Shown here: piece after piece, positions 1 through 64,000 of the stretch
How the letters are laid out: every line of letters starts with the position of its first letter
Numbering within the stretch: the stretch's first letter is position 1
Assembly: GCA_963575645.1 (NCBI GenBank)
Contig: OY754465.1
Location: 37,397,501-37,461,500 of the forward strand
Source: Xanthostigma xanthostigma
Lineage: Eukaryota; Arthropoda; Insecta; Raphidioptera; Raphidiidae
Length of the DNA stretch: 64,000 bases
Reading direction: 5' to 3'
Notes under the pieces: generated by a model
What the model was told of the DNA's origin: nothing
What the model saw: the letters and a program-made list of their open reading frames with translations, nothing else
Databases searched by the model: none
Made by a program: the position numbers and the translations under genes

Positions 1-227
1 ACTAAATGGATGCACGACGTTGTCCAACTATGGATATCATGGAGCAAGGATATGACGTACATAATATTATGTACGATATATGGTAGAGTAATCCTATTTG
101 ACTTTACATAATACAACGGAGTCGTTTATTTTGAAATCGACGTTTGGAGGATTTACTCACCAACACTTGTGCCGTCCGTTGAACTTTTGACTTTAGTTTC
201 TCGCTTCTCCTACATTTGATACATACA

Positions 228-483
228 AGTAGAGAGAGAGAGAGATAGATATATTTACACAATAAGATAGTACTGTACTACATATGTGACGTCAAATTTA
301 CACGTTAAAATTCATAATTAAAAAATTCATCCACAGTATAAAAACAGTTTTTTGTCAGAATGCTTCCCAGTGATTTTTTAAAAGTTTCCAGTTTCAGCAT
401 TTTGATGTCATTAGGCAATTTATTGTAAAGTTTGAGAGACACATAAGTACCTACACTGCTATGCCAAAAATGAGTTTTCAGTT
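228..483 (-). pseudogene. Non-LTR retrotransposon (jockey/CR1-type) RT C-terminus, 3' part
   Basis: Reading the minus strand from about 483 down to 345 gives a frame containing LYNKLPNDIKMLKLETF. This matches the 'YNKLP ... FKK.L' block that closes the reverse transcriptase ORF of many jockey/CR1-like retrotransposons. The element's 3' end lies at lower coordinates and finishes in a GA/GATA microsatellite (about 229-254), a usual kind of tail for this group. The frame is not open upstream: a stop lies about 40 codons back, so this is a relic. It pairs with the RT-core relic at 1113-1343 in the same orientation, and the two are separated by an inserted inverted-repeat element (571-1112). Family recognised from the motif only; the exact clade is uncertain. 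Confidence 0.65.
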
Positions 484-570
484 AAAACTGTTTTTGAAGT
501 GAAATTGCCATAGAGATAGAAGAATAGAGTAGGTACACTAGTTTGTATGCTTACCATAAGTAAACGTACC

Positions 571-1112
571 CGCAGTTAAGAGAGAGAACGCTGCAGAAGT
601 TTCGTATCATTCTCTCTTTTGTAATTAATTTCAGTTGTCAATTTAGGGACATCGAGCCATTTTTGTCTAAACTGCTGGTCTGTAGGAAACCTATTTACAT
701 GTAAATATTATCATGATGGGTAGGTACTTAAGGTAAATTAAAACAAACCTGGGAAAACTTCGACGGCAATCTGTATCTCCATATTGTGCATGACACACTA
801 CACATTTTTTTACCATTTTGCATTAAGAGAAAAATAAACATTAATATTTAACACACACAACTTTATAACCTCATAGAAAATACCTAAGCCAGACCATCAA
901 GGTGACATGATTATTATAATAACACTTATATACACAACTTTAACCGCTTAAAAGAAATACTAAGCACGAATATCAAGAAGACAGTATTCTAATTCAGTAA
1001 TATCTTTTATGAACGAAAACCATAAATTTGTTCACTCAAATCAGCATTGTTTTGCATCATTACTTACTATAGAGATACGAAACTTTTGCAGCGTTCTTTC
1101 TCTTAACTGCGG
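571..1112. mobile_element. Small terminal-inverted-repeat element inside the RT relic
   Basis: The sequence starting CGCAGTTAAGAGAGAGAACG at 571 recurs inverted at 1075-1112 with few differences over about 38 bp. The interval (about 540 bp) has no coding capacity. It lies exactly between the RT core (1113-1343) and the RT C-terminus (345-483) of one broken retrotransposon, as expected of an insertion. I see no convincing target duplication, so the superfamily is unassigned. Confidence 0.5.
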
Positions 1113-1343
1113 ACCCCAAAATGGGATTCCAAATGCTAGATTTGCATGAAAATACGTATAGTTGTTTTTAAAATTTTTTAAATATTTGATCACATAAACT
1201 GCTTTGCTCAATTTAGTGGATAACTAATCTTCAGACCAATTTCACTGAACCATTTATTTAATTGTTTACTGGAATGCTTCATTTTCTTTAGAAGAAGGTT
1301 CTCACTTCTTCCTCGCATATGACATCAGTGTCGCATCTACATA
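1113..1343 (-). pseudogene. Non-LTR retrotransposon RT core relic (decayed YADD box)
   Basis: On the minus strand, from 1343 downward, the frame reads YVDATLMS followed by a Lys-rich stretch and QLNKWFSEIGLKI. This matches the catalytic 'YADDT..' region of jockey/CR1 reverse transcriptases and the 'WF...GLKIN' segment after it. Further down, near 1115-1140, LAFGIPFWG matches the conserved 'YGIPIWG' block. The second catalytic Asp of the YxDD box is Ala here, and stops and frame changes interrupt the reading, so it is inactive. It continues, after the 571-1112 insertion, into the C-terminal relic at 228-483. Confidence 0.6.
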
Positions 1344-1810
1344 TTAAAATAGCTTGTCTTGTAAGACTAAAAATATAGTCGAGGTCAGGAGTCGGAAGGA
1401 GTACCTGTTTGTTGCCAGAGCGCTAATCTAGAAACCCTCCGCAGTTTTCGAGGTTGCTGAACACGATGGTGAGGGTCCCACATTTTTTTTTCCTTGGCAA
1501 CTCCAAAAAACCACCCCCAAATCGCCCTCCCGCTTATAAATGATTTTCGACGTCCTTTTTTGGCCTGGTTAAGACTTTCTCGTGTACAGAGGTTCGGTCT
1601 TCGAGGCAGTTGAGCCAATCAACCCCCGCCCCCTAATTTCCACTGCCTCCAAGGGGTGTAAATCAGGGGGTGTTCCAAAAGTCCGGGAACGGCTTAATAT
1701 TTCTTGTCGGGTAAGCCAGACTAAAAATGTTTTTTTAATAGTTTTTTTTACTTCATATTCGGATTCTGCGGAAAATTTTACATACAAATACGTCTTAGCA
1801 TTTTTTTAAC
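1344..1810. repeat. Dispersed-repeat-like segment, no gene
   Basis: The stretch has locally C/G-rich runs (CCACCCCC, CCCCCGCCCCC) and a 'CGAGGTTGCTGAACACGATGG' type phrase of the kind seen in insect interspersed repeats. Open frames on both strands here overlap each other and show no recognisable domain. I cannot define ends. Confidence 0.3.
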
Positions 1811-2589
1811 CCTTGGGTCCTTTCTAGAGCTCCTAAGAAGGACCTTAAAATAGGCCCTGTACAATAAATATTTAAATTTGAAATGATTGACTTATTTTTA
1901 TCAAAAATATTCATTTTGAGGAGAAATTTCACTAATCGATACTTCATGGGTTCCTAAAGCTCGATTTTGAACCTTAAGGTCATTTTGTGGGGTCTCTAAA
2001 AAGGTTTAAATGGGTTTAAAGTTCTAAATTGGTCTCTAGGGCAATATTAGTACTAATTTGTAAAATTTTATCCCGAATAAAGTATTTAAGATAAGATAAG
2101 TAACCGAATTCAAATTAAGATTTATTCAAATCATAACCATACCTTTTTGACTCCGCCGTATAGTTGGGTAAAAATATGCGTATATGTTCGATTTAGTTTG
2201 TCAGTGCATGTAATATAGAGAACTGATCATACGTACATAATAATATTTGTGTGTCTAAAGACTAAAACACCGTTGATTTATTGAATTGATATTGCTTTAG
2301 AATTGAGCTTATTTGAATTTATTGGCCGTTACTCTTAATTTTAAATTTGACATTGATTACCACATTCGTTCTATTTACGTGATTATATCTGCGGTTGCGA
2401 CACAAAGTGGTTTAGGTATATCGTTTTTTTACCCAACTGCGGCGCAGCCAAAAAGGAGGGGTTATAAGTTTAGCAGTCTATGTATGTTTGTATTTCCGAT
2501 TTTGATAAATAAGGTGTCAATCGATTCGTTATTATGGCCCGGGTAACATAGGCTACATTTATTTTTGAAGTTTGGGCCCAGAGTGGAGC
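1811..2589. other. AT-rich stretch, nothing recognised
   Basis: I see no conserved coding frame, no inverted termini and no tRNA-like boxes. A 77-codon frame at 2313-2546 has no recognisable similarity and is probably chance. Confidence 0.4.
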
Positions 2590-2599
2590 AAATTAAAAA

Positions 2600-3040
2600 C
2601 AAATAAAAAATAAGTCCAAAAAAAAATAATTTAAATAAAAAATAAGTTCAAAAACTAAAACCCGATTACTAAAAAATATGAAAAGGCAAAATATATTTTA
2701 GAATTTTGGTTCCAGGGTGAGCAATTTGAAAATAAAAAATAAGTAAAAAAAATAATTTAAACATAAATTAAGTTCAAAAACTAAAACGTGACTACTGAAA
2801 TGTATGAAACAATAAAATATTCTCATATGAGGATAGCCGTGGTCGTATGCCACCACCCTAACAAAACAATACATTTTAACAATAGTAAGCGATCATAAGC
2901 TTTAGGGTAAAGTGCATCACGCTATATGACCATATAATATATTAGGTGGCATACGGACACGGCTATCCTCAGATGAGAATATTTTCTTGTTTTATACTTT
3001 TCAGTAGTTGGGTTTTAGTTTTTGTACTTAATTTTTTAAC
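2600..3040. repeat. Imperfect palindrome with an extra direct copy of one arm
   Basis: The arm around 2763-2869 (with ATGAGGATAGCCGTGG) recurs inverted at about 2945-3037 (CACGGCTATCCTCAGATGAG). An additional direct, more diverged copy of the outer arm lies at 2607-2700 ('AAGTTCAAAAACTAAAAC' phrase in each). The layout fits a small inverted-repeat transposon with duplicated arm sequence. No coding capacity. Confidence 0.55.
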
Positions 3041-3085
3041 GGTCATTTTTCTCTAAAACCCATTCCAATCGATGTGCCGAGTTGA

Positions 3086-3428
3086 TAATGACACTTTTGT
3101 GAAGAATTTTTATTTAACTTTTTATGTTTATTGTAAGTTTTAACACACAACATAAAATCTAGGAGTAAATTTCGTGGTTTTTAGCTTTAGGAAGGTTGGC
3201 CAATTAGTAAGCTATCAGATCATGGAATAATTCAGGCCAAAAAAGAGAATATTTTTTTTTATTTTTAACTCCTAAAATTCGGATTTTTATAAAAAGTAAA
3301 CCGAAGTAGATTTTCTCGAAAATGACGCATTTCCGATCCCCAAGTAATAGAAGGTAAATCATTCCAAATTAGTCATAGTTTCTTCTTCCGACAAGAATAC
3401 GAGCAAAAACCGGTCACCTGTATAAAGA
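3086..3428 (-). mobile_element. Truncated inverted copy of the 8427-8869 element
   Basis: About 340 bp match, in reverse, most of the element at 8427-8869: the terminal 'GGTGACCGG...GCTCGTATTC', the 'GGAGTTAAAAAT' middle and the 'TTGGCCAATTAGTAAGC' block. The other terminal arm is missing, so only one end (at about 3428) is preserved. Confidence 0.6.
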
Positions 3429-3770
3429 GCTGAAAAGCTGAAAATTTGTATGTTTGTTTGTAGAGGATAAGCTCTGGAACTACTGAACCGATTCTAAAAA
3501 TTATTTAACTAATAAAGAGCTACACTATCCCTGAGTAATACATGCTATATTGTATTTTGATAAACAACAAAAAAAAAAAAACAAACAAACTAGCTTAATT
3601 TGACTACACACGGTGGTAGGTACAGTAGTTTTGTGGTGGAAGTACGGGTATATAAAAAATGTGCGCCCCGCTCGACACGACTGCAATACAGTGAAGTTGA
3701 AGGCTCCACAACTGTTGTAGCTATTGTGTTACATCTCAATTGCGTGCGAAGCCGCGGGTAGCGGTTAGCT
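3429..3770. repeat. Interspersed-repeat tail, lepidopteran style
   Basis: Contains 'GAACTACTGAACCGATTCT', 'ACACTATCCCTGAGTAATA' and 'GTGCGAAGCCGCGGGTAG', phrases recurrent in lepidopteran interspersed repeats (RTE or Helitron tails). No ORF. The element type cannot be fixed from this piece. Confidence 0.5.
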
Positions 3771-4319
3771 ATTTCTCCTAAATTCTTATTTTTTTCTGCA
3801 CTCTACAGTAAACAGAAGTCATTCATTTAAATATCTATGAATTACTTAGTTTTTGTTTTTATTATTTGAACAAATTGTGTAAGATTTTGAATTGTTTCCC
3901 TACTCCTGCTCGGTAGAGTTAATGACGCTTTAATTTACAACTGTTTTATTCCCTGATGTTAATTATGAATCACAAACAATATTGTTTACGAAGTTTATTC
4001 AATGGGAGTTATTAAATTTAATTAAAATTTCCCTCCGCTCTTGTGTTTTATTTTTAGCCGTCAATTATAAAGTTTTGAGTGTTGTTCGTTCAGATTGTAT
4101 TGAGCTCATTTATGTCAATTCGATAACGATTTCAAAAGTTTCAAAAATTGTGTCTTTTATGTTGTTGCTGTATTTCACATGTCATAGAAATACGTTGAGA
4201 AAATATACAACGTGACCCCAGCATTTTTTTAATTATCAGAGGGGTTATACCTAATCCAGAATACGTAAAATTCTTATTTTGTTTGAAGACGTAATATAAT
4301 CAGGCCTAAACGATTGAAG
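3771..4319. other. AT-rich stretch, nothing recognised
   Basis: One 77-codon frame (3982-4215) has a hydrophobic bias but no recognisable domain. I see no repeat partner elsewhere in the window. Confidence 0.35.
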
Positions 4320-4640
4320 TTTCTCGATTGACAAAGAGTTGGTTAGATTTTGGAATTAATCGGTTTAATAGTTTAGAAAATATTTCAAAGGAACAAATTT
4401 CTAAAAATTTTTAATACATATATTTTTGAGATTTCTCAAAATCTATTGAGCCAGATGACGCAAACCGCGTTTCAATTAAAGTAATAATAAAAGGTTTAGA
4501 TACACACACGCATATAGTCCTACGGACATCATCGCCAAAATAGTCGAGATCTGACGGAAACTCGATTTTCGAAAATCGAGCTGAAAACAATAACTTCCCG
4601 ATTTTTTTGAAAATCATTGATTTTTATAGCGAGACGTAAA
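4320..4640 (+). repeat. Dispersed repeat, second copy at 16721-17165
   Basis: Shares in the same order with 16721-17165: 'TTGGAATTAATCGGTTTA', 'GACGCAAACCGCGTTTCA', 'CTACGGACATCATCGCCAAA' and 'AATAACTTCCCGATTTTT'. This copy is shorter and has lost most of the AC microsatellite. Confidence 0.6.
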
Positions 4641-5640
4641 AAAATTTAATCAGACTTCATTTTGATAAAACCGGTAGACGGTAGATTGTTCAAACTTCTG
4701 TTGGCGTTTATAGAGCGCTGACTTCCTGACTGGTATATTTATTTATACCCTAAATACCACGTAATTTCAAAATATTAGTCTTTACAAAAATTTTATAATT
4801 TTTGACCATGAGCTTTTGGATTAATTTATGGATATGCTAAGGTGCATTCTAGGCAGAGCCGGATTTACCCATAAACAAAATAAGCTGTTGCTTATTTTGT
4901 TCAGGATTAGTGGTGACTCCCAATTCACCGAAATCGAAAAGGAAAGCTTTGTGACTTATTTTGTTCTTAATGAATAAGAATCTTTTATTAATTTTCCATA
5001 CTTTAAAAAATAATAATTAACTCGAAAAATAATTTATGTAGAATTATTTAATTCTCCCATTGTAGGATTTACTTAGCTTACGCTGAATAATTTCAAAGTT
5101 TCAGGGCCTATGAGGGCCCTTTCAAATTATTATGAAGTCGGCCTTATTTCTAGGGACAGATAAAGAAGATAACGTAGTAGAGAACGTAGTACTTGCATGA
5201 ACTGTCAAAGTCTACCTAAAATATGAATGAATATATTATTATAATGAATTTGACGTGCCGCTATATTTATAAACCGTAAAGACAACTGAGTTATCAGAAA
5301 ATGGACATCCAAGTAGCCGAGAATGTAGAACGAATAGATCATTCCTATTAAGAATATAGGATATCATATCATGTGTTTATTTCTATAGCATGTGAATATT
5401 CTCTCAGTTTTACACAAAGGTTGGTAAAGAGGACGATAATTAATCAATTAATTTCAACACACCAAAGTAATTAATTACTCAGGGCGAGATTTTCATATAC
5501 CTATCTACATTGTATATCTGTTTTGCTTTATACAATGAAATCTTAACTTTTGTTTTTAAAAACGTAAACAAAATTGAGATTTATAATGTTTCCATTTTTC
5601 AAACTCTTTTAAATAACGTTTAATGTTTTTTACCATTTCA
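4641..5640. other. AT-rich stretch, nothing recognised
   Basis: No coding frame of note, no inverted termini and no tRNA-like boxes seen. Confidence 0.35.
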
Positions 5641-5960
5641 ACTACACACAATGTAGGTGGGGGAGGGGGTTACTAAGTGAAGTAAAAATTCACTTTTACA
5701 AATTTTATAATATTTTTTCGTTTTGAGTCCTCTAAATCCAAAAAACGTATTTTTGAAAAAAGTCTGTGCGTCTGTTTATCTGTGAACACGACGCAGGTCC
5801 AACGGATGTGTGGGAATTAAACCAAATGTTTAAAGGATGTTTGATATTCAAATATGAAGAGCCCCATTGCTTTTGGGTAAAATCGGCGTACGCACAGAAG
5901 ATATATATGCTATAACGTTGTTTTTATATTATAATGGTATACATTTTATAACAGTTTATT
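5641..5960 (-). repeat. Dispersed repeat shared with 60148-60470
   Basis: In reverse it parallels 60148-60470: the run around GGGGGAGGGG, 'AAAACGTATTTTTGAAAAAA', the 'TCTGTTTATCTGTGAACAC' stretch, and the 'AAGAGCCC' and 'TATGCTATAACG' blocks. Related pieces lie at 11686-12080 and 46460-46510. Probably the 3' part of an interspersed element. Confidence 0.5.
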
Positions 5961-6454
5961 GTTCTATTTATTTTTTCAAGAAAGTTTTGTAACAAAATTA
6001 ATTTTTTAACATTTAAAATGACAGAAGAGCGCAAATATTGACGTTACTTTTAAGCCCAAACCCCACGGCTGGTGTACTTGTTTTAGTTTTGTTAAATAAT
6101 TGTATACCTGTCAACCGGATTAGTTTTTTTAAGCAACCAATCACCAACAGGGCATTTAACTAAAAAATTTCTTTGTTATAATTCTAAGCAAAATGGTTTT
6201 TAAATCATTTCATTATTAATCTTTTAGACTGAATTTCATACCCCTTTGTAGATTTTTGTAAAATAATTTCTCCAATAAAAAAGACGAGAGGTGTCGTGGA
6301 ACACCCGGTTGGAACGAAGTTCTTTGGGCTATTTATTATGTATCAAATAATTTTTTTACTAATAAGTTTGATAAATTATTCGAAAATTTTATTTATAATA
6401 TGATGTGATTGTTAAATAAAAATTAATACTGTGATTTGCAAATCTAAAGAAATA

Positions 6455-6526
6455 AACATCTGTCGGAAATCGAACCCGGGACACCAGCGTGGCAGACAAG
6501 TATTTCACTACTGACCCATGGACATT
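6455..6526 (-). tRNA. tRNA-Gly(GCC)-like sequence, probably a pseudogene
   Basis: The minus strand aligns along its length with eukaryotic tRNA-Gly(GCC). It has a D-arm region GGGTCAGTAGTG, an anticodon loop CTGCCAC (anticodon GCC), and a T-arm GGGTTCGATTTCC with a good B box. The 7-bp acceptor stem forms six of seven pairs including wobbles, and the anticodon stem holds. Several stem positions differ from the usual Gly sequence and no T-run terminator follows at once, so I favour a decayed or tRNA-derived copy over a working gene. Confidence 0.55.
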
Positions 6527-6696
6527 GTATAGATTTCATTATTTATATAAGTAGGTTTAGTACTAACATTTATCTAGAGCAAAATACATACTATAAAAAA
6601 AACATAATAGTGAAAAATACTAAAACAAATGTTATTAAATATGTATTTTGAGCAATATTGATTTTTCTTCTTTTACTAAAAAAGAAAAACAATACT

Positions 6697-6768
6697 GGGC
6701 TCAACTGGGATTTGAACCCGGGACCTCTCGCACCCAAAGCGAGAATCGTATCAACATACATGCTTGAT
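6697..6768 (-). tRNA. tRNA-Pro(TGG)-like relic with lost 5' half
   Basis: On the minus strand the anticodon arm TTCTCGCTTTGGGTGCGAGA (anticodon TGG), the T-arm CCCGGGTTCAAATCCC and the 3' acceptor strand TGAGCCC match eukaryotic tRNA-Pro very closely. The D-arm is weak and the 5' acceptor strand (expected GGGCTCA) is absent, so no cloverleaf closes. It lies 170 bp from the Gly-like copy in the same orientation. Confidence 0.55.
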
Positions 6769-6794
6769 ACTACACATTAATTTATAACAAATCG

Positions 6795-7160
6795 GTACGT
6801 CAGAAGACGTTGCCTTTCACAAAATATTAATGTAAAAAAACTGACAAATATTTGAAATGACAACCGTTTTTACTCAAACGCAATCTTTTTATTTTAAGAC
6901 AGAACATACGCAATCTTTAAATTTCCATATCACAGTGTGCCACAGACAAAGACGACCGATCCGCGTGCGCGATGTATTTAGGCAAATACGAATTTATACA
7001 GTGATTTTTCCGTTTTCTATGTATAAAAAAACTATTTGGGCGAATTCTGTTATACGAAATCTATGTAATTTTTTTCCTTTTTAATTTAAGATAGGTTTCA
7101 AACCGATCTTATTTAAATTGAGCGAATTATAGGCGAAAAACCTTCTTGTTTTCAATTTGC
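6795..7160 (+). repeat. Dispersed repeat 'X', copy 1 (uninterrupted)
   Basis: Matches 12130-12960 segment by segment: 'AATATTTGAAATGACA', 'GACAAAGACGACCGATCC', 'GCGAATTCTGTTATACGAAA' and 'AAGATAGGTTTCAAACC'. This copy lacks the 490-bp insertion found in copy 2 and so shows the empty site near 7018-7026. Confidence 0.65.
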
Positions 7161-8426
7161 TCCAATCAGGGACCAAAAATCAAAAGTCCGGCTCCGTTGG
7201 GATCTGTCCCATGCCCTATATTATAAGTGTACCAAATTTCATCTTTCTGTGTCTACGGACAGACATATAATAGGTAATTATATATGTAGATTTTCGTTAC
7301 AGATTTTTCTTTACGTTTTTTTCTTACGATTTTTTTTCTAGCTCTCCATTTATATCTATAACGTCCCATAAGGAACTTCGTTCCAATATGTTTATTATTA
7401 TTATAATTTCATTATGATTTCAAATAAGCTCAAAAAAATTTTTTGAAACATTTATTTAAGTTTCGCCCGTTAAAAAGCGTTTCTGGTCTACTTAAGTTTG
7501 ATGTCACAGTTTTATGAACGTACGTTTATATTATCTAGTAATACCTACGATAATTTGTCAAATAAACCAGTCGTCATAGTTCTTGTGTCTTTGTAGAATA
7601 GTATTGTTCACTGAAGACATCAACGTCATATATGAACATAAACGAATTTAGTGTCTGGCGAGTCCATATTCTGTAAGAAGGGGTCGCGCGTGACGCGCAT
7701 CAAATTAACACGCGTCATCCGTGCCGGACGAGTCCTTGTTCTTACCAATAACATTTCATCTACTATGCAAATCGACCATCTTGCTGATGTCTTCTCTAAA
7801 CAATACTACTCTACAATGCATTTGTCAACTATACCAGTCGAGGGATACCGGATTTGGGGGCTGAAAATGTTTACACATTACATTGATGAGAAAACGGTTC
7901 TTGTGCAATGTTTTTTATTTGGAATTTTGAAGTATCGAAATAAAAGCTAGAATCGAATTACTGTGTATATTATTTTAGTGGTGACGTAAGTTTGGAAGCA
8001 AACGGTATACAGATAAGGACCAAGCATAGCTATGATTGCATGTACGTTTTATCACAGTATATTGTTGAGTAACTTGTCTGCCAAATGGCCGAACATTGCA
8101 CGGGGGCTTATCGAAGCTTAGGTCCCGCCGGGGTAGTCCTACATAAGTACATACACTTACAGTAATCTACAGATTCATGTACAGTATTGCGTCAATATAT
8201 ACTTTTTAAGTCAAGAGGACGTTGTTCTTTGCAAAATGGACTTCACAAAATTAGGTTTATAAAAAATGTTTTAACTCCTGTAATTATTATCATTTCATCA
8301 TCGTCATCTAGTAATTTTTTTTTATTTACGAAGACGGACAAGTACTCCGCTATGCGTGTCGATATAAGTCTATTATAATTTTCTAGTCAATTAATTATTT
8401 GACTTTTAAAGAAATACGTGCAAATA
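7161..8426. other. Low-content stretch, nothing recognised
   Basis: A 99-codon frame at 7651-7950 has no domain I recognise. The last part (8187-8426) is AT-rich. No repeat partner found inside the window. Confidence 0.3.
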
Positions 8427-8869
8427 TAGGGTGACCGTTGCTCGTATTCCTCTGGGAAGAAGAATCTATGACTAATTTCGAATGATTTAACCTCTATCAG
8501 TTGGGGTTCGGAAATGCGCCATTTTCGAGAAAATCTACTTTGGTTTACTTTTTATAAAAATCCGAATTTTAGGAGTTAAAAATGAAAAAAAATTAATCTC
8601 TTTTTTTGGCCTGAATTTTTCCATGCTCTGATAGCTTACTAATTGGCCAATCTTCCTAAAGCTAAAAACCACGAAATTTACAACTAAATTTTATGTTGTG
8701 TGTTAAAACTTACAATAAATATAAAAAGTGAAATAAAATTTTTTTATAAAAGTGTCATTATCATAAAAAAAGACGCATTTCCGACCTCCAAGTAATAAGG
8801 TCAAAATCATTCCAAATTAGTCATAGTTCCTTCTTCCGAGAGGAATACGAGCAATTACCCGTCACCCTA
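8427..8869. mobile_element. 443-bp MITE, TA target duplication
   Basis: Ends TAGGGTGAC at 8427 and GTCACCCTA at 8869 are perfect inverses. The inverted similarity runs in for about 100 bp with gaps (GCTCGTATTCCTC, GGAAGAAG, 'ATGACTAATT', 'CGGAAATGCG'). TA flanks both ends. No coding capacity. A truncated inverted relative lies at 3086-3428. Probably a Tc1/mariner-type non-autonomous element, judged by the TA alone. Confidence 0.7.
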
Positions 8870-9163
8870 TAGCGTATATAATTATTTGGTTTACTTACCA
8901 AACTCATACAAATTGAATCCACTTAAAAATTAATTTGAATCAATAATTAACTTAAATAAAAGCTAGGTACTTATATTAATTAAATGGAAAAAATGGCCTG
9001 AATGATAATAAATTTACCTACTTGCAGCGAATAAAAGTCACTTAATAAAAAAATCATTAAAATTAAATAAAATTTACTTGAACCAATTGATAAGTTTTAC
9101 ACGAACAAAAAAGTTTTTATGATAAAAAAACTCACTTGAACAATAGTTTTTATGTCATTAATT

Positions 9164-9547
9164 TAGGATGACCAACCGTCCCGGGTTTTCCGGGACAGTC
9201 CCGCATTGAAGCCCCGTATCCCGCATTAATATGTGTCCCTGAAAATGTCCCGCATTACTTTGTGAATTTTACAATATTCGATTATATTTTGACTATATGA
9301 CTATTAATAAACGCATTTTTAATAAACATTGGTCTGTGCGCTGGCAGGGACGATCTTGATCTTTTTATTTTTGCCCTATTCGTTTTGGCGCATGCATGTT
9401 TATATTTTTTAAATTTAGGTTACTAAGCATGTTGATGTTTGTTATAAAAACTAACTTAAGCTACTTAAATAAAAAGAAGTCTTTTCTCAGCAAACTGAAC
9501 AAACAATTTCTGTCCCGCCTTGTGTTACCTTAAGACTGGTCACGCTA
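9164..9547. mobile_element. hAT-type MITE, 384 bp, 8-bp target duplication CATTAATT
   Basis: Identical 8-mers CATTAATT flank the element at 9156-9163 and 9548-9555. The termini TAGGATGACCA and TGGTCACGCTA are imperfect inverses, and CCCG-rich subterminal motifs ('GTCCCGCATT', 'TGTCCCGC') recur inside. The 8-bp duplication is the hAT signature. No ORF, so it would depend on transposase supplied elsewhere. Confidence 0.8.
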
Positions 9548-9555
9548 CATTAATT

Positions 9556-10095
9556 GATTCACATAAACGTGATTTTATTCAACTAAAATTTTAATCATGG
9601 AGTCAAAATCGACAACTTTTGCAGTTTTTATTTGTGCATAAAATCGTACATTATTGAAGACATTGTAGTTTTCGATATACAGATCAAGTTACGAGTAGAA
9701 AGTAGGTATAGGTATCTATTGCGAGTTGTAAAAGTTACTGTTGGCAAAATGTTGACAAAGAACAGAAGAGATGTATTACGGAAGGACGTGTTTCTGTTAT
9801 CAATGAATTGATTGCTGGCGCATGCGATGTGTCGGCCAGACAAGGCATAGCTTGCATGTGAAACTTCGGTCGCTAGTGCGCAGTGGACCGGAGATCGAAA
9901 AATATATCCAAAATAACGAAGTTTTCAAGAATGAATCCAAATTACGTTAACCTTTTTGAGGAGAATATTAATACGAAACGAATCATTAAAAGAAGGTTGT
10001 AAATGGTGTGGTAGTATTATTAACCAGGTGGTTTTGTGTGGATTTTTTCAAACTATCTGTTTTCTTGGGGTGATTGGGCTTATACCATTATTATA
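9556..10095. other. Unassigned stretch
   Basis: No domain or repeat structure recognised. A minus-strand 71-codon frame at 9628-9843 shows nothing familiar. Confidence 0.3.
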
Positions 10096-11097
10096 CAGTG
10101 TGTTCATTTCAAAAGTATCCACCCTTAATAACTCCTGACCTGATGTGATTATTGTTTTGAGTGAAAACACGTCGATTTAGATATCGAGGGGGAAGTTCAA
10201 AAATGGAACCTAGAGAATTTTAGGTTTCATCCCCTAGCCCCCAGCCACCCCCACTTTGAAATTTCAAATGGCACCCCCTACCTTGTGATGCATCATTTGA
10301 AAGGGCATAAAATTCTCTATTCAACCATGATAAAAAAAATGAAATCGATCGATTGGTTCTTAAGATAGACTACACAGAAGATAAAAACGTTCTTCTTTCT
10401 TATTTGACACTTTTCCGCAACAAATACTACTTTTAACAAGATAACACTCGACAAAAGAAGTAAAGAAAACCGTACTGATGTTTGACAGAAATTGTTGCAT
10501 TTGTTTTTCCATAGCCGCCTTCGAAAACGACAAAAATCACATCCCATGGCTCGAGACTGTGTTTTTTCCATGCTGCGACGTAAGCAACATTCGTCAAAGT
10601 TCGTGAAGAGTTCCAAAACAGAAAGTATTTTTGTCTACCAAATAATGGTGGCCATTTCGAACATATCATAAAATAATTTCTTATGACTGTAATTTAAAAT
10701 AAATAATAATAAAGATTTGAATAATAATAAGTGTTTCAAAATGTTTGTTGAATTCAACAGTGCATCCAATCCGCAATGTTTTGCTAATAATAATTGATTT
10801 CATACCTTCCATCTTCTGTGTAGTCTATCTTAAGAACCAATCGATCGATTTCATTTTTTTTATCATGGTTGAATAGAGAATTTTATGCCCTTTCAAATGA
10901 TGCATCACAAGGTAGGGGGTGCCATTTGAAATTTCAAAGTGGGGGTGGCTGGGGGCTAGGAGATGAAACCTAAAATTCTCTAGGTTCCATTTTTGAACTT
11001 CCCCCTCGATATCTAAATCGACGTGTTTTCACTCAAAACAATAATCACATCAGGTCAGGAGTTATTAAGGGTGGATACTTTTGAAATGAACACACTA
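10096..11097. mobile_element. 1.0 kb foldback-type element with 287-bp inverted arms
   Basis: Arms 10096-10382 and 10811-11097 are almost identical inverses (I saw two differences by eye), starting CAGTGTGTTCATTTC. The 428-bp loop (10383-10810) has only short minus-strand frames (up to 99 codons, partly running into an arm) and no recognised domain. TATA (10092-10095 and 11098-11101) flanks both sides, consistent with a TA or TATA target duplication. The high arm identity suggests recent mobility or arm conversion. Confidence 0.8.
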
Positions 11098-11101
11098 TAT
11101 A

Positions 11102-11445
11102 ATAAATATAGTTTAAAAATACCAAAAAAAACACGCTTTATATCAAACTGAAAGTGAAAAATAAATATAGTTTAAAAAAAACTAAAAAACACGCTTTATA
11201 TCGAACTAAAAAGTAAAAAATAATTTTTTTAAAATAAGCTTAAAGAGCGTGGGGCACTTTGTTTCACATTTTCGTACATCGAGCGCCCCACGCTTTTTAA
11301 GCTTATTTTAAAAAAAATATTTTTTACTTTTTAGTTCGATATAAAGCGTGTTTTTTAGTTTTTTTTTTAACTATATTTATTTTTCACTTTTTAGTTTGAT
11401 ATAAAGCGTGTTTTTTAGTTTTTTTTAAACTATATTTATTTTCCA
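11102..11445. repeat. 340-bp palindrome of ~75-bp subrepeats
   Basis: Left half carries two direct copies of 'AACACGCTTTATATC', and the right half two inverted copies ('GATATAAAGCGTGTTTTTTA'). The centre lies near 11262 between AGAGCGTGGGGC and GCGCCCCACGCTTT. It starts directly after the 10096-11097 element. A related but diverged hairpin ('CCCACGCTTTTTA', 'TTTTTACTTTTTAGT') is at about 41140-41390. Confidence 0.7.
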
Positions 11446-11502
11446 CTTTTAGTTCGATTTATTGTCAAAAATTTGCCGGAAAAAAAACAATTTTTTTTTT
11501 CG

Positions 11503-11588
11503 GCGTGGACGGGATTAGAACCCACGACCCGTGATGCCGAGAGTTGACGTCAGCAAAGACCCGTGCTTTAGACCGCACGGCTACCCAT
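11503..11588 (-). tRNA. tRNA-Leu-like relic with long variable arm
   Basis: The minus strand has an A-box region TAGCCGTGCGGTCTAAAGC, close to the tRNA-Leu D-arm, then a spacer consistent with a long variable arm. A T-arm CGTGGGTTCTAATCCCGTC and 3' strand CCACGCC follow. The 5' acceptor strand does not pair with CCACGCC, so it is a relic or a tRNA-derived head. Confidence 0.45.
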
Positions 11589-11685
11589 TGTACTTACAGT
11601 GCTGGCATATTATACCACTATATAAACCACTTGCTGTAGTCCAAATGGAGATTACAAACATACATACAAACTTACAAATGAAACT

Positions 11686-12080
11686 AATATAAAGCGTGTA
11701 AAAACACTGTTATAGCATATATTTCATTTGCGCATGTGTAGATTTCCCCCCAAAAAAATTACAAAACTTTTGTAAACATAGATGGAATAATAAACCGTAA
11801 TGAAAAGTATACCGTTATTGTATAAAAAGCAACCTTTCAATATATACTTATATCTCTTCTACGCATGCGCCAATTTTCCTCAAAAATTTATTTTACAAAA
11901 CTTCTGTAAAGCAAAATAATAAACCGTTATGAAAAATGTACAATTATATATAGAAACAACATTATAGTATATATCTCTTTTACGCTTGCGCCGATGTTCC
12001 CAAAAAAGAATAGACCTTTTTAATATTTGCATATCAAATATATCCTTTCAAAATTTGGTTTTAATCCGGTCATCCGTGGC
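11686..12080 (+). repeat. Three tandem partial copies of a dispersed repeat
   Basis: Three successive blocks each contain a variant of 'TATAGCATATATCTC', then a GCGCATG-like box and 'ATTTTCCCCAAAA', spaced about 150 bp. The same block occurs at 60170-60300, 46460-46510 and, inverted, at 5860-5960. Confidence 0.5.
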
Positions 12081-12129
12081 GTTGGAACGGTAAAAAAATG
12101 TCAAAAATGACGTTTTCATCTGTCAAAGT

Positions 12130-12960
12130 ACTCCGAAGGCGTTCTATTTCACATAATATTAATGTTAAAACACTGACTAATATTTGAAATGACATCCGTT
12201 TTTAACGAATGCAATCTATTCATTTTAAAACAGAACATACGCAATGTTTAAATTTCCATATTACAGTGAGCCACAGACAAAGACGACCGATCCACGTGCG
12301 CGATGTATTAGACAAAATTGAATTTATACAACTTGTTTTTTTCTACAGATTGTATCAAATCAAAACGGTCCATAGGACATTCTGTGTGCAAGACAGAGAC
12401 GATATATAAAGATCTAAAGCAGTAAGTAAGAATGAGATAAATGATCGCTAATATAGTTACTGTAGTTACGTAAATAAATAATTACGTACACTGTAAATCT
12501 TTTTACCAATTTATCAATTAAAACAACTACAAATAAATTTATTATGTTGGCGGTTGAATTACCACCATAAAACCATTTAATTATTTGGATTTTTTCCCGA
12601 ACAGTATAAATAGCCATTTTATCAATAATTTCACTAATGAATACTGACATTTGATAAAATTGTGATTTTTACTGTAGAAAACAAAGACGATACTATCAGA
12701 TTCTATAACCACAGTAACTAGCTATTAGCGATCATTTATCTCATTCTTACTTACTGCTTTAGTGCTTTATATAATATCGTCTCTGTCTTACACACAGAAT
12801 TTTCTATGGACTGTTTTGATTTGATACAATCTGTATATAAAGCTGTATAAAAAAGTGTTTCGGCGAATTCTGTTATACGAAACCTATGTAAAATTTTCTC
12901 CTCTTTCGTTTAAGATAGGTCTCGAAACGATCTGACTTACATTGAGCGAATTATATGCAA
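12130..12960 (+). repeat. Dispersed repeat 'X', copy 2, split by a transposon
   Basis: Co-linear with 6795-7160, but interrupted between 12345 and 12834 by a TA-flanked inverted-repeat element. The two halves (12130-12345 and 12834-12960) join to the same order as copy 1. Confidence 0.65.
12346..12833. mobile_element. 488-bp MITE, TA target duplication, nested in repeat X
   Basis: Begins CAGATTGTATCAAATC and ends with the exact inverse, GATTTGATACAATCTG. Inverted similarity continues for about 120 bp on each side ('AGTAAGTAAGAATGAGATAA'). TA flanks at 12344-12345 and 12834-12835. The uninterrupted copy of the host repeat near 7018-7026 shows the pre-insertion state. No transposase. A Tc1/mariner-type derivative is likely from the TA. 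Confidence 0.8.
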
Positions 12961-12989
12961 AAAAAAAAAATTTTATTAGTTTGCTCCCC

Positions 12990-13160
12990 TTTGGGGGTTT
13001 TTCTAGCGGCAATAGAAATACACATTCTGTGAAAATTTCAAGACTATCTATTACGGTTCATGAGATACAGCCGGCTGACAGACGGACGGACGGACAGCGT
13101 AGGCTTAGTAATAGAGTCCCGTTGAGCACCCTTCGGATACAGAACCCAAAAAAAAAATTA
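12990..13160 (+). repeat. Interspersed-repeat tail with GACGGACGGACG motif
   Basis: Contains 'TTCATGAGATACAGCC', 'GACAGACGGACGGACGGAC', 'AATAGAGTCCCGTTGAGC' and 'GGATACAGAACCC'. This block is widespread in lepidopteran genomes. An open frame through it (12942-13331) is not a gene. Confidence 0.6.
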
Positions 13161-13370
13161 GAATTATGTTTCGTCGAAACCCTACTGATTCTTGCAAGCC
13201 AGTATTTATTAAACACAGTATTAGTATATGCGATTTACATGCTAAAATCAGTTTGTTTTCTGTTCAGACATAAGCATTTGTTCATTGCCATTTGCCAGGT
13301 CACAATAATTATGATACATGAAGTCGTTTAAATCACGGTATACCGGATCATCACCTCTTACTATATACTA

Positions 13371-13460
13371 AGTATACGTTACTTTGCTGTCAAGTTATTT
13401 GGCAGCTTACCTGCTGAAATTGTAAGCACCAAAAGCTGCAAGTTATTTAAAAAAATGTAA
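13371..13460 (+). pseudogene. Non-LTR RT C-terminal fragment
   Basis: A 30-codon frame ending in a stop reads VKLFGSLPAEI followed by SCKLFKKM. It has the same 'KLFN.LP.EI ... FKK' end block as the other jockey/CR1-like fragments in this window, here on the plus strand. Only the last part of the ORF is present. Upstream sequence is a different repeat tail, so the fragment is 5' truncated. Short, so identification rests on the motif. Confidence 0.45.
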
Positions 13461-13586
13461 ATTATTTCATAGACAAGTGCCCGTACCAAATTTTTTTACT
13501 GCTGTATTTGATTTTATGACATAACATTTTTTTTTATTGGTGCCCTATTTTACCTATTTAAAGCCCGCCTCAGAGTGTTTAAATCG

Positions 13587-13616
13587 AACTTTAAAAAACG
13601 CGCGTTTTTTAAAGTT
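13587..13616. repeat. Perfect 30-bp palindrome centred on CGCGCG
   Basis: AACTTTAAAAAACG and CGTTTTTTAAAGTT flank a CG centre with no spacer, forming a two-fold symmetric site. No other copy was noticed in the window. Confidence 0.7.
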
Positions 13617-14387
13617 ACCATGGGAACATCAACAACTCGAGAATTTTTTGATTATTGATTTGACAGGAGTAGCGTGTAACTTCAAATAAAATATTACTAA
13701 CAAATGTAAAACCTTTATTCAAACATTATTAAACAATTAATTTTTAATGACAAATTGCAAATTAATTTCTGTTTTTCTCATTTCCATGACAACGAAAGGT
13801 ATACTGATGTCACATCACGAATTCGACCATTTTACATTAAAAACAGTACAAAGCTGTATAAAATGCGTCATTTAAGCAATTTACAATTATTAAGTAATGG
13901 TCAAAATATTTCAGTAGGTTGTAATGACATTCCTTTATTAGATAAGCGTTTAATTATAATTTAAATCTATTTAGCGCCAGGCTTTTGTTAGATTCATATA
14001 GTTCCATTTTTTTGTAGCAAACTAAGCAACTGTAGATAATAGATATATGATAATCATACACAGTTAAAAAATATATACCAAAAAAAGTTCCAGGAAGTAC
14101 CAATTAAAATTTTTCAATCACGTCGACAACACGTCACGCAATTAAGAAAAAATGTACGGTATCGTGTAACGAGCAACGTCAGAGGCGTACCTAGAAATAA
14201 ATAATCCAGGGTGTCTTTTTTTCTTACGTATAATTCCTTTAACTCCGGTCCTTAGTGTTCAGCGCTCCCACAAGTCTGGCGTCCGGGGCTCATGCTCCAG
14301 CTGCGCTTCCACGTCTTGGTACGGTACTGCACGCGAAATATGCAAGAAACTCTTTCTGTGCTGCTAAATCTCTATGACGTGATTTTG

Positions 14388-14509
14388 ATATTTATTTTGT
14401 GTCAATTTATGTTGTTTATAGTAAAAACTGAGTTATTGTTAGTGTTCAGACACAATAACAATATCTCAATTTTTACTATAAACAACATAAATTGACACAA
14501 AATAAATAT
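14388..14509. repeat. 122-bp hairpin-forming inverted repeat
   Basis: 'ATATTTATTTTGTGTCAATT' at 14388 is inverted at 14490-14509, and the arms are near-identical for about 54 bp. The loop is about 14 bp. No flanking duplication recognised. Confidence 0.7.
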
Positions 14510-15310
14510 GTACCTACACAGACGATTCTCATCAATTCTTGTACTGTGTTTTATTCGAAAATCTATAAAAAAAACCAAAATAAAAAAACTTTTAAAGGAG
14601 GTCGAGTCAAAAATTCAAAATTTTAGACAATATGAACAGTTATATTGTTGAAAAAATAAAATTCAAAATATATTTTTAAATCATGCAATCAAGTGACAGT
14701 CAATGAAATATTGACGTAAAACAACAGAAAACTCATAAAATCAAATATAAGTCATGATAGAATAAATTTCAAAAATAACTATGCTATGAAGTAGGTGGGT
14801 ATATATTTTTAAAGCTAATAGAAAAAAAAACTAAACTTTGCCCTTTAGTAGTAATAAGCAACTAATTAAATAAAACACGAAGATCCTGATTTAGCAAGTT
14901 TTACATAAATTCTCAATAAGTAAATGGTAACCGCGTTTGCTCTTCTACGCTTGTGTTCTCTTGAGGGTAGGGATACAAGTCTGTAGGTGGGAGTGTTTCT
15001 CTATTGCAAGTAAAAGCAAGAGCGATCTGTGTGTAAGTGAGAAAAAAAATGCAATGTTGCTAATACCTTTGTCTAAGTTGATATGTATCATCTTTGAATA
15101 AATCTAACGAATGGATATTATTGTACACACCGTATATAAAATTAGGAGGTCTGGTATAAAGCCTAGGTTTTTCCCCGCACCGCGTACTCTGCAAAAGTGC
15201 CTACCCAACTCCCTTAAAGACATGCTTTTATAGATATGCACTTATTTCAATAAAAACTTGTCTTTAATTAAATATTGCGTACTTTTTAATCTTTCAAATT
15301 TTGTTTACAC
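14510..15310. other. AT-rich stretch, nothing recognised
   Basis: No coding frame, repeat pair or RNA-gene motif supported. Confidence 0.3.
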
Positions 15311-15312
15311 TT

Positions 15313-15806
15313 ATGGCCATATTCACCGAACGTAAGTTGTTATTTATTCGGTTCATTTGTTCTTCAGGTAACTATTCCTCCGAATAAATAGCGATAAGTC
15401 AATTCACCAAACATTGTGTTTACTGCAGGTATAAATCTATTCTGTCTTACTTCCAGGGTATAAATATTTATTCGCTTGATAAAATAATAACGGCCCCAAC
15501 ATAGATCATAATATCTAACCTATAAACGTGGATTATTATATCTACAGTTGCTCTTGTAAATTTATTTATGTGTTGTTTATTAACCTTTTGTAAAGTGCAT
15601 AGTTGTAAAACATTAAAGTTAGTGGAAGTTTTGTGTGCAATTGGATTAGGATAAAACATTTTTATTTTGTGAAACTTTTTTTGACGTTTACACTATAACG
15701 CCATCGGTCGGAACAGCAAAATATTCAACAAAAAGAGCAAGAAGTATAGTGCAGTGTATACTTATTCTTTAACTAACTTTTCTAGTGTTCGGTGATTGTG
15801 GGCATT
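15313..15806. mobile_element. Possible inverted-repeat element
   Basis: 'GGCCATATTCACCGAACG' near 15313 is mirrored by 'GTTCGGTGATTGTGGGC' near 15789-15805. The inverted match is short, and I see no clean target duplication. No coding content. Confidence 0.3.
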
Positions 15807-16019
15807 AGAGCGTCAACTTATAAATCGATTTTTTAATTCAAAAAACGATTGATTCATGTATGTAAGCCTAATACATATTATGCGAAAGTGGTTTTAAATT
15901 ACCTGGCAATATTTGACTTAAGGGACGTAGTCCTATGCTCAAGCTCGTTTTCAACCCTTTTTTCAGATTTTTTTTAATAACAAAATAATGTACAATCATT
16001 TCAATTTTGTTACATGTTT

Positions 16020-16720
16020 TTACTGACATCGTAAACTAAGAAAAAAAATTTGAAAAGAAGTTTGACCTTGCAGGCCATCCCTGTAACTTCCCGCTATTTT
16101 CGAGTTCAAAACGCTCAAAAATATATAAAATATAGCAAGAAGTTTATTTTTTAGCTCTTCGAGCTCAAAAAAGAACACTTTGTTACGAAATTTTCGTTCA
16201 CGATATCTCATGAACAAATGAACCGATTTTGATGCGATTTGCGGCAGTCGACGCAATTTTTTAACCTAAAAAAGTAATTTAATACAGAAAAATCGATCTC
16301 ATAGGAATTTTACGAGCAATTTAAAAAAAACACTTTTTTAAAAAATTTTCGTTCACGATATCTCGTGAACAAATGAGCCGATTTTGATGCGGTTTGCTGC
16401 AATCGACGCAGTTTTTTTAACCTAAGAAAGTAAATTATTACAAAAAAATCGATTTGATAAGAATTTTACGAGTAATTTTAAATAATTACTTTTTTCCTAA
16501 TTTTTCGTTCACGTTATCTCATGAACATATGAACCAATTTTGATATGGTTTGCGGCGATCGACGCAGTTTTTTTAGCCTAAGAAAGTAATTTATTACAAA
16601 AAAATCAATCTGATAACAATTTTAAGAGTCATTTTAAAAAAACACTTTTTTACGATTTTTTCGTTCACGGTTTCTCGTGAACAAATGAACCGATTTTGAT
16701 GCGGTTTGCGGAAATCGACG
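16020..16720 (+). repeat. Tandem repeat of ~157 bp, about four units, with 5' leader
   Basis: 'TTCGTTCACGATATCTC' recurs at about 16190, 16347, 16503 and 16660. Each is followed by 'GAACCGATTTTGATGCGGTT' variants and 'CGACGCAGTTTTTT'. The leader (16060-16185) has 'GCAGGCCATCCCTG' and 'ACTTCCCGCTATTTTCGAG'. An inverted copy of leader plus about two units lies at 37400-37790. Confidence 0.75.
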
Positions 16721-16956
16721 CAGTTTGTTAAGAAGAAGAGCTGATTAGTTTTTGGAATTAATCGGTTTAGTAGTTTAGAAATTTTTTTACAAAAACAAAT
16801 TTTTAAAAATTTTTGAAACTTGTTTTTTTAAGATTTCTCAAAATTTTTTGGGCCGAATCGTTTCAAATTTTCAGGAAGTCTAAGTTCACCAAGATCACGT
16901 CAGATGCCGCAAACCGCGTTTCAGTCGGACACTCCGTTCAAAAGATATAAAAGGTT

Positions 16957-17008
<52 letters not shown>

Positions 17009-17165
17009 TACAGCCCTACGGACATCATCGCCAAAATAGTTTCAATAGCTTCCTAGGACCTCAAAACGTCGAGATCTGGCGAAAACTCGATTTTCGAAAA
17101 TCGGGGTGAAACCAATAACTTCCCGATTTTTGAAAAAAAAATTTTTTTTTTTTTTAAAGCGGGAA
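16721..17165 (+). repeat. Dispersed repeat with AC microsatellite
   Basis: Second copy of the 4320-4640 repeat, carrying a longer (AC)n/(CATA)n tract at about 16955-17012 and ending at 'AACTTCCCGATTTTT'. Confidence 0.6.
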
Positions 17166-18072
17166 GTTAAAAATTTTTTTTGGTTAATTTTACGCCATTT
17201 TATAATTGTTTTTTTAACCTAAAGTAGACAACTTTAAATGGAGGTAGGTGGGTAGCGCGGGTGATAACTGATAACGTCACTTGGAGTCATCTGAATTAGG
17301 TATAAAAATTAAATTGGTTATTGTTTCGTAGGCTTGTGGCTCTATCCCGTACTATAAATAAACATTTTTATTGATTAATAACAAAATGGCGGGCTTTAAA
17401 AAAAAACAACGAGAAAATCGTGATTTTGTCGTTGAAAATCGGTTAAAAAAATAGATATAATTTTTATAATTAAGTAATTCTAGTACCGGACAGAGCTATT
17501 GTTATGTAGAATACCCTGTGTAAAATTGAAAACAATCGGTTGTATACAGTTGTTTCAATCACCCGTGCCGCTTACAAAATAGTAGTTTTGAGAAAAACGC
17601 GTTTAAAGTTTTGATTTCAGATTTCTTACAAAAAAATAAAAATAAATATTTACACTAATCATCTATGCCTGGTGTATAGAAAACCTTCCATTTCTTCAAA
17701 GGCATCGTTTTCTGCTAATTATTTTGCTGTACCTTGCGAGAGTATAAGGGTAACGTGATAAAAATTGAGAGGTAAGAGCAGGTAAGAGTCTTACCGTAAG
17801 ACCGTTGCTGTTCTCGACTCTATGCTATAGCTTTGTAAATATTTAATATTTCGGTCTAAAATTTTTACAGTATTTTCTCAATACTAAAAATGTAAAAAAA
17901 ATAAATTCGCTTTTCCGAAACCCGAACACCAGTCTACGTCCTTAAACTGACTGACATATACATACATGTGAAATTGAGTAAAAGCTTGTAATAATAATAC
18001 GTTTTACTTTAATCGACAATTTAGGGACAGTTTTGCAAAATAAAATAAGTCAATAAAGTTAAAGTGAATAGT
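17166..18072. other. Left flank of the foldback element
   Basis: AT-rich. No gene or defined repeat recognised. It ends at the 9-bp target duplication. Confidence 0.35.
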
Positions 18073-18081
18073 GAAGATGGA
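18073..18081 (+). repeat. 9-bp target-site duplication, left (GAAGATGGA)
   Basis: Identical to 34869-34877. The two copies sit exactly outside the outermost bases of the inverted arms (GGCTCC at 18082, GGAGCC ending 34868). Confidence 0.85.
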
Positions 18082-18881
18082 GGCTCCGTGAAACCAGCCG
18101 CAACTTTGTTAGCCGCATGGACCAAAATGGGTGGGCTGGTTTGTGCTTCGTTTGTGCCCTTTCCTGCTTTAAAAATTTTCGTTCCTGCTTTTAGCGTTTC
18201 CGAGAAAATCGAAAATTTTATAACTGCGGCCAGGATCACGCCAGCCGCAACTTTTTTGATTTTGTAATTTTTTTACTTGCGGCTGGTTTGTGCTTCGTTT
18301 GTGCCCTTTCCTGCTCCAAAAAAATTCGTTCCTGCTTTTCGCGTTTCCGAGAAAATCGAAGAAATTTTAGCTGCGGCCAGGTTCACGCTAGCCGCAACTT
18401 TTTGGAATTTGTACATTTTTTACTTGCGGCTGGTTTGTGCTTCGTTTGTGCCTTTTCCTGCTTAAAAAAATTTCGTTCCTGCTTTTCCCGTTCTCGAGAA
18501 AATCAAAAAAGAAAATTCGGTAAGCGTGAAGTTAGCCGCAACTTTGTTAGCCGCACGGACCAAAATAGGTGGGATGGATTGAGCTTCGTTTGTGCCTTTT
18601 CCTGCTTAAAAAATTTTCGTTCCTGCTTTACGAGTTTCCGAGAAAAATACGAAAAAAGAAAATGCAATTCTACACTGACCGGCACAAAAAACGCAACACC
18701 TAAAATGATGACCAGTTTAGAATTGCAATAACTTTTAAACGTATCGCTCGACTTGAATGAGTTTTTTTTTATTTGAAAGGTCTATGCTTTGTCAATATTT
18801 CTGTAAGTGCTCTGCTCATTTTGGCGCTCTTCCATTTCGGCTGTAAAGAATAACGCTAATGCTCGTTTTCCCCATACACAT
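18082..18881 (+). repeat. Foldback outer arm, left: four ~147-bp subrepeats plus unique block
   Basis: The subrepeat core 'GGCTGGTTTGTGCTTCGTTT' starts near 18133, 18280 and 18427, with a diverged fourth near 18571. Each is followed by 'TTTCCTGCT', 'TTCGTTCCTGCTTT' and 'CGAGAAAATC'. 18661-18881 is a non-repeated block starting at 'ACTGACCGGCACAAAAAACG'. The mirror image is at 34069-34868. Confidence 0.8.
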
Positions 18882-21800
18882 TGAAATCTGTGTTTTTGCA
18901 TATTCTCTACTTGCAGCTCGAAAAACTGTTTAGAACTGCTAAAGTATTATGATGCGGCTGATTAGTGCCTACTATGGAAAGTTTCCTGCCTTCATAATAT
19001 GTTCGAAATATTTAACCCTTTCTAGAGAAAATCGACATATTCTAATATATCTGTGTTTTCACGTATTCTTGACGTGCGGCTCGAGAAACTGTTTGGAACT
19101 GCTGAAGTATTATGATGCGGATGATTAGTGCCTACTATGGAAAGATTCCTGCCTCCATAATATGTTCGGAATATTTAACCCTTTCTAAAGAAAATCGACA
19201 TATTATAATATATCTGTGTTTTTACTTATTCTGGACGTGCGGCTCGAGAAACTGTTTGGAACTGCTGATGTATTATGACGCGGCTGATTAGTGCCTACTG
19301 TGGAAAGATTCCTGCCTTCATAATATGTTCGGAAAACTTAACCCTCTCTGGAGAAAATCGACATATTCTAATATATCTGTGTTTTTACTTATTCTGGACG
19401 TGCGGCTCGAGAAACTGTTTGGAACTGCTGAAGTATTATGACGTGGCTGATTAGTGCCTACTATGGAAAGATTCCTGCCTTCATAATATGTTCGGAAAAT
19501 TTAACCCTTTATAGAGAAAATCGACATATTCTAATATATCTGTGTTTTTACGTATTCTGGACGTGCGGCTCGACAAACTGTTTGGAACTGCTGAAGTATT
19601 ATGCCGCGGCTGATTAGTGCCTACTATGGAAAGATTCCTGCCTTCATAATATGTTCGGAAAATTTAACCCTTTTTGGAGAAAATCGACATATTCTAATAT
19701 ATCTATGTTTTTACGTATTCTGGACGTGCGGCTCGACAAACTGTTTGGAACTGCTGAATTATTATGATGCGGATGATTAGTGCCTACTATGGAAAGATTC
19801 CTGCCTCCATAATATGTTCGGAATATTTAACCCTTTCTAAAGAAAAACGACATATTCTAATATATCTGTGTTTTTACGTATTCTGGACGTGCGGCTCGAC
19901 AAACTGTTTGGAACTGCTGAAGTATTATGACGTGGCTGATTAGTGCCTACTATGGAAAGATTCCTGCCTTCATAATATGTTCGGAATATTTAACCCTTTC
20001 TAAAGAAAATCGACATATTCTAATATATCTGTGTTTTTACTTATTCTGGACGTGCGGCTCGAGAAACTGTTTGGAACTGCTGAAGTAATATGACGCGGCG
20101 GATTAGTGCCTACTATGGAAAGATTCCTGCCTCCATAATATGTTCGGAATATTTAACCCTTTCTAAAGAAAATCGACATATTCTAATATATCTGTGTTTT
20201 TACTTATTCTGGACGTGCGGCTCGAGAAACTGTTTGGAACTGCTGAAGTATTATGACGCGGCTGATTAGTGCCTACTATGGAAAGATTCCTGCCTTCATA
20301 ATATGTTCGGAAAATTTAACCCTTTGTAGAGAAAATCGACATATTCTCATATATCTGTGTTTTTACGTATTCTGGACGTGCGGCTCGAAAAACTGTTTGG
20401 AACTGCTGAAGTATTATGTTGCGGCTGATTAGTACCTACTATGGAAAAATTCCTGCCTTCATAATATGTTCGGAAAATTTAACCCTTTTTGGAGAAAATC
20501 GACATATTCTAATATATCTATGTTTTTACGTATTCTGGACGTGCGGCTCGACAAACTGTTTGGAACTGCCGATGTATTATGACTCAGCTGATTAGTGCCT
20601 ACTATGGAAAGATTCCTGCCTTCATAATATGTTCGGAAAATTTAACCCTTTATAGAGAAAATCGACATATTCTAATATATCTGTGTTTTTACGTATTCTG
20701 GACGTGCGGCTCGACAAACTGTTTGGAACTGCTGAAGTATTATGACGTGGCTGATTAGTGCCTACTATGGAAAGATTCCTGCCTTCATAATATGTTCGGA
20801 AAATCTAACCCTTTTTGGAGAAAATCGACATATTCTAATATATCTATGTTTTTACGTATTCTGGACGTGCGGCTCGACAAACTGTTTGGAACTGCTGATG
20901 TATTATGACTCGGCTGATTAGTGCCTACTATGGAAAGATTCCTGCCTTCATAATATGTTCGGAAAATTTAACCCTTTATAGAGAAAATCGACATATTCTA
21001 ATATATCTGTGTTTTTACGTATTCTGGACGTGCGGCTCGACAAACTGTTTGGAACTGCTAAAGTATTATGACGTGTCTGATTAGTGCCTACTATGGAAAG
21101 ATTCCTGCCTTCATAATATGTTCGAAAAATCTAACCCTTTTTTGAGAAAATCGACATTTTCTAATATATCTATGTTTTTACGTATTCAGGACGTGCGGCT
21201 CGACAAACTGTTTGGAACTGCTGATGTATTATGACTCGGCTGATTAGTGCCTACTATGGAAAGATTCCTGCCTTCATAATATGTTCGGAAAATTTAACCC
21301 TTTATAGAGAAAATCGACATATTCTAATATATCTGTGTTTTTACGTATTCTGGACGTGCGGCTCGACAAACTGTTTGGAACTGCTAAAGTATTATGACGT
21401 GGCTGATTAGTGCCTACTATGGAAAGATTCCTGCCTCCATAATATGTTCGGAATATTTAACCCTTTCTAAAGAAAATCGACATATTCTAATATATCTGTG
21501 TTTTTACTTATTCTGGACGTGCGGCTCGACAAACTGTTTGGAACTGCTAAAGTATTATGACGCGGCTGATTAGTGCCTACTATGGAAAGATTCCTGCCTC
21601 CATAATATGTTCGGAATATTTAACCCTTTCTAAAGAAAATCGACATATTCTAATATATCTGTGTTTTTACCTATTCTGGACGTGCGGCTCGAGAAACTGT
21701 TTGGAACTGCTGAAGTATTATGACGCGGCTGATTAGTGCCTACTATGGAAAGATTCCTGCCTTCATAATATGTTCGGAAAATTTAACCCTTTTTGGAGAA

Positions 21801-24800
21801 AATCGACATATTCTAATATATCTATGTTTTTACGTATTCTGGACGTGCGGCTCGACAAACTGTTTGGAACTGCTGATGTATTATGACGCGGCTGATTAGT
21901 GCCTACTATAGAAAGATTCCTGCCTTCATAATATGTTCGGAAAATTTAACCCTTTATAGAGAAAATCGACATATTCTAATATATCTGTGTTTTTACGTAT
22001 TCTGGACGTGCGGCTCGACAAACTGTTTGGAACTGCTGATGTATTATGACGCGGCTGATTAGTGCCTACTATGGAAAGATTCCTGCCTTCATAATATGTT
22101 CGGAAAATTTAACCTTTTATAGAGAAAAACGACATATTCTAATATATCTGTGTTTTTACGTATTCTGGACATGCGGCTCGACAAACTGTTTGGAACTGCT
22201 GAAGTATTATGACGTGGCTGTTTAGTGCCTACTATGGAAAGATTCCTGCCTTCATAATATGTTCGGAAAATTTAACCCTTTCTAGAGAAAATCGACATAT
22301 TCTCATATATCTGTGTTTTTACGTATTCTGGATGTGCGGCTCGAAAAACTGTTTGGAACTGCTGAAGTATTATGTTGCGGCTGATTATTACCTACTATGG
22401 AAAGATTCCTGCCTTCATAATATGTTCGGAAAATTTAACCCTTTCCAGAGAAAATCGACATATTCTAATATATCTGTGTTTTTACTTATTCTGGACGTGC
22501 GGCTCGAGAAACTGTTTGGAACTGCTGAAGTATTATGACGCTGCTGATTAGTGCCTACTATGGAAAGATTCCTGCCTTCATAATATGTTCGGAAAATTTA
22601 ACCCTTTATAGAGAAAATCGACATATTCTAATATATCTGTGTTTTTACGTATTCTGGACGTGCGGCTCGAGAAACTGTTTGGAACTGCTGATGTATTATG
22701 ACGCGGCTGATTAGTGCCTACTGTGGAAAGATTCCTGCCTTCATAATATGTTCGGAAAATTTAACCCTCTCTGGAGAAAATCGACATATTCTAATGTATC
22801 TGTGTTTTTACGTATTCTGGACGTGCGGCTCGACAAACTGTTTGGAACTGCTGAAGTATTATGATGCGGATGATTAGTGCCTACTATGGAAAGATTCCTG
22901 CCTTCATAATATGTTCGGAAAATTTAACCCTTTTTGGAGAAAATCGACATATTCTAATATATCTGTGTTTTTACTTATTCTGGACGTGCGGCTCGAGAAA
23001 CTGTTTGGAACTGCTGAAGTATTATGACGCGGCTGATTAGTGCCTACTATGGAAAGATTCCTGCCTTCATAATATATTCGGAAAATTTAACCCTTTATAG
23101 AGAAAATCGACATATATCTGTGTTTTTACGTATTCTGGACGTGCGGCTCGACAAACTGTTTGGAACTGCTGATGTATTATGACGCGGCTGATTAGTGCCT
23201 ACTATGGAAAGATTCCTGCCTTCATAATATGTTCGGAAAATTTAACCCTTTGTAGAGAAAATCGACATATTCTCATATATCTGTGTTTTTACGTATTCTG
23301 GACGTGCGGCTCGAAAAACTGTTTGGAACTGCTGAAGTATTATGTTGCGGCTGATTAGTACCTACTATGGAAAAATTCCTGCCTTCATAATATGTTCGGA
23401 AAATTTAACCCTTTTTGGAGAAAATCGACATATTCTAATATATCTATGTTTTTACGTATTCTGGACGTGCGGCTCGACAAACTGTTTGGAACTGCCGATG
23501 TATTATGACTCAGCTGATTAGTGCCTACTATGGAAAGATTCCTGCCTTCATAATATGTTCGGAAAATTTAACCCTTTATAGAGAAAATCGACATATTCTA
23601 ATATATCTGTGTTTTTACGTGTTCTGGACGTGCGGCTCGACAAACTGTTTGGAACTGCTGATGTATTATGACGCGGCTGATTAGTGCCTACTATGGAAAG
23701 ATTCCTGCCTTCATAATATGTTCGGAAAATTTAACCCTTTATAGAGAAAATCGACATATTCTAATATATCTGTGTTTTTACGTATTCTGGACGTGCGGCT
23801 CGACAAACTGTTTGGAACTGCTGAAGTATTATGACGTGGCTGATTAGTGCCTACTATGGAAAGATTCCTGCCTTCATAATATGTTCGAAAAATTTAACCC
23901 TTTCTAGAGAAAATCGACATATTCTCATATATCTGTGTTTTTACGTATTCTGGATGTGCGGCTCGAAAAACTGTTTGGAACTGCTGAAGTATTATGTTGC
24001 GGCTGATTAGTACCTACTATGGAAAGATTCCTGCCTTCATAATATGTTCGGAAAATTTAACCCTTTCCAGAGAAAATCGACATATTCTAATATATCTGTG
24101 TTTTTACTTATTCTGGACGTGCGGCTCGAGAAACTGTTTGGAACTGCTGAAGTATTATGACGCGGCTGATTAGTGCCTACTATGGAAAGATTCCTGCCTT
24201 CATAATATGTTCGGAAAATTTAACCCTTTATAGAGAAAATCGACATATTCTAATATATCTGTGTTTTTACGTATTCTGGACGTGCGGCTCGAGAAACTGT
24301 TTGGAACTGCTGATGTATTATGACGCGGCTGATTAGTGCCTACTATGGAAAGATTCCTGCCTTCATAATATGTTCGGAAAATCTAACCCTTTTTGGAGAA
24401 AATCGACATTTTCTAATATATCTATGTTTTTACGTATTCAGGACGTGCGGCTCGACAAACTGTTTGGAACTGCTGAAGTATTATGACGCGGCTGATTAGT
24501 GCCTACTATGGAAAGATTCCTGCCTCCATAATATGTTCGGAATATTTAACCCTTTCTAAAGAAAATCGACATATTCTAATATATCTGTGTTTTTACTTAT
24601 TCTGGACGTGCGGCTTGACAAACTGTTTGGAACTGCTAAAGTATTATGACGCGGCTGATTAGTGCCTACTATGGAAAGATTCCTGCCTCCATAATATGTT
24701 CGGAATATTTAACCCTTTCTAAAGAAAATCGACATATTCTAATATATCTGTGTTTTTACTTATTCTGGACGTGCGGCTCGAGAAACTGTTTGGAACTGCT

Positions 24801-26925
24801 GAAGTATTATGACGCGGCTGATTAGTGCCTACTATGGAAAGATTCCTGCCTTCATAATATGTTCGGAAAATTTAACCCTTTTTGGAGAAAATCGACATAT
24901 TCTAATATATCTATGTTTTTACGTATTCTGGACGTGCGGCTCGACAAACTGTTTGGAACTGCTGATGTATTATGACGCGGCTGATTAGTGCCTACTATAG
25001 AAAGATTCCTGCCTTCATAATATGTTCGGAAAATTTAACCCTTTATAGAGAAAATCGACATATTCTAATATATCTGTGTTTTTACGTATTCTGGACGTGC
25101 GGCTCGACAAACTGTTTGGAACTGCCGATGTATTATGACGCGGCTGATTAGTGCCTACTATGGAAAGATTCCTGCCTTCATAATATGTTCGGAAAATTTA
25201 ACCCTTTATAGAGAAAATCGACATATTCTAATATATCTGTGTTTTTACGTATTCTGGACGTGCGGCTCGACAAACTGTTTGGAACTGCTGAAGTATTATG
25301 ACGTGGCTGATTAGTGCCTACTATGGAAAGATTCCTGCCTTCATAATATGTTCGGAAAATTTAACCCTTTCTAGAGAAAATCGACATATTCTCATATATC
25401 TGTGTTTTTACGTATTCTGGATGTGCGGCTCGAAAAACTGTTTGGAACTGCTGAAGTATTATGTTGCGGCTGATTATTACCTACTATGGAAAGATTCCTG
25501 CCTTCATAATATGTTCGGAAAATTTAACCCTTTCCAGAGAAAATCGACATATTCTAATATATCTGTGTTTTTACTTATTCTGGACGTGTGGCTCGAGAAA
25601 CTGTTTGGAACTGCTAAAGTATTATGACGCGGCTGATTAGTGCCTACTATGGAAAGATTCCTGCCTTCATAATATGTTCGGAAAATTTAACCCTTTGTAG
25701 AGAAAATCGACATATTCTCATATATCTGTGTTTTTACGTATTCTGGTCGTGCGGCTCGAAAAACTGTTTGGAACTGCTGAAGTATTATGTTGCGGCTGAT
25801 TAGTACCTACTATGGAAAAATTCCTGCCTTCATAATATGTTCGGAAAATTTAACCCTTTTTGGAGAAAATCGACATATTCTAATATATCTATGTTTTTAC
25901 GTATTCTGGACGTGCGGCTCGACAAACTGTTTGGAACTGCCGATGTATTATGACTCAGCTGATTAGTGCCTACTATGGAAAGATTCCTGCCTTCATAATA
26001 TGTTCGGAAAATTTAACCCTTTATAGAGAAAATCGACATATTCTAATATATCTGTGTTTTTACGTATTCTGGACGTGCGGCTCGACAAACTGTTTGGAAC
26101 TGCTGAAGTATTATGACGCGGCTGATTAGTGCCTACTATGGAAAGATTCCTGCCTTCATAATATGTTCGGAAAATTTAATCCTACCCAGAGAAAATCGAC
26201 ATATTCTCACAAATCTGTGTTTTTACTTATTCTGGACGTGCGGCTCGAGAAACTGTGTAGAACTGCTGATGTATTATGACGCGGCTGATTAGTGCCTTCT
26301 ATGGAAAGATTGCTGCCTTCATAATATGTTCGGAAAATTTAATCCTACCCAGAGAAAATCGACATATTCTCACAAATCTGTGTTTTTACTTATTCTGGAC
26401 GTGCGGCTCGAGAAACTGTGTGGAACTGCTGATGTATTATGACGCGGCTGATTAGTGCCTACTATGGAAAGATTCCTGCCTCCATAATATGTTCGGAATA
26501 TTTAACCCTTTCTAGAGAAAATCGACATATTCTAATATATCTGTGTTTTTACTTATTCTGGACGTGCGGCTCGAGAAACTGTTTGGAACTGCTGATGTAT
26601 TATGACGCGACTGATTAGTGCCTTCTATGGAAAGATTCCTGCCTTCATAATATGTTCGGAAAATTTAATCCTACCCAGAGAAAATCGACATATTCTCACA
26701 AATCTGTGTTTTTGCGTATTATCTACTTGCGGCTCGAAAAACTGTTTAGAACTGCTGAAGTATTATGATGCGGCTGATTAGTGCCTTATATGGAAAGATT
26801 TCTGCCTTTCTAATATATTCGGAAAATTTAACCCTTTTTAGTGAAAATCGACATATCCTAACAAATCTGTGTTTTTACATATTCTCGACTTGTGGGCTCG
26901 AGAAACTGTTTAAACTACTGCATTA
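18882..26925 (+). repeat. 163-bp tandem array, left arm, about 49 copies
   Basis: Period measured between 'GGACGTGCGGCTCGA' occurrences at 19233, 19396 and 19559 is 163. Each unit has 'GGCTGATTAGTGCCTACTAT', 'GATTCCTGCCTTCATAATAT', 'TTTAACCC' and 'GAGAAAATCGACATATTCT'. Variants (GAGAAACTG, GACAAACTG or GAAAAACTG; CTTATT or CGTATT) recur in blocks, showing higher-order duplication. One unit near 23112 lacks 8 bp. Open frames across it are chance, because 163 is not a multiple of three. Confidence 0.9.
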
Positions 26926-26931
26926 TTATAA

Positions 26932-28449
26932 ATTTCTGCAAAAAAATAGGAGAGCAAAAAAATTTTTTGAATTTTTAGTAATTTTTCAGAATGCTGTATC
27001 TCAGTTAAAATTTGTCGTATCGAGGTTTTAAAAAAAGCATTTTAAAGCGCTGAATGTCTAGTTTTTAGAATTTTTGGCTTAAAATTTTTAGGAGCGACAG
27101 TCATCGCAAAATTCTAAGAAAGTACACGAAACAATTTTTTTTTCATTTTTTGCGTTTTTTTTCTCGGTCCACGGGCTTGGAAAAATTTTTTACTCAAAAA
27201 TTATGATATGGCCTGTTCATCAGCTTTATATTCTTTTTTTAAATTTTTCTTTACGTTAATTTTTGACCCGGAGATATTCGACTACAAAAGCCTTTTTTTG
27301 ACTGTAACCATCGATATCTCAGCAACTAATGATCAGACAGAAAATTGACGGGCAGTTTCAAAATCTTGAATAATTTTCCTATAAGGTTATGTAGTGTTCT
27401 TGGAAGAAGAAAATTTTCTTTCATCCTCGATATCAACTTGAAAAAAGTGAAAAAAAGTGACTTTTTGACTTGTTTTGCTAAGTCGACCTTATCTTTGCTA
27501 ATATCGGTGGAAAGTCTAATGCTTGTACGAATTTTTACACCTCGATGTACCCCCAAGAGCTCCGTAAATCGGTAGATCGATCTATCGAACGGTTTTTCCG
27601 GACCGCTTAATCAAAATTTCAGAAAAATTTAAAGGAGCAAATTCAATAAGCAAAAGATGCCCAATTGTGAAAGAATTGAAAAAAAATCAAATTCATTTAT
27701 ACGAACATTACAGGGTGTTCAGAATTGTAAATTTTGCTCCTTTAAATTTTTCTGAAATTTTGATTAAGCGGTCCGGAAAAACCGATCGATAGTTCGATCT
27801 GTCGATTTACGGAGCTCTTGGGGGTACAATGAGGTGTAAAAATTCGTACAAGCATTAGACTTGCCACCAATATTAGCAAATATGCGGTCAACTTAGCAAA
27901 ACAAGTCAAAAAGTCACTTTTTTTCACTTTTTTCAAGTTAATATCGAGGATGAAAGAAAATTTTTTTCTTCCAAGAACACTACATAGCCTTGTAGGAAAT
28001 TTATTCGAGATTTTGAAACTGCCCGTCAATTTTCTGTCTGATCATTAGTTGCTGAGATATCGATGGTTAAAATCAAAAGGATGCTTTTGTATTCGTAGTC
28101 GAATATCTCCGGGTCAAATTAACGTAGAGAAAAATTTAAAAAAAGAAATTAAAGCTGAATGAACAGGCTATCAAGTCCACATCATGATTTTTGTGAAAAA
28201 AATTTTTCCAAGCCCGTGGACCGAGAAAAAAAGGCAAAAAATAAAAAAAAAATTTTTTTGTGTTCTTTCTTACAATTTCGCGATGACTGTCGTAAAAATT
28301 TTAAGCTAAAATCTGAAAACTAGACATTCAGCGCTTTAAAATGCTTTTTTTAAAATCTCAATGCGACTAATTTTAACTGAGATACAGCTTTCTGAAAAAT
28401 CACTAAAAATTCGAAAAATTTTTTTGCTCCCTTAATTTTTTGCAGAAAT
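26932..28449. mobile_element. 1.5 kb inverted-repeat module in the foldback loop
   Basis: Starts ATTTCTGCAAAAAA and ends with the inverse 'TTTTTTGCAGAAAT'. Arms of about 710 bp (26932-27642 and 27729-28449) pair through 'CTGTATCTCAGTTAAAATT', 'CATTTTAAAGCGCTGAATGTC', 'CGGTCCACGGGCTTGG', 'GAAAATTGACGGGCAGTTTC' and other blocks, with scattered mismatches. The centre is near 27690. Open frames on the arms mirror each other and carry no recognised domain. Probably an insertion or founding segment of the loop. Confidence 0.75.
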
Positions 28450-28711
28450 GTAGTAGACCTAGTGCATTCTTTAAATATACGGAATGTTTCGTAATAGCAC
28501 GGAGCCATAAGTACCTATGTATTTTCTTACAAATAATTGCCAAAAAAAAAAAAAAAACCTATAAATTTAGAGGTAAATTAATTTTTATAACTAAGTCATT
28601 AAGAAATACAGATATTTTTTGACCATACAACTTTCAGAGTATTAATTCGAAATATCTACCCCTATCTTGTTGTTTTCTTGGGTTAATTAAAAATTAAAAT
28701 TTTTAATTTAA

Positions 28712-29418
28712 GGGGGTACTCGCTCGAATTTTTGGAAAAAATCATACATTTTTGAACGGGTCTCAAAGAAAGAGGGAGGCAGATAGAAAATTGATTTTTT
28801 TTATTTTACATAATCTTCATTTTACATATCCTTCTACCATAATATGTTCATTTTTTTTGACGCGCACGCCCCACGCGCATGCGCACAGCTGTCTGTATAT
28901 CAGGAGACCTTTAAAAAAAGGCGGGTTCGATCAGCGCTTTCGAGAACATCCTAGAACAAAAAAAAAAAATATTCTTAAAGTAGAAGAGTCAAACTTCGCA
29001 TTAACGGATGGAAATTAAAAAAAAATCGATTTTAGAGAAATGGCGCATCTACGAAAAAAACCTCGGAAACGCTAGAAAATTTGAGGAAAAAACGGTTACT
29101 GAATCGCGAAATTTTTTTTTATCAGAATTTCCATCCGTCAACGCGAAGTTGGACTCTTCTATTTTAAGAATACATTTTTTTTGTTGTTCTAGGATGTTCT
29201 GGAAAGCGCTGATCGGGCCCGCCGTTTTTTCATTGTTTCCTGAGATACAGACAGCTGTGCGCAAGCGCGTGGAGCGCGCGCGTCAAAAAAAATGGGCATA
29301 TGGTAGAAGGATATGTAAATAAAATTTTAAAAAAATCAATTCTCTATCTGCCTTCCTCTTTCTTTGACACTCGTTCAAAAATGTATGATTTTTTCCGAAA
29401 ATTCGAGCGAGTACCCCC
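28712..29418. mobile_element. 0.7 kb TTAA-flanked inverted-repeat module in the foldback loop
   Basis: Begins GGGGGTACTCGCTCG and ends CGAGCGAGTACCCCC, with TTAA on both sides (28708-28711 and 29419-29422). Arms run for about 300 bp with mismatches and meet near 29065. TTAA duplication is the piggyBac-group habit. The termini resemble those of the 36061-37212 element (GGTAGTACGAGC). No transposase. Frames at 28752-29018 and 29008-29322 are mirror-image artefacts of the palindrome. Confidence 0.75.
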
Positions 29419-29547
29419 TTAAATGATTGTTTTTGCTTTTTCACTTAATTTCGCATCTTAATTATTCAAATGACTTTAAAAGTTAAATGTGTCAGTACGC
29501 TCGCAAAGATAATCTTTTTAGTATAAGTCGATCATTTTTGTAAAATT

Positions 29548-29774
29548 AATCCCATCAAAAACATAAATGTGAAAACGGGAGCCAAGTTTAATAATCAATA
29601 AATAAGGAATTGAGATCTAAAAAGGTGTCAAATTTTCACCAAGCAAGTGTTCGTTTATTATGATTTATACCTAAACTTCATGTTTATTTGTGTGAAAACT
29701 TGCCAATTGAAAACTTAGCACCTTTTTAGAACTCTTTTGCATTGAATTTTTACGCTTATGTTTTTGATGGGATT
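29548..29774. repeat. 227-bp imperfect palindrome in the foldback loop
   Basis: 'AATCCCATCAAAAACATAA' at 29548 is inverted at 29756-29774. Further inside, 'TCTAAAAAGGTGTCAA' pairs with 'TTAGCACCTTTTTAGA'. Third inverted module in the loop, next to the right array. Confidence 0.65.
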
Positions 29775-29825
29775 TCATTACTTTCTGTAAACAAATTATT
29801 ATTATTTATCAGTCAAAAGTGATTT

Positions 29826-32800
29826 TTGAGAATATGTCGATTTTCTCTGGGAAGGATAAAATTTTCCGAACATATTATTATTATAAAGGCAGGAATCTTT
29901 CCATAGTAGGCATTAATCAGCCGCATAATAATACTTCAGCAGTTCAAAACAGTTTTTAGAGCCGCAATCCGAGAATATATAAAAACACATATTTGTGAGA
30001 ATATGTCGAATTTCTCTAGAAAGAGTTAAATTTTCCGAACATATTATGAAGGCAGGAATCTTTCCATAGTAGGCACTAATCAGCCGCGTCATAATACATC
30101 AGCAGTTCCAAACAGTTTCTCGAGCCGCACGTCCAGAATAAGTAAAAACACAGATATATTAGAATATGTCGATTTTCTCCAGAAAGGGTTAAATTTTCCG
30201 AACATATTATGAAGGCATGAATCTTTCCATAGTAGGCACTAATCAGCCGCGTCATAATACATCAGCAGTTCCACACAGTTTCTCGAGCCGCACGTCCAGA
30301 ATACGTAAAAACACAGATATATGAGAATATGTCGATTTTCTCTAGAAAGGGTTAAATTTTCCGAATATATTATGGAGGCAGGAATCTTTCCATAGTAGGC
30401 ACTAATCAGCCGCGTCATAATACATCAGCAGTTCCAAACAGTTTTTCGAGCCGCACGTCCAGAATACGTAAAAACACAGATATATGAGAATATGTCGATT
30501 TTCTCTAGAAAGGGTTAAATTTTCCGAACATATTATGGAGGCAGGAATCTTTCCATAGTAGGCACTAATCAGCCGCGTCATAATACATCAGCAGTTCCAA
30601 ACAGTTTCTCGAGCCGCACGTCCAGAATAAGTAAAAACACAGATATATTAGAATATGTCGATTTTCTCTAGAAAGGGTTAAATTTTCCGAACATATTATG
30701 GAGGCAGGAATCTTTCCATAGTAGGCACTAATCAGCCGCGTCATAATACATCAGCAGTTCCAAACAGTTTCTCGAGCCGCACGTCCAGAATAAGTAAAAA
30801 CACAGATATATTAGAATATGTCGATTTTCTCTAGAAAGGGTTAAATTTTCCGAACATATTATGAAGGCAGGAATCTTTCCATAGTAGGCACTAATCATCC
30901 TTATTATAATACTTCAGCAGTTCCAAACAGTTTCTCGAGCCGCACGTCCAGAATAAGTAAAAACACAGATATATGAGAATATGTCGATTTTCTTTAGAAA
31001 GGGTTAAATATTCCGAACATATTATGGAGGCAGGAATCTTTCCATAGTAGGCACTAATCAGCCGCGTCATAATACATCAGCAGTTCCAAACAGTTTTTCG
31101 AGCCGCACGTCCAGAATACGTAAAAACACAGATATATGAAAATATGTCGATTTTCTCCAGAAAGGGTTAAATTTTCCGAACATATTATGAAGGCATGAAT
31201 CTTTCCATAGTAGGCACTAATCAGCCGCGTCATAATACTTCAGCAGTTCCAAACAGTTTCTCGAGCCGCACGTCCAGAATAAGTAAAAACACAGATATAT
31301 TAGAATATGTCGATTTTCTCTAGAAAGGGTTAAATTTTCCGAACATATTATGAAGGCAGGAATCTTTCCATAGTAGGTACTAATCAGCCGCAACATAATA
31401 CTTCAGCAGTTCCAAACAGTTTTTCGAGCCGCACGTCCAGAATACGTAAAAACACAGATATATTAGAATATGTCGATTTTCTCCAAAAAGGGTTAAATTT
31501 TCCGAACATATTATGAAGGCAGGAATCTTTCCATAGTAGGCACTAATCATCCGCATCATAATACTTCAGCAGTTCCAAACAGTTTGTCGAGCCGCACGTC
31601 CAGAATGCGTAAAAACACAGATACATTAGAATATGTCGATTTTCTCCAGAGAGGGTTAAATTTTCCGAACATATTATGAAGGCAGGAATCTTTCCACAGT
31701 AGGCACTAATCAGCCGCGTCATAATACATCAGCAGTTCCAAACAGTTTCTCGAGCCGCACGTCCAGAATACGTAAAAACACAGATATATTAGAATATGTC
31801 GATTTTCTCTATAAAGGGTTAAATTTTCCGAACATATTATGAAGGCAGGAATCTTTCCATAGTAGGCACTAATCAGCCGCGTCATAATACTTCAGCAGTT
31901 CCAAACAGTTTCTCGAGCCGCACGTCCAGAATAAGTAAAAACACAGATATATTAGAATATGTCGATTTTCTCTGGAAAGGGTTCAATTTTCCGAACATAT
32001 TATGAAGGCAGGAATCTTTCCATAGTAGGTAATAATCAGCCGCAACATAATACTTCAGCAGTTCCAAACAGTTTTTAGCCGCACATCCAGAATACGTAAA
32101 AACACAGATATATGAGAATATGTCGATTTTCTCTAGAAAGGGTTAAATTTTCCGAACATATTATGAAGGCAGGAATCTTTCCATAGTAGGCACTAATCAG
32201 CCACGTCATAATACTTCAGCAGTTCCAAACAGTTTGTCGAGCCGCACGTCCAGAATACGTAAAAACATAGATATATTAGAATATGTCGATTTTCTCCAAA
32301 AAGGGTTAAATTTCCTGAACATATTATGAAGGCAGGAATTTTTCCATAGTAGGTACTAATCAGCCGCAACATAATACTTCAGCAGTTCCAAACAGTTTTT
32401 CGAGCCGCACGTCCAGAATACATAAAAACACAGATATATGAGAATATGTCGATTTTCTCTACAAAGGGTTAAATTTTCCGAACATATTATGAAGGCAGGA
32501 ATCTTTCCATAGTAGGCACTAATCAGCCACGTCATAATACTTCAGCAGTTCCAAACAGTTTGTCGAGCCGCACGTCCAGAATACGTAAAAACACAGATAT
32601 ATTAGAATATGTCGATTTTCTCTATAAAGGGTTAAATTTTCCGAACATATTATGAAGGCAGGAATCTTTCCATAGTAGGCACTAATCAGCCGAGTCATAA
32701 TACATCAGCAGTTCCAAACAGCTTGTCGAGCCGCACGTCCAGAATACGTAAAAACATAGATATATTAGAATATGTCGATTTTCTCCAAAAAGGGTTAGAT

Positions 32801-34068
32801 TTTCCGACCATATTATGAAGGCAGGAATCTTTCCATAGTAGGCACTAATCAGCCGCGTCATAATACATCAGCAGTTCCAAACAGTTTGTCGAGCCGCACG
32901 TCCAGAATACGTAAAAACACAGATATATTAGAATATGTCGATTTTCTCTATAAAGGGTTAAATTTTCCGAACATATTATGAAGGCAGGAATCTTTCCATA
33001 GTAGGCACTAATCAGCTGAGTCATAATACATCGGCAGTTCCAAACAGTTTGTCGAGCCGCACGTCCAGAATACGTAAAAACATAGATATATTAGAATATG
33101 TCGATTTTCTCCAAAAAGGGTTAAATTTTCCGAACATATTATGAAGGCAGGAATCTTTCCATAGTAGGCACTAATCAGCCGCGGCATAATACTTCAGCAG
33201 TTCCAAACAGTTTGTCGAGCCGCACGTCCAGAATACGTAAAAACATAGATATATTAGAATATGTCGATTTTCTCCAAAAAGGGTTAGATTTTCCGAACAT
33301 ATTATGAAGGCAGGAATCTTTCCATAGTAGGCACTAATCAGCCACGTCATAATATTTCAGCAGTTCCAAACAGTTTGTCGAGCCGCACGTCCAGAATACG
33401 TAAAAACACAGATATATTAGAATATGTCGATTTTCTCTATAAAGGGTTAAATTTTCCGAACATATTATGAAGGCAGGAATCTTTCCATAGTAGGCACTAA
33501 TCAGCCACGTCATAATACTTCAGCAGTTCCAAACAGTTTCTCGAGCCGCACGTCCAGAATAAGTAAAAACACAGATATATTAGAATATGTCGATTTTCTC
33601 CAGAGAGGGTTAAGTTTTCCGAACATATTATGAAGGCAGGAATCTTCTACAGTAGGCACTAATCAGCCGCGTCATAATACATCAGCAGTTCCAAACAGTT
33701 TCTCGAGCCGCACGTCCAGAATAAGTAAAAACACAGATATATTATAATATGTCGATTTTCTTTAGAAAGGGTTAAATATTCCGAACATATTATGGAGGCA
33801 GGAATCTTTCCATAGTAGGCACTAATCATCCGCATCATAATACTTCAGCAGTTCCAAACAGTTTCTCGAGCCGCACGTCAAGAATACGTGAAAACACAGA
33901 TATATTAGAATATGTCGATTTTCTCTAGAAAGGGTTAAATATTTCGAACATATTATGAAGGCAGGAAACTTTCCATAGTAGGCACTAATCAGCCGCATCA
34001 TAATACTTTAGCAGTTCTAAACAGTTTTTCGAGCTGCAAGTAGAGAATATGCAAAAACACAGATTTCA
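29826..34068 (-). repeat. 163-bp tandem array, right arm, about 26 copies
   Basis: Same unit as the left array in opposite orientation (reads 'TCGAGCCGCACGTCCAGAAT'). About 26 copies against about 49 on the left, so the arms are asymmetric. The innermost unit (29826-29990) and outermost unit (near 34000) match the corresponding innermost and outermost units of the left arm. Confidence 0.9.
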
Positions 34069-34868
34069 ATGTGTATGGGGAAAACGAGCATTAGCGTTAT
34101 TCTTTACAGCCGAAATGGAAGAGCGCCAAAATGAGCAGAGCACTTACAGAAATATTGACAAAGCATAGACCTTTCAAATAAAAAAAAACTCATTCAAGTC
34201 GAGCGATACGTTTAAAAGTTATTGCAATTCTAAACTGGTCATCATTTTAGGTGTTGCGTTTTTTGTGCCGGTCAGTGTAGAATTGCATTTTCTTTTTTCG
34301 TATTTTTCTCGGAAACTCGTAAAGCAGGAACGAAAATTTTTTAAGCAGGAAAAGGCACAAACGAAGCTCAATCCATCCCACCTATTTTGGTCCGTGCGGC
34401 TAACAAAGTTGCGGCTAACTTCACGCTTACCGAATTTTCTTTTTTGATTTTCTCGAGAACGGGAAAAGCAGGAACGAAATTTTTTTAAGCAGGAAAAGGC
34501 ACAAACGAAGCACAAACCAGCCGCAAGTAAAAAATGTACAAATTCCAAAAAGTTGCGGCTAGCGTGAACCTGGCCGCAGCTAAAATTTCTTCGATTTTCT
34601 CGGAAACGCGAAAAGCAGGAACGAATTTTTTTGGAGCAGGAAAGGGCACAAACGAAGCACAAACCAGCCGCAAGTAAAAAAATTACAAAATCAAAAAAGT
34701 TGCGGCTGGCGTGATCCTGGCCGCAGTTATAAAATTTTCGATTTTCTCGGAAACGCTAAAAGCAGGAACGAAAATTTTTAAAGCAGGAAAGGGCACAAAC
34801 GAAGCACAAACCAGCCCACCCATTTTGGTCCATGCGGCTAACAAAGTTGCGGCTGGTTTCACGGAGCC
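34069..34868 (-). repeat. Foldback outer arm, right
   Basis: Inverse of 18082-18881 with matching offsets: unique block first, then ~147-bp subrepeats, ending GGTTTCACGGAGCC. Confidence 0.85.
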
Positions 34869-34877
34869 GAAGATGGA
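34869..34877 (+). repeat. 9-bp target-site duplication, right (GAAGATGGA)
   Basis: Identical to 18073-18081. Removing the element and one copy restores a continuous 'AGTGAAGATGGATCATC' target. Confidence 0.85.
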
Positions 34878-36056
34878 TCATCTTAAAATGAAAATTTAAA
34901 ACGGAACATTGACATGTATATAAAATACGGGGTACAAAGTTTTAATCGATGAATTGTTTTTGTTCTATACTAAAAAGTTTAGTACATATAGAAGTTAAAA
35001 TTAAGTTAGTGTTAGCATTGCAGAAGGGACTGTAGAAAACGGTACAAGTGACAAGTAGGCATTTGTTACAGACTTGCACATAAGTTCATAGTATATAATA
35101 TCACTTTTGCGCATGCTGCATAATGCATATAGATCCCTCAAAATAAGAACGTTTGCTATTTCTTTGTCTAACATTCTACCAAAATTCGGTTTTGATCCGC
35201 TTTGTCATTTGACCGAAATTGTTTTGACAATCTTGCAAAAACACCTTTCTCCATCATCAATACCGTCACTTCCGCTACATGTTTTTATTACTATTTTTTA
35301 AACTCGTTATTTATATGTTATTGCTGCCAAAATAACAGAATATTGTATTGTCATCAAAACTAACATACGACTGCAAAGTTTCACATCAATTGAACTTTTG
35401 AAATAGGGTGGATATCGAGTTAAAAAATATTTTTCCTTACAACATACAAGGAAAGCTAATACATACAAGCAAATTTACTGTGAGAACGAAAACAGTTGAA
35501 TAAACTTTATCATTTATCAAAGTCTTCTGTGTAATAATTATTTTTGTGGGTGGGCGTGTTATATTAATTATGTAATCGGAACAAACCGCCTAACATAAAT
35601 ATCATTTTTTGCAACGCCCTCGTTATATATTTTTCTAATTTACTTACAGGAATCTACTGATAATATAAGTAAAATGTAAATGGTTGCGTGGGCAGATACT
35701 TTATATTTAATACTAATTGTGTTCGTTATTCACATGAAAAATGAAAATATAAATTTTTGAATTTCCAAGAACAAGACAGATATCAGACGAAACTGTTTGA
35801 CATTAATATATTTAATTTAATGTTCCATTATGTTGATAAATGTAAATGATCGGTTTAAGAAATAATAAAATCCATCATTTTTTTTAATATACCACGTTTT
35901 TAAAACGAACTAAAAGTGTAAAACGTTTCGTTTTATCTCATAATTCTCATAAATAGATTTTTTCATTGATAGCTACACTTCTTATATAACTGCTCCACGT
36001 TTTTCGTTTCAAATCCTACAAGTTAAAAACAAATATTTTATACTCTTTAGTTCATT
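34878..36056. other. AT-rich right flank of the foldback
   Basis: 35100-35245 carries a 'CGCATGC' and 'TTTTGATCCGCTTTGTCATT' block distantly like the 60170-60300 repeat. Otherwise nothing recognised. Confidence 0.35.
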
Positions 36057-36060
36057 TTAA

Positions 36061-37212
36061 GGTAGTACGAGCACCAAGGCAATTTTAAATAAAAGGCTTG
36101 ATTTTTTTTATATGAAGTTGGACTAAGTCTAAACCATTTGTTAAAATTTTAGGGGGTTTGCCCGACTATTTAAATAAATAAATGACTTCAAAAGTAGGCA
36201 TATTTAACATTGACTTTATAGTAAAACGGCAGATGGATGATATGTTTTCATAGATTTCTCCAAAACTAGTCGGTGGAAATTAAAAAAAAAAAAACTATTT
36301 AAATTAAAGTTTAAACCTTAATAAATTATTGAAAACAAAAAAAATTGGTTGTCTGTAAAGTCGGTTTACGGACGATAGTTTTACGTGATAACGTATTCCG
36401 TAATACATAACCTAAATTTATATAATAATTATAATAATTCGAATCTATGATATTGCATCTTTCGCTTCAAATTTAGGTTAATTTTATTTATTTAAATTAC
36501 TCACCATATAATATTTCTTAATAAATAATAAATAATATATTCTTCCGTATTTATTTTAAGTCTCAAAGATTAGCTGTCATAATATTTATAAAACAATTGT
36601 TTCACTGTTTATAATATAAAATTCCAAAACCTACTTACAATATTTAAGTATTTTCATACGTCAAAAAATTGATTTTGATAATGATAAAATTTGTAAGAAA
36701 ACGATTTTTTCGAGAGATGAGACCTAGCTAAAACGATTTTTTGCCCCCCAAAATCCCTTTTCAGTAAATTTCATCCAAATCGTTAGGGCCGTTTTCGAGA
36801 AAAGCACGCACAGGGTCAGGCGGAACGTTACGCGTTACGCGTTACGAACGTTAGGAACGTTACGTTACACTTTTTCGAACATGCAGCCGGTGTTTTATCA
36901 ATTTATAAGATTGGTGATTCATCAATTTATAAGACGTTATCACGTCAAAAAAACCCATTGTGCCCGACTAATTAAAAAGATATTTAATTAAAAAGTTTAA
37001 ATATCTTTTTAATTAGTCGGGCACAACGGGTTTTTTTTGTTTCTTTTTGTTTTCAATGATATATTAAGGTTTTAACTTTAATTTAAATAGTTTTTTTTTA
37101 ATTTCCACCGACTAGTTTTGGAGAAATCAATGAAAACATGTATCATCCATCTACCGAAATATAAAAAAAAATCAAGCCTTTTGTTTAAAGTTGCCTTGGC
37201 GCTCGTACTACC
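36061..37212. mobile_element. 1.15 kb TTAA-flanked inverted-repeat element
   Basis: Begins GGTAGTACGAGCACCAAGGC and ends GCGCTCGTACTACC, with TTAA at 36057-36060 and 37213-37216. Inverted similarity extends about 270 bp on the left and 200 bp on the right ('ACTAGTCGGTGGAAATT' against 'AATTTCCACCGACTAGT'). The interior holds a second tight hairpin at about 36946-37033 ('CCCGACTAATTAAAAAGATA' inverted). No transposase frame. A piggyBac-type non-autonomous element is the best reading of TTAA. Confidence 0.75.
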
Positions 37213-37289
37213 TTAATAATTTTTTTTTATATATTTTATTATTTTCTTCTTTTGTGAGTGTGAAATGTTGCAATTGATTTTAAATACTT

Positions 37290-37400
37290 TCGTGTGATAA
37301 ACGGGACCATTCCAATTTCAAAAATATTAACATTTGATATCTTAATATATAAAACAAAGTCGGGTTAGTTACACCATTTATAACTCAAAAACGGCTTAAC
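37290..37400 (+). repeat. Dispersed repeat with GTTAGTTACACCATTTATAA
   Basis: 'GGGACCATTCCAATTTCAAA' and 'GTTAGTTACACCATTTATAA' blocks. The first block also occurs at 46234-46275, where a hAT element has inserted at its start. Confidence 0.5.
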
Positions 37401-37790
37401 CAATTTTAAAAAACCTTTCGCCGCAAACCGCATCAAAATCGGTTCATTTGTTCACGGGATATCGTGAACGAGAAATTAAAAAAGCGTGTTTTTTTTAAAT
37501 TAGTTGTAACATTCTTATCAGATCGATTTTTTTGTGATAATTTACTTGCCTAGGTTAAAAAAACTGCGTCCATAACCGCAAACCGCATTAAAATCGGCTC
37601 ATTTTTTCACGAGATATCGTGAACGAAAAATTCGTATGAAAGTGTTTTTTTTTTTTTGAGTTTGAAGAGCTAACAAATTAACTTCTCGCTATATTTTATA
37701 TATTTTTGTGCGTTTTGAACTCGAAAATAGCGGGAAGTTTCAGGGATGGCCTGCAGGGTCAAACTTTTTGTCAAATTTTTTAAAATTTAT
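37400..37790 (-). repeat. Inverted copy of the 157-bp repeat and leader
   Basis: Reverse of part of 16020-16720: 'CAAACCGCATCAAAATCGG', 'ATATCGTGAACGA', 'AAAATAGCGGGAAGTTTCAG' and 'GGATGGCCTGCAGGGTC'. About two units plus leader. Confidence 0.7.
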
Positions 37791-37876
37791 TTTATTATTC
37801 TCTTCTTTTTAATTAATAGAAACGTGGTAAAAACAAAAATACATCAGAAAAAAATTAAAAATACTATATGCCTCAT

Positions 37877-37945
37877 CGGGGGGTCGAACCTACGACCTTC
37901 ACGTTATTAAACGACGGCACGACGCTGTAACCAACGGTAAATAAG
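37877..37945 (-). tRNA. tRNA-like sequence, unassigned type
   Basis: Minus strand has an A-box-like GTTGGTTACAGCGTC and a B-box T-arm GTAGGTTCGACCCCCC at a tRNA-like spacing. The anticodon stem is weak and I could not close an acceptor stem. Relic or tRNA-derived head. Confidence 0.35.
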
Positions 37946-38569
37946 TAAGAATGAGTTTATGTATTTATTGAAATTTCTTTATTTCTTTTATTATTTATCT
38001 TTATTTTAGTGTTTTCACGTATTTTTATCTAATTCTGAGTTATGTCAAAAATTTCAAGTCTCTATCTCATCAGGAAGTTAAAATCAATTACAAAGTTCCA
38101 CCCGACATACACGAAAAGCAAGTTGATATAAGAACGTGGTAAAAAAACATGTTTAATCTTCAAAAGCTATTATTTTTCGAGTTCCATACCCCAAAAGAAA
38201 AAAAAAACGAAACAGCAGAGGTGGGAAGTAATTAGTAAAACAAAAAACACTATAAAATTTTATATTATGTGAATAAGACTTCAGTCGGACAAATATTAAG
38301 GATGTGTTAAAATTAAGTATGAACATCCGATATTTATGTGCGTTTACATAAATAATTATCTGTGTTGATTATAGAGCTTGTTAAATGCCGACATTAATAA
38401 TTAGAATACCACGAAGTTATTATCGCACTTGCTATTATTAGTGTATTTACCATATGGCACATACCTACATAACTATTGGTGTCGATCGGATGACGGGACC
38501 TAGGGGTCGGACTAAAAACTTTCGACGTTTCATACCTTCCTGAACAAATTGGCAGCATTTTAAAAAGTG

Positions 38570-38594
38570 TTTATTATTATTATTATTATTATTG
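38570..38594 (+). repeat. (TTA)n microsatellite
   Basis: About eight perfect TTA/TAT units. Confidence 0.85.
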
Positions 38595-38604
38595 TTCTAA
38601 ACAG

Positions 38605-39135
38605 GGTCCGGCAAAAGTTCTACAATGGCCCGAAATTTCCTGAAGGGTAGGTTTTCGTGAAAAAAGTTTTGAACAAAGGTTGTTGAACTTGGAAGGTTAA
38701 ATCGTTTGCACACAATACTCATCCCTACCCCCTCACCCACTCGCAGGGGGTGGGGGTGAATCTAAAATTTAAAATGGCAAGCCACATTTTTCTTACGGAT
38801 TATGAGTTTCGAAGAGAATTATCAAACTTTTGTTCGAATTTTTTTTTATTTGAAGTTTTCTTGCATCCCCAAATTTGAGGTAAAAAGTGAATGCGGCAAA
38901 TGTCCGGCAACGGTCCAAAATTTCATGAAGGGTAGGTTTTCCTGAAAAAAGTTTCGAACAAAAGTTACTCAATTTGGAAGGTGAAATTGTGTGCACACAA
39001 AACTCACTCCCACCACCCTGCAGGGGAGTGAATCTAAAATTTTAAATGGCAACCCGCATTTTTTCTTACGGATTATGATTCATCGAAGAAAAATAACAAA
39101 CTTTTGTCCGAAAATTTTTTTTATCTAAAGCTTCA
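38605..39135 (+). repeat. Two-copy tandem duplication, ~290-bp unit
   Basis: Blocks 'GAAGGGTAGGTTTTC', 'GTGAATCTAAAATTT' and 'CTTACGGATTATGA' occur in the same order at about 38640-38810 and 38930-39075. Copies differ by substitutions and small gaps. A weak third relative ('GAAGGGTTTTCGAAAAAAAA') is at about 46570. Confidence 0.7.
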
Positions 39136-39533
39136 CAAAAATTAGATTATTAGATAAGTTCGAAAATGCGTCTGTTTGTAAGTTAACGGTAGTTAAATAT
39201 ATTTTTAATTTTGTTTTTGTTTTACAGGTGAGTGAACCTCCGTTATTTCCAGATGAGAGAGATTATAGACGCTCGATAATTGAGGTTATCGGCGTCTTTA
39301 TTGTCGGATGAGTAAGTAGAAACATATAATTTCGCACAGACCCCCATAAAATAACTGCTTTTCATGTCTGTATAGCGGTAGTAAAATCAGCATTTTGTAA
39401 AACAAAACAAAAGTAATGCGATTTTACCATTCCGATATTTATATCTCTGTCAGGCACCATTTAAATCCATATGATCGACAGAGAAGCAAAATAGCTCTGA
39501 ACAATCCACATATAGATACAAATAGTTGGCAAA

Positions 39534-39905
39534 ACCAAAAGTGCACATCCCGCAAGTTTTCCACTGTGTGATAAAAATAAAAAAAAATAATTGAAAAAAT
39601 ATTTAAATTTTTTAGAAAGATTAAAAAATCCTAGGAAATAAATAATTAAAAATTGAAAAAAAACAATTAAAAAGTATTTAAATTTTTTTTAGAAAGATTA
39701 AAAATTCAAGAAAATAAATAATTAGGTAAAAATTGAAAAAAAATTTTTTTTTAAGTTTGAAAAAATAAAATTTAATTGAATTTAAATAGGGTTCTGCTCT
39801 GATAGTAAATAAAATGAATAAAATATAAACCAAGGCGATCCCACCAAAATTGCGATCTGTAGAGCTCGGACGTTCGTACATACGTACAGACCAACCGACA
39901 AGTGC
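39534..39905 (+). repeat. Dispersed repeat, partner pieces at 46819-47064 and 51091-51150
   Basis: The first 40 bp (GTTGGCAAAACCAAAAGTGC) recur at 51091. The end ('ATTGCGATCTGTAGAGCTCG', 'CGTACATACGTACAGACCAA') recurs inverted at 46907-47010. Confidence 0.55.
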
Positions 39906-40553
39906 AATTTGAGATTTTCAATTACAATCTTTGGACTAATTATGAACCTGAATCAATCTAAAAATGGTTCCGTTTTAGAGAACAGAATCTCTTCTTTTTA
40001 AAATCTACACTTTCAATGGATAATAGAGCACATACCGCTAGTTTAGCGGTATGTGCAATATGACCGAACGCAAACTGTCAAAAATATTAATTATTATGAT
40101 ATAAAAACTATTTTATAGTAGGTACTTACGTGCAAAACATGTGATATGAATCTCGATTGTAATACTTTTGCGACATTTGTGACTGTTAAAACTAGTTAAT
40201 TGCTTGGTATTAACGCAATGTCACAACTCGTCATAAAATAATGCATTACAAACTAGATACATAAACCACCGGTTTGTCACACTGAATACGCAGTTTCTGC
40301 AAACTTCAAGCACGACCGACGCTGGTCTAGTTTGCCACATATAGTTTGGTAGTCTGACGAGTGACGCGTGTGTCTTTTTCTAGAGAATGTCTATGATCCA
40401 TAGAACAGTGATCTTCAAGGTACTTATTAGTTACCTTTGATAATACTTGACGGTCAGTTGACCACTTTGAAGGTACCTGCGCTGTATATTGCGTAATAAT
40501 ACAGCGGCGTTCTCAGAAGGATTATTTCAAATATAGATACCAAAAATATGCGA

Positions 40554-41042
40554 TGTAACAAACATTTGGAAAGATTCTCAACAAATGAAGTACAATGAAA
40601 TAATTAAAAAAATAATTATTTTCATTTTTCTTGATTTCAGTTTGGTTTCCATCCGGTGAATTCGGGCCGAGTAGCTATTGTAGAACTTTTATAAACCGAA
40701 ATTAGATGTAAACACTAGTGCAGTACGGTTTAATAAACCATTGAATGCAATTATATAAATCTGGTTTAACATAAATAATCTTTTGTATATAGTTAATAGT
40801 TAAGTGTGAATAAGTGTACTACATAAACTTTGGTGTGTTTATGTGTTGTAAATATTTTGTGTACATAATTATTGACTTTATATTCTTTGTAACTTATTCT
40901 TTTATTTTATTAGCCAGAATTTATTAGTTTTTTTTCTGTTACGTTAGAGAAGCACTTTCCGTTTGTGTGTTTAACTGTTTTGTTAAAGGTGTGTTATTGT
41001 AAACAAATATTTTCCACCACGAATGAGAACAGTTTTGTTACA
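40554..41042 (+). mobile_element. LTR-like fragment (TGTAACA...TGTTACA), plus orientation
   Basis: Ends TGTAACA at 40554 and TGTTACA at 41036-41042. Inside, a TATA-like TTTATAAACC and several AATAAA/ATTAAA signals lie in the order expected of a retrotransposon LTR. The last ~370 bp parallel, in reverse, the first part of 43754-44304. No target duplication is seen and no internal coding region flanks it, so it is a solo LTR or a fragment. Confidence 0.4.
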
Positions 41043-41139
41043 ATACAATACTCTGAAAAATGTGACTATAATTATATTTAAACAGCCAGTTAAAAAAGAA
41101 AATAAAAAACATGTGATAAAAAACGTGTCTTCGGCTATT

Positions 41140-41390
41140 TAAAATAATACAATATATGCAGACTAAAAAGTTTAAAACAATATTTATTACTCAAAAAAAA
41201 TCTCAGAAAATATAGTTATATCAACGCACTAAAATGTAGAAAACGCATTTTTCCATTTTCTGTAACGTTTAGAAGCGTGAGGAACTTGATGAGGTAAATG
41301 AAATATAGATAAAGTGGGTATCCCACGCTTTTTATCTTTATAATAAAGAAATAAATGTATTTTTTACTTTTTAGTGCGTTTGGATATTTT
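41140..41390. repeat. Loose hairpin repeat related to 11102-11445
   Basis: 'ATCCCACGCTTTTTATCTT' and 'TTTTTACTTTTTAGTGCGTT' on the right pair with 'CGCACTAAAATGT' and 'AAGCGTGAGGAAC' on the left. Diverged. Confidence 0.35.
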
Positions 41391-41593
41391 GAAACTACAC
41401 ATTTAGCATTTTATGTATTTCCGATACTTATTACATGCTTACTATTATATAAATAATTATTCTTTACTATTTTAGGGCAGAGTATTACATATAGCCTTAA
41501 ACCTTCCTCACGAAAGAAGCTATCGAATGGTTAAAACTGAATTAAAATCTGTTCAGTAGTTTTCGAGACTAGTCGGTACATACATACTGTATA

Positions 41594-42168
41594 CAGTATG
41601 TAAACACGTAAGGTGCACATAGGGAAATTAGCATTGGGAAAAAATACTTGGATCAGAGTTAGCCAACCCTGCATTAATTGTTATTTCTATTGAATTATCG
41701 TGATAATCTTGAGGATTTCTATTTTATTTTGATTTATTTTTATTTTACTTGGCCTTTTTAACAATAATAAGCTCTTATAAATCATTATTTAATTTTTTTG
41801 TACAAAAAAAAACAAAAAAACAACTCCATCTGTTTGGAAACATTTCATTCAAAAATTGTCTGACTGGTATTACGTATGCGCGTTAGTAATTCAGTGACCC
41901 AATGTCTTTAGGTTTAACTCGAATAGGCGGAGATATTTGATCTCGCACCATATTTAAGTATTTTTGGGAATTTAATGTCCCATTAATAAAAAAAGTCCGA
42001 CTATGTTGTAATCATTTGAATATTTTCTTTTGTAGTAGGTATACACATTCATTTTGCAAAAGAATATTATCTGTCAAATTGAAAAACAAGATTTCAAGGC
42101 TCACTCTGATCCAGTCATTTTTTCCCAATGTTAATTTCCCTATGTGCACCTTACGAGTTTACATACTG
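41594..42168. mobile_element. 575-bp MITE, TA target duplication
   Basis: Begins CAGTATGTAAACACGTAAGG and ends inverted with GAGTTTACATACTG. Arms match for about 78 bp ('GTGCACATAGGGAAATTA', 'CATTGGGAAAAAAT', 'GGATCAGAGT'). TA at 41592-41593 and 42169-42170. A 65-codon frame at 42016-42213 overlaps the right arm and is not a gene. Confidence 0.75.
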
Positions 42169-42239
42169 TATAGATGCGCAGCGGGAATTTCATTTTTACT
42201 ATGTAAGGATTGAACGAAATCTTCTGCTACAGTTGAAAT

Positions 42240-42530
42240 TTTGAAAGTGCGCTTCTGGTGTAATGAAAACATTATAATCGGTCGAGGGTTTCGCTCTTAA
42301 CCATCGACTGCGTTTCGAAAGCGGAGGGCACTAACGAGGGTTTGCTTTGCTTGCTGCGTTTACGGGCCGGGCGGCAGCAACGAATCAATTTCACTTCTTC
42401 CTTACTCTCTAGCAGGACCCAGGTTAATGCTAACCGCCCGACACCATTCTCATTCCATGTAGCTCCTTTCTTCGGTATCCTTTATAAGGATAAACACTAA
42501 CAGACCGCGTACGGTAATTACACAAGCTGA
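42240..42530. other. GC-richer unassigned patch
   Basis: Clearly less AT-rich than its surroundings, with 'ACGGGCCGGGCGGCAGCAAC' and 'TAACCGCCCGACACC'. No frame or repeat partner recognised. Could be an unrecognised element or an old exon or UTR. Confidence 0.25.
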
Positions 42531-42789
42531 ATACAAATTTTGTGTAGATAAAGAGAGACGGAGCTATACGACATAACAAAGAGAGTAACGTTTCTGTTTA
42601 TATATCTGCTGTCACAAGACAAAGTGGCGTACGTTGAGTTTTTTGTGTTTTTTTTCTTATATCCTTAGGCATAACTTTTCAAACAATCGAGGGATTAAGC
42701 GATTTGAAAAATTTCGGTGCTTTTTTTCAGAATATTTGCGAAATGATTCCATATATTTTATTCAAAAAATTGTCTGGTTGTTTTTAGCT

Positions 42790-43740
42790 GACTTCACAGT
42801 GACTTCCAGTGCCAGATTTACATTGACTGCCGCCTTGGGCAATTAAAAACCTACGCAACCAAACTTGGATTATTACACAATTCCTCTGAATCTCAGCTTT
42901 TTGTATTCGAAAAGCAATTCGTGCAGTAGCTAGGAACGAGAGACAGGGGCATTGCCAAATTCCTAACCTAAAAGCACCTAACTTACAAAACCTAATCTGG
43001 GCTGTTCCACATTGCTTCCGAATCCCAGCCTCTTGTATTTAATTAATATTTACAAATGTTTTCCGAGAAGTCAGGGAAGTAAACAAATATGGGCAGATGC
43101 GGTTACGAAGTTGGTACACTTGTTAGACGGCAGCAAGTCAACCGATCAGCTCTTGCAGAAAAAAAGATATAATTATGCCAGTTAATATCGACATCTGGAA
43201 GAGCGACGTTTAAATAACGATCTGCTTAGAACCGCTGATTAGATAAGTTTTGTTAATTCAGTATTGTATTTCCTGGTAGGGAATTTCTTAGTTTGTCTCC
43301 ACTGGGCTACCTAAAATACAGAGAAATACGTTTTGTGGCTAAACTAAGTGGCGTCCTTCTTTGAATATCATTGAAATTAATTTACTGTATGTGTCATAGA
43401 AGAAAAAAGAAAATATCCTTCAAATTTTTTATTTATATTCCTTGGTGATCCACGCTCAAGCCGACTGATCAAGTTGTAATTAAAGAGAAAAAACATATAC
43501 GTTATAAAATCACGCACTAATTCGAATTTAATGTTATTGATAGTTGCGAATATTGAATATTGAAGGGACAAATAAAGCCATCATGCAAAATTTTCTGGAA
43601 TTTCACAACGTCGTATAGTCATTAGAGTTATTTTTTTAACTTATATATTTTTTAACTGAAGGATATAACTTTTTTTTAGACTCAGAATCTGCCGCCTTGG
43701 GCAGTAGGTCATGTTGCCCATGCGTATATACGTCACTGAT
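42790..43740. repeat. Decayed repeat bounded by GCCGCCTTGGGCA copies
   Basis: 'ACTGCCGCCTTGGGCA' near 42828 and 'TCTGCCGCCTTGGGCAG' near 43690 are direct copies. Inside, 'GCTTTTTGTATT' and 'GCCTCTTGTATT' mark two diverged direct copies (about 42875-42990 and 43000-43090). Ends not definable. Confidence 0.35.
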
Positions 43741-43753
43741 GACTAATGAATAT

Positions 43754-44304
43754 TGTAACAAAACTTCTAGTACGTGGTGGAAAATATTTATTTACAATAG
43801 TAAAACGTTAACGAAACAAACACACAAACGACGAGTACTTCTCTATAGCGTAACAAAAACAATCAGTTCGAACTAATAAAATGAAAGAATAAGTAATAAG
43901 AATACATAGTCACTATACAACTAAGTATATACATAAGATTATTTACAAGCCAGAAACACACCATAATTTATTTAACACACGTATTTATTAACTATATACA
44001 GTTCTATTTATTTCGTACACTATTATTTACACAGTTCATTTATTTATTTATATCAGCAGTTGCCTCACTGACTGTTAATTTATGTCGATTGTTCACTCCA
44101 TGAAACACAATCTATCACTCTTTCCGTATGACTGTGTTCGACCGTGATTTATCCGTGGTTTATATAGGCGCTGGATCGTCCTTTCCTTTCTTGCTTTCAT
44201 TGTTGTCTGGAGTTTGGCAACAAAGCCCTTTTTACCTACGCATATTGTTAGAACAACAATCAATCCGATTGTTGTCACACAACAATCTGTGTCTCATTGT
44301 TACA
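43754..44304 (-). mobile_element. Solo-LTR-like element, minus orientation
   Basis: On the minus strand it starts TGTAACAATGAGACACAG and ends GTTTTGTTACA. A TATA box GCCTATATAAACC occurs about 150 bp in, followed by a plausible start region and later AATAAA signals, the order of a retrotransposon LTR promoter. Length 551 bp. Two diverged relatives are at 40554-41042 (inverted relative to this) and 51672-52424. No direct flanking duplication was seen, perhaps because the right edge abuts the tail of another retroelement. Confidence 0.5.
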
Positions 44305-44667
44305 TTTGATAGATAGATAGACAATTTCTTTGTGAAGCTATATATACAATATAGATACAAAACGTCATATTCAATGAATAAAATATAAAGTGCTAAAATA
44401 ACTATAAATAATTAAAACTCACTAAAAATAGGTATATCCTTGCAATTTATACACCGGTTTTTTAACAAGCATGTTTTTTAATTCTTTTTTAAATGATTTT
44501 ATTTCTGTTATATTTTTAAGTCTTTCCGGCAATGTATTATATATATTAACACCTGCAATTGATGGGGACTTACAGCAAAACGTTTTTGAAAAATTCGGTT
44601 TATATAGTAATTTGCTCTGGCGGGTGATATAAGAATGTTTTGCTCCATAACGGTCTGTGTATATCAC
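44305..44667 (-). pseudogene. Non-LTR retrotransposon 3' end with RT C-terminus
   Basis: The minus-strand frame 44667-44422 (81 codons) contains HSYITRQSKLLYKPNF and YNTLPERLKNITEIKSF, the typical C-terminal block of jockey/CR1-like RT proteins, and ends in a stop. The 3' UTR runs to 44305 and ends in a CTATCTATCTATC microsatellite, as expected for this group. It is 5' truncated: no RT core follows upstream. The tail touches the LTR-like element at 44304 without a gap. The frame is clean over its length, so this is the best preserved coding remnant in the window, but it is only the end of ORF2. Confidence 0.7.
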
Positions 44668-45451
44668 TGTTAGAATGACGAGCCGACTGTCGTCTCACGA
44701 AATTATTTGTTGTCCCAACGGGGAGATTGTAATAATATCATTGATGCTCGAGTATCATAATACCCAGCTGACATCTGTTACTGAAGCACTTATATATTAT
44801 TTGAAATACGCGTTCATAGGGATTTAAAATCATTATAATATTTTTTTTTTATTTGAGATGAGCAACTTTGACTTGCGGTCATAGATATCTTTACCTTAGT
44901 AAAAAGCAAGGAAAATAATGAACTTGAATAATGCTGCGTATGGAATTACTAAGTAAAGTTAACCGCTTGTTTGCTCTTTGTATTTTTACTTTTCGATACG
45001 TTTTCTGCAGTTAACGAGGTTGATGACGTTTTCCATTTTTGTATAAGTTATGTACCCCTGATAGGACCGAATAATGAGATGTAAAGCCAGCAAGATTTAT
45101 TTTTAGAACGCCATTGAATCTTGGTTATAATGATTTTCAAACGACTATTTTTTTTACTCAAAACAGGTTGTTTATTTTTAAGGCTAACAAAATACTAATT
45201 ATATTTGGAAATTTATTATTATTTTTAATAATAAAATGAAAATCCAGTGGACACTTTCACCAGGTGCGAAATTAAAGTGTTTAAACAGATTATTTAATTA
45301 TCGCTGATATCCGGCATACTTCGTTTTTACAATTTTTATTAACTTCACTTGTTAGTTATTTAGTTATTCTAATTTTGATTCACTTCCACTTATCTAAACA
45401 TCTTATTTGTTCATATTTTCATGTCTCTGAAAAAAATCAGCCAATTGTGCG
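44668..45451. other. Unassigned stretch
   Basis: No domain, repeat pair or RNA motif supported. Confidence 0.3.
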
Positions 45452-45459
45452 ACGGAATC

Positions 45460-46233
45460 AAGGCCGTAGACAGGGAGGGGTTCAACCCCTACCCCGAGTT
45501 GCTTTAGCCAATTCACCGTTTTATACATACTACTAAAATATTTTCGGATCTGTGGATATCACATTTTTTGGCATCCATCTAAAATGTAAGAATGAGTGAC
45601 AGAAATGCTCCATCTCTTTCACTCATTTTTCATTGTTTATTCATATCATATGTCGCTTTGACGTTGATCGCAAATCAGTACAAGGTTAAATAAGTTTTTC
45701 GTAACTATAACAATTACATTTAAGAATAATACGGATTCATGAAAGTGTTTGGTAAACTTGTCAAATCAAACAAGTTTTGAAGGGGAGTTATCGGTGTGGC
45801 GAGCGAAGTGGTCAAAAATAGTTGCTGCGGAATGGCCCACTACACCACTAGAAGTGCTGGACAGTTGTAACGGTGTAATGTTTCCCATGATTCACAAGCT
45901 ACTGTCAATACGTCTTGTGACGCTCTGTGTTGACTGCGACACCAGAGTTACTTTTTCCTCGTTGAGGAGGCTAAAAACATTTTTGAGTGACTGGATTAGC
46001 CGTGATGAGCGTTCGTTGTGATGTCGAGATAAGTCCAGAGCTCGTTGTCACGCGTTTTATTTCTGGTGACAATCCGCGTCGGTTGCCTTTTAATAATTTT
46101 TTTTATTTATGTTAAATTATACTATAATAAGCATATATTATAATTTTACACAAATAAAGTTGTTACTTATTGTCTCTGATCCAGAGCTCGACACCCCCCC
46201 ACCCCCGAAGTGAATTCCTGACTACGGTCTTAG
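45460..46233 (+). mobile_element. Internally deleted hAT transposon
   Basis: Termini AAGGCCGTAGACAGG and CCTGACTACGGTCTT are imperfect inverses. The flanks are ACGGAATC (45452-45459) and ACGGAACC (46234-46241), a 7/8 duplication of hAT length. The right flank continues into a repeat also seen uninterrupted at 37300, supporting the insertion point. It contains a decayed hAT transposase end. Confidence 0.6.
45749..46021 (+). pseudogene. hAT transposase C-terminal (dimerisation) domain remnant
   Basis: The 90-codon frame contains FPMIHKLLSI and later FSSLRRLKTFLSDW. This matches the pattern 'YPNI..LL.I....V.....ERSFS.LRRLKTYLR' of the hAT dimerisation domain found in hAT transposases and domesticated ZMYM/THAP-type proteins. 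The 'ATAERSF' part is degraded (TRVTFSS here), and the sequence after SDW loses the expected 'M.E.RL.GLAL' helix. No N-terminal zinc finger or RNase-H-like catalytic part exists in the 774-bp element around it. It is dead coding sequence of the host element, not a gene. Confidence 0.6.
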
Positions 46234-46820
46234 ACGGAACCATTCCAGTTTCAAAGATATTGACATTTGATATAGTATAATAAAGAAAATAAGATTTCTG
46301 ATATCACTTGAGGTGACACGAGTAATGGCTAGTATTAAATATGATATTTGCTATACGTTGGCTTGGTTACCGGCAAACAAAAGAACAGTTTTTTTTATTT
46401 TCAAAATATTTCCGAAACTATAAAGTTTAGAAAATTTTTTTTGACAAAACTTTCTTGAAAAACAAACCGTTATGAAAAGTATACTATTATTAGATATATA
46501 AAAAACAACGTTATGGCATATACAGTATGGTTTTTTAAAAACCGAACACCCTTTTATTTCTTAGAGGAAGGGTTTTCGAAAAAAAAGTTTCGGACAAAAG
46601 TTACAGGGAATCAAGGGGAAAGAACAGTGATGTAGTTTTTTTTTCATTTGGTGGAGGCCTCTCCAAAATATCAAGGTCACCTACACTTTCTTAAATACGA
46701 CCCTGTATTTTTTATCTAGGATTATTGTCCTTTGGGTCAAAGAGATCAACTCTTGTACCAAACATTTTTGGATTTGATGCCATCGTGAACCACTGTTTGA
46801 TTCTCAATTCATCTCGTTTC
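46234..46820. repeat. Mixed dispersed-repeat fragments
   Basis: Start matches 37300-37340 ('ACCATTCC...TTTCAAA'). 46460-46510 matches the 'ACCGTTATGAAAAGTATAC' block of 60160. 46560-46610 resembles the 38640 repeat. Confidence 0.4.
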
Positions 46821-47195
46821 CTATTTTAGTGGATTGTGTGAGTCGGAAAAACCCCTGAAAAAGTTTTTCCGACCATAGATTCGAGTTTTTATTACTTCTA
46901 AAATTGTAATTAAAAATCTTGAACAGCAGTTGTTGGTTGGTCTGTATGTATGTACGAATGTACGTATGTACGTACGTCCGAACTCTACAGATCGCAATTT
47001 TGTTCGGATTGGCTTGGTGTATATTTTATTCACTTTGTTTACTATCAGACTATAACCCTATTTAAGTTCACTGAAATATGTTCAGTAGTTTAATTTTTAT
47101 AAACAGTTTTATTTTAGTATTTTTTTACGGCTATTAGTTTAAAAAAACAATATAATAATTACTGTGTAAATTATCATAGAATAAGTGTATACTTC

Positions 47196-47565
47196 TATAC
47201 CATGACAACAGCGGCTCAGCCATCATGCTTCTTTGGCATACTGGATAGACCAGGGGCGGGCAAATCTTTTGATCGGCGGGCCACATAGCTGATGAAAATT
47301 TTACCGCGAGTCGGATGGCTGACGAAAATTTCACCGCGGGCCAAAAATTTTCAGAAAAAAAGATCCTCACATTCTATTTCCGCAGTTGGAGAGCAAAAAA
47401 AAAGGTCCTCACATTCTATTTCCGCATTTGGAGAGTATTTTTCTAAAACTTACTAAAATGCTTCGCGGGCCGGATAAAATTGCGCTGCGGGCCGCCATTT
47501 GCCCAGGCCTGGGATAGACCATTAGATCAGCAAGGACAATGTTCCAGGTTCGATTTCTGCCGACA
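47196..47565 (+). tRNA. tRNA-like sequence split by a hAT MITE
   Basis: Left part (47196-47250) has an A-box-like AGCGGCTCAGCCATC and a hairpin ATGC-TTCTTTG-GCAT that could be an anticodon arm (CTT). The right part (47520-47565) has a T-arm-like CCAGGTTCGATTTCTG with a good B box. The 261-bp MITE lies between them. The type is uncertain and the stems are weak. Confidence 0.35.
47251..47511. mobile_element. hAT MITE, 261 bp, perfect 8-bp target duplication GGATAGAC
   Basis: Begins CAGGGGCGGGCAAA and ends TTTGCCCAGGCCTG. Identical GGATAGAC at 47243-47250 and 47512-47519. The inside has repeated 'GCGGGCCA/GCGGGCCG' and a doubled 'GGTCCTCACATTCTATTTCC' segment. This 'CAGGGGCGGGCAAA' end type is a widespread animal hAT terminus. 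No ORF. Well-preserved termini suggest fairly recent insertion. Confidence 0.9.
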
Positions 47566-49125
47566 ACTATTTTTGAAATATGTACAGTTTTTTTATTATG
47601 ATTTTTTCAATGTTTTTTAATTTACTTGATTATTACCGTTCGTTTTTTTAGGGTATCCATATTATTAAAAATTCAACTATGTCATAGCCTAAAATATGTT
47701 ATTAAAATAGTTTTGTATGTCAATAATAGTGATTTTGCGATAAACTCCTGTTACGAGAAATTGTCGTTGCGATAAATTGTCTCGCGATAAACTGTTGTAG
47801 CGATGTTCCCGTTTTATATATGTGCAATGTGTATGTAGTAATATATTTTGTGAGAATTATTGTTATGGTTTAAAATAGGGACTGAATAATATAGAAAAGT
47901 GTAAAAGCCAAGAAATTTATAAAAAAAGTATGACTCGCGTTTTATTAATTAAAAAAAATTGTTGGTCCTGATTAGACTAAAAACATTGTCTGAAATAACA
48001 CAAAACGCTACAGTTTATGGAATATTGTAGGCGAAAAAATGTTTTTAGTCCATCTAATTTTTTCTTCCATCTGTGTGCTTTACACCGCTATATTGTATTT
48101 ACTGAACTGAATCGAATATGTATCAGCCAAGCAGAGTTTTCAAGGACTCCTTCAAACAAGAAAGGTTGGGAATCACCAGTCTAGAGCATATTTTTCTTGC
48201 ATGCGAGAAAGGGCGCGTCGTCTAACCGTAATCTTGAAGTAACCGATGCAAAGTAAACCGCAAGGTATGTTTCAGTGTAAAAAATCGTAAAGTAAAATAC
48301 GTCCTGAAAATATTGGAACCTTGAATATTTTTTCCAAATAAATGTCTTTGTTTAAAAATTATTATTATGTTATTCAATAAATTGTTATTAGCGTTTGTTT
48401 ATCGTGAAATTATTATGGTACCTATTATTTACATTTTCACAATATTTACGTTGGATTTTAGTGTTACATACCGATAGATATAAATAATTGTTTGTACACA
48501 TGTAGATTATGAAATATATACAAAGTGGAAAAAAAAACATGTCCATTAAAGATAATGCCACAATAATTATTAACCCTCAGTTCGTTTTTTTTTTTTGCTT
48601 TCATAAGAGGCGCAGCGTTGAGTGGTGGGTCGTTGACGGAACCGTAACCTGTGCCACGTCAATTAGTTGAAAAACCAATTGATTTCGTCAAATTTAAGTT
48701 GTGACCGTATTTATCTGGTTTTAAATAACGAACACATCAGATAGTGCTGTGGTTCATATGTCGATTTCGTTTCGTAGTAGAAACATCAGTAGATTTGCTT
48801 TGATATTTGGCAACGAATTTTTAAGACCTTAAACACAGCTGTCATATCTACGCGCTAACCCCGCCTTTAATATTGATATGACAACTTGAATCAGAGTTGC
48901 TTGCTAAAAACATGGCGATCGCTAGCGCTATATGTACGTGCCAGTTAGGTTTTATACTTCCAGTGATTCAGGATTTCAGGCTTTTGTATAACATCGGTAT
49001 ACGCAAATATAGCCTTTGTGGTATGTTTAGGGATCATGGAGATGATAAAATACCCGTGATATCACACACAGTATCTTAAACCAGTTGTCAATGTTTTACT
49101 TAAATATTGAGACTTCAAGTGTGTA
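47566..49125. other. AT-rich stretch, little recognised
   Basis: 47747-47810 has three diverged direct copies of 'TTGCGATAAACT', probably a small minisatellite. A 60-codon frame at 48897-49079 shows no domain. Confidence 0.35.
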
Positions 49126-49745
49126 AGCTCTTCTTGGTTTCGGGGCTTGTTGGCCGTGATCTATTAGTAAATATTCAGGAGTGCCTGAGATCTGCCAAGG
49201 ATACAAGAGACTCACTGGCAACACCTGGTGTATATTACATTCCTGAAGTTGAAGACAACAAACCGGAGCGTAAAGACACGTATAACAGAGAACAAGAGAA
49301 CATGTAGACTGGGACACATCGAAAAATCTGCAATAGCTGAGCATATTTTGACGCTGGACAACCACAAGGTCATCTTTGAAGAAACCTAAGTTATGACAGA
49401 ACAACGAGTTATTCTACGTGCATATCCTACATTATACACCAACAGCGCAGAATTCTAACTGAAAAGATGAAGGCCTAAGTCTAAGTAATAACTGGACACC
49501 GACATTGCGACATAAAAAAACAACTGAGCGGAACTATCAACCACTAAAAACGAACTAAGATCGAGCAGAGAACACTAACACGCTGAGCATAAAAGAAGGG
49601 AGCCGCCAATGAGGACACTTCGCCTCCTGTCGCAACACCTTTGATAATGTCTACCGCAGTTGTAGACGAAACGTCATGTAGATATACCAATCGACCACGC
49701 CCTACAAGCCCGGAAACCAAGAAGATTTTTGTTGTATCCATAGGT
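49126..49745 (+). pseudogene. Penelope-like retroelement remnant (GIY-YIG end and 3' tail)
   Basis: On the plus strand TPGVYYIPE (49219-49246) and, after a gap with a stop, SAIAEHILTLDNHKVIFEE (49326-49385) match the GIY-YIG endonuclease end of Penelope-like elements ('GVY.IPC...' and 'KSA.AEH....H...F'). Further on, 49605-49640 reads like the 'GGPPMRTLRLLS' terminal segment. The 3' tail (49650-49735) includes 'GACGAAACGTC' and 'CTACAAGCCCGGAAACCAAG'. An inverted copy of the tail sits at the left edge (49129-49165), a layout common in truncated Penelope insertions. Frames are broken and the RT domain is missing, so it is inactive. Confidence 0.6.
49628..49668 (+). ncRNA. Decayed hammerhead-ribozyme-like motif
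   Basis: In the Penelope tail, TTGATAA is followed by a helix GTCTAC/GTAGAC with a 7-nt loop and then GAAACGTC. A hammerhead core is CTGATGA, helix II, GAAA, helix III and cleavage at GTC. Two core bases are changed (C to T, G to A), so self-cleavage is not expected. Penelope-like elements are known to carry minimal hammerheads. Confidence 0.4.
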
Positions 49746-51090
49746 ACTGTTTATTTTTCTTGTATTGTAATTTAAGAACTGTTGAATAAGAAGAAAAATT
49801 TTCATGACCCCTTTCGTAATTTATATCACCATTACACAGTAAATATGTTATATTTATTTATTATTATTTATGTTATTTAGATAAAATAATCTTACCTTTA
49901 TAAGGATGGTTTCACAACGAAATGTTTACTTTATGTTCAGAGTAAATTATTTGTTAGTAACATGTAAATAACCTGTATAGAAGTATTGCCAGATGGTGAT
50001 ATGAAAAGTAAGTAGGTGTGTGCTCCAAAAATCCCTACTATTGTGTAATTTCAGATCTCTGGATTTTAACTTTTTAAATTATCAGGAACTACATGAATAG
50101 TAAAGGCGTATTAGACTTTTTGCAGAAATAATTCATGGACTCTTAAAAGTGTTAGATATAATTTGTTCCATTAACTATTGAGGAAAGTTTGACTGGGGAA
50201 TAATTCAAAAAGAAGCTTTATTTACCGATCAACCGATGTTTCCTTTGCGAGTGATCGTGATGTTTCGAAAAAAAATATTTTCATTTTCAAGATCTATGAA
50301 CATGTATGTAAGTAGATAATAATTATTTTAATTAATAAAATGTATATTTAATGTAAACTTGTACCTGGTTGTAAAATAATTATTGTCTACTTGATTATTA
50401 AAATAGGATCATCAGTTTTTTCTAGTTTAGTAATAAAATATTAATGGCTCATTTTTATTAATTATTTGCAAGATTTTTTCACACTTAAAGTTTGCGGCAC
50501 ACCCTCCCTGTTCACCTCTCATTTTTTTTAAACGCTTACCTCAGTATGACCTATTGATTTTGATGCCAATCTGAGCAATGGTTTTGAAAATATTTGCAAT
50601 TTTATGTATATTTTGTACCTTTCTGTATAAAAATATAGTCTATGTATAGTCTAAGCCCTAGGGGGTTTATGATTAATTTCACTGACATTTTTCACAATAA
50701 AATTATTTTTAAAAATTATTTTGGAACATGGAAGTTATATATATTTTTCATATCGATATTTTGCTCTACGAAAAAGAACTCAAAATATCACTTATCTGTA
50801 GAGAATAATGTCCGTAGACATGGGTAAATTGAAACGCATGGTACGTAATTACATTGAATGCTTAATTTAGCCTGTTAAACATTCACTTAAATAATAATAA
50901 TATATGAACATGGCCGTGTTGAAAAGACACATCTTATGTAAATAACTTTCGCGTTGTTGTTCAATGTTGTTTCTGCTCGTTGTTGCTGCATTGTTTGTTT
51001 TACAATTAACAGGTCATTGCATTAAATACATTTCATATTCATGATAGTCAGGGTTACATATTTCTGGGCATGGAAGAAAAGAAATAGTTG
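49746..51090. other. AT-rich stretch, nothing recognised
   Basis: Short frames only. No repeat pair noted. Confidence 0.3.
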
Positions 51091-51671
51091 GCAAAACTAA
51101 AAGTGCACATCCGTAAGTTTTCTACCGTATAATAAAAACTGAGAAAATAGATTTAAAAAAACAACTGATAAAATAAAAAAATAATTATAATTGACAAAAA
51201 AATTAACAAAAAAATATGAGAAATATATAGAATATATAAATATCAAGTGTATTAAAATCGAATAGAAAAAAAAAAATAAAACTCAATGATGTCAGCAGAA
51301 TCATAAACTACTATTATTTAAAAGATTTTAAGGGGTTTAGTTCAAAGATAATTTTTGTTCATATAATGACACATTTAATTTTCACAGTCTATGAATTATG
51401 GGATACTGTTGACAGTTTCATACTGTGAGCAATGCTTTTTTTAGATATAGTATATTGGAAGAAGATATTACATTAGGCAACCCTTAGTCAACGTCTTTGC
51501 ATAGGTGCGCAGTACGCACTAAATGATGTTGTCCTAAAAAGTAGGTAAATTTTTATATAAGAGGTGGATGCTTTCTTTAGTGTTTAATATAGTTTTAATG
51601 CCTTGAAAATCCTAGTCTCGGTAAATTAGTATCCTATAGTGCGTTCATTTTTTGTGTCGAAACTGGACAAG

Positions 51672-52424
51672 TGTAACAAAACAATTCTTCGATGTGATGT
51701 TAATTATTTATTTACAACAATAAAATGCTAACAAAACAAATAAAAAAACAAACTAAAAGTACCGTCCTTATATAATGGAAATGAAACAGAAATAACGTAA
51801 CAAAAAAAAAACAGCAACTTCTAAGTAATAAAAATATTACAAAGTCACTAGGCATACAGAAATATAATATACGAGAAATATTTATCTAAGCGCTTTAGTA
51901 GTTTATATCTGACTCAATGATTTATGTCTGGTGACTGGACGTCACTGTGTCTGATCTGTGAACAGCAGACGAGGTCTATTTATATGCGTGGAGGACATAT
52001 TCTTGCTATTTCTCGAATGTTCGAAACCCTTCTCGATCTGTTTCCACAAAAACTCTTCTCTCTGCTTCTGCCTTCTACTAATGCGAGCACTGTCAGTGAT
52101 GTATAATTTATATTTGTACAAATTCTATTTATCTCCAATGTCTCGAATCTATAATCTTTTTTTGGTATGGCGTGACGACTCCTTAATCATGTTTCGTAAT
52201 AGTAGATAGGCAGACACACACAGAAAGAGATAAATGGATGGTTTCGGCCAATGAAAATTCGCCATTAACGTACCGATTCGAAAATATACTATTGGTTGTG
52301 ATTGCCTTTTTGTGCTTGAAAATAAGCTTTTTTGTTCGAGTGTCGCCTCTTGTAGTACTTACCCACTTTTTATTGTGCAGTATATTATTGTACAATGTGA
52401 GTACAATAAACAGTTTCTGTAACA
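51672..52424 (-). mobile_element. Diverged LTR-like element
   Basis: Bounded by TGTAACA at 51672 and 52418-52424. Its first ~230 bp parallel 43754-43990 ('ATTTATTTACAATAGTAAAA' type block, 'AACGTAACAAAAA', 'AAAGTCACTA'). No target duplication seen. Internal short frames have no domain. Confidence 0.35.
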
Positions 52425-52469
52425 TGTTGGACGGCCAATTGTTAATATGGAATAAATGTTTCCCTGCAA

Positions 52470-52550
52470 CAGACTAGAACCGGCGACTCCTTTCCTTTTC
52501 TCGTTACGGAAGGCTTCATTAACCCCGACTAACAGCGACGGCTTAAAATT
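52470..52550 (-). tRNA. Possible tRNA-like relic
   Basis: Minus strand has CTGTTAGTCGGGGTTAATG (A-box-like) and GCCGGTTCTAGTCTG (B-box-like) about 35 bases apart. No cloverleaf closed by eye. Confidence 0.25.
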
Positions 52551-52899
52551 ACTTTGAATACTGTGTGACAAAAATATAGATTAATAATAAATATTTAATG
52601 GGGGGATATAGCATTTAATTTTCGTATTTTATGAGTGTTTAAGCTTGTTACTTTTTACAACGTATATCAATTCAATTAGGGGATCAACATTTGTAAAATC
52701 AAAAAACATCAATTTTCAAATTAATGTATGAAAAAATTATATAAACGTTTTTCGAAATAGTCTTTTGACGGAAAAAAGTCTCAGCATTCAGTCCCTGACA
52801 TTCAATTTTCCTAGTGACGTTTAAAATAGTTGTCTATGTATCTAGATTGTAATAAATAGAAACACTCTTATACAATAACGTGGACTAATAGTCTGGTGC

Positions 52900-53710
52900 A
52901 TATAGGAATTGACCCAAAAATTTCAGATACATTTTTTCTTTTGTTTGTCATTCGAAAGGGTCTTTGATGGAGACCTTAACTCTGAATTTGCGCATTCTGC
53001 AAATTGCCTTGTCCGCCGCCATCTTGGATTCTGTTTTTTATTTTCAATTGCTCATATCTCGCGTTCTAATAATCCCACAGTAATCGCTCTAGGGTCGTTG
53101 GACTCGTCAGGATTTACTCTCTAATTGAATGTCTATCAAGTAAAATTCTCCAATGTACTGGAAAAAAGTTATTAGCGTCCAAAGTTACAAGTTTTTTGCT
53201 AAAAGTTCTTGCGCCCGGTTTTTCCGCGCGCAGCTCTTTCCAGTGCATCGGAGACCCCCGCCGATAGCTTACTATTTAAACTAGACTCAATTTCCAGTAT
53301 TTCAAAAAAAAAAATCATCCCGATCGGTTGATTCCTCGCCCGCCAATCCACGCTCGAAGCTGCGCTGTTCATTATCGTGCTATTTTAAAGCCTCTAAAAC
53401 TCGCACTTCGCGCTGCATTTCTCGCTTTTATAACTAATATAAAGCAAATTAGGTAAGATCAACAACATATTTGTTAAATCTATGCTAAAACACGCGTTTT
53501 ACATTAATTTTTTATTTAAATCATCTCAGATCAATAGTGGCGTGTGGAGTCGGACGAATTAAAACTTTTGAACGGTAACTCCGATCATCATAAAATTTGG
53601 ACACAACATTTGTCTTGGTAAACTAATATGAACACGCGTACTCATGTCCCTCCCTCCTCCATTCGTTGTTTTGCATCCGGGTGAAACCAGGCAGGACCGC
53701 TAGTATTTAT
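52900..53710 (+). repeat. Dispersed-repeat-like region
   Basis: 'CCGCCGCCATCTTGGATTC', 'TGCTCATATCTCGCGTTCTA' and 'GGCAGGACCGCTAGTATTT' are phrases of interspersed repeats. The last could be a Helitron-type 3' end (CTAG/T). The frame at 52909-53124 is not a gene. Confidence 0.35.
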
Positions 53711-53823
53711 ATAAATTATTGTATTGTCATGTGTCCTTAATACGTGTGCAAAAATTCATATTATTCAGATCTGGTTAAGTGAGTGAAAATTAAATTTAAA
53801 TATTCCTTTGCATACATCATTAC

Positions 53824-53850
53824 ATGCATACATACATACATACATATAAG
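53824..53850 (+). repeat. (CATA)n microsatellite
   Basis: About six CATA units. Confidence 0.85.
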
Positions 53851-54282
53851 TCAAGTTAATATAAGTGTGTTAAAAACAGATACTTTACAGGGGATCTTGC
53901 AAAAAATAATTTTGAACACACTTTGCTGACGACACTGCACTGACCATAATATACCTAAAGCTTTATTGAAGTGGTAACAAAACACTGCATGGACCTAAGC
54001 CGAGCGTGGATTAAAACTGCCTACGCTCCAGAAATTGAGAACATTAAAAACAGTGAATCGACTGTATTCGTCCACGCATACGCAAACTTACAGAATGTAC
54101 CTAAATAAAATCGCTTCAAAATTGAGCAAGAAAATTAGGTCAATAAATTTTAAGATCTTGTTTTGGAATCTACTTGAAATCTGTATTGCTGTGTTTTGCC
54201 TAATTTAATAATAATAATTTGTCGTCCAGATAAAATAGAGAATACATTTTAAAAAAACCTTTTTGAAAACATTGTTTTTATT

Positions 54283-54450
54283 ATTTGTACTAAAAAGTAG
54301 AAAAAAGTTTTGATCAAAATAATTTCAACATTTGTAAAAAAGAAAAACCATTTGGCACTGATAAAATATTGCTAGTTATTTTTTATTTTCCTTTTACAAA
54401 TGTTCAAAATTATTCCGATCAAAATTATTTTCTACTTTTTTTTGTAAAAA
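54283..54450. repeat. 168-bp imperfect hairpin
   Basis: 'AAAAAGTAGAAAAAAGTTTTGATC' type left arm pairs with the right arm 'GATCAAAATTATTTTCTAC'. 'ACATTTGTAAAAAAGAAAA' pairs with 'TTTTCCTTTTACAAATGT'. Confidence 0.6.
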
Positions 54451-55805
54451 AAGCCATTTTGATTTTGACGTGGCTAATTACGCATATAGGCATAGAAGCC
54501 AAAAAGCAATATATTAAAAAAAAGCCATTGTTTAATTTTTTTTAAGCAAACTAATAGTGAACAAAATAAACTTTTTTTTTGGCAATGTCCAATGACTGCT
54601 CTACTCAACCATCTTGCATTTTTAGATACATATAATATTCTACATTATTAATAATTAATTATTATTACAATGTTCTCAGTTAGAAAAATGAATAATATAC
54701 AAAAATACCGTCCATTTTTTGGAAATGTTTCTCTATCACTCAATCCTGCTAAAAATAGAACAAAATAAATTCTCTGCAAAATAGGTTTTATATATATTAT
54801 ATATTTTTTGTAAAAGCACCAAAAATTTCATATTATACTTAAACATCGTAAAAAGCATTCTTGAAACGTAAAAACAACTTGAATTTTTCGCTGCATATTT
54901 TGAACACCTATCTAAAAACTCGCCTTCATCCCCTTCTAGTAGGACGATTATTGAAATAATTTCTAGTTTATTTATATTAGGTAATTAGTTTTTTAAATAC
55001 AATTAAAAAAATTACCATTTTACATTATAGTAATAATGACAGTTGGTTTTCGTTAGTTTTTTCGTTGCAAACAAACAAACACGGCATTATGTGTTAATAT
55101 TTGCATTCTGTTATAAAAATACCAATTATAAACTGGTCTGTTTTACGTTTAGAAACATTTTGTATTTGTTTGTTTGTGTTGTGTGTTGTACACTGAAGTA
55201 CATTTTAGTTCTGCTTAATTTTGTTTAAAATGATTATTAAAAATAATTAAAATATGATAACGAGTGCAATCGTAATATACACATGTTCCATGTTTAAAAT
55301 TAATTTTGCCCGTTTATGTTTATTAAATTACAGACGTCGACAATGTTAAGGTTATTCGATGCATAGAGGAGTTCCAAACGAAAAGCTGAAATTTTAGTAT
55401 GCTGTTTATGGATATCTCATACATTCAATAAAAAAAAATAAAAATTTTGCGCATCTAATTGTCAAGTAATTAATTATTAAAAATGCAATTTTTAACCCAA
55501 TGATAAATGATAAGCCTCACCGAAAGTGTAGGTATATAAAAACAAAATTTTCCAAATTGGCTTCAGATAAAATTTTTAAAAAGGAAAGTTTGGCTTTTCT
55601 AGATAACGTAAAAACTATAATGTAAAAAAGGTCACGTGTAGGTTTGCGGAAATATTACTTAAAAATTGTCGAAACAACTGTCAAATTACTTGTCTGTCAT
55701 ATTTGAATTATATCTGTCTCAGTCAAACACATTATACGCAATTGTAGTCAAATTTTGTCTAATGTTTAATAATTATTTTTTTAATATTAACACATAAAGT
55801 TTTTT
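54451..55805. other. AT-rich stretch, nothing recognised
   Basis: A 61-codon hydrophobic frame (55043-55228) has no recognised domain. Confidence 0.3.
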
Positions 55806-56023
55806 TTTAAAGAATAGCTTCTGTTGCTACATTGTTGAAACACCCATTGTTACATGTCTATATTAGAAAAATTTATTTCTCAAACAATGTCACCATCGGG
55901 ATACGAACCCCGAATCTTTCCACTATCGCGGCGGACTGACATTGTTTGAGAAATAAATTTTTCTAATATAGACATGTAACAATGGGTGTTTCAACAATGT
56001 AGCAACAGAAGCTATTCTTTAAA
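55806..56023. repeat. Perfect 87-bp inverted repeat closing on a tRNA-like loop
   Basis: Left arm 55806-55892 and right arm 55937-56023 are exact reverse complements over all 87 bases (TTTAAAGAATAGC...CAATGTCA). The 44-nt loop (55893-55936) on the minus strand contains a perfect T-arm helix TCGGG-GTTCGTAT-CCCGA with B-box character, and CCGC/GTGG helix bases before it. No direct duplication beyond the arms was identified. No coding frame. Confidence 0.9.
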
Positions 56024-56883
56024 GTTATTAAATAGTAGTACGCACTATACCGTATTAAAATTCACATTTGTTATTAAGTTTTTTTATTGCAAAAAATACG
56101 GATGTAATTACCATTACCACGGTGCTAGGCGAATAGCCAAGAGCAATTCCGACCATTCTAAGAGGGATTATATTTTTTGTTTTAAAACGAAATCTGTCTG
56201 TCGAATCGCGAACTGCATTTTTAGTTTAATTCTCACTTGATGAATTCACTGTAATAGAAAACCTCATGAAAACCGATTAAATACTTTCCGAACTTATAAA
56301 CCATTTTAATTTTAAATATTAGCGGATATTTAGCTTCTTAAAAACCAACTTCTCAAAGAACTAATTTTTAAAAATTCTTGAAGAATTTAAAGGCCGGTTG
56401 CAAAATCAGTTACTAAACAAATAGCTCTGAAATAATTTACTTATTGATCAACGAAAATTCTTGAAGTATTATCATTTTATCTTCTTCAAAACTTCAGGGG
56501 TCATATTTTTGCGACAAAGCTTCTTTTCAAAGAACAGGAATTGCAACGCATGTTTTTGGAAAAGAACTATTTTGCCCATAACTTGTATGTCACATTTATA
56601 AGTTTGAACAATAAAAACACTTTATAAATTTCTGTAGACGTCCGACTGTAATATATCAAAAAAACTGTTTGTCCAAAGTGCTCGAGCCTTTATTTTCGAA
56701 CTTAGATTTACGCGCGGATAAAAAGAACAGAATACACACACGGTGGTCATACAAGAAATAAGATGACCAAAGAGCAAAAATGAAATAAAAAAAGAATGGA
56801 AGTTTTATATAGCAGCTCAAACCTATGTAATTCTTACACCTTCTGTGAAGATTGAATGAAGTCTTTAACAAGAATCAGCTGAG

Positions 56884-56966
56884 ATTTTCCTCTCTGACGA
56901 TGGAATCGAACGTAAATCAACTAGGGTTGAACTTTTCCGTTTTTGAAGGCCACCGTTGGCTAGTGT
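56884..56966 (-). tRNA. tRNA-like relic
   Basis: Minus strand shows an A-box-like TAGCCAACGGTGGCC and a B-box T-arm ACGTTCGATTCCATC, about 35 bases apart, fitting a tRNA with a longer variable arm or a tRNA-derived head. The acceptor stem is not evident. Confidence 0.35.
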
Positions 56967-57099
56967 TATCTAATCTTAATACCAGATTACATTTTCAAAT
57001 GATAATTATTATTTAGATACTAGCTTTCCGGCCCTGAATTGCTCCGGTAGATTTTGGTTTGGCAACGAAAAATCAAGAGCGACACATTTATGTATTAGT

Positions 57100-57935
57100 T
57101 TACTGTACCTCTTAAATCCCACGCACACGTATCCAGTACGACCAGCAGAGCACACAGCCTGCAGCCTGTAAGATTTTGCACACTAGACCAGCGCAAATCA
57201 GTGCGGGCGAGCAACTTTTAGTGCAGGTTGCATGTGCGGCAGACATTTTGTAGTTTTCAAGTAGTGGACGTGTGTAGTTCAGTGCAGGAGGAATTTTTTA
57301 TTTTGATGATAATGTGTGATGAGGAGATAAGGTTTTGGATTCACTCTATAATGAAAATGACACGTCATTAGGGGGAAAACTCAAATTATGTGAGGCAAAT
57401 TTCGCGATTTTTCGACCCCCCTCCCCCCTTTGTGAGATGCTGCTAGATTTTTCAAAATGCGTATTTTTAATGTAAATACGTTAATACGTGCTTGATTACG
57501 TTAGATCTATTAAAAAAAAAACAATTAAATTAATTCTTTTTATTTAACTTAGTTTTACTTGTAACCCAGTTTTTCGCAATTTTACACTGTTTCTTGCCAA
57601 AAAAAAAATACGTGATATTTGCCAAGACCCCCCCCCTCTCCCCCGCGTGAGATTGGGTGAGGTTCAGCTCGACCCACTTGCCCCCTAAACGCTTCACGTA
57701 ATTTGTGAACGCCCCCTTAGCACACTAGCTCGGTCCAGCACGGCTATAAACAGAAATTGCGGACGGCCGACTGACAGTCGTTGCTGGTTACTGGTTGTGG
57801 GTGCTGGTCTAATGTACGCTACTCCGTTAAATAATATATATAGTCTGTACCTTCACGAATAAACTTTTCTTGTCCGTGCTATGCTAATCGTGCTGGTCCG
57901 TGCTTGGTTAGTGTGCGCGGTCTTTTATTGTTGAC
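57100..57935. repeat. Unidentified element rich in GTGC/GACCAGC motifs, split by a MITE
   Basis: 'GCACACTAGACCAGCGC' on the left, 'GCACACTAGCTCGGTCCAGC' in the middle and, inverted, 'GTGCTGGTCCGTGCTTGG' on the right suggest one element with internal repeats. It is interrupted at 57371-57716. Confidence 0.4.
57371..57716. mobile_element. Harbinger-like MITE, 346 bp, TTA target duplication
   Basis: Starts GGGGGAAAACTCAAATTATG and ends CATAATTTG-like inverse, TTTGTGAACGCCCCC. TTA lies on both sides (57368-57370 and 57717-57719). The 'GGGGGCGTTCACAAATTACG' terminus is common in insect genomes. The 3-bp TTA duplication fits PIF/Harbinger. No transposase. Confidence 0.65.
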
Positions 57936-60147
57936 AGCGTACAAAAATCGCGTGCGAGATATCTGACGTGTTTTAGTTTTTCAATCACTGTCAATACCTA
58001 CCCCTTTCTGTTTTAGCGTAATAGCAGATAGCCTTTATGCACGAGAAGGAAGCGCGCCATTTTTACAAACCTATCAATATTATTAATATTTTCAAAACCT
58101 TACATGATCTAAAATACATTTACAAAGAGGCAAACTCGTTTCTTAGAAGTTCAGACACTTAAAGATTATCAGATTAGGTCTACTACTGCAGCACATACCA
58201 GTTCAAATTAAATAGAAAATATTATCATATTTAATTCCTAAATAATATCTTATGTACTCAACAGTTTAATTTCAATGCATCAACATGATTTCAAAAATTT
58301 GGTCGCATGATTTAAAATGTTAACTAACGGTTGCACAATATCAGATTTGCGCAATATTAGATAAGCAACTAACACATCGGCCAATCTAAGTAATTTTTAA
58401 TATAATTATATTCAATATGTAATATTTATATGTTTTTATTGTCTGCGATTATTTGTAAAGACAGAAATGGAAAACCAATCGTAGGATTTAAACTGATTCA
58501 ATTGCCAGATATATAAAATAAATTTCAATCTAAAGAACTTTGGAAAAATAGATAGTTTACATAGGTATTTATCGGTAAACTAATCGAAAAAATCGGAAAT
58601 TCTTAGCCGAAAATGCGTGATTATTTGAGGTATTATGTAGGTAGGTAAATTTGATATTGATGGATGATATTTCGGTTTGAGTATTTCACAGCCCTAATCC
58701 TATCTCAATAAACTTTCTGTGCGGATAATGTGTGTTCACGCATATTCGACATCCATTTTTTTGCTTTTATGTTTAGAAGCTCTAAATTCCTAAAAAGCTG
58801 GCCTGATCTACTTCCATTTGATTTTCTTTAAAAAGATAAGGGTGGGTGTGAAAATAACATAAAACAACCTGTCTGATTTGTTTTTTCACAGTACCTATAT
58901 GGAAATATCAATATAGTCCTCGAGTTTTTTTTTATCAACCAATGTTTTCTATAGCTAATGAAGTTTCAGGCTATTGGTGGTGGGCTGTAGACAATTTTAG
59001 CATCAGCGAAACGAAAACGTTACCAGTGTCGCGTCAACTCGTTGAAAAACATTTTGTATAAATCCACATAATGTTTATTCAAGACCTGTTTGTTGGCAAA
59101 CTGTTTCACAGTTTCAGTTGACTGTTTGTCATCAACGGAAGAACAATATGATTCTGCCGAATCGTTAAAAGCAAAATGAAAATCATTCAACATTTTACAG
59201 TTATTGTGCATTAACTGTGTTCTGCCATTTACTACATCTACTTTTAGTACGTATATGTATACGCACTATGCGTATGTTCAATGTACAGTGTGAGCCAATA
59301 GGTACGTCACATCCGAATTGTAAAATACTTACGCCTAGCTGGTGTTGGGAGCATCGATCCCGAAGCGCCAAGCCATAACAATTATTGTACTTTGGCTGCC
59401 TGATTTCCACTATTGCGCCAAGACCCCTCGCAAACTTTTTTTAGGAAACTCCCCACTGCACCTGTCTCCTTTCTCCTGTCAGGAAACGGCATTGTATCAA
59501 CACTCCCCGCGAGATGAGTTCTAAAAAAAAAAAAAACAAAAAAAAAAATGCTGGTATCGTGACGTTATGCGTACAAAGCAGACGCTATACCCATATTCAG
59601 CTATCGTAACCTATCGATTTACTAGTGTTTCTTTGGTATAGTATCTATATTATCAAAAAATAATATTATTGGGGAAACTTCGGGATTGGTGCATCCAGCA
59701 TTGACTAAACGTAAAATGAAGTTCGCCGTTTTACAAAGCGGTTAGGATAAAGCACTCATTTTTTAAAAAATGTTCAGCCACTTTGTAATGATGTTGAACC
59801 AACAACCACCACCCTGGAATGAATAATATTTCACTATTTACAATACAGCTGGTTCAAATATTAGACGTTTTAAAATTGGTTTGAAATTAAGTGTTAGATT
59901 GTGGAATTTGATTCCGATTTCTATCATTTACTGTGTTATTTAAGCGAAATTAGACACCAGCCGAAGTCAAATGTGCGTTGATAATGTTTGGATTTCCAGT
60001 TATTATCAGCACACGTATCGTCTTAATATGTATTAGCAATTTTAAAAAAATATTGCTGTCAACAAATCGTTTAGTATAATTTTTTGGAGTTTTGTTCAGA
60101 TTGTAATGGCTGATCCCAGCCATTACAATCTGAATAATACAACCTAA
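57936..60147. other. Mostly unassigned
   Basis: Short frames only. A weak T-arm-like GGGATCGATGCTCCC occurs on the minus strand near 59345-59361, not enough for a call. Confidence 0.3.
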
Positions 60148-60475
60148 ATAATAATAAGCCGTTATGAAAAGTATACCATTATTATATAAAAAACACCGTT
60201 ATAGCATATATCTCGTCTGCGCATGCGCCGATTTTCCCCAAAAACAATAGGGCTCTTCATATTTGCATACCAAATATCCTCCCAAAAGGTTTCAATCCGC
60301 TCATCCGTTTGACCTGTATGGTGTTCACAGACAAACAGACTAACAGACGTACCGAGTTTTTTTTCAAAAATATATTTTATGATTCGGGGGACCTCAAAAC
60401 GGAAAGATATTGTAAAATTTTTGAAAAGTGATTTTTGACCTAAACCAGTACCATTCCCCTCTTGTGGGTTGGAAT
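60148..60475 (+). repeat. Dispersed repeat, inverted partner at 5641-5960
   Basis: 'GCCGTTATGAAAAGTATACC', 'TATAGCATATATCTCG', 'GCGCATGCGCCGATTTTCCC' and 'CGCTCATCCGTTTGACC'. A 134-codon minus frame spanning 60162-60566 is repeat sequence. Confidence 0.55.
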
Positions 60476-60602
60476 GGTAAAATGCAATCATACGTATAAT
60501 TACGATGACATTATGACCAGAAAATATGTATTTTACACTATTTTTTTTTATAAATCGTAATATCACATATGCGTTATTATGTACCTAGAACAATATAATT
60601 AT

Positions 60603-61476
60603 TAGTGTTGGGCATAATCGATATATTTCAATAATCGAATGAATCGAAATAATCGGTTTTTATAATCGAATGATCATTCGAATTATCGATTATGAATGAT
60701 GCGCAAACTTGGTAATTATTAATTTCGTTTTATTTACTTTTACAGTATAAGAGATTGATCATTCAAAATATCGATTATGAATTATGTTCTAACTTTGCAA
60801 TTTCGATTTGTTAATATTACTTAGCACAATATTTTAATGGAATCACTGGTACGATCGAATAGAAATAGAAATATATTTGTTATGCCCTAGATGGATACAT
60901 CGTCAATTGAGTTAAACATTAAAATTGAAATTTAAAAAATCCTTAATGTCATAAAAACAATTTTTTAGGAATTTGATTTAAGTTTGAACTTAAATTCTTT
61001 ACCACACTGAATTTCAGTTAAGCTATTTGGTAGTTTATTAAATAAAACACTGCCAAAGTAGGATGGATTTTTCTGAGACGTTTTCAATCTGCATTTCTTT
61101 AGTCTAATATCTTGATTGTTTCTTATGTCATGATTATGAATATCATTTAAATTAATACAAGCACCGCGTCACTTCATTATTCAACTATAAGTTAACCTTA
61201 ACACTAAGTACAACAAAGTATGTACAATCGAAACACCCCCACTCTCCAGTGCTAGCAAAGACTTCCCACCCCAGTGCATGTGATGCAGAAACCGAATGAT
61301 ATATCAATATATCACATTATATTAATCGAAAGTCGACATAGCAATAGTACTGTGTCGGGATTCAAATTTCATAATCGATTCAAGCGAATGATATCTCGGT
61401 TGCCATAATCGAATGATCTGTTATTCGGCCATAATCGAAATATTTCGATTATATCTTTCATAATCGCCCAACACTA
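60603..61476. mobile_element. hAT-type element, 874 bp, with AATCGA-rich ends
   Basis: Starts TAGTGTTGGGCATAATCGAT and ends CATAATCGCCCAACACTA, inverted. Flanks ATAATTAT (60595-60602) and ATAATTGT (61477-61484) match 7/8. Subterminal regions are packed with 'ATAATCGAATGAT' copies. No transposase. It holds a captured or inserted RT fragment. Confidence 0.7.
60965..61150 (-). pseudogene. Non-LTR RT C-terminal fragment inside the hAT element
   Basis: The minus frame from about 61147 to the stop at 60965 reads HNHDIRNNQDIRLKKCRL, then NPSYFGSVLFNKLP and a Lys-rich end. This is the 'H..NTR...I......R..K....Y.G..L(Y/F)NKLP' C-terminal block of jockey/CR1-type RT proteins. It is continuous for about 60 codons, without the upstream RT core and without an obvious microsatellite tail. 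It sits wholly within the inverted ends of the hAT-type element, so it inserted there or was captured. Confidence 0.6.
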
Positions 61477-61484
61477 ATAATTGT

Positions 61485-62150
61485 TGTTTAAGTAACGATA
61501 GTTCCCAGTAACCTTTAAAAATCAACGTATATTTCCGTTCAGCTTTACAAAATAATTTCATGCCCTACCCCTATTGTTGCTTTTGATTTTTGGTAGAGTA
61601 AATTTCAAAAATTGACGCTGTTACGAACTTTCTTATTTGGAATTTATTGTCCAAATAAAACTCTATTCTACTTTTATATTGAATCAATTACACATTTTTC
61701 GTTAATTGTATCGATATAAAAACATGTCATATTATATGTGAATTGATGATACAAAAAGTACCTATATTAATGGACTAATGTAATTTTTCTCACATTTATC
61801 TTTATTTACGGAAGAATGGTAAAAAAGAGAAAACGAATGAAACAATGAGATGTGAATGTTGAAGAGAGAAAACGAGAACTTTGTGTTGAGGTGACGGCGC
61901 GGCGTTATATAAAAAAATCGCAATTTCATATACCACACACACGTATATATACATATAAAAGGTGGTAGACAGACAGAAGATTGGAAATGTGTAAGGTACA
62001 CCAGTGACGTCACGTCCGATTCACTTATTTTATAGTTCAAGCTATACCTAGTTACAGAGAATATGATGGAAAACATCAAATCGGCGGAAGACTAATTCAA
62101 TTTTTCGTTGTCAATATCTTGAATACGACTTAACACTACCTAATGATTAT
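61485..62150. other. Unassigned stretch
   Basis: A 105-codon minus frame (61762-62079) has no recognised domain. Nothing else seen. Confidence 0.3.
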
Positions 62151-62400
62151 ACGCTAGGATTAGTATCGTTGACACGCGACCTTTGCGCTATCTTGTGTTT
62201 GATTTTTCAAAATCTGGCTCAGTCATGTAAATCAGCTTTATTTTTAACTATAAGAAGATATTTACGCACAATGTCAGTAAAAAAACTTTATAAATGATAG
62301 ACGTTTTTTAATTCAAGATTTTTTCATTCTTATTTTTGTTAACAAAATAACAGTTATATTTTTCATGTATTTAATAATGATTACAGACGTAAAATAAAAT
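62148..62400 (+). repeat. Direct repeat, copy 1 (copy 2 at 63754-64000)
   Basis: Shared blocks in order: 'TACGCTAGGA', 'AGCTTTATTTTTAACTATAA', 'TTTACGCACAATGTCAGTAA', 'CTTATTTTTGTTAACAA' and 'TTTTTCATGTATTTAATAA'. Copies are about 1.6 kb apart. Confidence 0.7.
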
Positions 62401-63753
62401 GGACTTTCCCTTGACGACGTATTGATGCAATTCATTTTTTCCCTAATTCATAAGAAAATCTAGGAAAACTGTGAAATTGTAATTCTGGATTTTTAGTTGG
62501 TGTTTTTTTACAATCAACAACCCAGCACTTCCGATTTGATAGTTTTTTCGCATTTTATTCAACAATTAATCCTTATTAAAATGCACGTATAACATAATAT
62601 GGCATTATAAGGTTTTGACTGAACCAGAATAAAAAAAAAACGCAAGAGGGCGCACAGGTCGTGTGTCAAAAATAGTTTCCTAGCGTTTTCAAGAAGTGTC
62701 AATTATTTACAATTACCATCCAATTTTTTTTACATACCTGATAGTCTCTCCAAAATCAAATGGATAAATGTTCATTATGAGGTCTTTCAGGTATGCGAAA
62801 AAACAAGCCTCCAATATGAAAGCTGGTCAGGTCAAAATATGTTATCTGGTATAATTTCACTACTAACACACTAAATCTTTAATATCTTTTTAACCGATTA
62901 ATTATTTTTAAAACTCACCATATTCTTATAAAAAGGCACGCTGATTCCAATAGGCACAAACAAATGTCTATCTCTTCTGGTTTACAAGTGCAATATAATT
63001 TCTCAAAATTAACAAAAAGTCTTCGAATGCCGATAATTTCAAAACCAAAAGAAATACAGATAGGTATTTGCTTGTCATCAGTTTAGAATAAAATATTGAC
63101 TTATCACGAGCTGCCCCTGATTGCCATTATAAAGACAAGGGAAGCCACGAAAGTCAGCCGATTCTTGAGTACCCTAGAGAGTTGCGTTTGTGCAGGTTTT
63201 GTAAAGGCATTGCAGCGTATAATTTGTGCCCAATTTTTTTCCTTTTTGATGGCGAAGAACGTAATTTTAATCAAAATTTATATCTACTTTCCGTATAGTG
63301 GTAAACCTACAAGAAACAGAAAAAAATAAGAAAAATAATTTAAAAAAGTTAAACCAGTGCAAACTTCAAAAAATAATTATTTTTTCTTTCATTTTACTAA
63401 CATCTGCATACCTACATTTAAATTGAAGTCAGTGCATTTATTTTTGTTTGATCATACTCTCTTAGTGGTTTGTTTACGTAGGTCAGTAAAAAGAAGAACT
63501 CAATTTCCACTAATTCGAAAATTAAAAGAACTTTTCCATAGTTACAATATTGAATTTTGACAAGATACAAGAAAAAAACTGATGAAACACAGTTTTTTAA
63601 CTCTTTTTTAATGTTTTTTAACAAATTTCAGTCATCGCACGAAGGTGCAATTTGGCAGATTGTGTATCATATACATATATAAATGATCCCTCAAATTTGC
63701 AACCTTTTTTGGAAATGTTTAGGGTCAAGTCATTTTCATTTTACTGCGGTCTA
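62401..63753. other. Interval between direct repeats, nothing recognised
   Basis: Frames of 67-77 codons without domains. No RT or transposase motif found between the two repeat copies. Confidence 0.35.
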
Positions 63754-64000
63754 TACGCTAGGAAAGTATTTTTGACATGCGATCTTTGCCCCATCTCGTG
63801 TTTGGTTTTTTAAAATCCGGTTCACTCAAAACTTACAAACACATGGACACCAGCTTTATTTTTAACTATAAAAAAATATTTACGCACAATGTCAGTAAAA
63901 AAACATTTTTTATTTCACAATTTTATTAGTCTTATTTTTGTTAACAATATAACTATTATGATATTTTTCATGTATTTAATAAAGATTACAGACCTAAAAT
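63754..64000 (+). repeat. Direct repeat, copy 2, cut by the window end
   Basis: Co-linear with 62148-62400 through 'ATTACAGACCTAAAAT'. Differences include small insertions in the first third. Confidence 0.7.

Follow-up and report, generated by a model that had tools for sequence, protein, structure and literature searches.

The window analysed here is a stretch of 64,000 nucleotides from the genome of Xanthostigma xanthostigma (Insecta, Raphidioptera; contig OY754465.1 of assembly GCA_963575645.1, positions 37,397,501 to 37,461,500). It contains, at positions 18082-34868, an element of 16,787 bp which is bounded by its own inverted ends. The features of this element and of its borders are, in order of position:

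18073..18081, plus strand: target-site duplication, left copy (GAAGATGGA), directly abutting the inverted end
18082..19301, plus strand: left end, inverted repeat free of mismatches over 1,220 bp (the first one being at offset 1220)
18134..18510, plus strand: 2.6 tandem copies of outer 147-bp units, apparently diverged relatives of the 163-bp unit
18525..18584, plus strand: internal second copy of the tip sequence (CGTGAA inward), matching the outermost 65 bp over 60 bp without a gap
18886..26929, plus strand: left 163-bp array, 49.4 copies, 48 whole monomers by segmentation
26930..29828, no strand: asymmetric core of 2.9 kb, in which the ORFs tested show no recognisable coding domain
26929..28452, no strand: palindrome of 1.5 kb directly adjoining the left array on its inner side, arms 87% identical, no clear target duplication
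28712..29418, no strand: palindromic element of 0.7 kb in the core, arms 80% identical, TTAA on both sides (28708-29422 overall), GGGGGTACTCGCTCG ends
29549..29776, no strand: short inverted repeat in the core with CCCATCAAAAACAT ends, found by eye and end match, below the length threshold of the palindrome search
29829..34064, minus strand: right 163-bp array, 26.0 copies (segmentation: 25 whole monomers)
33649..34868, minus strand: right end, counterpart of the left end, likewise free of mismatches over 1,220 bp up to offset 1220
34441..34816, minus strand: outer 147-bp units, mirror copy
34869..34877, plus strand: target-site duplication, right copy (GAAGATGGA), directly abutting the inverted end

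The two plus-strand copies of GAAGATGGA form an exact 9-bp target-site duplication immediately outside both ends of the element, precisely where the first-pass annotation had placed them; one further occurrence in the window lies on the other strand. At the base composition of the window, two given places would agree over 9 bp with a probability of about 1e-5. This value, the ungapped identity of the inverted ends over 1,220 bp, which begins exactly at the duplication, and the monomer order shared by the two arms (see below) leave practically no room for the null explanation, in favour of which nothing was found, that two separate satellite arrays face each other by chance and that the duplication is accidental. 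The arms had been described as alike over the outer ~800 bp; they are identical there, but this figure is too short by several hundred base pairs. In a gapped alignment of the arms over 2,001 columns, 2 differences are found within the first ~1,513 columns and 6 before column 1677; from about this column the register is lost, and the last 324 columns contain 22 differences, one of them being the end gap. When as many as 3 mismatches are allowed, the 20-base tip matches the two element ends and no third place in the window.

From the tip inward, either arm is composed of the tip, 2.6 units of 147 bp, the second tip copy, a spacer, and the 163-bp array, which adds up to arm lengths of about 8.8 kb (left) and 5.0 kb (right). 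The copy numbers of 49.4 and 26.0 are those of Tandem Repeats Finder, while the numbers 48 and 25 refer to whole monomers from segmentation. Duplication of the tip within the arm has also been reported for plant MULEs that have tandem ends (PMC3310237). Comparison of the outer arm with the doubled 163-bp consensus gave a local score of 54, as opposed to a mean of 26.1 (sd 3.8, largest 40) in 300 first-order shuffles, and the 147-bp and 163-bp units appear to share a common ancestor. The opposite orientation of the 163-bp arrays, which had been recognised at first reading, is confirmed. In this one element, long inverted ends with tandem repeats are thus arranged around a middle and carry the target-site duplication directly outside, which supports the initial proposal of a very large foldback-type element with tandem-repeat arms. 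Palindromes and satellites are difficult to assemble, and foldback artefacts are known from long reads (PMC12870357); a simple read artefact would, on the other hand, mirror one arm and would not create a target duplication. Three observations make an artefact of reads or assembly highly unlikely: the unequal arm lengths (48 and 25 whole monomers), the asymmetry of the core, and the exact duplication of 9 bp outside the ends.

The two larger palindromes of the core look like other, older palindromic elements that are nested inside, with 28708-29422 looking like a TTAA-targeting non-coding element. Thirty ORFs were scanned against Pfam, namely 16 of the 110 ORFs with 62 or more amino acids in the flanks, 12 of the 24 ORFs with 45 or more amino acids that overlap the core, and two arm ORFs, and none of them reached a curated cut-off. 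The best score in the core set had an E value of 0.087; the best one overall (E 0.0008; 20.6 bits versus a cut-off of 25.5) came from a repetitive arm ORF. No MULE-type transposase was found among the 14 scanned ORFs of the element, neither the arm ORF nor one ORF of the flanks had a relative at E 0.001 in protein searches, and there was no Rfam match at gathering scores. As judged from the ORFs scanned, the element is apparently non-coding.

The window is rich in hairpin-forming repeats. A short palindrome at 11101-11440 has tandem units of ~60 bp on either side (2.1 copies at 11101-11223; 2.4 copies at 11318-11458), which makes it a small foldback-like structure, and adjoins a 295-bp inverted repeat of 99.3% identity (10088-10382 / 10811-11105). 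Left of the element, a 156-bp tandem array (16169-16726; 3.6 copies) is found, inverted relatives of which (about 82-87%) occur right of the element at 37420-37781, both lying outside the target duplication. Further short palindromes with an arm identity of 73-93% are located at 55806-56023, 14388-14509, 2765-3034, and 36947-37037. The palindromes elsewhere in the window were considered as relatives of the element and were dismissed, their ends being different from those of the element, the tip of which is GGCTCCGTGAAACC. The short AT-rich repeats next to them, such as TTAA, TTTAAA, and TATA, could be due to chance.

Other copies were sought with four patterns, one from the tip, one from the outer arm, and two from the satellite, none of which had an exact match in viral contigs. 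An 18-base satellite pattern gave nine single matches in prokaryote genomes, the chance estimate for equal base frequencies and both strands being 7-8, and four viral loci matched a pattern derived from the terminus of the TTAA palindrome. These 13 loci were rejected as relatives; none aligns to the window at E 1e-5. The viral and prokaryotic DNA collections scanned yielded no second copy, no empty site, no transposase, and no autonomous relative, and among the literature matches listed there was no foldback element with 163-bp arm repeats.

The history of the arrays can be approached through their monomers. Mean differences per 163 positions amount to 9.5 within the left array, 9.9 within the right array, and 9.6 between the arrays (about 6%), and monomers at the same position of the two arms are close for the first few only. 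Beyond monomer 5, the order of monomers is collinear; a gapped alignment of monomers scores 29.8, compared to 16.6 for the reversed order. When both arrays were shuffled 1,000 times, the scores averaged 17.9 and did not exceed 27.4; when the right array alone was shuffled 1,000 times, they averaged 19.6 and peaked at 29.3. The observed score was thus not reached in either case, though in the latter by a narrow margin. The alignment follows a single scoring scheme that was set once by the analyst, and alternative paths may score nearly as well, given the internal duplications of the left array. Within the latter, the block L16-22 is repeated as L35-41 with 0-3 differences per 163-bp monomer. 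The run statistics are mixed. Left-left runs have a longest value of 7, which exceeds the largest value of the shuffles (5), and a total of 25, which is inside their range (largest 33); between the arms, the total of 31, end monomers included, exceeds the shuffle maximum of 30, and the longest run of 4 is within range (largest 6). Right-right runs are unexceptional (longest 3, total 3; largest shuffle values 4 and 8, respectively).

Because the monomer order is collinear beyond the near-identical ends, it is concluded that the arms would either descend from one array in inverted duplicate or would later have exchanged long stretches. The left arm has probably grown by block duplication, as suggested by its repeated monomers. 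Divergence is highest in the innermost monomers, L48 and R25, with 16 and 17 differences from the consensus, respectively; values for the neighbouring L45, L46, and L47 are 12, 13, and 6, and the remaining monomers have 1-9 differences, except for 11 at L26 and R19. Such a distribution is as expected if exchange homogenises the interior of an array and is rare at its innermost monomers.

The absence of any difference over the 1,220 positions of the ends corresponds to a divergence below about 0.25%, which is to be compared with the monomer divergence of about 6%. Either the insertion would be young and the array already diverse on arrival, or the ends would have been homogenised between the arms. 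Both possibilities had been named in the first-pass annotation, and both remain; the evidence leans towards arm conversion, since the outer ends (2 differences in ~1,513 positions) are more alike than the best-aligned inner monomer pairs (22 differences in 1,956 positions; Fisher p 0.0003). The inner pairs were picked for likeness, so that their divergence is, if anything, underestimated; they may, however, be paralogous, which tempers the inference.

Among known transposons, the FB and FB-NOF elements of Drosophila share the foldback form, the tandem-repeat arms, and the 9-bp duplication. The repeat unit and the arms of FB are much shorter than the 163-bp unit and the arms described here, and, as a further difference, the ORFs tested here revealed no coding core. 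In drawing its comparison with FB, the first-pass annotation misses a nearer precedent with arm units of ~220 bp, which is Tetris of Drosophila virilis (PMC4079207). Compared by structure, on the basis of its description, Tetris is the closest described case. It is non-autonomous and devoid of conserved ORFs, as would apply here for the ORFs tested, and its ends are described as three-part, including an outer flanking domain of up to 866 bp and the ~220-bp tandem repeats. The target duplications comprise 8-9 bp in three complete copies and 9-10 bp in four rearranged ones. The Tetris repeats have been amplified to satellite arrays, with long arrays between two flanking domains being visible on DNA fibres, and its authors likewise suggest Mutator (PMC4079207). 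In contrast to the present arms of about 8.8 and 5.0 kb, which are built from the 163-bp unit and the related 147-bp outer unit, the Tetris ends are reported to reach 1,735 bp with units of ~220 bp (PMC4079207).

Composite ends of foldback-like structure are also described for Tm1 of root-knot nematodes, in which 45 of 53 complete elements have duplications of 8-10 bp, most commonly of 9 bp (PMC3169594). Different from the present element, Tm1 has an internal motif of ~14 bp and asymmetric terminal motifs of 7 bp, and one described element measures 1,080 bp; some copies encode a putative transposase (PMC3169594), for which no counterpart was found here in the ORFs tested. The Aedes MULEs Muta1 and Muta5 combine duplications of 8-9 bp with subterminal tandem repeats, as is the case here; unlike here, those repeats have 9-15 bp, the ends 145 and 151 bp, and the coding elements 3.2 and 3.5 kb (PMC5225508).

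A Mutator-type transposase is proposed because the duplication length and the long repetitive ends are as in Tetris, Tm1, and the Aedes MULEs. The original assignment to a Mutator-like class remains provisional: the length of the duplication and the long ends with their internal repeats point to it, but no transposase was found in the 14 scanned ORFs and no second copy in the DNA collections scanned. The 9-bp duplication falls into the Mutator range of 8-10 bp and the ends are long (1,220 bp), but these features are not exclusive to Mutator, and duplication length plus long ends alone are insufficient to name a superfamily. Foldback form may evolve in different lineages (PMC4079207), and Galileo of the P superfamily has foldback-like ends that can contain, in the F copies of one subfamily, tandem repeats of ~210 bp (PMC3573991). 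Its described bounding sequences are, however, of 7 bp and not of 9 bp as found here, and its ends reach about 1.26 kb (PMC3573991). Membership in such another superfamily is, therefore, rather improbable, though it retains some chance.

Taken together, the unit at 18082-34868 is very probably a non-autonomous foldback DNA transposon of the Tetris/FB type of ~16.8 kb, which would be mobilised in trans, most likely by a Mutator transposase, and the arms of which have grown to satellite scale. The 9-bp target duplication would have arisen when the element was inserted. The repetitive ends would be bound by a transposase from another locus, most likely one of the Mutator superfamily, which would move the element in trans. 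Inside the arms, the 163-bp units would be amplified by unequal exchange and block duplication, a step that is read from the monomer pattern, and the result would be two facing satellite arrays that still share their monomer order. The outer 1.2-1.5 kb would stay identical through either young insertion or arm-to-arm conversion.

A separate matter is when the arrays reached their present length. A small foldback with few repeats per arm could have been inserted and the arrays could have grown in place, which would leave a stationary satellite locus of transposon origin; this explanation opposes the transport of long arrays, not the foldback reading as such. It is quite possible, if short of probable. 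The arrays differ almost twofold (48 versus 25 monomers), with internal block duplications in the left one, and for Tetris, alleles are described to vary in repeat number, and amplification within the element to have produced arrays of as many as 66 copies (PMC4079207). In addition, the efficacy of DNA transposition is stated in a review on giant transposons to be significantly lower above 6 kb of cargo (PMC6431247), which argues against movement at full length and for at least partial growth after insertion. Against growth in place, the contrast between 0 differences in 1,220 positions at the ends and 9.5-9.9 per 163 positions among monomers would make the monomer diversity far older than the insertion, unless the ends were converted, and the collinear order would imply that a large part of the array either existed before the arms separated or passed from one arm to the other by copying. 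That the whole 16.8-kb unit transposed as one piece, with both kilobase-size satellite arrays already in place, can accordingly be put forward only tentatively, as somewhat doubtful.

Large repeat units in foldback arms and their expansion to satellite scale are already known from Tetris (PMC4079207). What is new for the probable foldback transposon described here is its scale and completeness, with long arms that are still inside one element together with both ends and the duplication. As far as the literature consulted shows, the question of whether satellites originate from foldback elements rests on Tetris, the complete copies of which are described with ends of at most 1.7 kb and the long arrays of which are either rearranged or seen by fibre-FISH (PMC4079207). 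An intact, duplication-bounded element with two ordered arrays represents an in-between stage at base resolution, and the comparison of its left and right arms is one of satellite array expansion within a single element. It poses the question of whether a ready-made array can jump. If transposition as one piece were true, the element would carry ready-made inverted satellite arrays to new sites and seed them there, and its two ordered arms would record the growth of each array since insertion.
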